Below, piece by piece: positions 1 to 42,191 of a DNA stretch of 42,191 nt. Under the pieces are notes generated by a model. That model did no database searches and was not told the origin of the DNA. It was given only the letters and a program-made list of their open reading frames with translations. The DNA lies in the IMG/VR virus record IMGVR_UViG_3300032287_002932, positions 1 through 42,191 of that record. The stretch is one strand, 5' to 3'. The position numbers were made by a program, and so were the translations under genes. The DNA is from a virus. Positions within the stretch are counted from its first letter, which is position 1. Each line of letters begins with the position of its first letter.

Positions 1-1
1 G

Positions 2-190
2 CCGACGGATGAGGAGATTGATGACTGGCATGGCCGGTGCGCCGATCTAACCAGAGTGGGCGAGGCTGACCACTACTGGGCATTTGACCTTCGGCATGAT
101 GAGGTAGCCGACGTTGTCCGCGCCGCCTTAGCCCGCTGGGGCCGCCCCGCCATCGAGCCGGTGCCTGGGGTGGAGGGTGCCGATAGTTGA
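2..190 (+). CDS. Conserved cyanobacterial/cyanophage hypothetical protein, 3' part only
   Basis: The reading frame is open from base 2 to a TGA at 188-190 and encodes 62 residues; the start lies outside the window. The end of the protein contains RRHDE-like and VVRAALARWGRPAIEPVP segments, a module I remember from many small unknown proteins of Synechococcus and its phages. Base composition is clearly more GC-rich than the genes that follow, which fits recent exchange with a GC-rich host. No function can be assigned. It slightly overlaps the next small gene, so the two are probably co-transcribed. Confidence 0.6.
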   Translation, partial: PTDEEIDDWHGRCADLTRVGEADHYWAFDLRHDEVADVVRAALARWGRPAIEPVPGVEGADS

Positions 191-314
191 CGCCCTGCTC
201 GCCCTCACCCTGCTGCTCGTCTTTGCCCTGTGGTTTACCTTCGGCGCAGCGGTTGAACTAAGTGTGAAAGTAATCTTTGTTAAGTTACTACCACTGTTAC
301 TCAGGTTACATTAA
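177..314 (+). CDS. Small hydrophobic membrane protein
   Basis: A 45-residue frame starting at GTG 177 holds one strongly hydrophobic stretch (LLALTLLLVFALWFTFGAAV), so it should be a single-pass membrane peptide. Its TAA shares a base with the ATG of the next gene, suggesting translational coupling. A GGAGG sits directly before the GTG, which is too close; the ATA at 183 has better spacing, so the true start is uncertain. It could be a minor lysis or membrane-modifying protein, but nothing specific supports that. Confidence 0.45.
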   Translation: MPIVDALLALTLLLVFALWFTFGAAVELSVKVIFVKLLPLLLRLH

Positions 315-661
315 TGAAGTGTCGCCAATGCAATAGCAAGAACACACGTGTTACTTGCACTGATCACTTTGATACATTCACTAAGCGTTACTGTCGATGC
401 CTCGATTGCCATTCAAAATTTCGAACTGTTGAATACTATGAAGAACGTAAGCCAGGCCCTCCGCCTGGCACACCAAGAACACGTAACATAACGCGTGGTG
501 AGTCCCATGGTTCTGCAGTATTTCAAGAGAAGGACATCCGTATGATGCGCACTCTTTATCAACAAGGCACAACCTTGGTATTCATAGCAACTAAATATGG
601 GACAAGTTCTTCTTACGTGTCACGCATTGTCAACTACAAATCATGGAGTCACATTAAATGA
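314..661 (+). CDS. Zinc-ribbon and helix-turn-helix DNA-binding protein
   Basis: 115 residues. The first 40 residues form a zinc ribbon (CRQC near residue 3 and CLDC near residue 29, followed by FRTVE), like the N-terminal ribbon of NrdR regulators, but the NrdR ATP-cone is absent. The C-terminal part (IATKYGTSSSYVSRIVNYKSW) reads as a helix-turn-helix of the kind used by phage regulators and some homing endonucleases. It probably binds DNA as an early regulator. It is joined to its downstream neighbour by an ATGA overlap. Confidence 0.65.
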   Translation: MKCRQCNSKNTRVTCTDHFDTFTKRYCRCLDCHSKFRTVEYYEERKPGPPPGTPRTRNITRGESHGSAVFQEKDIRMMRTLYQQGTTLVFIATKYGTSSSYVSRIVNYKSWSHIK

Positions 662-954
662 CCGGTGCCAAGTACGACTTCAACATTGGTGATCGCGTAG
701 CCGAACGTCCCAAGTCACATGGGTTGTTTGCTGTAAGTAAAGAAGCTGAGGAGATTGTTAAACGCAATAGGTCTCAAAGGTATGGCACCATCGTTGGCTA
801 TGACACACAGCTAAACAAAAGCGGTAAACGCATGAACATGTTGCTTGTGCAATGGGATCACCTTAAGTCTCCAATGAAACATGCAAGATGTAGGATTTGT
901 CCCATTGATCAGCTTGCTACATTGACAAAACAAATTATTGTCCCGGGGGAATAA
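658..954 (+). CDS. Conserved phage hypothetical protein, SH3-like
   Basis: 98 residues. The protein begins with a GDRVAERP segment and later has YGTIVGYD and LLVQWDHL, alternating strands that suggest a small SH3-like or KOW-like beta barrel, then a C-terminal CRICPIDQL. I recognise no function. The ATG overlaps the stop of the zinc-ribbon gene, so the pair may act together or simply share translation. Confidence 0.55.
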   Translation: MTGAKYDFNIGDRVAERPKSHGLFAVSKEAEEIVKRNRSQRYGTIVGYDTQLNKSGKRMNMLLVQWDHLKSPMKHARCRICPIDQLATLTKQIIVPGE

Positions 955-956
955 CC

Positions 957-1112
957 ATGAACGTATCACTTGTTTGGGTCACGCCTCAAGCCGAAGAGTT
1001 GATCACACGCATGGCTCGGGTGTCAGCTCCAAAGAATCAAGGGAATATGGAGACTGCCCCTAAGTTGTTGCGTTATTTGATTACGCACCAGCATTGGAGT
1101 TTTAAAGAGTAA
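957..1112 (+). pseudogene. thyX: Truncated 5' remnant of thyX
   Basis: An ATG frame of 51 residues ending at TAA 1110-1112. By hand alignment about 30 of 47 residues match the start of the intact ThyX encoded at 1556-2209 (shared LVWVTP, MARVS, and a final HxHxS). It stops at the point where the family continues with a conserved PFEM-type segment; the last residues FKE are not thyX-like and come from the junction. It lacks all flavin- and dUMP-binding residues and cannot be a working enzyme. The HNH gene starts 4 bases later, and the AAAGAG that serves as its ribosome site lies within this frame. Confidence 0.8.
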
Positions 1113-1116
1113 ATTC

Positions 1117-1635
1117 ATGTCTGAATTAAAACAGTGCACTAGGTGCAAAGAAATTAAATCAATTGATTTGTTTCCACATATATCAAAAGAAAATAGAAAA
1201 CGCAGATCACAATGTAAACGTTGTTGTGTAGAATTGCAACGTAAATATTATTCAGATAAACCAGATCAATATAAAGACTATGTTAAAAAACGTAATCATA
1301 AATACCAAGGTATTTACAAAAGAGTTGCAAATCTAAAAACTTTTGGATTAACAGTTAAAGATTATGATGAAATGTTGATTGCGCAAAACAATCAATGCGC
1401 AATTTGTGGAACATTTAAATGTGGGTCAGGCAGGCGTTTTGCTATTGACCATTGCCACCATACTGGTAAGATACGTGGACTTCTTTGCTTGAGATGCAAT
1501 CAAGCAATTGGAAAGTTCCATGACAACTATTTCCTTTTACAACAAGCAGCAGATTATGTCGCAGGTCGAATTAGTGTGGGTCACCCCCAACGCAGAAAAC
1601 CTGATAGTGGAAATGGCGAGGGTATCAAATCCTAA
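1117..1635 (+). CDS. HNH endonuclease, recombination endonuclease VII type (homing candidate)
   Basis: 172 residues. N-terminal zinc knuckles (CTRC near residue 7, CKRC near 33) are followed by the endonuclease VII/HNH core: CAICG, then DHCHHTGKIRG, then LCLRCNQAIG, a beta-beta-alpha metal fold with a His-Asp-His centre. Such proteins nick or cut DNA and often act as free-standing homing endonucleases. The gene is much richer in A+T than its surroundings. The family normally ends soon after the ADY segment; here the frame runs 26 residues further, translating the start of thyX in another frame. It lies between a thyX remnant and the intact thyX. Confidence 0.85.
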   Translation: MSELKQCTRCKEIKSIDLFPHISKENRKRRSQCKRCCVELQRKYYSDKPDQYKDYVKKRNHKYQGIYKRVANLKTFGLTVKDYDEMLIAQNNQCAICGTFKCGSGRRFAIDHCHHTGKIRGLLCLRCNQAIGKFHDNYFLLQQAADYVAGRISVGHPQRRKPDSGNGEGIKS

Positions 1636-2209
1636 GAATGCAAAAAACACTGAGACTGCTTCGCGTTTATTGTCTTATTTGTTAAAACATAAACACTACT
1701 CTCCGTACGAAATGGCTAACATGTGTGTTGAAATCAACACGACACGTGCAATATCTGCACAAATTATTCGCCATCGTTCGTTTAGCTTTCAAGAATTTAG
1801 TCAGCGCTACGCTGATATCAATGAGCTTGGCTCAGCTGTTATCCCACACCTGCGTCGTCAAGACCACAGCAATAGACAAAACAGTATCGACGACTTGACA
1901 TCGGAAGATGTTGCCAACTTCTATCGGCGCATCAGTCAACTCTTTGAGGATACTGAGCATCTCTATCGTGAGATGGTAAGTCACGGCATTGCCAAAGAGT
2001 GCGCCAGGAACATCCTGCCGATGGGTACGCAGACTAAGATTTACATGAACGGTTCGCTCCGTTCGTGGATACATTACCTGCAGTTAAGAACTTCCAATGG
2101 AACCCAAGCAGAACACAAACAAATCGCAGAAGAAATCAAACAAATCTTCTGTGCACAATTCCCAGTCATTGGAGAAGCTGTGTTCTCAGGAGATCCAGGG
2201 ATTGCCTGA
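1556..2209 (+). CDS. thyX: Flavin-dependent thymidylate synthase
   Basis: 217 residues from ATG 1556, chosen because the protein then begins like the family and like the upstream remnant; the earlier in-frame ATG at 1508 is inside the HNH gene. ThyX methylates dUMP to dTMP using methylenetetrahydrofolate, NADPH and FAD. The signature is intact near residue 72 (RHRSFSFQEFSQRY), as are NILPMG and the LRSWIHYLQLR segment with the substrate-contacting arginines. The start overlaps the 3' end of the HNH gene by 80 bases with only a weak ribosome site. It serves the phage dTMP pool together with dCTP deaminase at 33940. Confidence 0.92.
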   Translation: MSQVELVWVTPNAENLIVEMARVSNPKNAKNTETASRLLSYLLKHKHYSPYEMANMCVEINTTRAISAQIIRHRSFSFQEFSQRYADINELGSAVIPHLRRQDHSNRQNSIDDLTSEDVANFYRRISQLFEDTEHLYREMVSHGIAKECARNILPMGTQTKIYMNGSLRSWIHYLQLRTSNGTQAEHKQIAEEIKQIFCAQFPVIGEAVFSGDPGIA

Positions 2210-2234
2210 GGATGCTTCTGGTCAGCCCGTTGAA

Positions 2235-2354
2235 TCAGACAACAACTTCAGCAGGTTGTTTTTTTAATTCTTTGATGGCACGCTTGGACTCTACATCCTT
2301 GCGTGTTTGTTTTTTCTTTTGGTTTGCCAGGTACACAAGCAGTGCTTGATCCAT
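2235..2354 (-). CDS. Possible small lysine-rich protein (weak)
   Basis: A leftward 39-residue frame (MDQALLVYLA followed by a run rich in K, Q and R, ending in EVVV) fills the gap between thyX and the next rightward gene. Its end overlaps the candidate thyX terminator. There is no good ribosome-binding site and no recognised relative. I list it because the gap is otherwise empty, but it may be chance coding. Confidence 0.27.
   Translation of the reverse strand: MDQALLVYLANQKKKQTRKDVESKRAIKELKKQPAEVVV
2241..2265 (+). terminator. Weak Rho-independent terminator after thyX
   Basis: AACAAC and GTTGTT can pair across an 8-base loop, followed by an unbroken T run. The stem is only 6 bp and AT-rich, so termination would be partial. 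It lies 32 bases after the thyX stop. Confidence 0.42.
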
Positions 2355-2424
2355 TATTCTGTATCTGTTGATACTGAAGTTTACTCCAATTGACGTACAC
2401 CATGTCGTTCACTGTGTAACACAA

Positions 2425-2661
2425 ATGACACCAAACGAATACCAACGCAACGCACGTTTTAATTGTTTGGCAGAGTATGATCACTTTGCTAAACCAAATG
2501 ACTTTATCGAAGTAACCGAATGGTACAACGGTGAAGGCTTTGATGTACATCTCAGCACTAGCGCTGGTGAACAGCGTATGTCATTTAGCTGGGGTGAGTA
2601 CCAAGCATTGAAAACAACCCTTGGTGACTGGGTTGAAAACAATTTGGAGGATGAAAAATGA
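2425..2661 (+). CDS. Conserved cyanophage hypothetical protein
   Basis: 78 residues from ATG 2425 (MTPNEYQRNARF). A longer frame starts at TTG 2368, but the ATG gives the N-terminus I remember for this family. It contains AEYDHFAKPNDFIEV and SFSWGEYQALK, motifs I have seen in unknown cyanophage proteins. Function unknown. The stop overlaps the next start by four bases (ATGA), so it is part of the same translational unit. Confidence 0.6.
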   Translation: MTPNEYQRNARFNCLAEYDHFAKPNDFIEVTEWYNGEGFDVHLSTSAGEQRMSFSWGEYQALKTTLGDWVENNLEDEK

Positions 2662-2981
2662 CTAACCAACATCCAATTATTCCACCACTTGAGCTGTTAG
2701 ATAAGTGGGACAACCTGCCATTAAGCACTCAACAGATCTTTGTGATTGCCGCCCAATGGGGCGCGGACCAGGAGCTGGAGGCGTGTTGTGAGTGGGTATC
2801 TAAGTATCTCCCATACCTTGGAGATTTCCCCATGCCTGAAGACAAACTCCGCGTCGCACGCCGCCCCAAGCTGTCAAGCTTAAAGGAGCAAGCGCTTGCG
2901 GCGTTGCTGCACCTTGACCACGGACAGCACAACGAACGCTGCTTGATCATTCGCCGCGCCTTGGAGGCGCTACCTGAATGA
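2658..2981 (+). CDS. Modular cyanobacterial/cyanophage hypothetical protein
   Basis: 107 residues. The segments WGADQELEACCEWV, SLKEQALAAL and a C-terminal IIRRALEALPE form a modular protein type I recall from freshwater and coastal Synechococcus and their phages, where parts are shuffled between small proteins. Function unknown. The gene is GC-rich at its 3' end compared with thyX and the HNH gene, suggesting exchange with the host gene pool. It overlaps both neighbours by four bases. Confidence 0.65.
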   Translation: MTNQHPIIPPLELLDKWDNLPLSTQQIFVIAAQWGADQELEACCEWVSKYLPYLGDFPMPEDKLRVARRPKLSSLKEQALAALLHLDHGQHNERCLIIRRALEALPE

Positions 2982-3364
2982 CTGAACCTCTAACGCGAAA
3001 CAGAGTTGACATCAAAGCTATTTTGGCCGACCCCTTGCTCCGAGAAGAGTTAATTGAGGGTGCTACAGATTTCATTTGTAAAGTTGAAGGTATTCGCCCT
3101 TGTAAAGGAGATTTGGAAATGACTGAACTATCACCACAAGCGCAGGCGGTGTTGGATGCTTGGAGCGACAACACCCTTTATACCAAAGACAAAGAACCCC
3201 AAGCACTTGCCGCCGCCCTCCGCGCCGCTGCGGATCAGGTGGTGCCGGAAGAGACGTGGCTAGGAACAGAAGAGCCTTACTACGCCTATTACCAACAACG
3301 GTGGGATACGCGCCGCGATCTCCTCGCCATCGCCGCCGAGCTGGAGGGTGTGACCTCACGGTGA
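2978..3364 (+). CDS. Fused modular cyanobacterial/cyanophage hypothetical protein
   Basis: 128 residues that look like two modules joined. Residues 1-41 (DIKAILADPLLREELIEGATDFICKVEG, quoted in part: LLREELIEGATDF) form one; from the internal Met near residue 48, MTELSPQAQAVLDAW to AIAAELEG forms another that I recall as a stand-alone protein. The internal ATG at 3119 has an AAAGGAG ribosome site just upstream, so the second module might also be made separately. Function unknown. It ends the first rightward operon, before a good promoter. Confidence 0.6.
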   Translation: MTEPLTRNRVDIKAILADPLLREELIEGATDFICKVEGIRPCKGDLEMTELSPQAQAVLDAWSDNTLYTKDKEPQALAAALRAAADQVVPEETWLGTEEPYYAYYQQRWDTRRDLLAIAAELEGVTSR

Positions 3365-3428
3365 TCAAGCCGCAAGGTCATTCACTTACCAGCCAGGGGA
3401 AGCAGCAGAAACCCTGACTCCCTCGGGG

Positions 3429-3458
3429 TTGACGCTGCTCTGCTACGCCCCATATAAT
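3429..3458 (+). promoter_or_regulatory. Sigma-70 type promoter
   Basis: TTGACG at 3429-3434 and a perfect TATAAT at 3453-3458 are 18 bases apart. The predicted start of transcription, about 7 bases beyond the -10 box, falls at the first base of the leader hairpin at 3465. It would drive the GP88-family gene, the polymerase and the genes beyond, probably early with host RNA polymerase. Confidence 0.75.
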
Positions 3459-3464
3459 CATACA

Positions 3465-3488
3465 CGTCCTAAGCATGACGTTAAACTG
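3465..3488 (+). promoter_or_regulatory. Leader hairpin element, copy 1
   Basis: CGTC, loop CTAAGCAT, GACG, then TTAAACTG. It lies 23 bases before the ATG of the GP88-family gene and at the expected 5' end of the transcript. Three related copies occur at 6395, 7496 and 10610. The following 23 bases contain no Shine-Dalgarno sequence. Confidence 0.6.
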
Positions 3489-3511
3489 TTAGTCAACTCA
3501 ACTCAACTACC

Positions 3512-4279
3512 ATGAAACTTCTCAAGTTTTCTACCGGCAACGGCAAGCTCAAGAATCGTTTGATCTTCTCGCTGCCAGCGGGATACGCCTGCCCTCACGC
3601 GGGTGTGTGTAAGACCATGGCGGATCGTGCCACTGGTGCCATCATTGATCTGCCACAGTACAACGGCACAACAGCAGATGAGTTCCGCTGCTTTGCTGCC
3701 ATGGCAGAGGTCAGGCCAAACGTACGGGAGGCACGCTGGCACAACTGGGATTTGCTGCGTGATGTTATGTATGGCAATGGGAACCAGGCATTGTTGTTGC
3801 GTGATCTAATTGACATGTCGCTCAGCATGCAACCACCAAAAGAACTGGTGCGTGTTCACGAGTCAGGAGATTTCTGGACTGAGAACTATCTCAAAGCATG
3901 GCTGATGGTTGCTGAGCAACGACCTAAGCAAAAGTTCTATGCTTATACCAAGTCCCTTGGGATGTGGCACAATCTTAAAGATCTGATACCATCCAACTTT
4001 TATCTCACCGCATCCTATGGCGGTACGTTGGATTATATGTTGCTTAAGTATCCAGACGTTTACACACGCATTGCGTATGTGGTGTACACGGAAGAAGAAG
4101 CAGCAGAGCGTGGACTTGAGATCGACCATGACGATAGCCACTGCCTTGGTGACAAGTCATTCGCACTCTTGGTTCATGGGTCCCAAAGGGCAGGTACTCC
4201 TGCATCCCAAGCGTTGTCTCAACGCAAGAAGGATGGGAAGTTTGTTGGGTACGGTAAATCAATGCAGAAGATATCCTGA
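3512..4279 (+). CDS. GP88-family phage protein
   Basis: 255 residues. The start (KLLKFSTGNGKLKN, FSLPAGYACPHAGVC) and the later HESGDFWTENYLKAW and FYAYTKSL match the phage GP88 family as I remember it, which has conserved cysteines near the N-terminus and an aromatic-rich core. The family is common in phages of actinobacteria and cyanobacteria but its role is unknown. It is the first gene after the 3429 promoter and the first leader hairpin, and precedes the DNA polymerase, so an early role in DNA metabolism or host takeover is plausible but unproven. Confidence 0.72.
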   Translation: MKLLKFSTGNGKLKNRLIFSLPAGYACPHAGVCKTMADRATGAIIDLPQYNGTTADEFRCFAAMAEVRPNVREARWHNWDLLRDVMYGNGNQALLLRDLIDMSLSMQPPKELVRVHESGDFWTENYLKAWLMVAEQRPKQKFYAYTKSLGMWHNLKDLIPSNFYLTASYGGTLDYMLLKYPDVYTRIAYVVYTEEEAAERGLEIDHDDSHCLGDKSFALLVHGSQRAGTPASQALSQRKKDGKFVGYGKSMQKIS

Positions 4280-4304
4280 ATATCTTGCATTGACAAACAA
4301 ATCC

Positions 4305-4324
4305 GATAACATCTGACAGTTATC
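4305..4324. promoter_or_regulatory. Perfect inverted repeat before a small gene
   Basis: GATAAC and GTTATC are separated by eight bases (ATCTGACA). It sits 11 bases before the ATG at 4336. The loop length matches the leader hairpins elsewhere, but the sequence differs and the TAAACTG tail is missing. It may be an operator or an RNA hairpin. Confidence 0.4.
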
Positions 4325-4335
4325 TTCTTGTTCAG

Positions 4336-4569
4336 ATGAGCTACGTCATTGTCTCCTGGAAATCAGGAGCGCCGCATGCGGTACATGCATGCAGCAAAAC
4401 TAATTCTTTCCAGTTGGTTCCATTAGACTCTGACGTAGCTCTTACCAAGATTTTTTCGCATCCGTATCGTGCGGGTGCGCAACAAATTTTAAATTGGATT
4501 AACAAGAATGATGACCAGCTCGCCCGTCAAGAACTCGACGTTTACGATGAAGCCCAGTTCCGCAAGTGA
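4336..4569 (+). CDS. Hypothetical protein before DNA polymerase
   Basis: 77 residues with no recognised motif. It contains a beta-like start (YVIVSWKSG), a histidine-containing middle and an amphipathic C-terminal helix (AGAQQILNWI, then an acidic tail). It overlaps the 5' end of the polymerase gene and lies between it and the GP88-family gene, so it is probably co-expressed with replication genes. Confidence 0.5.
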   Translation: MSYVIVSWKSGAPHAVHACSKTNSFQLVPLDSDVALTKIFSHPYRAGAQQILNWINKNDDQLARQELDVYDEAQFRK

Positions 4570-6373
4570 TACTTGGCTTGTATTTGATTGTGAGACGGAC
4601 GGGTTGTACGATCAGGCCACTGTTGTCCATTGCATTGTTATTTATGACATCAATCGAAAACAAACTTTTACTTACGGGCCTGATTGTATTACTGATGCTC
4701 TTGCTCATTTGGCAACCGCTGATGTACTCCTTGGTCACAATGTAATCTTCTATGACATTCCTGTACTAACAAAGCTTTATCCTACTTTCACGCACAATGC
4801 CAGGGTCATCGACACACTTGTGTGCACTCGATTGATCTGGCCAAGGGAATTACTCAATGACCTTGACGCAGAACAATATCCGCAGGTTCCATCGAAACTG
4901 CGGGGATCAGCTTCTCTTAAGGCCTGGGGATGGCGCTTGGCCGATAACAAAATCAACTTCAAAGACTTCTCGCAATACTCTGAGGAAATGCTGGTGTACT
5001 GCGTCCAGGACGTTGTCATTACTACCAGGCTTTGGCAAAAGATTGCAGACGAATACTATCCGCAATCAGCGCTCAAACTTGAGCATGACTTTGCTATCGC
5101 GATTAACCGACAAATTAGATCAGGTATTCCTTTTGATGTTGATGCATCTCTTGATCTTGTGGATGAACTACGCACAAAGCAACAAGACATCGAGGCAAAA
5201 CTAAAAGAAATCTTTCCGCCAATCAAACATGAAACAGTATTCATTCCAAAGGTCAACAACAAAGCTAGGGGTTATGTCAAGGGTGAACCATTTGTCAAGG
5301 TTCATTATGAAGAATTCAACCCAGGTTCACGCCAACAAATTGTTGATCGTCTACAAGAAAAGTACGGATGGACTCCTGAAAAAACAACTGAGAAAGGTAA
5401 TCCAATTCTTGATGACGATGTACTTGAATCACTTCCATATCCAGAGGCCCAGGTACTAGCTCAATACATGCTGGTCAAAAAACGTCTAGGACAAATCGTA
5501 GATGGCAACAACGCTTGGAACAAGTTGGTTAATAACGACACTGGTCGTATGCACGGTGATGTTGTTACTAATGGTTGTATCACTGGCCGCTGCGCTCATC
5601 GCAACCCAAACATGGGTCAAGTCCCTGCTGGTTACTCACCTTACGGTAAAGAATGCCGTTCTTTTTTCCATGCTCCTATGGGTTGGCAGCTACTTGGTAT
5701 CGATGCCAAAGCGTTAGAGCTGCGTTGTCTTGCTGGATATCTAGCCATTTGGGATGGCGGTGAGTACGCCAAGCTTGTTGTTAATCCTGAATCAGATATC
5801 CATACAATCAACCAGGAACTATTTGGCGTGGCTACCAGGGATATCTCTAAGCGTTTGCTTTATGGATTGTTGTATGGAGCTGGTGCACTAAAGGCTGGCA
5901 CGATTGTGGATCCGAATGAAAAAGATGAAACAGTTCTGCGTCAACTAGGAAGGACTGCAATCAATTCATTCATGAAAGGTGTACCTGCATTGCGTCACCT
6001 CAAGGAACAAATTGAGAATACACTTGCAGAACGTACGTATTTGATTGGGCTCGACGGTCGCCACTTGTATTGTCGTTCAGCGTTTAAAGGATTGAATGTG
6101 CTGTTGCAATCAGCAGGTGCAATTCTTATGAAACAAGTTGTTATTACAATTCAAAACAACATCACCAATAACTTGGGCCTGGTGTATGGAGAAGACTGGG
6201 AACAAATGCTGATGATCCATGATGAAGTTCAGTTGGCTGCCAAGCCGGAACACATTTTGAAGATCCAGGAGCAGGCAATGGCCGCGTTCCCACAAGCACA
6301 GGAATTCTTTGGGTTCAGGTGTTTGATTGAAGGCGACTCTCGTGTAGGATCCAACTGGTCTGAGACGCATTAA
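4550..6373 (+). CDS. DNA polymerase, family A, T7-like with proofreading domain
   Basis: 607 residues from ATG 4550; ATG 4508 is an alternative that extends it by 14. The N-terminal 3'-5' exonuclease shows FDCETDG near residue 12, LLGHNVIFYDIPVL and YCVQDVVITT (Exo III). The polymerase domain has motif A GIDAKALELR near 383, motif B RDISKRLLYGLLYG near 430, and motif C MIHDEVQ near 555. There is no 5'-3' nuclease domain. The tyrosine in motif B (LLYG) is the T7-type residue, known to lower discrimination against dideoxynucleotides. Motif A has lysine where T7 has serine. It is the main replicative polymerase of this phage. Confidence 0.93.
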   Translation, partial: KPSSASDTWLVFDCETDGLYDQATVVHCIVIYDINRKQTFTYGPDCITDALAHLATADVLLGHNVIFYDIPVLTKLYPTFTHNARVIDTLVCTRLIWPRELLNDLDAEQYPQVPSKLRGSASLKAWGWRLADNKINFKDFSQYSEEMLVYCVQDVVITTRLWQKIADEYYPQSALKLEHDFAIAINRQIRSGIPFDVDASLDLVDELRTKQQDIEAKLKEIFPPIKHETVFIPKVNNKARGYVKGEPFVKVHYEEFNPGSRQQIVDRLQEKYGWTPEKTTEKGNPILDDDVLESLPYPEAQVLAQYMLVKKRLGQIVDGNNAWNKLVNNDTGRMHGDVVTNGCITGRCAHRNPNMGQVPAGYSPYGKECRSFFHAPMGWQLLGIDAKALELRCLAGYLAIWDGGEYAKLVVNPESDIHTINQELFGVATRDISKRLLYGLLYGAGALKAGTIVDPNEKDETVLRQLGRTAINSFMKGVPALRHLKEQIENTLAERTYLIGLDGRHLYCRSAFKGLNVLLQSAGAILMKQVVITIQNNITNNLGLVYGEDWEQMLMIHDEVQLAAKPEHILKIQEQAMAAFPQAQEFFGFRCLIEGDSRVGSNWSETH

Positions 6374-6394
6374 CCATTCATAAGAATGGGTGTC

Positions 6395-6418
6395 CGTCCT
6401 AGGCATGACGCTAAACTG
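6395..6418 (+). promoter_or_regulatory. Leader hairpin element, copy 2
   Basis: CGTC, loop CTAGGCAT, GACG, then CTAAACTG. It lies 24 bases before the ATG of the SSB gene. AAGAAT just upstream is at best a weak -10 box and no -35 is visible. The stretch between hairpin and ATG has no Shine-Dalgarno sequence. Confidence 0.6.
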
Positions 6419-6442
6419 CTGTAACACTATCCTTTTGATCCC

Positions 6443-7258
6443 ATGAATTTTTGTTGCATCTGTGCACAGCTGGGTGAAAACCCACGCGAAGTTTTTACTA
6501 GCGCATCCTCAACTGCAATTCGTTGCTCCGTCATCCTTCCTCCTGTTGGAAACAAAGCACCTACCACAATTGAATACAACATCTACGGAAAACAATCCGA
6601 GCGTTTCCAGCGACTGCATAAAGGAAACCTCATCTACATTCACGGCGCCAAGCTACGTTATGATCTCGAATCCAAAACGTATTCGCTACATGGAGGAGTT
6701 GTTGCAGAGGTTACAGATACATTCCCAATCCTCAACTCAATCATATTGACTGGTCGTTGTGTTAAAGACATTGATCAGTCTGATGCACGTGCATTTAAAA
6801 CAACCGCCGATGGTTTGATGATTGCCAATCAAAGCATCTCGGTTAATACCGGTAAAGGCCAAGCGGATCTGTTTAACTTTTATGCAATCAACAATGCAAC
6901 AGACAAGTTTAATCAAGCCGAACTTCTGGTGAATTTCACCAGGAAAGGCACGGGTATTACGATCCATGGACGATTGGTTACTGATCGTTTTAAAGATGCC
7001 AATACCCAGGAGATTCGTAACATCTCCAAACTTCAACTGGTCAATATGACCTTGGCTCCCAAAGGAGCAGATGGTAGTGCGCCTAAGCCTGTAGCACCGC
7101 AAACAACTGTGGCATCGGCAGGTGAGGTAACATCCCTCTGGGGTGGACGCACCGCTGAGGAGAACAACGATCCTTGGAACCAAGCATCAGGTGGCGGTCT
7201 GCCTGAAATCCCTGGTCAATACGGACAAGCTCCTAACCTCGACGAGATTCCTTTCTGA
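6443..7258 (+). CDS. Single-stranded DNA-binding protein with two OB folds
   Basis: 271 residues. Residues about 5-90 and 95-210 each look like an OB fold; the second has typical SSB features (SIILTGRCVKDI, NQSISVNTGKG, then a KGTGITIHGRL strand). A glycine- and proline-rich linker leads to the C-terminal tip LDEIPF, close to the bacterial SSB tip DDDIPF that recruits replication proteins. The doubled OB fold in one chain differs from the one-fold bacterial protein and may halve the subunit number. It follows DNA polymerase and starts after leader hairpin 2. Confidence 0.8.
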   Translation: MNFCCICAQLGENPREVFTSASSTAIRCSVILPPVGNKAPTTIEYNIYGKQSERFQRLHKGNLIYIHGAKLRYDLESKTYSLHGGVVAEVTDTFPILNSIILTGRCVKDIDQSDARAFKTTADGLMIANQSISVNTGKGQADLFNFYAINNATDKFNQAELLVNFTRKGTGITIHGRLVTDRFKDANTQEIRNISKLQLVNMTLAPKGADGSAPKPVAPQTTVASAGEVTSLWGGRTAEENNDPWNQASGGGLPEIPGQYGQAPNLDEIPF

Positions 7259-7491
7259 TGACAACTAATTGCATTCGGTTTTCCCACTCGGATGAAGATC
7301 TAAGTATTTCATTTGAGTCCCAAGCTGTTACTACGGATGAGGTGATGTCTCACTTCATTCAGTTTCTTTCAGCAATGGGGTATGCCCGTGAAAGTATTCA
7401 TGAGGCCATGCAAGAAATCGTTGATGAACACGACGATTACTTGAGGAACCTTGACAAAGAAAAAGCTCGGCTGCCTTTTGACGTAGACTGA
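7258..7491 (+). CDS. Small acidic hypothetical protein coupled to SSB
   Basis: 77 residues, strongly acidic, with a predicted helical middle (SHFIQFLSAMGYARESIHEA) and an acidic region after it. The ATG overlaps the SSB stop (TGATG), so translation is coupled. No family is recognised. A partner or decoy of SSB is possible but is only inference from position. Confidence 0.6.
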   Translation: MTTNCIRFSHSDEDLSISFESQAVTTDEVMSHFIQFLSAMGYARESIHEAMQEIVDEHDDYLRNLDKEKARLPFDVD

Positions 7492-7495
7492 GTCA

Positions 7496-7518
7496 CGCCT
7501 TGGGATGGCGCTAAAAGC
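7496..7518 (+). promoter_or_regulatory. Leader hairpin element, copy 3 (variant arms)
   Basis: CGCC, loop TTGGGAT, GGCG, then CTAAAAGC. Both arms differ from the other copies (CGTC/GACG) in a way that keeps pairing, which supports a hairpin rather than chance similarity. It lies 25 bases before ATG 7544. Confidence 0.55.
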
Positions 7519-7543
7519 ATCCATCGTTTACTACGAACTGACC

Positions 7544-8587
7544 ATGACCCAACTTCCGTCTTTAAAGGACATCAACACAATGGCTACGAAAAAAACTTCT
7601 GCTCTTGCTACACGCGGTCTGGAATCTTTTAAGATGTTCCAGTCCAAAGAATTTGTATCGGGTTACCAGAACCTGGTCACCATCCAACCACTGAACAAGT
7701 CCAAGACTCGTGGTTGGTTTGTGCGTAAGTCTGACCTAGATACCTGCGGTTGGACCGCAACTGAAGATCAGTTTGCAAAGAGTTCAGTCATCTGGAACTA
7801 CAAGCAAACTTTTGGTATGGCTCCCAACACTTCAATTGAAGAGGGGTTGAACTTTACTGAGCCTCGCCTTCAAGTGCTGTTGCGTTCTCCCCTGATGGTT
7901 GAAGAAACCTCTGGGATGCGCCAAGTGATTGGTTCGTTTGACAGCCCAAATGTCAAAGAACTGTTTGAGGCTGACAAGATTGCATCTGATCTTGCCAACA
8001 GCAAAGGTGAAATGTACAAGCGCAGGTACAGCGTGCGTACCAAATACCTGGTGTATGTACTGACCCAGGACAACAAGCGTGCCCATAAGATCCCTATGGT
8101 GCTCACGCTGAAAGGCTTGAATGGCACTGACGTTTCTGAGAAGATCCGTCTGTATGAAAAAGAAATGTCCAAGTGCCTGAGCAAAGCACTGGACTCTGAA
8201 GTGCCTCTGGCATTCAATGAAAAGTTCTATGCCACCACGGTGTTCTGCCCTGTGCTGGCAAATGAAATGCGCGGTGCCAACAACGTTGAGATCTGCGCCA
8301 TTGAATCCTTTGACATTCCTGATTACAGCTCCCAGGAAGATGCAGTTGAATCTTTGAATCGTCTGTCAATTCCTGATGAAGATCGGGAATCAACCTGGAA
8401 GTATCAAGAGATGTTCCAGGACTACATCAACGTCCATGCCAAGCAGGACTCAGACAAACTCGGTGGTGCCTATGGCATCAAGGAAGGTGTTGAGATTCTG
8501 CCTGTGTCCCGCACCATGGATCCAGTGGATGTCAAAGCCCTGCCCTCTCGCGATGAGCTGACAGGGGAAGACGCTTCACTGCTTTGA
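7544..8587 (+). CDS. Conserved hypothetical protein of the replication block
   Basis: 347 residues from ATG 7544, which keeps the 23-27 base distance to the leader hairpin seen in the other copies. ATG 7580 has a better ribosome site (AAAGGA) and would give 335 residues. The protein is soluble, mixed alpha/beta, with GWFVRKSDLDTCGW, RSPLMVEE and PMVLTLKGLNG. Similar proteins occur in cyanobacterial plasmids and phages (possibly the DUF5895 group, from memory). Its place beside SSB suggests a DNA transaction role such as recombination, not shown by motifs. Confidence 0.6.
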   Translation: MTQLPSLKDINTMATKKTSALATRGLESFKMFQSKEFVSGYQNLVTIQPLNKSKTRGWFVRKSDLDTCGWTATEDQFAKSSVIWNYKQTFGMAPNTSIEEGLNFTEPRLQVLLRSPLMVEETSGMRQVIGSFDSPNVKELFEADKIASDLANSKGEMYKRRYSVRTKYLVYVLTQDNKRAHKIPMVLTLKGLNGTDVSEKIRLYEKEMSKCLSKALDSEVPLAFNEKFYATTVFCPVLANEMRGANNVEICAIESFDIPDYSSQEDAVESLNRLSIPDEDRESTWKYQEMFQDYINVHAKQDSDKLGGAYGIKEGVEILPVSRTMDPVDVKALPSRDELTGEDASLL

Positions 8588-8845
8588 TGTAGGTTCAACT
8601 TTGGGGTTAGCCAGGTCATCTTGATTAATGGAAACATTATTGAAGATGAACATATCCTGGACTAACCCTCGGATACAACCTTGACGATTAGTGGCGATCT
8701 GCGCAAGCAAGGTCGCCATTTCTTTTAACTCACTTACGGAGTTACAGTCTTGAATTGAACGTTTGATTTTTTCTAACCAAAACTTATCATCAAGCGATGG
8801 TTCAATCTGAAATTTGTTCAGGGGTACGTACTGAATTTCTTCCAT
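8576..8845 (-). CDS. Small helical cyanophage protein on the opposite strand
   Basis: 89 residues, leftward inside a rightward block; its end overlaps the end of the 347-residue gene by 12 bases. The core (SLDDKFWLEKIKRSI, then ELKEMATLLAQI) is an amphipathic two-helix pattern I recall from small Synechococcus and cyanophage proteins of unknown function. It has a distant likeness in pattern to NblA but lacks the NblA QFSxR-type segment, so I do not name it. The antisense overlap could affect expression of the neighbour. Confidence 0.55.
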   Translation of the reverse strand: MEEIQYVPLNKFQIEPSLDDKFWLEKIKRSIQDCNSVSELKEMATLLAQIATNRQGCIRGLVQDMFIFNNVSINQDDLANPKVEPTSKQ

Positions 8846-8926
8846 AGGTATTCAGTTGTTACAAATCAATTGTACTTCCATAGTTAAATGCAACGTCAAC
8901 CTTCACAATGTATTAAGGAGCACACA

Positions 8927-9127
8927 ATGCACAAGGCTGACGCGGCTGCTATTATTGCTGGTGGCACCACGGCATTGGTTGGTGCTGCTATCATTGCGGT
9001 CGGCAGCACTCCCGTTGCCTGGGCTGCATTGGCATACGGGACCTACCGCATGAGCAAACAAGCTCACCGCCTAGTCCAGAGCCGCACTAACTCTAACATC
9101 CAAGAAGAAGATTCTTGGCATGTCTAA
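8927..9127 (+). CDS. Small membrane protein
   Basis: 66 residues from ATG 8927, chosen for the AAGGAG seven bases upstream. Two hydrophobic helices (AAAIIAGGTTALVGAAIIAV and VAWAALAYGTY) are followed by a basic, polar tail. The topology resembles small holin-like or inner-membrane phage proteins, but there is no family match. It overlaps the SWIM protein gene by 8 bases. Confidence 0.6.
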   Translation: MHKADAAAIIAGGTTALVGAAIIAVGSTPVAWAALAYGTYRMSKQAHRLVQSRTNSNIQEEDSWHV

Positions 9128-10094
9128 CTCAACCCTCAACTCAACCATGGCAACTCAAACTGTTCTTGAACTCAACGCTGCACAAACCAGCATTTACACT
9201 CGTACTAACATCCGTCGTGCGTACCAGGATTTTGATGACTCCGAGATTGCTGGCATTGGTGTGCGAGGCGACAATTGTATTGTTGTGCGTCGCGATGGTA
9301 GTGAGCAGACTTATGACAGGCAGTTGATCAAGACTGCGTTCAGCTCGTATACTCACCGTCTAAAAGATTTCTTCTCGTACCTTGGCCCTCATTACCGTGG
9401 CCCTAGTGTATGGCGTAACAATGCTTACGTATTGTTTAAAGGATGGACCTACACTCACGCCCTTGGACACACAACATCCCATGCAAAACTCCAAGCCCAC
9501 TGGGCAGGCAAGTTTATACACCTATCCGACCCCGTCAAGCTCACCACGCTTCTCCAGTCGGACCAAACGGATCTGGGACATCTGGTTGCGCCGGATGGGA
9601 TTTGGAATCCGTCTGGGCCAATTGACATGGAGTCTGACCTGGAGGAAAACGCCTCAAGTGTTCCGGCCAGCACTCGTGAACCTTACTGCTCATGTGGGTC
9701 CTTTCAGCGTCAACTTCTTAATGTTTCGTTATTCCAGGAGGAAATGCAGGGATTCAAACCCTGGTGCATTCATCTGACTTGGTTCCAGAAATATAGGGAA
9801 CTGCTTTGCAAACGTACTGAGATTCGTAATGCTGCACATAGTGGTGTGTCTGACAAGTGCGTGGCTTGGTGGTACGCACCTCCTGTTGACTCCAACAGTG
9901 ACGGACGTTTCGTATTGCTTCACACCAAGTCAGGTGCGCAAGCACCGCTTAGCCACTGGCGTACCTACAAACCACAGGAGGTCCTGACACAGAACGATGC
10001 ATGGGACCTGTTCTTCAATATGATGGAGGCGGGCTACATTCCATTCCCTGGAACCTCACTACCACAACTCAAGGAGGCCGTCAAGAAATCATGA
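9120..10094 (+). CDS. SWIM zinc-finger protein
   Basis: 324 residues. Near residue 190 there is CSC and near 215 CIH, the CxC...CxH arrangement of a SWIM zinc finger, a fold found in DNA- and protein-binding proteins and some transposases. The N-terminal half has a basic, aromatic region (RRDGSEQTYDRQLIKTAF, HYRGPSVWRN), and the C-terminal half is rich in tryptophan. Cyanobacteria have many small SWIM proteins of unknown role. A second in-frame ATG lies nine codons in. It is likely to bind nucleic acid; the target is unknown. Confidence 0.6.
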   Translation: MSNSTLNSTMATQTVLELNAAQTSIYTRTNIRRAYQDFDDSEIAGIGVRGDNCIVVRRDGSEQTYDRQLIKTAFSSYTHRLKDFFSYLGPHYRGPSVWRNNAYVLFKGWTYTHALGHTTSHAKLQAHWAGKFIHLSDPVKLTTLLQSDQTDLGHLVAPDGIWNPSGPIDMESDLEENASSVPASTREPYCSCGSFQRQLLNVSLFQEEMQGFKPWCIHLTWFQKYRELLCKRTEIRNAAHSGVSDKCVAWWYAPPVDSNSDGRFVLLHTKSGAQAPLSHWRTYKPQEVLTQNDAWDLFFNMMEAGYIPFPGTSLPQLKEAVKKS

Positions 10095-10285
10095 GCTGGG
10101 TCAACAACCTACAGATTGAATACAAAGAAGAGCCTGATGGTTCCGGTACAATTGTCATTGAGTGGGATGAGAACGACTGCTCACTGGAACAATGGATGTC
10201 GTGGGGTGAAGAAAAACAAAAACAATTTATTCTTGATGCGCTTACTCTTGCTGTATCTGACGCACTAAACGACAATGAAACTTGA
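10091..10285 (+). CDS. Small acidic hypothetical protein
   Basis: 64 residues from ATG 10091, which overlaps the stop of the SWIM gene as ATGA. The protein is acidic and tryptophan-containing (SLEQWMSWGEEK), with a beta-like first half (GTIVIEWDEND). No family recognised. It overlaps its downstream neighbour by 11 bases and is plainly part of the same operon. Confidence 0.6.
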   Translation: MSWVNNLQIEYKEEPDGSGTIVIEWDENDCSLEQWMSWGEEKQKQFILDALTLAVSDALNDNET

Positions 10286-10604
10286 TTCATGCGGGTTACC
10301 AGAAGATCAATTCATTGAGATCTTCCAGAAAAAAACCCAGTTCCTTGGTAGGTTACTACTTGCATTTCATCCGGGAGCAAAGGCCGTCATGGATGAGAAG
10401 ATTGCCTGGGAGATGTTCCAGGAATGTGTCTATGCCGCTGAAGCAGAGGCACGGGATATTGTTGATCCTGAAGGCAAAGATGATCCCTATGGTCCCAAGA
10501 TGTTTATCTCCCGTGAGGATATGATGCGTGAGATTAAAACAGTTAAAGAAAAAGTGGAGGCGCTTGCTAATAACGTCTCTGTGTTAATTCATACAGAGAA
10601 GTGA
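10275..10604 (+). CDS. Hypothetical helical protein
   Basis: 109 residues. The first two thirds are helical (FIEIFQKKTQFLGRLLLAF and EKIAWEMFQECVYAAEAEA); the end (MMREIKTVKEKVEALANNVS) has a coiled-coil heptad pattern, suggesting oligomerisation. No function recognised. It is the last gene before leader hairpin 4. Confidence 0.55.
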   Translation: MKLDSCGLPEDQFIEIFQKKTQFLGRLLLAFHPGAKAVMDEKIAWEMFQECVYAAEAEARDIVDPEGKDDPYGPKMFISREDMMREIKTVKEKVEALANNVSVLIHTEK

Positions 10605-10609
10605 CAATG

Positions 10610-10633
10610 CGTCCTGGTCATGACGTTAAACTG
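10610..10633 (+). promoter_or_regulatory. Leader hairpin element, copy 4
   Basis: CGTC, loop CTGGTCAT, GACG, then TTAAACTG. It lies 27 bases before the ATG of a small membrane protein and heads the HicA-like/Gp157 operon. No clear promoter boxes are seen upstream, which argues that the element acts in RNA or as a DNA-binding site rather than marking a promoter. Confidence 0.6.
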
Positions 10634-10660
10634 ACTTTAACCAGATCCACTAATCAACTC

Positions 10661-10774
10661 ATGTTTGAATCCATCCTTGGCATTGTTCTTCCTGTTGTTA
10701 AAGATTTGTTGTGGGCAGCGGCAGGCATGGCGCTGACCTATTTGATTAACAAGGTTCAACATAGTTGGGCATGA
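10661..10774 (+). CDS. 37-residue single-pass membrane peptide
   Basis: MFESILGIVLPVVKDLLWAA and what follows form one long hydrophobic helix, then KVQHSWA. It begins 27 bases after leader hairpin 4 and overlaps the next gene by ATGA. It could anchor or inhibit something at the membrane; no family is recognised. Confidence 0.5.
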   Translation: MFESILGIVLPVVKDLLWAAAGMALTYLINKVQHSWA

Positions 10775-10983
10775 CTAAACACGATGCAACAAAACAAATC
10801 ATTGCACTAGCTAAAACCTACGATTTTATTCTGATCAGGAAAAAGAAGCATCTGATTTTTAAGCATCCGTCTGGTGCCACGCTTGTAACATCAGGTACCA
10901 CTGGTGACTGGCGTGCGCTTAAAAATGTTGAAGCCAACATCAAACAAGTTCTTTTGAATCATGACTCAAATCACATCAACTAA
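10771..10983 (+). CDS. HicA-like small RNA-binding protein
   Basis: 70 residues from ATG 10771. The pattern IIALAKTYDFILIRKKKHLIFKH, then HPSGATLVTSGTTGDWRALKNV and a C-terminal helix, follows the HicA (YcfA) double-stranded-RNA-binding fold. HicA toxins cleave mRNA using a histidine in the GxHhxxxH strand; here HLIFKHP supplies a candidate histidine. No HicB antitoxin is next to it. The partners are a membrane peptide upstream and Gp157 downstream, overlapping by 23 bases. It may be a tamed RNA-binding protein or a host mRNA nuclease. Confidence 0.6.
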   Translation: MTKHDATKQIIALAKTYDFILIRKKKHLIFKHPSGATLVTSGTTGDWRALKNVEANIKQVLLNHDSNHIN

Positions 10984-11662
10984 ACTCAACGAGCTTAGTG
11001 TCATCAAGCTTTACGAGCACTACAATGCTCTTGAAAAATCACTGCCTCTACTTACTCCTGAGTCCCAGGACTTGGCAAAAGCAGAGCTTGAGAGTTGCGC
11101 CAACCTACGGTCTGAAAAGGTTGATCGTATCTATTACGCCATGGCGGCGCATGACGACGCCTTGGAACGCATCAAGAAAGAAACTGAACTCATCACGCAA
11201 GCTAAGCGTCACCACGAATCCCAACTGCGGTCCCTCAAGGGGTTGTTAAACTGGTTGAAGCGGTCATTGCCATTTGATACCAACAAAATCACTGGCCGCA
11301 ACTATCAGTTTACACTTGTAAAGAAGAGGGAGTTAACGGTTGAAGTCTCGTCGGATCCAGACGTTTGGAGTCCTGAACACAGGCAACTCTATTGCATCGA
11401 AGAACAAGTCACCACAACTAAAGAAATTGTGCTACGTTCAATGTCAGGAGAAGTTCTTTCCACAAGAACAGAACCTGCCACCAAAACTAAAGTACTCCCA
11501 AACCTCGATGCCATCCGCGACGCCTACCAAACCGGACAACTTCTACCAAGTGGGGTCAAGGTCTGTCAAGAGTACAGCATCAGTTCTAAGCGAATCTATG
11601 TCGAACCACGTGTGGAACTACAAGCACCCGAGTATCCAGGACAATTTCTACCTGAAGATTGA
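10961..11662 (+). CDS. Siphovirus Gp157-type protein
   Basis: 233 residues. The central region (residues about 50-115) is a long helical stretch (DALERIKKETELITQAKRHH) leading to LKGLLNWLKRSLP and then a strand (NYQFTLVKKRELTVEV), the layout of the Sipho_Gp157 family, whose members are linked to phage resistance in Streptococcus thermophilus and accompany SSB/recombination genes. The C-terminal third, rich in S, T and P, is less conserved. Its exact role is unknown. Confidence 0.7.
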   Translation: MTQITSTKLNELSVIKLYEHYNALEKSLPLLTPESQDLAKAELESCANLRSEKVDRIYYAMAAHDDALERIKKETELITQAKRHHESQLRSLKGLLNWLKRSLPFDTNKITGRNYQFTLVKKRELTVEVSSDPDVWSPEHRQLYCIEEQVTTTKEIVLRSMSGEVLSTRTEPATKTKVLPNLDAIRDAYQTGQLLPSGVKVCQEYSISSKRIYVEPRVELQAPEYPGQFLPED

Positions 11663-11915
11663 AGCGCCATCCAATGTGGATGATGCCAAGATCAAAATGA
11701 ACTGCCATCAACACGCAGTAAAAGACTTTGATCTTCAGCTGGAAATGAATGATCTTGAGATCGATATGCTCAAAGATCAGGACCAGGTACTGCCGTACAA
11801 CGAAACACGTGCGGATGAATTAGATCAAAAGAAACTTAAGTTGCTCCTCGGTAAGAGGTTCCATCAAAATGCTATGAATGCTTATTGGTATTACTTGGCT
11901 AAGATGGGTAAATAA
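11598..11915 (+). CDS. Hypothetical protein overlapping the Gp157 gene
   Basis: 105 residues from ATG 11598 (MSNHVWNYKHPSIQDNFYLK), overlapping the end of the Gp157 gene by 65 bases. A longer frame exists from 11340 but lies wholly within Gp157 and has shadow-like composition. The protein is mostly helical and charged (QLEMNDLEIDMLKDQD). No family recognised. Confidence 0.5.
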   Translation: MSNHVWNYKHPSIQDNFYLKIEAPSNVDDAKIKMNCHQHAVKDFDLQLEMNDLEIDMLKDQDQVLPYNETRADELDQKKLKLLLGKRFHQNAMNAYWYYLAKMGK

Positions 11916-11938
11916 CTTAAGGCTATACGGGGTGTTCC

Positions 11939-12202
11939 ATGGGTGGTGATTCAGTTCTCAATGGTTTGATTGCTGGTTTTACTCAGGATGGGACACCTCT
12001 TTCTGCGTTGATTGGTTCCAAGCAGGAGTTTGGAGTTGTCATCCTTACTGCCGCCATGCTTGCAAATGAAAACCTTGCAGGCCAAATGACGGCAGAAGAA
12101 ATGGTAGATGGTGCTATCAATTACTACAACGTAATCCAAGAACGTCTTGGTTACTACCAGCAACATCAAGCCCATTCCCTGGAACGACTCATGAATAACT
12201 GA
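11939..12202 (+). CDS. Hypothetical protein
   Basis: 87 residues. A glycine-rich start (GGDSVLNGLIAGFTQDGTPL) leads to a helical section (VVILTAAMLANENLAGQMTAEE) and an amphipathic end. No function recognised. A 23-base gap separates it from the preceding gene, with GGGGTGTT as the nearest possible ribosome site. Confidence 0.5.
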   Translation: MGGDSVLNGLIAGFTQDGTPLSALIGSKQEFGVVILTAAMLANENLAGQMTAEEMVDGAINYYNVIQERLGYYQQHQAHSLERLMNN

Positions 12203-12209
12203 TATAGTG

Positions 12210-12225
12210 ACTGGGTCCTCCCAGT
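12210..12225 (+). promoter_or_regulatory. Hairpin next to a start codon
   Basis: ACTGGG, loop TCCT, CCCAGT: a perfect 6-bp stem ending 5 bases before ATG 12231. It occupies the position of a ribosome site and would be expected to lower translation of that gene unless opened. Confidence 0.5.
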
Positions 12226-12230
12226 TATTG

Positions 12231-12428
12231 ATGGAACCAGTTACTGTGCCAAAACTAACGGTGTCATTTGCAATTGACATTGAAGTGGAGTATGACTCCT
12301 TCGGTGGTAAAACTCCGCAGGATATTGCGATTGCGCTCCAGGATGAGATTGATGATCTCCTCTACGAAGCAAGCCCTACTGTGTCTTCTGTATTCACTTC
12401 CATCACCGCACTGGATTCCAATGACTGA
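12231..12428 (+). CDS. Small hypothetical protein
   Basis: 65 residues from ATG 12231. The first half has a beta pattern (LTVSFAIDIEVEYDSFGG), the second is an acidic helix (IAIALQDEIDDLLYEA). A longer frame from GTG 12207 would start inside the hairpin at 12210. No family recognised. It overlaps the next gene by 8 bases. Confidence 0.5.
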   Translation: MEPVTVPKLTVSFAIDIEVEYDSFGGKTPQDIAIALQDEIDDLLYEASPTVSSVFTSITALDSND

Positions 12429-12747
12429 CGACCTCGCAATCAAACTTAAAACTGCTGGGGCTTTTGACACGCCTTGGCTCAAGGAACAACTCCGCAACTG
12501 GAATGTTATTGCTGAGCAAAAGAAAGCAGACTTTACTGAGCACATGTATGAGTGCTCTGGACGCCAGCACCCACAGCATCCCATGCACGGCCTGTACACC
12601 GGTCTGTGGGAAGCCTTCTGCCTGAATGAGGCAGGTCCGTACTGTCGGGAGAAGTACTTCCAAATGGTGGAAGCAGTGCGTCAATACGAGGCTGGTATGC
12701 TGCCAGCGGTTGCGCTTGACACAGAACCCATGGTAGTTATATCTTAA
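12421..12747 (+). CDS. Hypothetical protein with Cys/His pairs
   Basis: 108 residues from ATG 12421. A helical N-terminus (WLKEQLRNWNVIAEQKKADF) is followed by CSGRQHPQHPMHG and CLNEAGPYCREKYF, so a metal site is possible but the spacing fits no named finger. Function unknown. A terminator follows 25 bases after the stop, so this gene appears to end a transcript. Confidence 0.5.
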   Translation: MTDDLAIKLKTAGAFDTPWLKEQLRNWNVIAEQKKADFTEHMYECSGRQHPQHPMHGLYTGLWEAFCLNEAGPYCREKYFQMVEAVRQYEAGMLPAVALDTEPMVVIS

Positions 12748-12772
12748 GCTTTATATTGAACACAGTTGTTTC

Positions 12773-12807
12773 AAAGCACATCACAATGCGGGTGTGCTTT
12801 TTCTTTT
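12773..12807 (+). terminator. Rho-independent terminator abutting a start codon
   Basis: AAAGCACA and TGTGCTTT pair across a 12-base loop and are followed by TTCTTTT. The T tract is directly followed by ATG 12808, so the next gene has no room for a separate ribosome site. Expression of that gene must rely on read-through or a start within the structure, giving an attenuator-like arrangement. Confidence 0.72.
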
Positions 12808-13221
12808 ATGGACCATCCACACGAACCCATCAATGCCATCAAGGAATGGCAAGAGTGGTACCGCACTCACGCCATTGTTGCTTCTATGGATGAACCTTTA
12901 GTGTCTAAAGACTCACGCGAAAATTTGCACGACACCTCCAAGGCTACGTATGAAATGCCAGACTGGCGTTCGTTTTACAAAGAACTTGCCGAGGTTGATA
13001 TTGGACCTACCGAGGTAGATGACAACATTTATCTACAGAAAGCAATCGAACATTTCAGTGACACTCTTTGTGAATTTGCGCATGAACTAAGTGCCGAACA
13101 GTTCTACAAAGCATTCTTGATTGCGGCTACAAACATAGCTAAGAGTGCACAAGATGATTACCTTAAGTGTAAAACATTAGTTGATCTTATCAAAAGCAAT
13201 GAAGAAACAAAAACGAATTGA
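12808..13221 (+). CDS. Hypothetical protein behind a terminator
   Basis: 137 residues from ATG 12808 (MDHPHEPINAIKEWQEWYRT). The C-terminal half is helical (AIEHFSDTLCEFAHELSAEQ, FLIAATNIAKSAQ). A longer frame from TTG 12766 passes through the terminator hairpin and is less likely. No family recognised. It overlaps the zinc-ribbon gene by 23 bases. Confidence 0.5.
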   Translation: MDHPHEPINAIKEWQEWYRTHAIVASMDEPLVSKDSRENLHDTSKATYEMPDWRSFYKELAEVDIGPTEVDDNIYLQKAIEHFSDTLCEFAHELSAEQFYKAFLIAATNIAKSAQDDYLKCKTLVDLIKSNEETKTN

Positions 13222-13423
13222 TTATCCAGCTTGGATATGTCACAAGTGTGGCGTAAAGTATGGCGCCTGGTATAAGAACGGGACTTATATTGGACCTGAC
13301 AATTGTTCCACACACCACATGGGAACTTGTGGTGTGTGTGGTGCAACTGATGTAAGTGTTACTGAGCCACGGGACTACGGCCACTTGCGTGCTGAGTGGA
13401 GGCAAGAAGAACTACAATTTTAG
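13199..13423 (+). CDS. Small zinc-ribbon protein
   Basis: 74 residues from ATG 13199. CHKCG near residue 14 and CGVCG near residue 43 make a four-cysteine zinc ribbon; the end (VTEPRDYGHLRAEW) matches a small zinc-ribbon protein common in tailed phages. It likely binds nucleic acid or protein; its role is unknown. Its TAG overlaps the TAA of the leftward gene that faces it. Confidence 0.62.
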   Translation: MKKQKRIDYPAWICHKCGVKYGAWYKNGTYIGPDNCSTHHMGTCGVCGATDVSVTEPRDYGHLRAEWRQEELQF

Positions 13424-13764
13424 TTGCCAGTGCCAAGAGAAAATAATACAGTTGCCGCAGTGCCGCCCGATTCAGATACAAATACTGGTCGAACGTATCT
13501 CATCGGGTGGTTTGTTAAGTTGTAATGAGTTGTACCGTTAGCGGTAATGGTTGTATTAGCAATTATTTTAGACCAGTTGGTTCCGTCAATTGATCCTTCT
13601 AATGCAATGATAACGTTGGTATTAATTGATGCTACTGTTACAAACAACGAATAGTTTTTTGTGACAATAGTTGGAGGTAAATAAACAGAAGTGGAAGCAC
13701 ACGAAGCAGGTGCATCAAGCAAAGGATAAGTAACAAATAAACTATCGGGGGGACGTGCTGCCAT
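13420..13764 (-). CDS. Beta-rich probable virion accessory protein
   Basis: 114 residues. Alternating strands (YSLFVTVASINTNVIIALEG, IDGTNWSKI, ITANGTTHYNL, MRYVRPVFV) and a terminal SLGTGN suggest a single beta-sandwich domain like those decorating phage capsids or tails. It starts with a good AAAGG ribosome site. It shares an 82-base divergent region with the Dps-like gene and converges on the rightward block. Confidence 0.5.
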   Translation of the reverse strand: MAARPPDSLFVTYPLLDAPASCASTSVYLPPTIVTKNYSLFVTVASINTNVIIALEGSIDGTNWSKIIANTTITANGTTHYNLTNHPMRYVRPVFVSESGGTAATVLFSLGTGN

Positions 13765-13820
13765 GAGTTTTGCCTTTATCTTTTTATTTTAATGCATGAA
13801 ATTATTGTTGCACTTCCTTT

Positions 13821-13826
13821 TATAAT
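13821..13826 (+). promoter_or_regulatory. -10 box of a promoter for the Dps-like gene
   Basis: A perfect TATAAT ends 20 bases before ATG 13847. No good -35 box stands 16-18 bases upstream, so it may need an activator or a modified polymerase. The AT-rich region also serves the divergent gene at 13764. Confidence 0.55.
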
Positions 13827-13846
13827 AGAACTACAGTTAAAAAATT

Positions 13847-14401
13847 ATGTATACTCCTGCTCCCCAACAGTACCAGGCTGCGGAAACTCCTCAGGTACAA
13901 CCTGTTCCTAAGCCCCAGGACAAACCTAAAGCTCCTGCTAAATCCAAGGCTGGTGGTGATGTGGGTGCATTCATCCAGCAGTGCATTTCACTTTGCGCTT
14001 ACCTCAAGGAACTTGAGACCCAATCACATTTAATTCATCTCAATATTGAGTGCCCTGATTTTATTAGTGTACATAAATTTTTAGGTGAACAATACGAAGC
14101 TCACTTAGAGCAGTTCGACGCTCTTGCTGAGTTCATCCGCTCAATGGATTTTTATCTTCCAAAATGCGCCTGTGAGTTGCGGGATTTAGCTCCTCAAATG
14201 CAAGTTGTTTCTTCTTATGAATGGAAAAACATGTTAAGCGTGTACTATAAAAACCTTGAAGAGCTTGGCATGAAGGCAAAAAAACTTGAACCTATTGCAC
14301 AAAAAATTGGCGCAATTGATATTGCAAATTTCTTGGCTGATTTAGTGGGGCAAGGATTTAAAGCGGCTTGGTTTATCAAGAGCATTTTGCGTGCTTCTTA
14401 A
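13847..14401 (+). CDS. Dps-like ferritin protein
   Basis: 184 residues. A proline- and lysine-rich tail (residues 5-37) precedes a four-helix domain. The Dps ferroxidase residues appear in order and spacing: His64 (LIHLNI), His76 (SVHKFL), Asp91 and Glu95 (FDALAEFI). The C-terminal helix (GFKAAWFIKSIL) also fits. Dps proteins store iron and remove peroxide, and their lysine tails bind DNA. In a phage it may protect viral DNA from oxidative damage, or be a virion-associated ferritin-like protein. Its 3' end is overlapped by an antisense HNH gene. Confidence 0.7.
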   Translation: MYTPAPQQYQAAETPQVQPVPKPQDKPKAPAKSKAGGDVGAFIQQCISLCAYLKELETQSHLIHLNIECPDFISVHKFLGEQYEAHLEQFDALAEFIRSMDFYLPKCACELRDLAPQMQVVSSYEWKNMLSVYYKNLEELGMKAKKLEPIAQKIGAIDIANFLADLVGQGFKAAWFIKSILRAS

Positions 14402-14831
14402 GGTACTCAATTGCAGAAGTAAGATTTTGAATATTGTCATCTAACATTCCTAAAGCTGTATTACATTTGACACATAAAAGACCTCTGACTTTTCCTGTTT
14501 GATGACAATGATCTACTGATAAAAATTGCCTAGACAAACAAGATTTTTGGCAAATTTTACAAACACCATTTTGTTCATCAAACATCTGCTTGTAATCTTT
14601 TGCATTAATGCCATACCTTTTGATCCACCTTTCTTGTTTCTTTTTAACATCTAAAGAATGCCAATTTTTTAAACTAGCTTTCCTATAGATTTCAGGATTT
14701 TCTTTGCGATATTTTTCTGTTACTTTTCCATGGCATACTTTGCATCTTGCCTGCTTGCCATCTTTGACTCTTGGTTCATTGTAAAAATCAGTTAAGGGTT
14801 TTATTTGCTTACACTGTTTGCAAGTTTTCAT
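14376..14831 (-). CDS. HNH endonuclease, recombination endonuclease VII type
   Basis: 151 residues. N-terminal CKQC near residue 4 and CKVC near 33 are followed by CKICQ, DHCHQTGKVRG and LCVKCNTALG, the same arrangement as the HNH protein at 1117, so the two are related. The gene is AT-rich. Its last codons lie antisense to the last codons of the Dps-like gene (26-base overlap). It is probably a free-standing homing endonuclease that inserted after the Dps-like gene. Confidence 0.83.
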   Translation of the reverse strand: MKTCKQCKQIKPLTDFYNEPRVKDGKQARCKVCHGKVTEKYRKENPEIYRKASLKNWHSLDVKKKQERWIKRYGINAKDYKQMFDEQNGVCKICQKSCLSRQFLSVDHCHQTGKVRGLLCVKCNTALGMLDDNIQNLTSAIEYLKKHAKCS

Positions 14832-14863
14832 AATTAAAATATAAATTATGAATACTATAGCAT

Positions 14864-15112
14864 TTAATCACTCCAGTGCTCAAGCCGGTGGCAGTTGCAG
14901 CATAGCGGAATGCATTTATTGATTTCTTCTTGGATACGGCGCCAGGCGTATCCGTGATTAACCATACTTGACACATTTAAATCCTTGTCACCTACATGGT
15001 GAAACTCAAGGACCCTATAGTCTTTCAGGGCGCAGTGCTCACACTTAAGAGTCTTCTTGTATTCCAAGAATCTCTTTCGGTTTTCTTGTAACCTGCGTGG
15101 ACTTGTTGGCAC
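14864..15112 (-). CDS. Small HNH endonuclease
   Basis: 82 residues starting at GTG 15112; a stop lies in frame just upstream and no ATG is available. CEHC near residue 24, then LEFHHVGDK and CIPLCCNCHRLEHW, make a compact HNH domain with its zinc-binding cysteines. It lacks the endonuclease VII knuckles, so it is a different HNH lineage from its neighbour. It lies between that gene and the tRNA, so tRNA-linked mobility is possible. Confidence 0.72.
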   Translation of the reverse strand: MPTSPRRLQENRKRFLEYKKTLKCEHCALKDYRVLEFHHVGDKDLNVSSMVNHGYAWRRIQEEINKCIPLCCNCHRLEHWSD

Positions 15113-15149
15113 TAATGCCTGCGCGTTCTTTTGTAACTATAGCGAGTAA

Positions 15150-15221
15150 AGCTGGATGTCAGATTTGAACTGACGACCGGCAGTTTACAAAACTGCTGCT
15201 CTACCACTGAGCTAATCCAGC
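15150..15221 (-). tRNA. tRNA-Thr (anticodon UGU)
   Basis: On the leftward strand a full cloverleaf folds: acceptor GCTGGAT/ATCCAGC, D arm GCTC/GAGC, anticodon stem GCAGT/ACTGC with loop TTTGTAA (anticodon TGT) and T stem GTCAG/CTGAC with loop TTCAAAT. CCA is not encoded and the discriminator is T. It reads ACA and by wobble ACG. A phage copy may compensate for codon use differing from a GC-rich host. Confidence 0.92.
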
Positions 15222-15254
15222 GTGATTGTTGGGATTAAAAACAATAGTCTACAC

Positions 15255-15282
15255 AAAAAATCCCGGCTACTCACACCGGGAT
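15255..15282 (-). terminator. Rho-independent terminator of the leftward operon
   Basis: On the leftward strand ATCCCGG and CCGGGAT form a 7-bp GC-rich stem with a 9-base loop, followed by a run of six T. It ends transcripts arriving from the small genes at 15.4-17.1 kb, just ahead of the tRNA. Confidence 0.85.
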
Positions 15283-15287
15283 CATAT

Positions 15288-15371
15288 CCTCCTTACCGCT
15301 GTGCAAGCCCTACCGTAAGATGTCAGGGTTTCGACTATTACCCTGGAGCTTTAGTGCTCTCCGACACACTA
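15288..15371 (-). other. Possible structured RNA in the 3' region of the leftward operon
   Basis: The 90 bases between the stop at 15372 and the terminator hold no gene but several complementary arms: CTTAC/GTAAG (15292-15296 with 15315-15319), AGGGT/ACCCT (15325-15329 with 15340-15344) and CTCC/GGAG (15289-15292 with 15345-15348), which together could make a three-way junction. On the leftward strand AAGGAGG is followed two bases later by an ATG with only four codons. No known RNA family is recognised, and short pairings like these can be chance. Confidence 0.28.
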
Positions 15372-15539
15372 TCACTTTTTGTTTTTCTTTGCGGTCTTAG
15401 CAGAATCTTTGAATGCCTTGGCAGTTGGTGCGCCTTTTTCACCAGGCTTCCGCATCTTCTCGCCGGAACCTGCAGCAATACGCTCTTTCTTGTCCTGAAT
15501 GTTTTTGTACAAACCTTCAGGTTTCTTTTTGTCCGCCAT
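15372..15539 (-). CDS. Small basic cyanophage protein
   Basis: 55 residues, about one third lysine or arginine, with IAAGSGEKMRKPGEKGAPTA, a signature I recall from small conserved cyanophage proteins of unknown role. Its charge suggests binding to DNA or RNA, possibly inside the virion. The ATG overlaps the end of the preceding gene by 23 bases; it is the last gene before the terminator. Confidence 0.6.
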   Translation of the reverse strand: MADKKKPEGLYKNIQDKKERIAAGSGEKMRKPGEKGAPTAKAFKDSAKTAKKNKK

Positions 15540-15699
15540 TGTTTTGTTTGCGTTCTTCTAATATTTTAGCCCACTTACACGGTTTCATACTCAACTCCCA
15601 CCCAAGGGGTGGCTTGGGAATTTGATAACTCAACCATGCAAAGTAACGGTCTAACCGTTCTTCATCCGAAGGGACTGTCCTCTTTTTGTTTGTGGCCAT
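15517..15699 (-). CDS. Small hypothetical protein
   Basis: 60 residues from ATG 15699, chosen for AGAGAAG eight bases upstream; a TTG start would add two residues. It contains EERLDRYFAWLSYQIPKPPL and a lysine-rich end. No family recognised. It overlaps both neighbours and belongs to the same operon. Confidence 0.5.
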   Translation of the reverse strand: MATNKKRTVPSDEERLDRYFAWLSYQIPKPPLGWELSMKPCKWAKILEERKQNNGGQKET

Positions 15700-15874
15700 G
15701 ACCAAACTTCTCTAAGATCTGATCCATGGATTCAACTGATTCTAAACGTACGAGAAGATCGGAGATAGTTGCAATGGTCATTGGATGTTCAGATCTGGCA
15801 GCAAACGCAAGCGCATCACGGAGGTTCTCGGCGGCTTGATTGACTGCTTCTTTGACCTGATTGGATAAAGACAT
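15662..15874 (-). CDS. Conserved cyanophage helical protein
   Basis: 70 residues from ATG 15874 (MSLSNQVKEAVNQAAENLRD). I recall this family from cyanophages: an N-terminal helix with AAENLRDALAFAAR, a middle TIATISDLLVRLESVESM and an ILEKFG end. A start at 15919 would add 15 residues without resemblance. Function unknown, though the conserved helices suggest a structural or scaffolding protein. Confidence 0.6.
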   Translation of the reverse strand: MSLSNQVKEAVNQAAENLRDALAFAARSEHPMTIATISDLLVRLESVESMDQILEKFGHGHKQKEDSPFG

Positions 15875-15999
15875 TTCAGAAATACGGGGTCCTCTAAGTA
15901 TAAACGCGTTGGTGTACATGCGCTTTTTGTACTAACTCAAATAGTATGAAATGCCGTATCAACTTTTGCAATACGGCATTCACTGCTATGAGGTAGGGG

Positions 16000-16581
16000 T
16001 TACAGCTCCTGCCACACCCAGCCAACTTGATAGTCGTCGAGGAATGGCTCGATGCCCAGGGACTCCATCAGTTCGTAGACCAGGCGTCCTTTACCCAGGC
16101 GCTTACCCTCGTACTTGATGTTGTCATCAATGACAATAAGGGTGTCATGCTGAATGATGTCCTTAGCTGCAAACAATTCCTTAAGATGATGTGCAGCCGG
16201 GGCCCAATCATCGTGCCAATTTTGAATGTTGTAGGAATCCAGGTAGAGGAGAGTAACGTCTCCCCGTAGCGTGCCAAGGAATTCAACTGAGTCGGACTCG
16301 ACAACTTCGGTGAGATTGCTGGTGTTTGCCGAAGCCAAAGCGCAGGCTTTGGGGTCATTGTCAATAGAGATTACGCTGCCACCACGATCGTTGACGTAGT
16401 TGTCAAAGAGGAGGGTCGAGCAACCATCTCCGGTGAAGTTGTTCTCCTCGCGGTATGTGCCAGTTTCAATAACGGTTGGATTGGTGGTTTCATCCAGGTA
16501 GGCAAAGATCTTTTCAAAGCCTCGTGCCCTGGCGCCAAGTTTTGGTTTTACTTCGGTAAAGTAGTCGTCCCAGCTAGTCAT
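16000..16581 (-). CDS. Class I SAM-dependent methyltransferase
   Basis: 193 residues. The S-adenosylmethionine fold is indicated by VIETGTYREENNFTGDG (motif I region), VISIDND (acidic residue of motif II), a DVTLLYLDSYN segment and TLIVIDDN. This resembles the Methyltransf_24/cephalosporin hydroxylase-like group often encoded beside sugar genes in phages. A substrate cannot be named: glycans of the virion or host surface, or a small molecule. It is the last gene of the hli operon, separated by 6 bases from the gene before it. Confidence 0.7.
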   Translation of the reverse strand: MTSWDDYFTEVKPKLGARARGFEKIFAYLDETTNPTVIETGTYREENNFTGDGCSTLLFDNYVNDRGGSVISIDNDPKACALASANTSNLTEVVESDSVEFLGTLRGDVTLLYLDSYNIQNWHDDWAPAAHHLKELFAAKDIIQHDTLIVIDDNIKYEGKRLGKGRLVYELMESLGIEPFLDDYQVGWVWQEL

Positions 16582-16587
16582 GGCGTT

Positions 16588-16725
16588 TTACAAATCAACT
16601 CGAGTATAAGAGATATCTTCGTTCTGTAAGCTTTGTTCAAATGCGTCGGCTTCAGTGGTTTCAATGTCTTCCACTACGGGCCAGCCGTCAAGGTCGTAGT
16701 AGAAACGGGTGAGATTACAGGACAT
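16588..16725 (-). CDS. 45-residue acidic protein
   Basis: ATG 16725 overlaps the end of the hli gene by 11 bases; the stop is 6 bases before the methyltransferase start. The peptide has RFYYDLDGWPVVEDIE and an acidic second half ending in YTRVDL. No family recognised; it is supported mainly by its tight fit between two real genes. Confidence 0.5.
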   Translation of the reverse strand: MSCNLTRFYYDLDGWPVVEDIETTEADAFEQSLQNEDISYTRVDL

Positions 16726-16963
16726 GGACAAGATTCCAAATGGAAGATTTGGTGGTTAACTCGGTGACTAAGATGATGGTTACCGCTAGCATGGCGAGCC
16801 TTCCGTTGACACGCTCTGCATACCAGTTGAAATCATCTGGGTGAGTGGGTGGTTTCCAGAAGACTAAGTCTGGGAGATACTCCTTGACAATTTCAGTAAT
16901 GATCCAGGAGGCGCAGCTGTACCATCCGCGGATTGAGTACCAGAACTTATCAAGTCCTGTCAT
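16715..16963 (-). CDS. hli: High-light-inducible (Hli) chlorophyll-binding protein
   Basis: 82 residues. The C-terminal half has the Hli/chlorophyll a/b motif: Glu50, Asn53, Arg55 and Met58 in AERVNGRLAM, then a membrane helix containing Glu68. Hli proteins bind chlorophyll and carotenoid, protect photosystem II during damage and help phages keep photosynthesis running. The 40-residue N-terminal extension with aromatic residues (FWYSIRGWYSCASW) is longer than usual. It follows a tiny membrane protein gene by an overlapping start and forms a leftward operon with it. Confidence 0.8.
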   Translation of the reverse strand: MTGLDKFWYSIRGWYSCASWIITEIVKEYLPDLVFWKPPTHPDDFNWYAERVNGRLAMLAVTIILVTELTTKSSIWNLVHVL

Positions 16964-17064
16964 TGTCCTGGAGTAGAGGCAATAAAGATCAGATAAGCAT
17001 CAATGGCCACAACTGTCAATAGAGCCAGGAGGATGCTGGAGATTGCGTACACAAAACCGTTCAT
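16960..17064 (-). CDS. 34-residue single-pass membrane peptide before hli
   Basis: From ATG 17064: one helix (VYAISSILLALLTVVAIDAY) and a short IFIASTPGQ tail. The size and layout resemble the tiny one-helix subunits of photosystems and cytochrome b6f, but I cannot match it to any of them. Its TGA overlaps the hli ATG, so the two are made together. It could assist Hli insertion or be unrelated. Confidence 0.55.
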   Translation of the reverse strand: MNGFVYAISSILLALLTVVAIDAYLIFIASTPGQ

Positions 17065-17116
17065 TCGCACTTTGATAATTAATGTGGTAACTTGAGGATA
17101 ATATACAAAAGCTTCA

Positions 17117-17971
17117 ATGGTTGCTAAGATAGATTTATCGGATCCTTGGATTAAGGTCCAGGATAAGCAACCGGATCTCATGCGGAACCTAAACAGGGCC
17201 GCAACCAGAATTACGCTTAACGGCAAAAGGCATTACACCACGCCGTTACCCACTGGCCCAGCCCCGTCTGTAACTACAATCATATCTGAGACTGCTTCCG
17301 AAGCAAACAAACGGAAGCTTGAAATGTGGTCAAAAAATAATCCAGGTGTTAAGGAGGCCGCTGCTGAAAGAGGGACTGCCATCCACTATGGTATGGAGCA
17401 GTACCTAAAAGGGAACAAAACTCCGGAGATCGCTGATGAGTACCAAGACTTTTGGCAAGGCATGCCGTCAATTCTGGATCAGTTCGACGAAGTCCTATGG
17501 GCAGAGACGCCTGTGGTTGATCGGTTTAAATTCACTATTGGCGCTGATGACGTTGCTCGCGTTTGGGGTTGCGATCCTGACGGGCGAGCTTGGGCTGGTG
17601 CTCCCGACATTATCGGTGTGGTTAATAACAAGCTTACTCTCGCTGATTTGAAAACCAGCGTCAAACCCTACAGTCGCAAGTGGCCTAAAGACCTGGAGAA
17701 GGGGTCGCCTGAATGGCGTGATCTCTTGGGTGGTCACATGAAATTCAAAAAAACTTTGAAGCAGCTTGCGGCTTACGACTTGGCCATTACCCAGACGCTT
17801 GGTATTAAGGTCCAGCAGGCTGCCATCTTGGTATCAACACCAGTTCGTACGCAAGTCTTTAAGATCTCCAGGAATTTTCTTAATGCTTTGCATGCGGATT
17901 GGCACAAACTGGTTGAAGAGTATTACACGCAAATGGAAGAGTATGGTCAGCAGGACCAGGATCTTGTCTGA
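17117..17971 (+). CDS. RecB/Cas4-like PD-(D/E)XK exonuclease
   Basis: 284 residues. The nuclease core is visible: RGTAIH (His90), Glu130, GAPDIIG (Asp164), LADLKTS (Asp177 and Lys179) and QLAAYD near 217. This arrangement is found in phage exonucleases of the RecB/Cas4/MGME1 type, which process DNA ends for recombination or degrade host DNA. No iron-sulfur cysteines are seen. It leads the rightward replication group ahead of primase-helicase, with its own short promoter region (GATAATAT about 20 bases before the ATG) shared with the divergent hli operon. Confidence 0.82.
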   Translation: MVAKIDLSDPWIKVQDKQPDLMRNLNRAATRITLNGKRHYTTPLPTGPAPSVTTIISETASEANKRKLEMWSKNNPGVKEAAAERGTAIHYGMEQYLKGNKTPEIADEYQDFWQGMPSILDQFDEVLWAETPVVDRFKFTIGADDVARVWGCDPDGRAWAGAPDIIGVVNNKLTLADLKTSVKPYSRKWPKDLEKGSPEWRDLLGGHMKFKKTLKQLAAYDLAITQTLGIKVQQAAILVSTPVRTQVFKISRNFLNALHADWHKLVEEYYTQMEEYGQQDQDLV

Positions 17972-18070
17972 GATATAAGTGAGTCTAATGAGTCTCAAAA
18001 CTCTGGGAAGTCGTAAGGTTGTCCTTGGATTGGTGGCCCTAGGATAAGTAAACAACCAAGCAACCCTCCG

Positions 18071-18256
18071 ATGGAAATCTACGTTTCCGTTGGTGAGTGG
18101 ATGAATAGTCTTCAGAATCGCATGAATAGTGCGATGGATGGGGACTGTTTTTATCTGCCCACCACTATGCATCTTCATGCTTTTTTCTTGGTGAAGGACC
18201 GGGCATTTGCCAATAAAGACTTTAAAGTGGAACTCATGCCATCAGTTAACGAATGA
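18071..18256 (+). CDS. Small hypothetical protein before primase-helicase
   Basis: 61 residues. MEIYVSVGEWMNSLQNRM is followed by CFYLPTTMHLHAFFLVKD, a beta-type sequence. No family is known. Its stop overlaps the primase-helicase ATG (ATGA), so translation is coupled. The 99 bases upstream have GGTTGT/ACAACC arms that could pair but show no clear promoter. Confidence 0.5.
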   Translation: MEIYVSVGEWMNSLQNRMNSAMDGDCFYLPTTMHLHAFFLVKDRAFANKDFKVELMPSVNE

Positions 18257-20883
18257 CTAATACTTCTCAGCTCTCGCTCCGGCCCGGCGAAATTCGTTTT
18301 GATTACATCCCAGCGGATTGGCCACTCACTCCGCTTGGTGCCAAGAAAGATCCGTATGTTGCTGGATGGCAGAACAAACCGTTTAGTGTCAAGGAAATTG
18401 AAGATGAATTGACAAGCGGGAAGTGTAAAGCTATTGGCTTGCTCGGTGGTCCTGTCTACAACCATCCGTACGGTTTCATCTGGATTGACATTGATGGGCC
18501 ATCGGTGTACCAGCTGGTGGAGGAGTTGGCCGATGCACCTTTCATTCAGGTCATGCCGCCCACGCTGACAATTTTTAGTGGGAAGGAAGGTAGGGAACGT
18601 AGGTTATACCGCGTTAGCCGTGAGAAACATAAGCACATCGTTCGGAATAAGTACACGTGGCACGCAGCAGTAGACAAAGAGAAGCTTGAGATTCTGTGGA
18701 AGCGGCACCAGGGCGTGTTAATGGGGTTGCATCCGGAAACGGATGGGTACTACACGGCTCCAGGCCTTGGGTTTGAGTGGGCAAAGGCTGTGCCTGAAGT
18801 GCCGGATTTCTTGTTGAATGCCATCATCAACAAGAATGTTAAGCAAGGTATTCCGGCAAAGGAAACAACGCGTGTTATTGGCCCAGGGTTTGCGATTAAC
18901 AGTGTTGTGGACCTTGATCGGGATATGAAGCTTGCCGCAGAGGCAATGTGGGGCATGCCTCCAGAGGCGGCGGATGACTATGACATCTGGATTACGGTCG
19001 GTCAATCACTCCATAATCTCGATGAATCACTCCTTGATCAGTGGGAAGAATGGTCCAAGCAGTCGGACAAGTATAGGGAGGGGGAGTGTCACCGGCGGTG
19101 GCTGTCGTTTACTCGTGGCTCCGGTCGCAGCATTGGCTCACTGATTCACGTTGCTCGTGAGCAGGGGTGGCGGCCGTCCCAGGAGTATAGGGGGCTGGGT
19201 GTTGATGATGCGACATTAGAGCACGCTTCAAAATTATTGGCTGAAATTGATCTGGAAGAATCTCAAATGACTCCCGTAACCGCTCCATGTGCTGCATCCG
19301 ATGCCACTCAGACAAATCAATGGCAGCCGCAGGAGCTGGACACAAAAAACATGAAGTCAAAAGAAGAGAAGAAAACGTCAAAGAACCCGTCATCCAGCGA
19401 AATCGTAGATCATTTGCGCTCAACATATAACGGAGATCTGCGCTTTAGTCAAGCCCACGGTCAATTCTTTATTTATGCTAAAGAAAGTGATGGGCTTTGG
19501 TCGCCTCTCACGAAGATCGAAATGATGGGTGACATTCGGGAAAAGCTGCAAGTACTGCACCTTCCCGGTGGATTCACTTCTAATTTGATGAATGACATCT
19601 ACCTGCAGCTCCAGGCGGTGTTGGTGTTTGATGATTGGTATGACGGTTCCAACTACCTGTTGTTTACCAATGGGGTATTGGATATTGAGAAGAAGGAGTT
19701 GCTTCCATTTAATCGGGGGATGTATCTGACCCAGCAAATGCCTTATCGGTATGATCCAGCGGCTGGGTGTGAGGACATCATTAAGTGGCTGAAGCATGTG
19801 CAGCACGGTAGCTGGGAACGTGTTCAGGTGTTACGTGCATGGTTGCGTGCCACGCTACTGGGGCGTTATGAGATCCAGAAGTTTGTGGAGATTGTTGGCC
19901 CCGGTAAGTCCGGTAAGTCGACCTATGCAAACCTGGCTGTGGCATTGGTTGGTAAGCAGAACACCTACTCAACAGACTTTGAGAATCTGGAGAAGAACAG
20001 GTTTGAAGCTGCAAGCTACATGGGTAAGAAACTTCTGCTGTTCCAGGATGCGGATAGGTGGGGTGGATCGGTATCAAAGCTGAAGGCGATTACCGGTAAT
20101 GATTGGATCCGTAGTGAACGCAAGTATCAAAGCGAAAGTCAGGATCCGTTTCAGTATCATGGAGTTGTGATGATTACAGCTAATGAAGCTATTCAATCAA
20201 CTGATTACACTTCTGGCCTTGCGCGTCGCCGCCTTACTATTCCGTTCGACCGTCCGTTTGAGGGCGGTCAGGCAGAACAAAAGGAACTGATTAAGTTTGA
20301 TTCCAAGGGTGTCCCCCAGGGTGTGTTCGCTCCTTTGTTGCCAGGGTTGGTGAACTGGTTGTTGGATATGACTGAGGATGACATGCGTGCTTGCCTCATG
20401 GAAACCGGCAAGAAGATTGATTTCTTCCGTAAGTATGAGAAGCAGCAAAGCCTGCGGTCGAATCCACTGTTGGATTGGATGGATCACAAGTTGGTGTTCC
20501 AGCCGAATGTGATGACGCACGTTGGTTTCTGTCAGCAGAATCCGAATGGAACTGGCGGCTATTACAAGGACAATACGCGTTGGTTGTATGCCAGCTATGC
20601 GGAGTTCTGTCGTAATTGCAACGTGGGCATCATGTCACGCGGTAGGTTTGAGCCCTTGTTCCTGGACATTTGCAGGCACCAGCTCAAGCTGAACGTCTAC
20701 TCCAAGAAGGCGGCGTCTGGTATGCAGGTCTTTAACATTGCCATCAAGGAGTCGAATATCGACAGGTATTTGCAGCTGCCTTCGGTTGTGGAATTTGCAG
20801 CAAACCCTGACCGCTATAAGGATCAATACCCTGAGCTTTTTGTACCTACTGGTGAGACAATAGAGAATGATGCAACAATGTAG
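18253..20883 (+). CDS. Primase-polymerase fused to D5-type SF3 helicase
   Basis: 876 residues. Residues about 10-210 form the primase-polymerase domain (AIGLLGGPVYNHPYGFIWID with an Asp-x-Asp metal pair, WIDIDGP). About 228-305 is a PriCT-2 region (VGQSLHNLDESLLDQWEEWS). From about 400 comes the D5 N-terminal and helicase part: Walker A GPGKSGKST near 549, Walker B-like LLLFQDADRW near 595 and a sensor VMITANEA near 640. It should unwind DNA and prime synthesis at the phage origin, working with the polymerase at 4550 and the SSB. Confidence 0.9.
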   Translation: MTNTSQLSLRPGEIRFDYIPADWPLTPLGAKKDPYVAGWQNKPFSVKEIEDELTSGKCKAIGLLGGPVYNHPYGFIWIDIDGPSVYQLVEELADAPFIQVMPPTLTIFSGKEGRERRLYRVSREKHKHIVRNKYTWHAAVDKEKLEILWKRHQGVLMGLHPETDGYYTAPGLGFEWAKAVPEVPDFLLNAIINKNVKQGIPAKETTRVIGPGFAINSVVDLDRDMKLAAEAMWGMPPEAADDYDIWITVGQSLHNLDESLLDQWEEWSKQSDKYREGECHRRWLSFTRGSGRSIGSLIHVAREQGWRPSQEYRGLGVDDATLEHASKLLAEIDLEESQMTPVTAPCAASDATQTNQWQPQELDTKNMKSKEEKKTSKNPSSSEIVDHLRSTYNGDLRFSQAHGQFFIYAKESDGLWSPLTKIEMMGDIREKLQVLHLPGGFTSNLMNDIYLQLQAVLVFDDWYDGSNYLLFTNGVLDIEKKELLPFNRGMYLTQQMPYRYDPAAGCEDIIKWLKHVQHGSWERVQVLRAWLRATLLGRYEIQKFVEIVGPGKSGKSTYANLAVALVGKQNTYSTDFENLEKNRFEAASYMGKKLLLFQDADRWGGSVSKLKAITGNDWIRSERKYQSESQDPFQYHGVVMITANEAIQSTDYTSGLARRRLTIPFDRPFEGGQAEQKELIKFDSKGVPQGVFAPLLPGLVNWLLDMTEDDMRACLMETGKKIDFFRKYEKQQSLRSNPLLDWMDHKLVFQPNVMTHVGFCQQNPNGTGGYYKDNTRWLYASYAEFCRNCNVGIMSRGRFEPLFLDICRHQLKLNVYSKKAASGMQVFNIAIKESNIDRYLQLPSVVEFAANPDRYKDQYPELFVPTGETIENDATM

Positions 20884-21236
20884 TGGGAAATGGCCGGCAT
20901 CTGATACTGGATCTATACGATTGTGATCCAGGGGTTTTGGATGATTACCAGGAGCTTCAACGATTGCTTGAGGCTTCTTTGGTAATGGCCAAAGCAACTA
21001 TCCTGCGCATTATTGGCGAGAAGTTTAAGCCGCAAGGTGTCACACTATTGGCACTGCTGGCTGAATCCCACGCATCTATTCATACATGGCCTTGCGAAAG
21101 GTACTGTGCTATTGATCTGTACACGTGTGGAGACAGAACAGAAACCCATAAAGCTGCTGAATTTTTAAAGCACAAACTCAAGGCCCAGTATTGTGAGCAA
21201 AAAGAAATTGAAAGAAAGGTGTTTAGAGATTCTTAG
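20883..21236 (+). CDS. speD: S-adenosylmethionine decarboxylase proenzyme
   Basis: 117 residues from GTG 20883, whose first base is the last of the preceding stop codon. The bacterial SpeD signature is complete: GRHLILDLYDC, then AESHASIHTWP with cleavage between Glu61 and Ser62 to form the pyruvoyl group, catalytic His67 and Cys82 at the usual +5 and +20 spacing. SpeD makes decarboxylated S-adenosylmethionine for spermidine synthesis. Spermidine can neutralise packaged DNA, and speD is a recurrent cyanophage metabolic gene. Here it is translationally coupled to the helicase. Confidence 0.92.
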   Translation: MGNGRHLILDLYDCDPGVLDDYQELQRLLEASLVMAKATILRIIGEKFKPQGVTLLALLAESHASIHTWPCERYCAIDLYTCGDRTETHKAAEFLKHKLKAQYCEQKEIERKVFRDS

Positions 21237-21240
21237 CGTG

Positions 21241-21269
21241 GTCGACTACTCCGTTGAATTGAGTATAGT
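21241..21269 (+). promoter_or_regulatory. Possible promoter for the glycosyltransferase gene
   Basis: GTCGAC and TATAGT are 17 bases apart, ending 22 bases before ATG 21292. The -10 is good, the -35 poor. A small hairpin ACGA, GATAAT, TCGT follows, just before CTTAA and the ATG. Confidence 0.45.
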
Positions 21270-21291
21270 AAAACGAGATAATTCGTCTTAA

Positions 21292-22554
21292 ATGGCTAAA
21301 AAAACTAAGATCCTATGGGTTGCTGACTTTGCAGCAATGACTGGTTTCGGCCGTGTCAGTGGTGCGGTACTGCCGCGACTGAAGGATGACTTTGAAATTG
21401 TGGTGCTCGCATGCAATTGGCATGGAGATCCAACGGATGAGCAGAAAGATTTCAAGATGTATCCCGCGTCCAACCGATTCCAGCAGGCGCCTTTTGGTGA
21501 GGATCGCATTCGGGAGATTGTTGAGAGGGAACAGCCGGATATTGTGTTCAGCTTGAATGATCCTTGGATTGTTAGTGAACAGTACAGGCGTATTCAAGAT
21601 CTGCACCAGCAGAAGAAGTTTAAGTTCTGTGGCTACCTCACGATGGATAGCTATAACTGGATTGGTGGCATCGATGTACACATCAATGAATGGGATGCGT
21701 TGATTGCATTTACGGAATTTGGTGCATACGAATTCTTTAAGGCGGGTATCACCAAGCCGGTCAATGTAATTCCACATGGTTTGGATACAGATCTCTTTTA
21801 TCCTATGGATAAGAAGGAGGCACGCAAGAAGCTGGGGCTGTCGGAGGACATCTTCATCTGCCTGAATGCCAACAGGAATCAGTTCCGCAAACGGATGGAC
21901 ATTACGATTGCAGCCTTTGCCAAGTTCGCAGTCGGTCGTCCGGATACGCAACTTTATATGCACTGCGGTACCAAGGATCAGGGGTGGGAGATCATGCCGC
22001 TCTTCGGGCGGGAGATGAGTAAGAACGGACTTGATCCGAACGGTCGCATCATCATGACCAATAACAACCAGGGGCCGCCGAACGTTTCGGTGGAGTTCCT
22101 GAATTGCATCTATAACGCAGCTGATATTGGGATCAATACCACCAAGGGGGGTGGCTGGGAGCTGGTTAACTTTGAGAATGCTGCCTGCCGTGTGGCGCAA
22201 GTGGTGCCGGATCACACGAGCACCAAAGAGATTTTTGAGGGTTATGCCCCACTGATTCGTTGTGACCACGTGGATGTAGACACCAACATGGCACGGGAGA
22301 TGCCCTGCCCCTCCGACCAACACCTGGCGCAGATCCTTGCCAACCTCTACGACGATCGGGAGTACCTGAACAGTGTGGCCGATGCCTGCTACAAGCGAGT
22401 GACGGATCCTCAATTTAGTTGGGACTCAGTTGCGTCTCAGTTTGGTGGGGTGTTCCAGGAGGTGATGGAGGGTGGTGAGCCGGAAGTCGAAGAGAAACCA
22501 AAGAAGAAAAAGAAGGAGAAGAAGGAAAAACGCACGGTTGGGGCTGCGGCGTGA
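21292..22554 (+). CDS. GT-B glycosyltransferase (family 4 type)
   Basis: 420 residues with the two-domain GT-B layout: N-terminal KILWVADFAAMTGFGRVSGA, a PVNVIPHGLDTDLFYP hinge near residue 160-175, and a C-terminal donor domain (FICLNANRNQFRKRMD, then GWELVNFENAACRVAQVVP as the nucleotide-sugar region). GT4 enzymes transfer sugars from activated donors. In phages they modify DNA, virion proteins or host surface sugars; which one applies is unclear. A lysine-rich tail (residues about 400-416) could bind DNA, supporting a DNA glycosylation guess. It precedes the 216-bp inverted-repeat region. Confidence 0.75.
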   Translation: MAKKTKILWVADFAAMTGFGRVSGAVLPRLKDDFEIVVLACNWHGDPTDEQKDFKMYPASNRFQQAPFGEDRIREIVEREQPDIVFSLNDPWIVSEQYRRIQDLHQQKKFKFCGYLTMDSYNWIGGIDVHINEWDALIAFTEFGAYEFFKAGITKPVNVIPHGLDTDLFYPMDKKEARKKLGLSEDIFICLNANRNQFRKRMDITIAAFAKFAVGRPDTQLYMHCGTKDQGWEIMPLFGREMSKNGLDPNGRIIMTNNNQGPPNVSVEFLNCIYNAADIGINTTKGGGWELVNFENAACRVAQVVPDHTSTKEIFEGYAPLIRCDHVDVDTNMAREMPCPSDQHLAQILANLYDDREYLNSVADACYKRVTDPQFSWDSVASQFGGVFQEVMEGGEPEVEEKPKKKKKEKKEKRTVGAAA

Positions 22555-22672
22555 GACTGGTCTCATGTGAGACGACCGAGGCTTAATTGGTGCCAAGGTG
22601 ATGGATCCTCTGGAAACAGGGGATTTTTTGTAGCAAGGTGTACGCATTGAGGGGGTGGGGTACGGGTGAAAT

Positions 22673-22888
22673 CCGAGAATGCCCCCCTTTTATCTTTACG
22701 TGACGCACATGACACTTTCAGTAAAGTGTCATTATTTGAGTCATGGTGAGACAGGAGTGAGACGGTGGGATTGGTGGGTTGCGCTTAGTGTCTCAAGTAC
22801 AATCTCACTTGAGATTCCTTGACAAATAATGACACTTTCGGCAAAGTGTCATTTGGATCTAATAAAGATAAACAGGGGGCATTCTCGG
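22673..22888. repeat. 216-bp inverted-repeat region with nested hairpins
   Basis: Arms of 66 bases at 22673-22738 and 22823-22888 are inverted copies; outer 26 bases match with two differences, and the inner parts are hairpins at 22709-22732 and 22829-22852 (ATGACACTTT, 4-base loop, AAAGTGTCAT). The 84-base spacer has GTGAGAC twice and a further hairpin (TCTCAAGT with ACTTGAGA, 22791-22814). Another palindrome, GTCTCATGTGAGAC, is at 22560-22573. The gap 22555-22893 has no gene I can support. It could be an origin, a recombination site or a small mobile element. Confidence 0.8.
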
Positions 22889-22893
22889 GTTTT

Positions 22894-23247
22894 ATGGGTA
22901 GACCGCGTGTACCACTGCCACCTCTCTGGCACTTGGAATCCAAGCTTCGGTTGTCGACTCGGTACCCATCGGGCCTGGAATGGGCCTGTACCACGGGCTG
23001 GCACGCTGAAGGAGACATGGCCGGGAAATACGTCCCAGCCACCCGCTACTACGTGGTGAGACTGGGGGGAGGGCAGTACCAGGCCCACAGGCTTGTCTAC
23101 TTCCTGCGCACCGGCCAGGACCCCCTGGAGAGCGATGTCATTCACGTCGCATCTGACCGTGACAACCGCAAGGAGCTGATCCTTCGTTCCAGATTCCCTA
23201 ATTATTGCGCGTTCATTGCCACCAATCTCATATTGGACTCAAACTGA
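22894..23247 (+). CDS. HNH-like endonuclease, small
   Basis: 117 residues from ATG 22894; a longer frame from TTG 22819 runs through the inverted repeat and is not believed. The pattern YYVVRLGGGQYQAHRLVYFL, RTGQDP and VIHVASDRDNRKELIL matches phage HNH endonucleases of the HNH_3 type, where AHR starts the helix and IDH...DNR forms the metal site; here the usual Asp-His pair reads IH. It may be weak or inactive. It lies directly behind the 216-bp repeat region, which could be its target or carrier. Confidence 0.6.
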   Translation: MGRPRVPLPPLWHLESKLRLSTRYPSGLEWACTTGWHAEGDMAGKYVPATRYYVVRLGGGQYQAHRLVYFLRTGQDPLESDVIHVASDRDNRKELILRSRFPNYCAFIATNLILDSN

Positions 23248-23248
23248 C

Positions 23249-23920
23249 ATGGCAAATTTGATTGCTCAGGTTTCCGAACTCAACGCTCGGCTCAACATTC
23301 GTTATTTGCGAAATGCAAATCAATGTGACGACAAGACCCTCGATGAGCACGGCTACTACCGGGGCTACGTGTGTCCGCATAACCACGACATACGTGACCA
23401 GGACAACCACTGGTGTTACTACTGTGTCCAGAAAATCTGGAAGAACGTCTGTGGTTTTGACATCAACTACCTGGATCCCAACTACAAGCACAAATACGCT
23501 GCGATCTGGAACCGAATCAATGTCACAACCATGGATGAGTGCTGGCGCATACGTGGCAATTCCAAACGTGCATGCCTTCCTTCTTACCGTTCTCACTATG
23601 CCAAGCAATCATCTGAATACGTCTCGCTCCATAAAGCTGTCTACCAGTGCGCATGGGGAGACGTTGGTAAGTTCTTTGTGACTCGCGTGTGTGGCAATCC
23701 GGAATGTTTTAATCCTGTCCACATGCTTTCCAGCTGGAACAGGGACTATCCCCCTGGCCGCATTCACCCACTCGTCTTGGAATTTGAGCCAAGTAAATTG
23801 ATGTGCTATGCCAGGGCGCGGAAGAAAGTACAGGCTGACGCTCTGGCTGCCACGCAGTACAAACAAACGATTACCAATCCACGGGAAGCAGGACCACCAC
23901 CTGAATACGATGAGGGTTGA
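23249..23920 (+). CDS. HNH endonuclease-like protein
   Basis: 223 residues from ATG 23249. Cysteine pairs (CPHNHD near 49, CYYC near 62) suggest a zinc site; the second half has the homing-type pattern WRI, then EYVSLHKAVYQCAWG and VTRVCGNPECFNPVHML, close to the phage HNH motif where CxxPxCxNPxHL binds metal. The lack of the expected catalytic His in VTRVC casts doubt on cutting activity. It begins one base after the stop of the previous HNH-like gene. Confidence 0.6.
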   Translation: MANLIAQVSELNARLNIRYLRNANQCDDKTLDEHGYYRGYVCPHNHDIRDQDNHWCYYCVQKIWKNVCGFDINYLDPNYKHKYAAIWNRINVTTMDECWRIRGNSKRACLPSYRSHYAKQSSEYVSLHKAVYQCAWGDVGKFFVTRVCGNPECFNPVHMLSSWNRDYPPGRIHPLVLEFEPSKLMCYARARKKVQADALAATQYKQTITNPREAGPPPEYDEG

Positions 23921-23962
23921 ATTGAGCGCACTTACAATAAGGAAAAGGAATTATATCAAATA

Positions 23963-24907
23963 ATGTCGCGCAACTCGGCTATTGCCCAAGCCAATCGCAG
24001 TAAATCAAATCCATTGGTACTTGGTACCTTTAGTACAACTTCACTGCGCTATCTAAAGGGTAAGCTGGGCCCGCAAAATAAAGTCATCGGCTACAAAGAT
24101 ACCAACCAAACGTCAAACGGCGGCTTCGGCGGCGGCACTTACAATCATTGGTTCAAGATCAACCTTTCTTCCCCCGGTTGGATCATTATTGCAAAAGGCC
24201 CGCCGCGCCCCAATTACATTCAAGTTTCTGCGTATGACTTGGATTCAATTCCAATTCAGGGGCAGTCTATTTTTGATGCTGACTCCGTATCGATAATCAA
24301 CAATAATGAAGTGTTTCATCCTTACTTAGGTACTGTGATGAAAACTCAATCTGATTTGTACAACCAATTTTCTATCGTTCGTTTAGATCGTGGTGACGAT
24401 CGTTATTTCCCCCTGGATGCAGGTAGTTATTTGCTTTGTATTTCTACAACACGCAACGAACCGCTTGATTATGAAGTTGGCATTGTAATTGAATTTCCGC
24501 CAACGGAAATGTATATTGCGTTGGAAGACGAAGACTTTGCCAATTATTTATCACAAGAAACAGAAATTGATTTCAACCGAACTTTAGATATTTTTTCTCC
24601 TGTCACTGTTGATACAATAATTTCAACTAATCCAAATCGTCCCAATGGTTTTTCTGAGTCTTTATGTAGCATTGAATCTGGAGCAACCGTCACTGTGTTA
24701 TCGGGAGCCACTTGGCTAATTGGCACACGAATACCGTTGACAGAAATTAACGAATACCCGTTTCTTACGGAAGCCTATAATGAGGAAGAATATTTTTCCA
24801 CCATTCATGATCACTCTTTAACTGAATGGAAAAGCGCCTGGTGGGCAGAGCATCAGGACACTGACAAATTCCCTGATCTTTTTATTCCTTTGACGAATAG
24901 GCTATGA
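23963..24907 (+). CDS. Hypothetical beta-rich protein, possible virion component
   Basis: 314 residues with a good ribosome site (AAGGAAAAGGA). It is mostly strands, rich in N, S, T and aromatic residues (WFKINLSSPGWIIIAKGPP, SYLLCISTTRNEPL), with an acidic C-terminal part (YNEEEYFSTI). Such composition fits a secreted or virion surface protein. No family recognised. It is followed by three small genes and a holin-like gene, so a late role is plausible. Confidence 0.5.
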   Translation: MSRNSAIAQANRSKSNPLVLGTFSTTSLRYLKGKLGPQNKVIGYKDTNQTSNGGFGGGTYNHWFKINLSSPGWIIIAKGPPRPNYIQVSAYDLDSIPIQGQSIFDADSVSIINNNEVFHPYLGTVMKTQSDLYNQFSIVRLDRGDDRYFPLDAGSYLLCISTTRNEPLDYEVGIVIEFPPTEMYIALEDEDFANYLSQETEIDFNRTLDIFSPVTVDTIISTNPNRPNGFSESLCSIESGATVTVLSGATWLIGTRIPLTEINEYPFLTEAYNEEEYFSTIHDHSLTEWKSAWWAEHQDTDKFPDLFIPLTNRL

Positions 24908-25035
24908 TCAAACAGTTTTTTGCTATCTGGTTTAAACCATTTAGAACAAAATTGAAGCCAACGCCAGCTCATTGTTGGGACGAGTATTGTAAAAAGAACC
25001 CAGGGTGCAGTGCCTGTAGGATTTATGACGTGTAA
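24904..25035 (+). CDS. 43-residue cysteine-containing peptide
   Basis: ATG 24904 overlaps the previous stop as ATGA. The N-terminal FFAIWFKPF is hydrophobic; the C-terminal half has CWDEYC and CSAC, four cysteines that could bind zinc. The tight overlaps with both neighbours support a real gene. Function unknown. Confidence 0.5.
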   Translation: MIKQFFAIWFKPFRTKLKPTPAHCWDEYCKKNPGCSACRIYDV

Positions 25036-25471
25036 AGCAGTGCGCTTTAAACGTCGCAAAAAAGTTACAACATACTTGTTGAATAACCAGTATGTGTTTA
25101 AGATGCGTTTATTGCCCTGGTTGAAAACAGATGCCGGTTGCATATGGTTGGCCAGCTTGGCAGTTGGTAAATCAAAACGTCAAATCAATGATTGGCTTAA
25201 TAAACGCAACAAAAAGTCGGTGCGTTCCTTGTCGGCATCTTTGACAGGGCAAGAAGGAAACAAGATACAAGCTTTGGCTATCCGCCAGGTTCGTCATTGG
25301 GTAGCTGATTTACCACCTGGTGATTCTTTGTGTTTAAGGTGTGAGTCTGCAGTGCCAGACAAACAATTCAAAGTGTGGCGACGTTGGTTTGAAACGCACG
25401 AAGATCCAAGGTGGAGAATAAATCCAGATCTTAAATCTTTCTATATTTACAGGCCTAGCACTTTAGAATAA
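25025..25471 (+). CDS. Conserved cyanophage hypothetical protein
   Basis: 148 residues from ATG 25025. An upstream GTG 25010 would add five residues. The protein is basic and has PWLKTDAGCIWLASLAVGKS, QINDWLNKRNKKS and PPGDSLCLRCESA, a combination I recall from unknown cyanophage proteins. The basic arginine- and lysine-rich middle could bind nucleic acid. Its location between a cysteine peptide and a holin-like gene says little about function. Confidence 0.55.
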   Translation: MTCKAVRFKRRKKVTTYLLNNQYVFKMRLLPWLKTDAGCIWLASLAVGKSKRQINDWLNKRNKKSVRSLSASLTGQEGNKIQALAIRQVRHWVADLPPGDSLCLRCESAVPDKQFKVWRRWFETHEDPRWRINPDLKSFYIYRPSTLE

Positions 25472-25488
25472 GGAAAAAGGTATTGATC

Positions 25489-25653
25489 ATGTCCCAATTT
25501 CAGCGTTACCTGGAAATCTTGTTTGCTTTCCACGCTCTTTGTTCATTGATTTGCGCTCTAACCCCGACGCGCAAAGACGACACATTTATTGGTTATCTCT
25601 ATCGTTTCCTTGAAGCCGGTGCTCTGTTGGTTGGTCGCGCCAAGGATCGCTGA
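25489..25653 (+). CDS. Holin-like small membrane protein
   Basis: 54 residues. One hydrophobic helix (YLEILFAFHALCSLICAL) is followed by TPTRKDD and an amphipathic GYLYRFLEAGALLVGRAKD. The TPTxxDD segment and the size match a small phage membrane-protein group often found by lysins and suspected to be holins. It faces the lysin at 25821 on the opposite strand, with a small gene between. Confidence 0.55.
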   Translation: MSQFQRYLEILFAFHALCSLICALTPTRKDDTFIGYLYRFLEAGALLVGRAKDR

Positions 25654-25821
25654 TCAATCGGGCAACGCTTGAAACCACCAGGTGCATCCGCCCTGTTTCT
25701 CTACCCAATCTCGTGTTGCATACGCCGCCTCTTTCGAGAGTGTGGCGCATTTTTTTTCATCCCCAACTTGCCAACACATATTGACACGGATGTGTGGATC
25801 TTTGTTTTTTACTTTAGCCAT
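25654..25821 (-). CDS. 55-residue hypothetical protein after the lysin
   Basis: From ATG 25821, which shares one base with the lysin stop (TGATG), so translation is coupled. Sequence MAKVKNKDPHIRVNMCWQVG with a tryptophan-containing end (CTWWFQALPD). Two to three cysteines but no known motif. It may assist or restrain the lysin; this is inference from the coupling. Confidence 0.5.
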   Translation of the reverse strand: MAKVKNKDPHIRVNMCWQVGDEKKCATLSKEAAYATRDWVEKQGGCTWWFQALPD

Positions 25822-26834
25822 CAGTAGTCCCAGCGAATTCGCGCTTTACTTTCCCTCATTCCAAGATGGACGAATCCCTTTTTGGCACCATAACCAACTG
25901 AGTACGGCCAATTTTTGTCACACCAATCTTGCAGTGTGTAGACACTGACACCATCAATGTAAAAGTCAACGGCACCTTTGGAGGGTGCGTCGTAGGTATG
26001 TTCACTGTTTCTTGCACCACCAACTTGTGAATTAATTGGTTCCGGCCGTGAACCACTGGTAATTACCAACGGCTTGTTCCCAAATGCAGCACGTGCTTTT
26101 TCTAAGAACTTACACAGTTCCAAAGCTGTCTCACACTGATACTGCTTGGTAAAACGACGAGCTTCTTGATTCAAAGTCAATTCACCGTAGGTGATGTGTT
26201 CCGTGACTTTAGTTGTGAATGGGCTCCAGGGTTGGAATTTAGTTGGCGTTTCAGGTTTTACTGCTGGCGTTGCGGGCTTATCTTGTTTGGATAAGATGCC
26301 AATCAATTTTGTTGCGTAGTTGGGGTCAGTGGCATATCCTTCTGTAACCAAAAGCCTGGCGCATTCTTCAACACTTTTGGCACGATTAACACCTTTGTAA
26401 CGACCAAAGTCTTTGTACCAGCGCTCGACTAGGTAACAAACACAGGTGTAAAGGTCAGGAAAATCAATGAATCCGGCTTTAATTGTGACCCATTTACCGT
26501 TGAGAAATTCTTGGGTGTTGACGTTGGATCCACTTCCTTTTAATCCAAAGTAGTTGTGAGTACCTGACGTGTGTTTGCCCCAACCTGATTCCAGTGCCCA
26601 CTGAGCTGCAACAACTTCAGGGTATTTACTGCCCGCTGCTTTTGCTGCCGCAAGCACACCGTCCCACGTGTTGTCAAAACTTTGGGTAGGTTTTGACTTG
26701 TTATTGTCTCGGTACTTAGACGCAAAAGTCTCCAGGACCGAGGAAGAGACCTGATCCTGGAGCCAATTAAATGCGTCATTTTGATGAGGCAGCCCTTTAA
26801 AAAACTCGGCCGCGTCTACGAGTTTTATGGACAT
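25821..26834 (-). CDS. Two-domain lysin: glucosaminidase plus M15 peptidase
   Basis: 337 residues. Residues 50-185 form an N-acetylglucosaminidase domain with catalytic Glu82 (WALESGWGK). After a proline-rich linker, residues 205-337 form a peptidase M15-type domain with zinc ligands His279 (SEHTYD), Asp290 (AVDFYI) and His323 (VHLGM). Together they would cut both the sugar backbone and the peptide bridges of peptidoglycan. There is no signal peptide, so release would need a holin. It could instead be a virion-associated entry enzyme. A second cell-wall enzyme of another family is at 35892. Confidence 0.85.
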   Translation of the reverse strand: MSIKLVDAAEFFKGLPHQNDAFNWLQDQVSSSVLETFASKYRDNNKSKPTQSFDNTWDGVLAAAKAAGSKYPEVVAAQWALESGWGKHTSGTHNYFGLKGSGSNVNTQEFLNGKWVTIKAGFIDFPDLYTCVCYLVERWYKDFGRYKGVNRAKSVEECARLLVTEGYATDPNYATKLIGILSKQDKPATPAVKPETPTKFQPWSPFTTKVTEHITYGELTLNQEARRFTKQYQCETALELCKFLEKARAAFGNKPLVITSGSRPEPINSQVGGARNSEHTYDAPSKGAVDFYIDGVSVYTLQDWCDKNWPYSVGYGAKKGFVHLGMRESKARIRWDY

Positions 26835-26875
26835 TTAACTTAAAGCTTTTTCCAACTCTAAGTCAAGTTTATTAA

Positions 26876-27070
26876 TCACTCAAGGGTTTCTTCTGGCATG
26901 ACTTCAGGAGTGATGACATCATCCTTCTCATCTTCTGGTTCAAATTCCAAAGTTTCAATAAGCCGCCCAATTAAATCAGCGGCAAATGCGATCAAGTTGC
27001 CATCGGCAGTAGCACGAGCGGCGCCAAAAGAATTAATGGCAGAAACCAGTTGGGATTTTTTGCAGGCCAT
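26876..27070 (-). CDS. Conserved cyanophage small acidic protein
   Basis: 64 residues from ATG 27070 (MACKKSQLVSAINSFGAARA), a start I recall for this cyanophage family. The middle (LIAFAADLIGRLIETLEFEP) is helical and the tail acidic. It belongs to the leftward virion/lysis group between the lysin and the conserved protein at 27106. Function unknown. Confidence 0.6.
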   Translation of the reverse strand: MACKKSQLVSAINSFGAARATADGNLIAFAADLIGRLIETLEFEPEDEKDDVITPEVMPEETLE

Positions 27071-27105
27071 AATAACCAATAGTTTTCAATAAACTATAAC
27101 AAAAA

Positions 27106-27414
27106 TTACCAAGGAGTGCCACTGGCATCTTTGGGAGATAACCGATCTTGTAGCGCTTGTTTCAGTGTGGTTTCCACTGTGGCTACTTGTTTAGTGCCCA
27201 ATTTGTTCTTTACCCAACTAATGACAGTAGCTTTGTCCAGGTCTTGATAGGGAATTAAATCGTCCGCATCAGGCGCTTCAAGTCCAACGCTGCCATAAAC
27301 GCTGGCAAATTCGCCTTGATCTTCTGTGAAAACCGTGTAATGAACAGTGTAAACGCAATCATCATCAAGATGGCGATCAAGGGTTGCAATGTCCCAGGTG
27401 ATGGAAGCAGTCAT
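27106..27414 (-). CDS. Conserved phage protein near tail fibres
   Basis: 102 residues from ATG 27414; the longer frame to 27465 runs into the terminator. WDIATLDRHLDDDCVYTVHY, then YGSVGL, IPYQDLDKATVISWVKNKLG and a final SGTPW. This matches a small protein family found beside tail-fibre genes in T4-like and other cyanophages. Its role is unknown. A terminator lies just upstream, so it must use its own promoter, for which I see no clear boxes. Confidence 0.6.
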   Translation of the reverse strand: MTASITWDIATLDRHLDDDCVYTVHYTVFTEDQGEFASVYGSVGLEAPDADDLIPYQDLDKATVISWVKNKLGTKQVATVETTLKQALQDRLSPKDASGTPW

Positions 27415-27451
27415 AATAAAAGAATTACTGCATTCATAATACCAAATAAAC

Positions 27452-27474
27452 AAAAAACCCGCCATTGCAGCGGG
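27452..27474 (-). terminator. Rho-independent terminator after the tail-fibre gene
   Basis: On the leftward strand CCCGC and GCGGG pair across a 7-base loop and are followed by TTTTTTG. It lies 25 bases beyond the stop of the 611-residue fibre gene. Confidence 0.75.
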
Positions 27475-27498
27475 CGTTATAAGGTAATTGAAATAAAT

Positions 27499-29334
27499 TC
27501 AGCTTGAAAGTCTGTAGGTAACCCAAGTTGTTGCGCCTGTTCTGCGGCTTAGGAACTGACCTGAATTACTGGCAGCAACAGTACCTGAGCCGACGACGGT
27601 GTGGCCAGTGCCGCCCTGAACTGTCACAGCGTTTGTGGCGCCGGTGTTGATGACGCTCCACTCAAAGGCCATGTTGTTGTAGAGGCCGCTGAAACCGCCG
27701 TCCATCAGTGTGCCAGTGGGCAGTGTCATTGTGACAGCCGCAGCAGTGGATGATGTGATGATCTTGGCGGTGAGGTTGGCAACGGTCAGTGTGGCGGTGG
27801 TGTCTACGGCTGCCGGTGCAGGCTGGTTGTAGATGACGGTGCCGCCGTTGGAGATGCGGAGTTGCTCAGTAGGCGATGCAGCGCCATCAGCAGTGGTGCT
27901 GAACACCAGGCGTCCTGGCATGTCGTTGGTGCCGGGGGTGCCGTCTACTTCGGCATAAATTCTTGCAGCAGGTATTGGAGCAGTGCCATCAGACCCGCCA
28001 AAATAAATCTCGCCCAACGTATCATTTACTTGAACAACCGTTTGACCGTTGACCGTCCCCGAACGAGACTTAACAAAATCTAATCGTGCTGCAAATTGAT
28101 TATTCACATAGCAACCAATGACCTGGGGAGCTGCCCCTCCAGCAATAGCTAATTTGTCAACAGCAGTGCCAAAAAACGTTGTAAGCGCCGTGCTCGTCCC
28201 CACCAGCAGCCTGCCTGAGGAGTCGATGCGGGCGCGTTCGGTCGTCGGATTTAGAAAAACAATGCTGCCGTTATTAGTACCAATGTATGAACTATTAGCT
28301 GAATCAGTAAATTGCACATACGATCCGGTGCCTGTTGATAATGTCTGGATTGAAGTATCTGCACTTGAGCCAACAGTTAAGGTCCTGCCAGGATTTGTGA
28401 TGCCAATCCCCACCCTGCCGCTGGAATCAATACGCATCCGCTCAGTAGGACTTGCCGCCCCATCAGCAGTGGTACTGAAGACCAGACGACCAGGCATGTC
28501 ATTGGTGCCGGGGGTGCCGTCAACTTGCACTGCTACACGGGCAGCTTCTACATAAGACGTACCTTCAAACCCGGCAAAACGTTGAATGGCAATAGTGTCA
28601 CCAGACACCACAGTTGTTGCAGCACCTGCTGTTCCACGGGATTTGGCGCAGTTGAATTCAGTACCTGCATTGTTTTCGGTGTTTCTAATGCATAAAACTG
28701 TCCCATCTTGTGCTGCAAGTTGCGTGCCCGCTTGAAAACCAAGAATTGAATAGGCGGCACTCGTCCCAACCAACAAACGGCCACCTGCATCAATCCGCAT
28801 CCGCTCAGTTGCATTGGTTGTAAAACCAAGCGTGTTGCTAGCGGGAGAAAACACACCGTTGCCGACACTACTTGCCAAACTTGTGGCATTCGTTCCAAAC
28901 GATTCGCCAATAACAGCACCAATAACTGCTAATGGAGCACTTGGGGTACTTGTTCCAATTCCAAGTCTTCCTGTTGAGTCAACAAAAATACGCCCCGCAC
29001 CACCTGTGCTAATACCCAAAAGGTCAGTGCCAGCACCGTATAAACCAGGTGCCACACTTGTGCCAACACCTACTTGAATACTTGGTGCACCAGCACTTCC
29101 GGCTGGAACTTTGACGATTGCACCAGAAATTTGAGTTGTGTAAACACCCGATACAAAATTAGCAGTTGTACCTGTTACTGTTGTGGCTTGAACAGTTGTA
29201 CCAGAAACAGTACCAGTGACAGTTACGTTACCTGTAAACGTGGGGTTTTGAACTAAACCTGAAATTGAAACACTCTTATCTACGCCCGCATCCGTAAACG
29301 TAATCGTATCAATCTTAATAGTTCCGTACGGCAT
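27499..29334 (-). CDS. Tail-fibre-like protein with repeated beta segments
   Basis: 611 residues. The start (MPYGTIKIDTITFTDAGVDKS) is followed by TGTVSG-type repeats and then by copies of a cassette ending ERMRIDSSGRVGIG, ERARIDSSGRLLVG and similar, a common pattern in fibre shafts. One 28-codon stretch (VDGTPGTNDMPGRLVFSTTA and beyond) occurs twice. The C-terminus (AVTMTLPTGTLMDGG) may be the receptor-facing part. Fibres recognise host surface glycans. It pairs with the 757-residue fibre upstream, and shares its TGTT repeat style. Confidence 0.78.
   Translation of the reverse strand: MPYGTIKIDTITFTDAGVDKSVSISGLVQNPTFTGNVTVTGTVSGTTVQATTVTGTTANFVSGVYTTQISGAIVKVPAGSAGAPSIQVGVGTSVAPGLYGAGTDLLGISTGGAGRIFVDSTGRLGIGTSTPSAPLAVIGAVIGESFGTNATSLASSVGNGVFSPASNTLGFTTNATERMRIDAGGRLLVGTSAAYSILGFQAGTQLAAQDGTVLCIRNTENNAGTEFNCAKSRGTAGAATTVVSGDTIAIQRFAGFEGTSYVEAARVAVQVDGTPGTNDMPGRLVFSTTADGAASPTERMRIDSSGRVGIGITNPGRTLTVGSSADTSIQTLSTGTGSYVQFTDSANSSYIGTNNGSIVFLNPTTERARIDSSGRLLVGTSTALTTFFGTAVDKLAIAGGAAPQVIGCYVNNQFAARLDFVKSRSGTVNGQTVVQVNDTLGEIYFGGSDGTAPIPAARIYAEVDGTPGTNDMPGRLVFSTTADGAASPTEQLRISNGGTVIYNQPAPAAVDTTATLTVANLTAKIITSSTAAAVTMTLPTGTLMDGGFSGLYNNMAFEWSVINTGATNAVTVQGGTGHTVVGSGTVAASNSGQFLSRRTGATTWVTYRLSS
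27865..28525 (-). repeat. Direct repeat of an 85-base cassette in the fibre gene
   Basis: Bases 27865-27949 and 28441-28525 encode nearly the same peptide (ending GTPGTNDMPGRLVF) 576 bases apart, exactly 192 codons. Synonymous differences show the copies are not very recent. Recombination between them would change fibre length in frame. Confidence 0.7.
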
Positions 29335-29372
29335 TGTTGCTTACCTGTTTTTACTTATTTTAAGCCAAAAAA

Positions 29373-31646
29373 TTAAGGAAGGATGATTAATGGTCCTTGA
29401 ATTACAAAACCAGATGCACTACCGGAAACAACACCGGAACAAACAATGGCTGGTGTTGCACCAGAGGGAGTTGTCACCCTGAGCGTAACGCCAGTGATAT
29501 TGGTAAATGCACCCGTAGCACCGGTCACTGTAACGCCAGAGACTTGTGTACTGAAGTTACCGTTGACAAAGTTGGCGGTAGTACCAGTGGTTGTTGTGCC
29601 GGTTAGCGACGTGAAGTTACCACTGACAGCATTTGCAGTTGTGAAATTAGCCGTTGTGCCAGTAACGGTTGTACCTGAAACGACGGTGGTAAATACACCG
29701 GATGCAAAGTTGGCCGTAGTGCCGGTAACAGTTACGCCTGTTACAACAGTAAATGCACCGCTGATACCTGTGACAGTTGTAAACTGACCCGTATTACCAG
29801 TTACGGTTGTGCCAGAGACTCGTGTCGTGAATACGCCACTGGCAAAGTTGGCGGTTGTACCTGTGACAGTTACACCGGTAACAACAGTGAATGCACCGCT
29901 TACGCCAGTGATTGTTGTGCCTTGGATCGTTGTGCCGGTTACGGTAGCACCAGACAGTAACGTTGTGAATACGCCAGTGACACCAGTAATTGATTGGAAG
30001 TTGCCTGTGGTTGCGTTAACGGTATTACCCGTGACCGTCGTACCAGAGACTACGGTTGTGAATACGCCAGATGCAAAGTTGGCAGTCGTACCGGTCGTTG
30101 TTGTACCGGTTAATGACGTGAAGCTACCGGTGACAGCCGTTTCAGTTGTGAATTGACCTGCAGTGCCTGTAACAGTGATGCCACTAATTGTTCCAGTAAC
30201 ACTAAGACCGGAAGTAATGAAACCAGATCCAAGTGTTGTTGTATTACCGGAAAATGTGAGGTTGCCGCTAAACGTCTGGTTGGTTGCTGTTAGGTTCTGG
30301 AAAATACCACTTGTGAAGTTGGCGGTTGTACCGGTGACGGTCGTACTTGAAAGCTGAGTTGTAAATACACCTGACGCAAAGTTGGCCGTTGTGCCGGTTA
30401 TGGTTACACCAGTAAGAACAGTAAATGCTCCACTAATGCCAGTGACGGTAGTGAACTGAGCCGTGGTACCGGTTACGGTTGCGCCTGATAACGATGTAGT
30501 AAATACGCCTGTTACCCCGGTCAGGGATGTAAATGCACCACTAACACCTGTGATTGTTTGTCCTGTTAACGATGTAAATGCACCGCTGATACCAGTGACA
30601 GTTGTAAATCGAGCCAGTGTACCAGTTGTAGTTGTACCCGTAAGTGACGTAAAGTTCCCTGTGACAGTATTTGCGGTTGTGAATTGTCCCACATCGCCCG
30701 TAACGGTGGCACCCGAAACAGATGTAGTAAAGACGCCCGTAACACCGGTGATTGATGTATAGCGCCCAACGTTGCCAGTAATCGTGGCACCCGATAACTG
30801 TGTTGTATAGACACCGGATACACCTGTTACAGATGTAAAGACGCCCGTTGCACCAGTAATTGTGTTGCCGCTGAGAGTACCAGTGACATTAACGTTACCT
30901 TGAAAAAGACCTGAGCCAATAAACGTACTAACGCCAGTGACTGTAAGTGTCGACTGGATAATTCCAGTGGCAGCCGTAAGTGTCTGGAAGTTTCCTGTGG
31001 TGACGTTAGCGGTAATACCGGTAACAGTTGTCGCTTGAAGGGTATTGCCTGTGATTGTGGCACCGGATAACTGGGTGGTGAATACGCCAGAAACACCGGT
31101 GATGTTTGCACCAGAAATTGATTGACCTGAGACTGTGGTAAATTGACCAACGTTGCCGGTAATTGTCGCACCAGAGAGACTAGTTGTGAAGACACCAGTT
31201 ACACCAGTAAGTGACTGATAGTTACCCGTGGTTGCTTGGATGTTATTGCCGGTGATTGTGGCGCCGGATACTCTGTCGGTAAATCGTCCGGACACAAAGT
31301 TTGCCATGGAACCAGTGAAGGTTGTCCCACTGGCAGTACCGCTGACATTTAAATTGTTTTGGACGATAACACCGCTGAATGTTCCAAGGCCCGAACTCGT
31401 TACTGTGCTCAGGCTTGTTGCACCACTAACGGTTAAACCACCTTGAATTACAACGTTGCCACTGATTGTTTCGCCGGTAACATTGGCGTAATACTGATCT
31501 AAATATGAACGAAACTGTGTGAACGTAATTTTTTTGTTGCGCAGTACCGGGTCCACTTCAAAAACGTGGACCAGTGTCATTAGGTCTTCTTCATTAATAT
31601 CAGCGCCGCTAATTGCAGGAAATTCGCTGATCCTTCTGTTAGCCAC
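29373..31646 (-). CDS. Long repetitive tail fibre
   Basis: 757 residues. A non-repetitive N-terminus (ANRRISEFPAISGADINEED, then VRNKKITFTQFRSYLDQYY in type) probably attaches to the baseplate or to another fibre protein. From about residue 55 to 740 there are many degenerate repeats such as TGVTGVFTTSLSGATITGN, with T, G, S and V dominating, typical of a beta-helical or trimeric shaft. A short PSGATPAIVCSGVVS-type end follows. It likely forms a long shaft for the fibre at 27499. Start: ATG with good context; 39 bases between the two genes. Confidence 0.78.
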   Translation of the reverse strand: MANRRISEFPAISGADINEEDLMTLVHVFEVDPVLRNKKITFTQFRSYLDQYYANVTGETISGNVVIQGGLTVSGATSLSTVTSSGLGTFSGVIVQNNLNVSGTASGTTFTGSMANFVSGRFTDRVSGATITGNNIQATTGNYQSLTGVTGVFTTSLSGATITGNVGQFTTVSGQSISGANITGVSGVFTTQLSGATITGNTLQATTVTGITANVTTGNFQTLTAATGIIQSTLTVTGVSTFIGSGLFQGNVNVTGTLSGNTITGATGVFTSVTGVSGVYTTQLSGATITGNVGRYTSITGVTGVFTTSVSGATVTGDVGQFTTANTVTGNFTSLTGTTTTGTLARFTTVTGISGAFTSLTGQTITGVSGAFTSLTGVTGVFTTSLSGATVTGTTAQFTTVTGISGAFTVLTGVTITGTTANFASGVFTTQLSSTTVTGTTANFTSGIFQNLTATNQTFSGNLTFSGNTTTLGSGFITSGLSVTGTISGITVTGTAGQFTTETAVTGSFTSLTGTTTTGTTANFASGVFTTVVSGTTVTGNTVNATTGNFQSITGVTGVFTTLLSGATVTGTTIQGTTITGVSGAFTVVTGVTVTGTTANFASGVFTTRVSGTTVTGNTGQFTTVTGISGAFTVVTGVTVTGTTANFASGVFTTVVSGTTVTGTTANFTTANAVSGNFTSLTGTTTTGTTANFVNGNFSTQVSGVTVTGATGAFTNITGVTLRVTTPSGATPAIVCSGVVSGSASGFVIQGPLIILP
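29470..31290 (-). repeat. Repeat array encoding the fibre shaft
   Basis: About 1.8 kb of degenerate tandem units encoding SGATITG-, TGVSGVFT- and TTGTTANF-type peptides. Units are of irregular length and interleaved, so copy-number change by slippage or recombination would be in frame mostly. These are protein repeats, not a CRISPR array. Confidence 0.75.
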
Positions 31647-31691
31647 CTACTTATACTGCGCAGTATTATACCTAATTATAGTTCTCTTTGC

Positions 31692-32003
31692 TCACTTAAC
31701 CCTTACTTCAATTTTAGGCAGTAAGTTGGAGACACCGTGCCAAACAAATTGGATTCCTGTTACAATTCCACAAGAAATGAGGAATACAACCAGTAATTCC
31801 GCGACGGTAAGGTTGCGCCGAACGTAAATCACTTGGGGTGGTTGCTGTTGAAAGCTCGCTTGCTGGGCCAAAGTTTGTTGGATGGCTAGTTCTTTTGCCC
31901 TTGCTTTCATTGCTGCAAGATTTTCAGGACTGATCTCATTCATGAAATAGTCCTGACCAGTGGGTTGACCCGGAAACTGACTAGGGGGAATTTGTTCTTC
32001 CAT
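31692..32003 (-). CDS. Small membrane protein of the virion/lysis block
   Basis: 103 residues from ATG 32003, with AAAAGG upstream. A glutamine- and proline-rich N-terminal half (PPSQFPGQPTGQDYFMNEIS, then QQTLAQQASFQQQ) leads to a single membrane helix (LTVAELLVVFLISCGIVTGI). The layout is that of a spanin-like or inner-membrane virion protein, but no family is recognised. It heads the leftward fibre group and is divergent from the HTH gene at 32055. Confidence 0.5.
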   Translation of the reverse strand: MEEQIPPSQFPGQPTGQDYFMNEISPENLAAMKARAKELAIQQTLAQQASFQQQPPQVIYVRRNLTVAELLVVFLISCGIVTGIQFVWHGVSNLLPKIEVRVK

Positions 32004-32054
32004 GATGCAAAACCTTTTCACACACACTAGCATCTATAGAGAGGATTTGTCGCC

Positions 32055-32480
32055 ATGAACTACGGATTACGAAAAGGTTTGGAGGATATTGCCACCGAAC
32101 TCAAGGGTATTCGCAACATCCTTTCGTCAATGTGGCACAGTCGTTACGGAGAAGACGAAACAAATATCTTGAATCCCCAGATTTACGCAGATGAATACGT
32201 ATCAACTGAGGAGTGTGCCAAGCGGTTGGGCGTATCCGATCAAACGATCAGAAATTGGATTTCTATTGGACGCAAGACTCCTGACAAGGGTTGGGTAGAA
32301 GGTGTTCACTACGTCAATATTTCGCCAGATCCCAATCGTAAAGCGGTTATTCGTATCCCATGGAACCAGATGATCCACGCATTCTGCAAGAATCGCCAAA
32401 GTGATCTCTGGGATTTTATTGGCAGCACAGGTGCACGGTCGACGAAATATAAGACAACCAACCCCGATCGTCTCGTATAA
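32055..32480 (+). CDS. Helix-turn-helix DNA-binding protein
   Basis: 141 residues. Near residue 48, YVSTEECAKRLGVSDQTIRNWI is a clear helix-turn-helix of the MerR/excisionase type, followed by GVHYVNISPDPNRKAVIRIPW, which I recall as conserved in cyanophages. It has a good GAGAGGA ribosome site. It could regulate the rightward genes that follow, or be a small terminase-type DNA-recognition protein; the motif alone does not decide. Confidence 0.68.
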   Translation: MNYGLRKGLEDIATELKGIRNILSSMWHSRYGEDETNILNPQIYADEYVSTEECAKRLGVSDQTIRNWISIGRKTPDKGWVEGVHYVNISPDPNRKAVIRIPWNQMIHAFCKNRQSDLWDFIGSTGARSTKYKTTNPDRLV

Positions 32481-32947
32481 TGCCGCACAGATTTCACGGG
32501 ATTGAAACTGAGGTTGTAACCCTGGTCAATTACAGGGAAGTATTGCCAACGTCACTTGCGGATCAGGTGGAAATGTTTTTACCACCCGAAGGATCTTTCG
32601 ATGACGGGTGCTTGCAAAGATACCTGGAAAACTTAAAAAATTATGAAGAAGAAGATGCGAACTTTGGTATGACACTTGCCAATCGTTTGCGTCTTGCGTT
32701 CCAGGACTTAACACCTGATACGATCTGCGGCAAATTCCCGCAAGCCGAATTGCCACTTAAACGACGGTTACGTTGTGTGGCAGAATATCTGATCCGTTCA
32801 GGAGAATTTGAAAAACTAAAGGACGATACTGGACGCCTCGTAAAAAAACGCGGTATCCTGGGCAAGATGGTTGTCTTGTACAAACCAACCAATAAACTAC
32901 TGGAAGCACTAATCAAGCAGGGGTTGATCAAAAATGAGCCGTCGTGA
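32480..32947 (+). CDS. Conserved hypothetical protein
   Basis: 155 residues. The ATG shares a base with the TAA of the HTH gene. The N-terminus mixes hydrophobic and acidic residues (NYREVLPTSLADQVEMFL); the C-terminal part (KRRLRCVAEYLIRSGEFEKL, KMVVLYKPTNKLLEALIKQG) is basic and helical and might bind DNA or RNA. No family recognised. Confidence 0.52.
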   Translation: MPHRFHGIETEVVTLVNYREVLPTSLADQVEMFLPPEGSFDDGCLQRYLENLKNYEEEDANFGMTLANRLRLAFQDLTPDTICGKFPQAELPLKRRLRCVAEYLIRSGEFEKLKDDTGRLVKKRGILGKMVVLYKPTNKLLEALIKQGLIKNEPS

Positions 32948-33320
32948 AAAGTTGATCGCATCGGTGATCGGTCCTGAGCTTGATCAAACGAAAGCCAAGA
33001 TGCTTGACGCCACTATCAAGTTGATCCTTGGTGACATGGGGCAACATTATTGCAAAATGTGGGAGCATGAAGGTCCAGGGGTGATGGTGTTTCAACCTGA
33101 CAACTCCGACCGTTCGATGTTTTTCATGACGCTAAAGGAGATGCACTCAGCGCAAGAGGAGTGCGAGCGCGGTAATGATGGTGATTTAGCTGAGACATTT
33201 AGGCGTATCCTCAGTGCTGCACAGAAGATTGATCCAACGGAAAAGGCTGGTTACATCATCAATGATGCAGCAGGGATGCGTTATTTGGAAATCGACTACA
33301 ACAAAGTATCGGAAGACTGA
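32934..33320 (+). CDS. Conserved hypothetical protein
   Basis: 128 residues, overlapping both neighbours (14 bases upstream, one base downstream). Largely helical, with KMLDATIKLILGDMGQHYCK and AETFRRILSAAQKIDPTEKA. No function recognised. It sits directly before the Dam-like gene, and the order HTH, two unknowns, Dam-like, dcd may be a conserved nucleotide/DNA-modification group. Confidence 0.52.
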   Translation: MSRREKLIASVIGPELDQTKAKMLDATIKLILGDMGQHYCKMWEHEGPGVMVFQPDNSDRSMFFMTLKEMHSAQEECERGNDGDLAETFRRILSAAQKIDPTEKAGYIINDAAGMRYLEIDYNKVSED

Positions 33321-33907
33321 TGGCAATTGAAAACATTAAGGCTCACGCAGAAGATCGTGAGTTAATCACAAGTTCTGACCTGGTTTCAGCCGCGCACGCC
33401 CTGATGGAGGGTATTGATCTTGATGTTGCCAGCTCGGATTTTGCAAATGAATATGTCGATGCCAAAAAGTATTTCACTCCATCTGACGATGGATTGAACT
33501 GCCAAACGTGGTACGGCAAGGTTTACGTCTTTCCTCCCAGCGGTGCATACTTCTGGGACAAGAAGAATGAGCGTTGGAAGATGACACGGTCTTCTTCTCC
33601 AACTTTGACATCGTCACATGCGGTGTGGTTTCGAAAGCTGTATCGCAGCTGGTTAGCAAGGGAAGTAAGTCAGGGCTTGTACTTTACCAACTGCCCGGAC
33701 ATGATTCGTTACGAGTTTAAAATCTTTGATTTTCCCATCTGCATCTTGCGGACGCCACCGACGTTAACAGTTCGCAAGAGCACAGGTGTTGGCGTGCATA
33801 AAACGTGCACCTCACTATTGGTGTACCTGCCCCCCATGGAAGATACGGGGAAAGCGATCGAACGTTTTAAGGATATTTACGAGCCAAGGGGGCACATTCT
33901 CTGTTAA
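33320..33907 (+). CDS. Dam-like (DNA N6-adenine methyltransferase family) protein with altered catalytic motif
   Basis: 195 residues. The family layout is visible: LDVASSDFANEYVDAKKYFT at the start of the SAM domain, then DGLNCQTWYGKVYVFPPS where active enzymes have NPPY or DPPY, and later WFRKLYRSWL and ICILRTPPTL. The FPPS sequence lacks the Asn/Asp that activates adenine, so this copy may have lost catalysis or act on another target. I recall the same change in cyanophage relatives. It would modify or recognise DNA. Confidence 0.62.
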   Translation: MAIENIKAHAEDRELITSSDLVSAAHALMEGIDLDVASSDFANEYVDAKKYFTPSDDGLNCQTWYGKVYVFPPSGAYFWDKKNERWKMTRSSSPTLTSSHAVWFRKLYRSWLAREVSQGLYFTNCPDMIRYEFKIFDFPICILRTPPTLTVRKSTGVGVHKTCTSLLVYLPPMEDTGKAIERFKDIYEPRGHILC

Positions 33908-33939
33908 TTTCTCTAGAGTGAAAAGGATTAAAAGGAATT

Positions 33940-34527
33940 ATGAGCATCCTTGCCGACTGGGAAATTCGTGAGCAGGCCCTTGAACATGGGATGATTGATC
34001 CATTTGTGGATCATTTGGTAAGCAAGGAGAATGGACGAAAACTTCTCAGTTACGGCCTCAGTTCGTACGGATATGACATTCGCCTGTCACCTAGTCAGTG
34101 CCTGATTTTTGGCCGTGTACAAGCAGGGGATTGTGACCCTAAGAATTTTGATCCAGACATTTTGAAGCCAGCGGATCTGCGGGAGGACGAACGTGGTCAA
34201 TACTTCTTGCTGCCGCCGTACGGTTACTGTCTTGGGGTAGCGCACGAACGTTTGAAGCTCCCTAGCAACATCAGTGTTGTAGCTGTTGGTAAATCTACGT
34301 ATGCACGGTCAGGGATCATGGTAAACATCACGCCTGCCGAAGCGGGATGGGAGGGGTACCTTACGCTTGAAATCAGTAACTGCACTGGTTTATTCAATCG
34401 CATTTATGCGAATGAGGGAATCACTCAGCTTTTGTTCCACACTGGTAGCCATTGTGAAGTTACTTACCAGGACCGGAAAGGTAAGTATCAAGACCAACCA
34501 AAGAACGTTGTGTTCTCCCAGGTTTAG
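33940..34527 (+). CDS. dcd: dCTP deaminase
   Basis: 195 residues. The family marks are GLSSYGYDIRLSPSQC, GKSTYARSG near residue 117-125 (phosphate contacts) and AGWEGYLTLEISN with the catalytic Glu138. It converts dCTP to dUTP, giving dUMP for ThyX, so the phage holds both ends of a dTMP route. A weak promoter/ribosome context (AAAAGGAATT) precedes the ATG. Its last bases overlap the end of the convergent gene at 34524. Confidence 0.93.
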   Translation: MSILADWEIREQALEHGMIDPFVDHLVSKENGRKLLSYGLSSYGYDIRLSPSQCLIFGRVQAGDCDPKNFDPDILKPADLREDERGQYFLLPPYGYCLGVAHERLKLPSNISVVAVGKSTYARSGIMVNITPAEAGWEGYLTLEISNCTGLFNRIYANEGITQLLFHTGSHCEVTYQDRKGKYQDQPKNVVFSQV

Positions 34528-34895
34528 TATTGCTTACCAAAGCTTGATCCAGGTTTACGGGCGTAGCCGGTACTTCCGGCTCGTCCGATTGTATCCCCCA
34601 TACTTGGCAGTGCAACACCGTCCATTGTTGCTTCTGTTCTTGGGGTTTTACCTCGGATGGTCGGTTCAGCAATACCTGCTCTTTGTCGGTATGCCCCAGC
34701 GGTTTTGGCTGCTCTGAAGAACTTACCAACGCGGTCTTGATTATCGTTTAACGATTCAACAGCTTGTCTTTCTTCTGACGGGAAACGACGTAAATCTGTA
34801 TCGTACGCCTGTTCAGGATTAAGGTCAGTAACCTCAGCCCCTGACGTACCAGCGTCAGCCGTTGGATCGTAATTGGGGTCAAAGAATTTTGCCAT
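34524..34895 (-). CDS. Hypothetical virion-type protein
   Basis: 123 residues from ATG 34895. KFFDPNYDPTADAGTSGAEV is followed by a charged helical region (NPEQAYDTDLRRFPSEERQA) and a glycine-rich basic end (TGYARKPGSSFGKQ). Low-complexity ends of this sort occur in phage structural and scaffold proteins. No family recognised. Confidence 0.48.
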   Translation of the reverse strand: MAKFFDPNYDPTADAGTSGAEVTDLNPEQAYDTDLRRFPSEERQAVESLNDNQDRVGKFFRAAKTAGAYRQRAGIAEPTIRGKTPRTEATMDGVALPSMGDTIGRAGSTGYARKPGSSFGKQY

Positions 34896-34936
34896 AGTAT
34901 CATTGTAGAAGCAATAAATCAACCAGGGTATTCGCC

Positions 34937-35278
34937 ATGCATGGCGTCGCAGGTTTCTTAGATAGCTTCATTCAAGACGAAGTAAAGTGCCGCTGCCTCA
35001 GCGAAGAAGATTTTGGTGCACCGCTCGACAATGAAGCGAATGATGTACCATTAATGGATATGTACAACCGAGGCTTGGTCGCATGTCAACAGGGGCAGGA
35101 AAGGAATCCACTGCATCTAGAGGGGCAACGGCCTGGAATGACGGGGTACATTCCGTCAATGGAGGAGGGCCTGCAGATGGGGGCATCACCGAAACCCAGG
35201 GCGTTAGTGCTGGACCTGGAGGGGCCCAGCGAGGAGATGCTGGAGCAGTCACGCAAGCGTCGTGGTTTGAGCCGGTAA
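34937..35278 (+). CDS. Hypothetical protein overlapping the DUF3310 gene
   Basis: 113 residues with a plausible AGGG ribosome site. The N-terminal part (DSFIQDEVKCRCLSEEDFGA) and VPLMDMYNRGLVACQQ look like a conserved phage protein. The second half overlaps the start of the DUF3310 frame by 196 bases, in another frame. That half is more GC-rich than its surroundings. Either both products are made, or the DUF3310 gene starts later. Confidence 0.5.
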   Translation: MHGVAGFLDSFIQDEVKCRCLSEEDFGAPLDNEANDVPLMDMYNRGLVACQQGQERNPLHLEGQRPGMTGYIPSMEEGLQMGASPKPRALVLDLEGPSEEMLEQSRKRRGLSR

Positions 35279-35574
35279 CAGACGATTCTGGCTGCAAGGA
35301 CGGCGTTTGTCCTGTGCCCTGGCTAACGAAAGAAAAGGCTCCGGTGCTCCAGGAGGATGTGGTTAATCATCCTTCTCACTACACCGATGGAGGCATTGAG
35401 TGCATTGAAGCCATTGAGGCAGCTTTAACCACCGAAGAATTCCGTGGTTATTGCAAGGCCAACTGCATGAAGTATATCTGGCGTGAGAAGCATAAAGGCG
35501 GGACAGAATCACTGAAGAAGGCACAGTGGTACCTCAACCGCCTTATTGATTTGGATGAAGCTCAAAACGGTTGA
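35083..35574 (+). CDS. DUF3310 (SaV-like) protein
   Basis: 163 residues. The last 70 residues match DUF3310: VVNHPSHYTDGGIECIEAIE, then YCKANCMKYIWREKHKGG and SLKKAQWYLNRLI. These phage proteins are often annotated as nucleotide kinases but no activity is established. The N-terminal ninety residues are Gly/Ala/Ser-rich and low complexity. The overlapping upstream gene makes the start at 35083 doubtful. Its end overlaps the NblA-like gene by 13 bases, tail to tail. Confidence 0.65.
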   Translation: MSTGAGKESTASRGATAWNDGVHSVNGGGPADGGITETQGVSAGPGGAQRGDAGAVTQASWFEPVTDDSGCKDGVCPVPWLTKEKAPVLQEDVVNHPSHYTDGGIECIEAIEAALTTEEFRGYCKANCMKYIWREKHKGGTESLKKAQWYLNRLIDLDEAQNG

Positions 35575-35867
35575 AGCTCATCTTCGTCTTCGTCATCCTC
35601 GTCGTCGCCAATACAAGCGGCGGCGAGTTCTGCTAATTCCAAGTCGGTGGGAATGTCGAAGTCAATCGAGATGTTTTCTGCTGCGAGGATATCTTTGATG
35701 GCATACCACTCCATCAACCGCTGGTGGTAGAGGTTCAAAAGTGCGTACAGCAATTCATCCCATGTCATCTCTTGCGCTGCAAGTTCTGCCTTGCGCATGG
35801 AGAACTGCAATTCCAACGGGAGTTCAAATTCCCTGGGCTCGACTGATCTCTCCATTCCAGCCTTCAT
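35562..35867 (-). CDS. NblA-like phycobilisome degradation protein candidate
   Basis: 101 residues. FELPLELQFSMRKAELAAQE followed by MTWDELLYALLNLYHQR matches the NblA pattern (ELxLEQQFxxR, then a two-helix segment with LxxLY). NblA proteins link phycobilisomes to Clp protease; phage copies are known from freshwater cyanophages. This one is longer than the usual 55-65 residues because of an acidic C-terminal tail with a run of D and E. The match is by eye and short, so another helical cyanophage family is possible. Confidence 0.55.
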   Translation of the reverse strand: MKAGMERSVEPREFELPLELQFSMRKAELAAQEMTWDELLYALLNLYHQRLMEWYAIKDILAAENISIDFDIPTDLELAELAAACIGDDEDDEDEDELQPF

Positions 35868-35891
35868 TTGCGTGTTGCAATTATTCTAATG

Positions 35892-36551
35892 CTAGCTGGC
35901 GGACAGAAGATCTGCTTCTTGGTCGTTAAAATCAAACCAAGGGTTTTCATCAATCCGAAAGTTGTTTCCAAACTCTGCCAGGATGTATGGACTCATGAGT
36001 TCTTCCAAGCGTCGCACTGCTTTCACCTGATGCGGTGCTGCGGTGTAATTGCGGAATGCTGTCAACAATACCTCGGTAGAGGCCCAGGGATTTGCATCAA
36101 CTCCTTGGAGGAACAGGTTGATTTCTTCTCGGCGTCGATCCAGGAGATTACCAACGACTTGATGATCAGCGTTGAAGATCCACCGGCCCATTTCCCGCGT
36201 GGCACCGCAGTAATCTTCGTGTTCAATGCAATCGATAATGGCGCTGTAAAGAAAGGGTTCCCAGCCGATGGAGTGAATAAAAGAAATCAAGGCCTGACGC
36301 ATGCCGTCATCAAGGCCCAGGTTTTGCTTTAGCAGCTGGGTGTCAATGATATTTGTTTCGTGGAATAACAACTCCAGTGCTTTTTGTGGGCTACAACGTT
36401 GACCACGTTTGACAGGAGAGCCGTCAGGGTAAAACTGTGTGCCGTAACCAATGGTGTACGGATCTTTCCCTGTGTGAGGATCTGCGAAAGCTTGTTCGTT
36501 AAAACCTTCGTATTTCCTGATCAGATTAAGCGCAGCGGAAAGATCCGACAT
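35892..36551 (-). CDS. Lysozyme, glycoside hydrolase family 24
   Basis: 219 residues from ATG 36551. The T4-type catalytic triad is in place: Glu15 (KYEGF), Asp24 (FADPHTG) and Thr33 (DPYTIGYGT). It cleaves the glycan strands of peptidoglycan. The second half has ALISFIHSIGWEP and RRREEINLFLQG, as in GH24 lysins. There is no signal peptide. The family is unrelated to the lysin at 25821, so one may act in lysis and the other in the virion or at entry. A 20-base inverted repeat sits directly upstream of the start. Confidence 0.85.
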   Translation of the reverse strand: MSDLSAALNLIRKYEGFNEQAFADPHTGKDPYTIGYGTQFYPDGSPVKRGQRCSPQKALELLFHETNIIDTQLLKQNLGLDDGMRQALISFIHSIGWEPFLYSAIIDCIEHEDYCGATREMGRWIFNADHQVVGNLLDRRREEINLFLQGVDANPWASTEVLLTAFRNYTAAPHQVKAVRRLEELMSPYILAEFGNNFRIDENPWFDFNDQEADLLSAS

Positions 36552-36552
36552 A

Positions 36553-36572
36553 GGAGTAACATTAGTTACTCC
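36553..36572. promoter_or_regulatory. Perfect inverted repeat at the lysozyme start
   Basis: GGAGTAAC, ATTA, GTTACTCC: an 8-bp stem ending one base before the lysozyme ATG (leftward). It replaces the ribosome-binding region, so in mRNA it would hide the start; as DNA it could be an operator. Confidence 0.55.
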
Positions 36573-36586
36573 CAATCATACACAAT

Positions 36587-36712
36587 TTACTTACCTTGGC
36601 CGCGTGTTTGTTTGCGTCCGTGATTAGGAAGTGAGTGTTGCCCCTGTCCTTGACGAGTCTTTTTAGGGCGGGATTCAATCTTGACGACTGAGCTGGACTT
36701 GGGGTTGGCCAT
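36587..36712 (-). CDS. 41-residue basic phage protein
   Basis: ATG 36712, ending TAA 36587-36589. KKTRQGQGQHSLPNHGRKQT and the end RGQGK are a small basic motif I recall from phage proteins near virion genes. Highly positive charge suggests DNA or RNA binding. It lies 18 bases after the DUF5872-like gene and before the lysozyme, within the same leftward unit. Confidence 0.55.
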   Translation of the reverse strand: MANPKSSSVVKIESRPKKTRQGQGQHSLPNHGRKQTRGQGK

Positions 36713-36730
36713 GGGAAACCAATGTGGTGC

Positions 36731-37030
36731 TCACCATTTTACACGGTGGCTCCAGTAGCGTGCTGACATTTTGTCGGGACTTGAATCTTGTGCATTGTGA
36801 CGTGCGTAATAAGACTTGCGACGTGCCTTGTCCTTTTCTGAAGTTGGGTTTTTACCTGCGCCTTCAACTCCTTGCTGTCCAAACCTGATGATTTTTTCTT
36901 CGCCGTCTTTACATGCTTTTACAACATGAGACTTTGTGGCGTGACCTGGAGTGCGCTGCGGTTTGTTGCAAGCCATCTTATCTTTTGCCAACTTGGCAGC
37001 ACCAGCGGCTTTTTTGCGTTTGTCAGACAT
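36731..37030 (-). CDS. Conserved phage basic protein (DUF5872-like)
   Basis: 99 residues. KPQRTPGHATKSHVVKACKD, IIRFGQQGVEGAGK and MSARYWSHRVKW are a recurrent pattern in many tailed phages, including cyanophages. Lysine and arginine are abundant. Its role is unproven; the basic composition and position by a large probable virion gene suggest a DNA-associated virion protein. The ATG shares a base with the stop of the 888-residue gene upstream. Confidence 0.7.
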   Translation of the reverse strand: MSDKRKKAAGAAKLAKDKMACNKPQRTPGHATKSHVVKACKDGEEKIIRFGQQGVEGAGKNPTSEKDKARRKSYYARHNAQDSSPDKMSARYWSHRVKW

Positions 37031-39696
37031 TAGAATCCTTTAAACATTGAGGTAAATTCACCCAAGATTTGGCTACCTGTTTTTGATTTGTAGCTTGTTT
37101 CTTCATCATCCAATCCTAAGTTAAAGATGCTTTTTTCAGTTGACGACGTATCTGTTTCCTCTGTTTCATCGTCTCCAAAAAGACCCTGAAGTGTGCCAAG
37201 GGAAGCAAATGGGTCGCTAAAATTAAATTCTTTTAGTTCCAAGCCTTTTCCCGTGCTTGCTTTAGTGAGTAATTGCTGTTCGGCTCGATCGGTATCAGGA
37301 AATACATTGGTATAGAATTCGTCTTCCGTACCCTTGTAACCGGCTTTTTTAAACATTGTATAAAGTCCTGTTTCTGATTCTGGAGTACTTTTTTTATAGT
37401 CTTCCGGTCGCTCAATGTAATCAAATCCTAAAATTTCTTGCGTGGGTTTTTCGCCTTTTTCATTTAAAAATTTAATCTCTTGTCGTATTTTTTGCGCGGA
37501 TCCAGTTCTTAATGTTTCTGCAACTAACTCTTTGAAATCTTCGACATCTCCCTGAAAGTTTTTGAGTCCGACACTGTCCAATGCTTTTTGCCAAGATGTT
37601 TTATCAGATGGGTCTACACCTTTTAATGCGGCATCGGCAAATTCCTCTGGCGTAACAAAAGCACCAAATATGGTCCCTTGATACAACGCTTTTTGTTGAA
37701 GAGCTGGCAGAATTTTTGTATATATTTCGTCTTTGACTGTTCCAGGTGTCAAAATATTTTCAGCCGGATCATAACCCAAGCCCTGCCCTTTAACCTGAAA
37801 ATGCATACGAGCAAACTCTTCTTTGTTATTTAAATCAACACCAAAACGATAGGCTTGGCTTGCCCAATATGTATCCCCTGTTTTTGCTTTTTCCCAATCT
37901 TCTGTAATTGTTTTTGTTTGCTCTAAGTAAGAATCAATTTTTGAAGAATCTCCAGTAGGGTTAAAATAAAAATCTGCACTAAAAAAACGATCGGGAGTGT
38001 TTTGAACTTGTTTCAAGTATTGGTCAGCGCTGTCGCTAGCCAGCCTGTTAACTGCGTTAAGCATGTCTTCCGTTTGAAACGGATTTTTTTCTTTGTCTCG
38101 TACATCCATATATTCAGTAAATTCGCTTATTGAACGAGACGTATTGAAACGCGGAGTTAAGTATTTTTCGATAAAATCTTTTGCAAATTCAGCTTCAATT
38201 TTTACCGTGCTTTCGGCTGTTTCAGTACTATAGCCAAGCTCAATTTCTTGTTCATATTTTTTCTTTAATTGCGTATCAAACCATTGCTGCCAATTGTACG
38301 TAGTGTTGTTATTAATTCCCGTTAAACCTTGAAGACTTTTCTCTAGAGACTCTTGGGGTGATTTGCCAGATGTAAAAGCAAGTACTCCACCCACTCCAGA
38401 ATCTCCCAGTATGTTGTTACTTATTTCTTTACTGATATCCATGATTTCCGAAAACCCAGAAAACCCTCGCATAAAACCAAGAGTTTGTTCTTTTTGCTTA
38501 GCTTTTTTCATTTCTTCAATTGTATCTTTTAATACATTTTGAGTTAAAGCGCCAAATTTTTTTACGTCAACCATTGCCTTTTCGCCTGCAGCTTTGTTTA
38601 CTGCATCTTCTAATTCCGTGACGCCATACCCAGCATTCAAGTTGTAAGCAAAACTTACTTGTTTGTCTTCTGGTCGTTGAGACAAACGAAACAGTGCCAC
38701 AAACTCATCCTCTTTTTCTGGGTTTAAAAACTTCTCTTTGCCCAGTTTTTTCCAGTATTGATCACCCGCCTTTGCTTTATCCCATTCAGCAGAAACCTCG
38801 GGTACTGCCAAGAGACGTTTAGTTTGTGTGTCAGTATTAAGGCCTAGCTGGAGGCTACGGGCAGCCTGAATGTCGGCATCGGTTGGCTTGCGTTCCAGGT
38901 ATTGGTTTGCTGCTGTTGTTTGTTCTGCGGCATTGCCACGCATCCCAGCCGCCTTCCCTTGGGATGTGTAGTGTTGAAGGTAATAAGAGTTTTCAGAATA
39001 CCTTTGGGTAATGTCAATATCATCATTAGCAACTGCAGCTTTCCACTTTTGTTCTACATCTGGATTGATTGATTTGTAGTACTTTGGATCAAAGTCACCG
39101 TACTGCGGCCTTGCCCCCAAGTTTGCATCCCAGGTTTGCAACTTTTCAGTTGAGTAAAAGTCTTTGAAGTAATCCTCCAGGCGTGATTTATCCGCATCAC
39201 TGATGCCCTGGAGCTTTCTAATCTGCTCTCTTTGCGTAACATAATCGCCCCCTTGGGTTGAATTAGCTGTTGCAAGAACTGTATTGTATGCTGTGTTTTT
39301 TTGTGTGTTGGTAGCATTTTCTTGCGCGTTAGCATTGTTTATGTACTCATTGTTGTAATAAGTTGCAGCATTGTTGGCAAGCGTTTTTTTAAATTCGTCA
39401 GACACCTCTCCACTTTGAGGAAGGTTGTTAGAGTTTAAAAAGTTTTTTAAATCTGTTTCGCTATGCGTAACAGGAAGCGTTCCAACTTCTTTCCATTCAG
39501 GTCCGGGACTGGTTTGCGATTCTGTTAAGTCAGAAACATAAGAATTGTAATAGGGGGTCCCTTTGACAAGGTATGAAGATGTTGTTGTTTTAGACCAAAT
39601 TTTAACCGTTTTTGGCGCAAGTAGATTTGTTGGAAGATCTGTTTTTTCCGCTACCAAGTTCCATTGTTTGTTTGTTGGGTTATAAGTTAATGCCAT
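37030..39696 (-). CDS. Large probable internal virion protein
   Basis: 888 residues, mostly helical and rich in K, E, N and Q. The N-terminal fifty residues are beta-like. Near residue 190, FDPKYYKSINPDVEQKW then LQHYTSQGKAAGMRGN is a cyanobacterial/phage module of the DPxYYxxxNPDV...HYxxxG type. Another segment, W-x-KAK-x-GD-x-YW, occurs twice (near 305 and 610). Size and composition fit an internal core or tail-tip protein, but no enzymatic motif is seen. Confidence 0.55.
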   Translation of the reverse strand: MALTYNPTNKQWNLVAEKTDLPTNLLAPKTVKIWSKTTTSSYLVKGTPYYNSYVSDLTESQTSPGPEWKEVGTLPVTHSETDLKNFLNSNNLPQSGEVSDEFKKTLANNAATYYNNEYINNANAQENATNTQKNTAYNTVLATANSTQGGDYVTQREQIRKLQGISDADKSRLEDYFKDFYSTEKLQTWDANLGARPQYGDFDPKYYKSINPDVEQKWKAAVANDDIDITQRYSENSYYLQHYTSQGKAAGMRGNAAEQTTAANQYLERKPTDADIQAARSLQLGLNTDTQTKRLLAVPEVSAEWDKAKAGDQYWKKLGKEKFLNPEKEDEFVALFRLSQRPEDKQVSFAYNLNAGYGVTELEDAVNKAAGEKAMVDVKKFGALTQNVLKDTIEEMKKAKQKEQTLGFMRGFSGFSEIMDISKEISNNILGDSGVGGVLAFTSGKSPQESLEKSLQGLTGINNNTTYNWQQWFDTQLKKKYEQEIELGYSTETAESTVKIEAEFAKDFIEKYLTPRFNTSRSISEFTEYMDVRDKEKNPFQTEDMLNAVNRLASDSADQYLKQVQNTPDRFFSADFYFNPTGDSSKIDSYLEQTKTITEDWEKAKTGDTYWASQAYRFGVDLNNKEEFARMHFQVKGQGLGYDPAENILTPGTVKDEIYTKILPALQQKALYQGTIFGAFVTPEEFADAALKGVDPSDKTSWQKALDSVGLKNFQGDVEDFKELVAETLRTGSAQKIRQEIKFLNEKGEKPTQEILGFDYIERPEDYKKSTPESETGLYTMFKKAGYKGTEDEFYTNVFPDTDRAEQQLLTKASTGKGLELKEFNFSDPFASLGTLQGLFGDDETEETDTSSTEKSIFNLGLDDEETSYKSKTGSQILGEFTSMFKGF

Positions 39697-40067
39697 TATC
39701 CAGCAGCAAATGTATCTGGTACCGTCTCAATATTATAAGTAAACAGGTCGATAATTTCTTGGTGTATCCAGGCCTCAATCCTGTTCATCCTTACTTCGGT
39801 GTAGTACGTCTGTTGTGGATACCATTCTTCCATTTTTGAACTGGCTTTGTTTGCATTGCATCTTTTGCAGCAAGGCAGAAGGTTGTTCCGATTACTAGAA
39901 CCAGAACGAAACCTTGGGATAATGTGATCCAGGGATGTAGCTTGGTCCTCGCAATAACCACACTTGTGGTCCCAGGCATCGTATATGGATTGACGGTAAC
40001 GTTTCTTGGCCAATTTAGGAGTTAATTCAAGGAGAAGGGAAAGGGGTTCCTGCTCACAGTTGAACAT
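39696..40067 (-). CDS. HNH endonuclease
   Basis: 123 residues. CGYCEDQATSLDHIIPR, then SSNRNNLLPCCKRCNANK, is a textbook HNH domain with its zinc cysteines and catalytic histidine. A basic helix precedes it and a short aromatic region follows. Its stop overlaps the start of the 888-residue gene, as if it had inserted ahead of a virion gene. It may be a homing enzyme, or a packaging-linked nuclease, though no terminase is next to it here. Confidence 0.82.
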   Translation of the reverse strand: MFNCEQEPLSLLLELTPKLAKKRYRQSIYDAWDHKCGYCEDQATSLDHIIPRFRSGSSNRNNLLPCCKRCNANKASSKMEEWYPQQTYYTEVRMNRIEAWIHQEIIDLFTYNIETVPDTFAAG

Positions 40068-40150
40068 ACTCTTTTATTGCCGTTACCTTATTCTAATTTC
40101 AGGACATGTAGACCACTGTAAACAAAGAGATGAAATCTTACTTAAATCCA

Positions 40151-40178
40151 TTGACAACCTGCGTGAGTCCCATAACGT
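40151..40178 (+). promoter_or_regulatory. Promoter for the excisionase-like gene
   Basis: A perfect TTGACA at 40151-40156 and TAACGT 16 bases later; the second box matches poorly. It lies 25 bases before ATG 40203. Confidence 0.45.
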
Positions 40179-40202
40179 ACAGGGGCACGCAAATGCCTTT
40201 TT

Positions 40203-40421
40203 ATGGCTAAGCATCCAGGTTGGGTCACGGTCCAACAAGCCGAAGAACTTCTCGGCATTGATAAAAAGACTCTCTTCAAGTACCGCGATGACGGCACACT
40301 GAAGCTTGGCCCCCACTACGCTGCCTTTCCTGATACACGTTCACGCGACACCTATCGCTGGAACGTAGCAGCAGTACGCAAGCAACTTCGCAAACTAGAG
40401 GCTGCTGCTGCGGCAGCCTAA
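40203..40421 (+). CDS. Small excisionase-like DNA-binding protein
   Basis: 72 residues. VTVQQAEELLGIDKKTLFKY is a winged helix-turn-helix of the excisionase/MerR type, followed by DTRSRDTYRW and an alanine-rich tail. Such proteins bend DNA and regulate or aid recombination. There is no integrase in the window. It is the only rightward gene in its neighbourhood, with its own promoter, so a regulator of the leftward genes around it is plausible. Confidence 0.62.
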   Translation: MAKHPGWVTVQQAEELLGIDKKTLFKYRDDGTLKLGPHYAAFPDTRSRDTYRWNVAAVRKQLRKLEAAAAAA

Positions 40422-40425
40422 GGTA

Positions 40426-40659
40426 TCAGTCTTCGGGCAGTATGCCTTCTGCGTATGCTGCCCAAGCAAGGCCAAGTGACTCCATGGAGGATAGTTCATT
40501 TGCCTCGTAGGGCAAGTTGACTACATCTCCAGTTTTGTAAACAGTGGGAGATCCGTCGTAATAAACGGAGCTGAATCCATATTGACGGCGTGTGAGTTGT
40601 TCTTCACTTGAAGCTTTAGTGGAGTCAACAACATCGCCAAAGCCTGGTGTGTTGGTCAT
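40426..40659 (-). CDS. Hypothetical protein coupled to the glycosyltransferase-methyltransferase
   Basis: 77 residues. The ATG overlaps the stop of the large sugar gene as ATGA. Sequence features: FSSVYYDGSPTVYKTGDVVN (beta-like), then an acidic, helical end (SLGLAWAAYAEGILPED). No family recognised. Coupled translation points to a related role. Confidence 0.52.
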   Translation of the reverse strand: MTNTPGFGDVVDSTKASSEEQLTRRQYGFSSVYYDGSPTVYKTGDVVNLPYEANELSSMESLGLAWAAYAEGILPED

Positions 40660-42191
40660 GGCTTACGAAACACCAAAAGGTTTTGAAGGAACCAACCCAT
40701 ATGATAACCCTTCTCAATAAAGGAAATTAACTGGGCCTCAATTTCCCGGTCACGAATCAAACCTGTATCTTCAAGTAGCAGTTCCCAATAGTCTTTGGTT
40801 TGACAGTTGATGTGACCAACGCCACCTTGGCCTGGTTTAGCGGCAGTCCAAATTAACACGCCGCCAGGTTCCAATGCTTTATGCATTGTGTCAACAATCC
40901 GCTGATTCTCGGACCCATCAATGTGCTCTGCCACTTCCATACATAAGACGACAGGTGCAGAATGCTCAAGATCAAAAAGACTCTTGCAAAGAAGGCGATC
41001 TTGATTCTCGACACGCAAATCAGTGTCGTAACCAATGCAATCAATTCCAAGGTCAGTAAAGCAATCAACATAAGTACCTGGCCCGCAACCAAGATCTAGT
41101 ACGTGTGTGGGATGAAGATTCTCCCCAATCCAACTTGTGAGTCGCTTTGCAAATGGACGTTCTTCGGCATCGAGGTGATTGTAGTCAATCTTGGACGGCT
41201 CTCGTAACTGATACCAACCCGCGTGGTGAAGGTCATCGATTGTTCTAAAGATCTTGTCATATTTTGCTCCACAGGTTTCCAGGCTGTAACGAGACCTGGC
41301 AGTGGCTGCAACTACCTGACGGTCGAGATCTCCTGCTGCGTGGATAGCGTCAATCCAATCTTGGAGCGTATGGCAGCGAAAACCTGTGTAACCTTCGATA
41401 ATGGTTTCAGTAAAGGCTCCGTAATCAACTGCAATTAACGGAGTGCCGCACAACATTGCTTCTACACCACTGCCGCCGAATGGCTCAGTGAAATTAGTTG
41501 GCATCAAAGCTGCACGTGCTTTACCTAAGAAATCAGACCGTTCACGACCTACCAACGGACCGCCGTACTTAATGTTCGGATGGCTCCAGGGGGTTGGGTC
41601 ACCTTGACCGTGGATGACAATTGGCCATGGACTGTGGCTTGCCAACTCCTTAATGGTGTCCATCCCTTTGACGGAACAAATGCGACCAAGGAAAGCAATG
41701 TACTTTCCTTCTTCATAACTAGGGACCCAATCAGATAAATCAAAGTAGTTAGGCACAACCCATTCATAGTTCTTGCCCTGCCTGTCTTCTTTGCCCTGGT
41801 GGTAATGCATCCAGGCATACGATTCAAAAATTCGAAAACTGTTCGGCATCAAAGTCGGATACCCAATCCCTGTCTCGACATGGTGATGAGTTGGGAACTT
41901 CTCCATAAGGATTTGATGGGCGTGCCCGAAGGGATGACAAATAATGTCATGTGGCTCCAAGCGTTTACGCATTTCAACGATTAAACGTTCTTCAAACGTT
42001 TGATGCCCTTCGCTGCCAACAGTTGCATCATTGCCATGGAAGTCAGTTTTCTTCCGATCACCGTAAAACTTCTTGAATTCTTTCTCGGTCAGGATTGGTA
42101 CGTGCTCTGTTGCATTAGCTTCACTTCCTTCGTTGCTGTACTCAATCACGTCATAGCCATACGCCTGCATCATCTTGGGAAAACGCAAAGC
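40656..42191 (-). CDS. Fused glycosyltransferase and SAM methyltransferase, 5' end missing
   Basis: The frame is open at the window edge, giving at least 511 residues. The first part is GT-B: IAFLGRICSVKGMDTIKELA, IVIHGQGDP and ALMPTNFTEPFGGSGVEAML (family 4 donor site with the EPFG-E pattern), then LIAVDYGAFTE. The second part is a class I methyltransferase: HVLDLGCGPGTYVDCF (motif I), DCIGYDTD, LCMEVAEHI and ALEPGGVLIWTA. It may build and methylate a surface glycan or modify virion or DNA sugars. Fusion puts both steps in one chain. The start lies beyond the window. Confidence 0.85.
   Translation of the reverse strand, partial: ALRFPKMMQAYGYDVIEYSNEGSEANATEHVPILTEKEFKKFYGDRKKTDFHGNDATVGSEGHQTFEERLIVEMRKRLEPHDIICHPFGHAHQILMEKFPTHHHVETGIGYPTLMPNSFRIFESYAWMHYHQGKEDRQGKNYEWVVPNYFDLSDWVPSYEEGKYIAFLGRICSVKGMDTIKELASHSPWPIVIHGQGDPTPWSHPNIKYGGPLVGRERSDFLGKARAALMPTNFTEPFGGSGVEAMLCGTPLIAVDYGAFTETIIEGYTGFRCHTLQDWIDAIHAAGDLDRQVVAATARSRYSLETCGAKYDKIFRTIDDLHHAGWYQLREPSKIDYNHLDAEERPFAKRLTSWIGENLHPTHVLDLGCGPGTYVDCFTDLGIDCIGYDTDLRVENQDRLLCKSLFDLEHSAPVVLCMEVAEHIDGSENQRIVDTMHKALEPGGVLIWTAAKPGQGGVGHINCQTKDYWELLLEDTGLIRDREIEAQLISFIEKGYHMGWFLQNLLVFRKP

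Follow-up and report, generated by a model that had tools for sequence, protein, structure and literature searches.

A phage nuclease gene that may carry its own repair patch: a foreign, recoded 5' end of thyX in a probable cyanophage

In the viral DNA analysed here, the gene thyX appears to have been entered by a putative homing endonuclease gene that brought a foreign thyX 5' end with it, so that the old 5' end was left as a fragment and the gene was rebuilt in frame. The window, that is the whole stretch analysed, is an IMG/VR virus record of 42,191 bases, and it was analysed at full length. On its plus strand, a thyX 5' fragment is followed by an Endonuclease VII-type gene and then by a complete thyX. 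In our estimate a nuclease-driven break, one-sided repair and a foreign, recoded 5' end is the best explanation of this order, with a probability of roughly 0.78. The features of the locus are as follows.

658 to 954, plus strand: flanking gene of unknown function; 97-99% amino acid identity in L148, L149, L150 and L151
957 to 1099, plus strand: native thyX 5' fragment, codons 1-48, part of a 51-codon open reading frame at 957-1112
1095 to 1097, plus strand: TGG (Trp47), putative nuclease target, adjoining the end of the native sequence
1100 to 1116, plus strand: foreign 17-nt leader ahead of the nuclease gene, with the stop of the fragment inside it
1117 to 1635, plus strand: putative homing endonuclease of the Endonuclease VII type (DHHRN), 172 amino acids; Pfam PF02945, E 2.3e-22 (1117-1632)
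1556 to 1702, plus strand: foreign thyX 5' end, the presumed repair patch, from the start codon to about codon 48, assigned from identities and tree
1697 to 1699, plus strand: TAC (Tyr) in the patch at the position of the native TGG, a putative cut-resistant recoding
1703 to 2209, plus strand: native thyX body, in frame again; 96-98% nucleotide identity to L148, L149 and L151 over codons 50-115
3512 to 4279, plus strand: GP88-family gene, used as downstream synteny marker; Pfam PF17338, 96-98% amino acid identity in L148, L149, L151 and L081

The initial annotation had described a 51-codon thyX reading frame, a nuclease reading frame and a full thyX ending at 2209, and all of them are present. 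It had also let the fragment end at the junction. A thyX fragment it is, but its native part stops at about 1099, and the last residues of the reading frame come from the inserted leader, which has no match in the alignment with empty-site relatives. With the Pfam profile Thy1 the fragment scores 22.3 bits (E 1.3e-4), short of the curated cut-off of 24.8; the stretch 1556-2206 gives E 7e-47 and covers profile positions 1-191 of 191, a full-length domain. The intact thyX most likely starts at the ATG at 1556, since this start is conserved in relatives. It lies out of frame within the endonuclease reading frame, with an overlap at 1556-1635, which agrees with the earlier observation that the first thyX codons lie inside the nuclease gene. 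The earlier description of that gene as an AT-rich HNH gene was likewise borne out by the Endonuclease_7 domain and by a G+C content of 32% for 1100-1555 against 46% for the window. An assembly artefact is unlikely, because a second contig, L081 (IMGVR 3300046777_001757), has the same gene order and an identical leader, and its fragment, nuclease and thyX proteins are 97-98% identical to those of the window. In Synechococcus phage S-EIV1, an uninterrupted thyX, a small gene, a DNA match to the GP88-family gene of the window and DNA polymerase A follow one another; from this gene order, the window is probably a cyanophage distantly related to S-EIV1. Near thyX, several divergent copies per locus of the phrog_32006 family (about 107 amino acids, unknown function) were also seen (window 2658-2981; L081, L084, L086 and others).

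Relatives with an empty site were located by a scan with the gene directly upstream (658-951), which gave 13 loci. Among others, L148, L149 and L151 have an uninterrupted thyX, and their flanking genes (the upstream pair, 2368-2658 and GP88) are 90-99% identical to those of the window. Over codons 4-48, the fragment agrees with L148 at 132 of 135 nucleotides and with L149 at 128 of 135 (95-98%), against 80 of 135 with the intact copy of the window itself. Over the same codons the intact copy agrees with L148 and L149 at 78 and 76 of 135 nucleotides (56-58%), and with L082, a thyX with a related nuclease ahead, at 117 of 135 (87%). From codon 50 to 115 the intact copy agrees with L148 at 194 of 198 nucleotides and with L149 at 191, against 163 of 198 for L082. 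Native sequence runs to 1099, just past the TGG, and resumes between about 1699 and about 1717 at the corresponding codons; patch and body join seamlessly, in frame. By these identities the fragment and the body are native and the patch is foreign, as had been predicted: the fragment sides with uninterrupted relatives, the first 48 or so intact codons with another lineage, and the rest of the gene with the relatives again. The patch of the window is not purely of the L082 type, and among the informative codons from 1 to 48, 22 are L082-type and 4 native-type. Over 47 codons, the fragment of L081 (675-827) is 1 nucleotide away from L149, and that of the window (957-1109) 4 nucleotides from L148; since these fragments share a joint but are nearest to different relatives, recombination with intact alleles seems to take place in the fragment region.

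The trees give the same picture. In the 5' tree (codons 4-46, 24 rows), one branch with support of 100/98 divides 15 native-type from 9 patch-type rows, with the fragments on the native side and the intact copies on the patch side. A clade of the fragments and intact copies of the window and L081 was rejected (AU p 5.8e-7), and so was one group of the intact copies with the fragments, L148, L149 and L151 (p 0.0008). The body tree covers codons 50-172 in 17 rows, with L085 omitted for an indel. There the window stands with L148, L149, L151 and L081 (100/99), and L166 with L003 (98/99), at whose thyX no nuclease was found. A single body clade of six patch carriers (window, L081, L082, L084, L086, L166) was rejected (p 3.6e-71). 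Because the body tree splits the patch carriers, the nuclease and its thyX 5' end are, on this phylogenetic evidence, a unit that has travelled among different thyX bodies.

A search with the nuclease gave 67 loci. All seven at 70-97% identity have the nuclease at thyX, and the next matches reach at most 53% identity over part of the protein only. Nine contigs matched a DNA pattern built on the overlap of nuclease and thyX, with L162 and L166 as new ones, and L180 came from a scan for the patch peptide. The unit was found in 11 contigs (window, L081, L082, L083, L087, L084, L085, L086, L162, L166 and L180), and L082, L083 and L087 encode the same thyX. The 5' fragment is present in 4 of the 11 (window, L081, L162, L166) and was not found in the other 7. 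In L085, L086 and L180 the nuclease follows closely behind a small gene or its remains, and in L162 that gene precedes the fragment. This neighbourhood suggests that the fragment was lost in the former three, with a direct insertion at the start codon as the alternative. In L166 only the C-terminal part of the nuclease is left. Several frame breaks were seen in the thyX body behind the patch of L162 (1079-1720), from decay or sequencing error. Elsewhere, a 34%-identical relative of the nuclease lies downstream of the GP88 gene in L151 (8927-9376).

The nuclease itself carries the motif CxxC-DHxH-R-CxxCN. The pattern CX2-4C, DHxH, R, CX2C, N was present in all ten nucleases checked (window, L081, L082, L084, L085, the 5' nuclease of L086, L162, L180, L153 and L208), and it is the one described for homing endonucleases with the DHHRN/Endonuclease VII motif such as F-CphI (PMC6083498). 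Endonuclease_7 is the sole Pfam family matched up to E 0.001, which sets the protein apart from LAGLIDADG and GIY-YIG nucleases. The match covers residues 74-148 of 172 and is thus C-terminal, as in the endonuclease clade, and not N-terminal, as in resolvases. The thyX unit resembles F-CphI, as the latter is described in PMC6083498, in the catalytic pattern, the C-terminal motif and the location in a phage beside the presumed target gene. The psbA gene that accompanies F-CphI in its own phage is, however, shielded by a group I intron according to the same source. Such an intron was sought around the nuclease of the window, and there was no Rfam match up to E 1 within 600-2600; in the thyX unit, protection would come from the recoded thyX end.

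The place of recoding is the joint itself. The fragments end at the same codon in two different insertions, with CATTGG in the window and L081 and CACTGG in L162; the fragment of L166 ends one codon earlier than Trp47. The upstream joint is variable and lies 17 nt before the nuclease ATG in the window, about 2 nt before it in L162 and inside the nuclease in L166. Each event has one constant edge, at the border of patch and body where the break is presumed, and one variable edge, as one-sided repair predicts. No clear microhomology was seen at the joint of the window. Of 112 distinct thyX that do not have this nuclease ahead (among them a few loci where another nuclease follows thyX), 104 encode Trp at codon 47; none of nine with it does, and these have Tyr (five) or Phe (four). 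In these counts identical proteins were taken once, rows gapped at the codon were dropped, and some loci came from a patch-like seed; before the loci from that seed were added, the figures were 80 of 85 and 0 of 8. Fisher's test gives p 2e-9, a value that overstates the association because the nine recoded patches share descent and represent one or few events. Trp47 is also lacking in 8 of the 112, and at nine Trp-less loci without a known nuclease (L151 not among them) a crude motif search detected none in the vicinity. The thyX of L151 is also free of a nuclease. Of its informative codons up to codon 41, 26 are of the native type and 2 of the patch type, and all seven of codons 42-48 are of the patch type, so that the recoded site is present. 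Such an allele could be what an excision left behind, through recombination of the two 5' copies, or else a short conversion tract.

Units of the mirror-image form stand at the 3' end of thyX. L153 and L208 have Endonuclease VII-type nucleases, with a mutual identity of 76%, downstream of thyX and a native 3' remnant after them; in L208 this remnant comes about 765 bases past the nuclease, with small genes between. The joint of nuclease and remnant on this side is thus at the nuclease C-terminus or about 765 bases beyond. The start of both remnants coincides with the Trp codon of the motif RSWIHYL or falls just behind it; at this position the intact copy of L153 has Phe and that of L208 Tyr. 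Of 115 other thyX, 111 have Trp there, against neither of these two. S-EIV1, outside the 115, has Tyr at the 3' site, and no nuclease was recognised at its thyX. In L208 the body and the remnant are closest to L001 (0.86 and 0.89), and the intact 3' end is closest to L153 (0.77) and then to L004 (0.76). In L153 the body and the remnant are nearest to the thyX of L002 (0.77 and 0.75), and the intact 3' end to L208 (0.77).

A third nuclease lineage lies behind thyX, again with a remnant, in L086 and in L288/L289, so that L086 has a nuclease at both ends of thyX. This nuclease has no Pfam match, and its relatives are annotated as HNH endonucleases. L086 and L288/L289 have one common joint and therefore may descend from a single insertion. 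The body of L086 is nearest to L003 and L166 (0.88 each), its remnant to L085 (0.91) and L003 (0.89), and its intact 3' end to L288 (0.92, and reciprocally 0.92); the remnant of L288 is nearest to several others (0.84). The joint lies several codons past the 3' Trp, which the intact copy keeps, and no Trp codon marks it. Two further observations concern this end of the gene. In L209, L210 and L211, thyX is followed, after about 90 bases, by a relative of the L153 nuclease with 44% identity; no thyX remnant was found there, and the Trp of the 3' site is kept in L209 and L211, the two that were read. In L020 (4004-5032), a near-identical duplicate of the thyX 3' end has no nuclease between the copies and is a plain duplication.

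Other genomes were covered as well. In cellular genomes, nine stretches fit a pattern, and none of the nine encodes a relative of the nuclease. The nuclease of the window, that of L153 and the second one of L086 match 1214, 1729 and 39 named-phage records, respectively, with 38.5, 37.7 and 36.5% as the best identity among the matches listed. Because all these matches are below 60% identity, no isolated phage with such units was found among the named-phage records.

The following course of events is proposed. The putative homing endonuclease would break thyX alleles that have CAYTGG at codon 47. On the side of the thyX body, the break would be repaired by homologous copying from a donor thyX, leftward through the donor 5' end and on through the gene of the nuclease. 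Where copying stops, the other broken end would be joined illegitimately. The old 5' end would then remain as a fragment ending at the cut site, with the nuclease inserted and thyX rebuilt in frame. The foreign 5' end of the rebuilt gene, with Tyr or Phe in place of Trp47, would no longer be a target. We infer the cut at codon 47, the immunity of the patch and the route of repair from the position of the joints and the recoding. The initial annotation had proposed that an HNH element entered thyX with a foreign 5' end and that the gene was kept whole, and the identities, the trees and the empty sites support this.

The two 5' copies in tandem around the nuclease could also come from a duplication of the thyX 5' end, whose first copy decayed and into which the nuclease landed. 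Plain duplications do occur, as the 3' piece of L020 without a nuclease between the copies shows. The two copies of the window share 80 of 135 nucleotides, however, where the fragment shares 132 with an uninterrupted relative, and the rejected clade of fragments and intact copies speaks against their being closest to each other. With uninterrupted thyX in L148, L149 and L151 in addition, neither observation that was to count against an insertion was made, and a duplication is hardly credible.

The seamless, in-frame switch from patch to body would equally be expected if ordinary homologous recombination between co-infecting phages had moved the block of nuclease and thyX 5' end, with the nuclease as a non-cutting passenger, and nuclease genes are described at boundaries of genetic exchange between phages in PMC10448857. 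Ordinary exchange would, however, replace the 5' end and leave no remnant; moreover, two different insertions stop at one codon and differ in their other joint, and thyX shows such events with three nuclease lineages. We therefore regard a mere passenger as unlikely. It was also considered that the overlap of nuclease and thyX is a stable pair beneficial to the phage, for example by coupled translation, and that the fragments are secondary accidents. The conserved overlap fits this, as do the 7 of 11 carriers with the nuclease before thyX in which no fragment was found. Against it, the patch moves among thyX bodies, the nuclease is truncated in L166, and 112 distinct thyX proteins exist without this nuclease ahead, so that a stable pair is very unlikely. 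A nuclease-driven break with one-sided repair and a carried 5' end is thus preferred.

Several known systems share parts of this course. In fungal mitochondria, mobile reading frames are described in atp6 of Allomyces, in atp6, atp9, cox2 and nad3 of Glomus, and in rps3 of Ophiostoma (PMC3630166, PMC4019555). As reported in these sources, an endonuclease reading frame brings a foreign gene end and the native remnant groups with relatives, as in thyX; in these cases it is the 3' end that is exchanged, and the enzymes named are of the LAGLIDADG or GIY-YIG type. In the window, on the other hand, an Endonuclease VII-type nuclease is involved, the replaced part is the 5' end of a phage gene, and the Trp codon that ends the fragment is missing from the patch. 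Of the traits of the Allomyces and Glomus hybrid genes, the native remnant beside the nuclease and the carried end that completes the gene in frame are seen in the window; replacement of the 3' end is seen not there but in L153, L208, L086 and L288/L289. The comparison with Allomyces that had been drawn from the window was therefore apt, and its mirror-image 3' form occurs in phage thyX as well. In phages, free-standing nucleases are described that split genes, mobE in nrdA of Aeh1 and mobA in gene 60 of T4 (PMC2988022). They too lie within a functionally important part of a phage gene. According to that source these genes stay split and the pieces assemble as proteins, whereas thyX is made whole by the carried end. 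One-sided homing of the T4 td intron, with homology on one side of the break and illegitimate joining on the other (PMC2988022), is the same repair route as that proposed for the thyX unit; td is an intron system, while the thyX unit would be a natural, repeated outcome in which no intron was found. In searches of the open-access literature, no 5' version of self-patching and no phage case was recognised.

Three scans looked for divergent repeats on both sides of a nuclease. The first covered the 67 nuclease loci and four further places, of which two had flanks too short and 69 were tested. Hits came from 16 of the 69, four of them at thyX (L081, L086 on the 3' side, L153 and L162). The other 12 were read by eye as psbA and psbD, which are paralogues, on either side of a nuclease. 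Endonuclease VII-type genes between psbA/psbD-like genes were observed in L088, L090-L095, L098, L102, L104, L106 and L109. In the second scan (75 of 80 loci plus L153, 76 tested), the hits at thyX were L153 and L208, and the others (L227, L230, L262) look by eye like repeated structural proteins. The third scan (79 tested) hit thyX in L287 (on the L086 contig), L288 and L289, and five places outside thyX, L298, L302, L348, L364 and L365. L298 was set aside as a poor match with a stop in it, and L348 and L364/L365 as nuclease or zinc-finger paralogues by eye.

L302, on a contig of 69,951 bases, is a candidate case of such an event outside thyX. A 36-codon reading frame (2883-2990) begins like a phage pyrophosphatase gene, and the resemblance ends next to a Trp codon. 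It is followed by a nuclease of the third kind (2995-3546) and by an Inorganic Pyrophosphatase gene from 3551 (PF18823, E 1e-29), so that fragment, nuclease and intact copy (2883-3898) are ordered as at the thyX of the window. The two 5' ends share 41 of 54 nucleotides. The one uninterrupted relative found, L368, agrees with the fragment at 39 of 54 and with the intact end at 37 of 54, and its first residues resemble those of the fragment; because it matches both ends about equally, the intact end may be foreign or may stem from a duplication. The intact pyrophosphatase of L302 retains the Trp codon.

Versions with a 3' end are known from fungal mitochondria; apparently new here are the 5' end, the phage gene and the Endonuclease VII-type nuclease, by which the principle is extended to phages, to the other gene end and to another nuclease family. 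A nuclease gene can, on this reading, enter an important gene with neither intron nor intein and leave it whole by means of a recoded piece. Whether phages harbour recurrent self-patching homing elements that carry the 5' or 3' end of their target gene, those of the Endonuclease VII type in thyX attacking a Trp codon (TGG) and carrying Tyr or Phe instead, is a wider proposition for which we see about even odds; the pyrophosphatase candidate suggests a wider use of self-patching. If it is true, the element, the immunity and a working gene would arrive together after one-sided repair, and a TGG target would be unable to escape by silent change. The thyX alleles found in nature include donor-type, empty, hybrid, decayed and patched-without-nuclease forms. 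Since all these types exist, the presumed rule of immunity, Trp to Tyr or Phe at the break, is directly testable. Hybrid genes of nucleotide metabolism arise in this way, and they would mislead single-gene trees of phage thyX.
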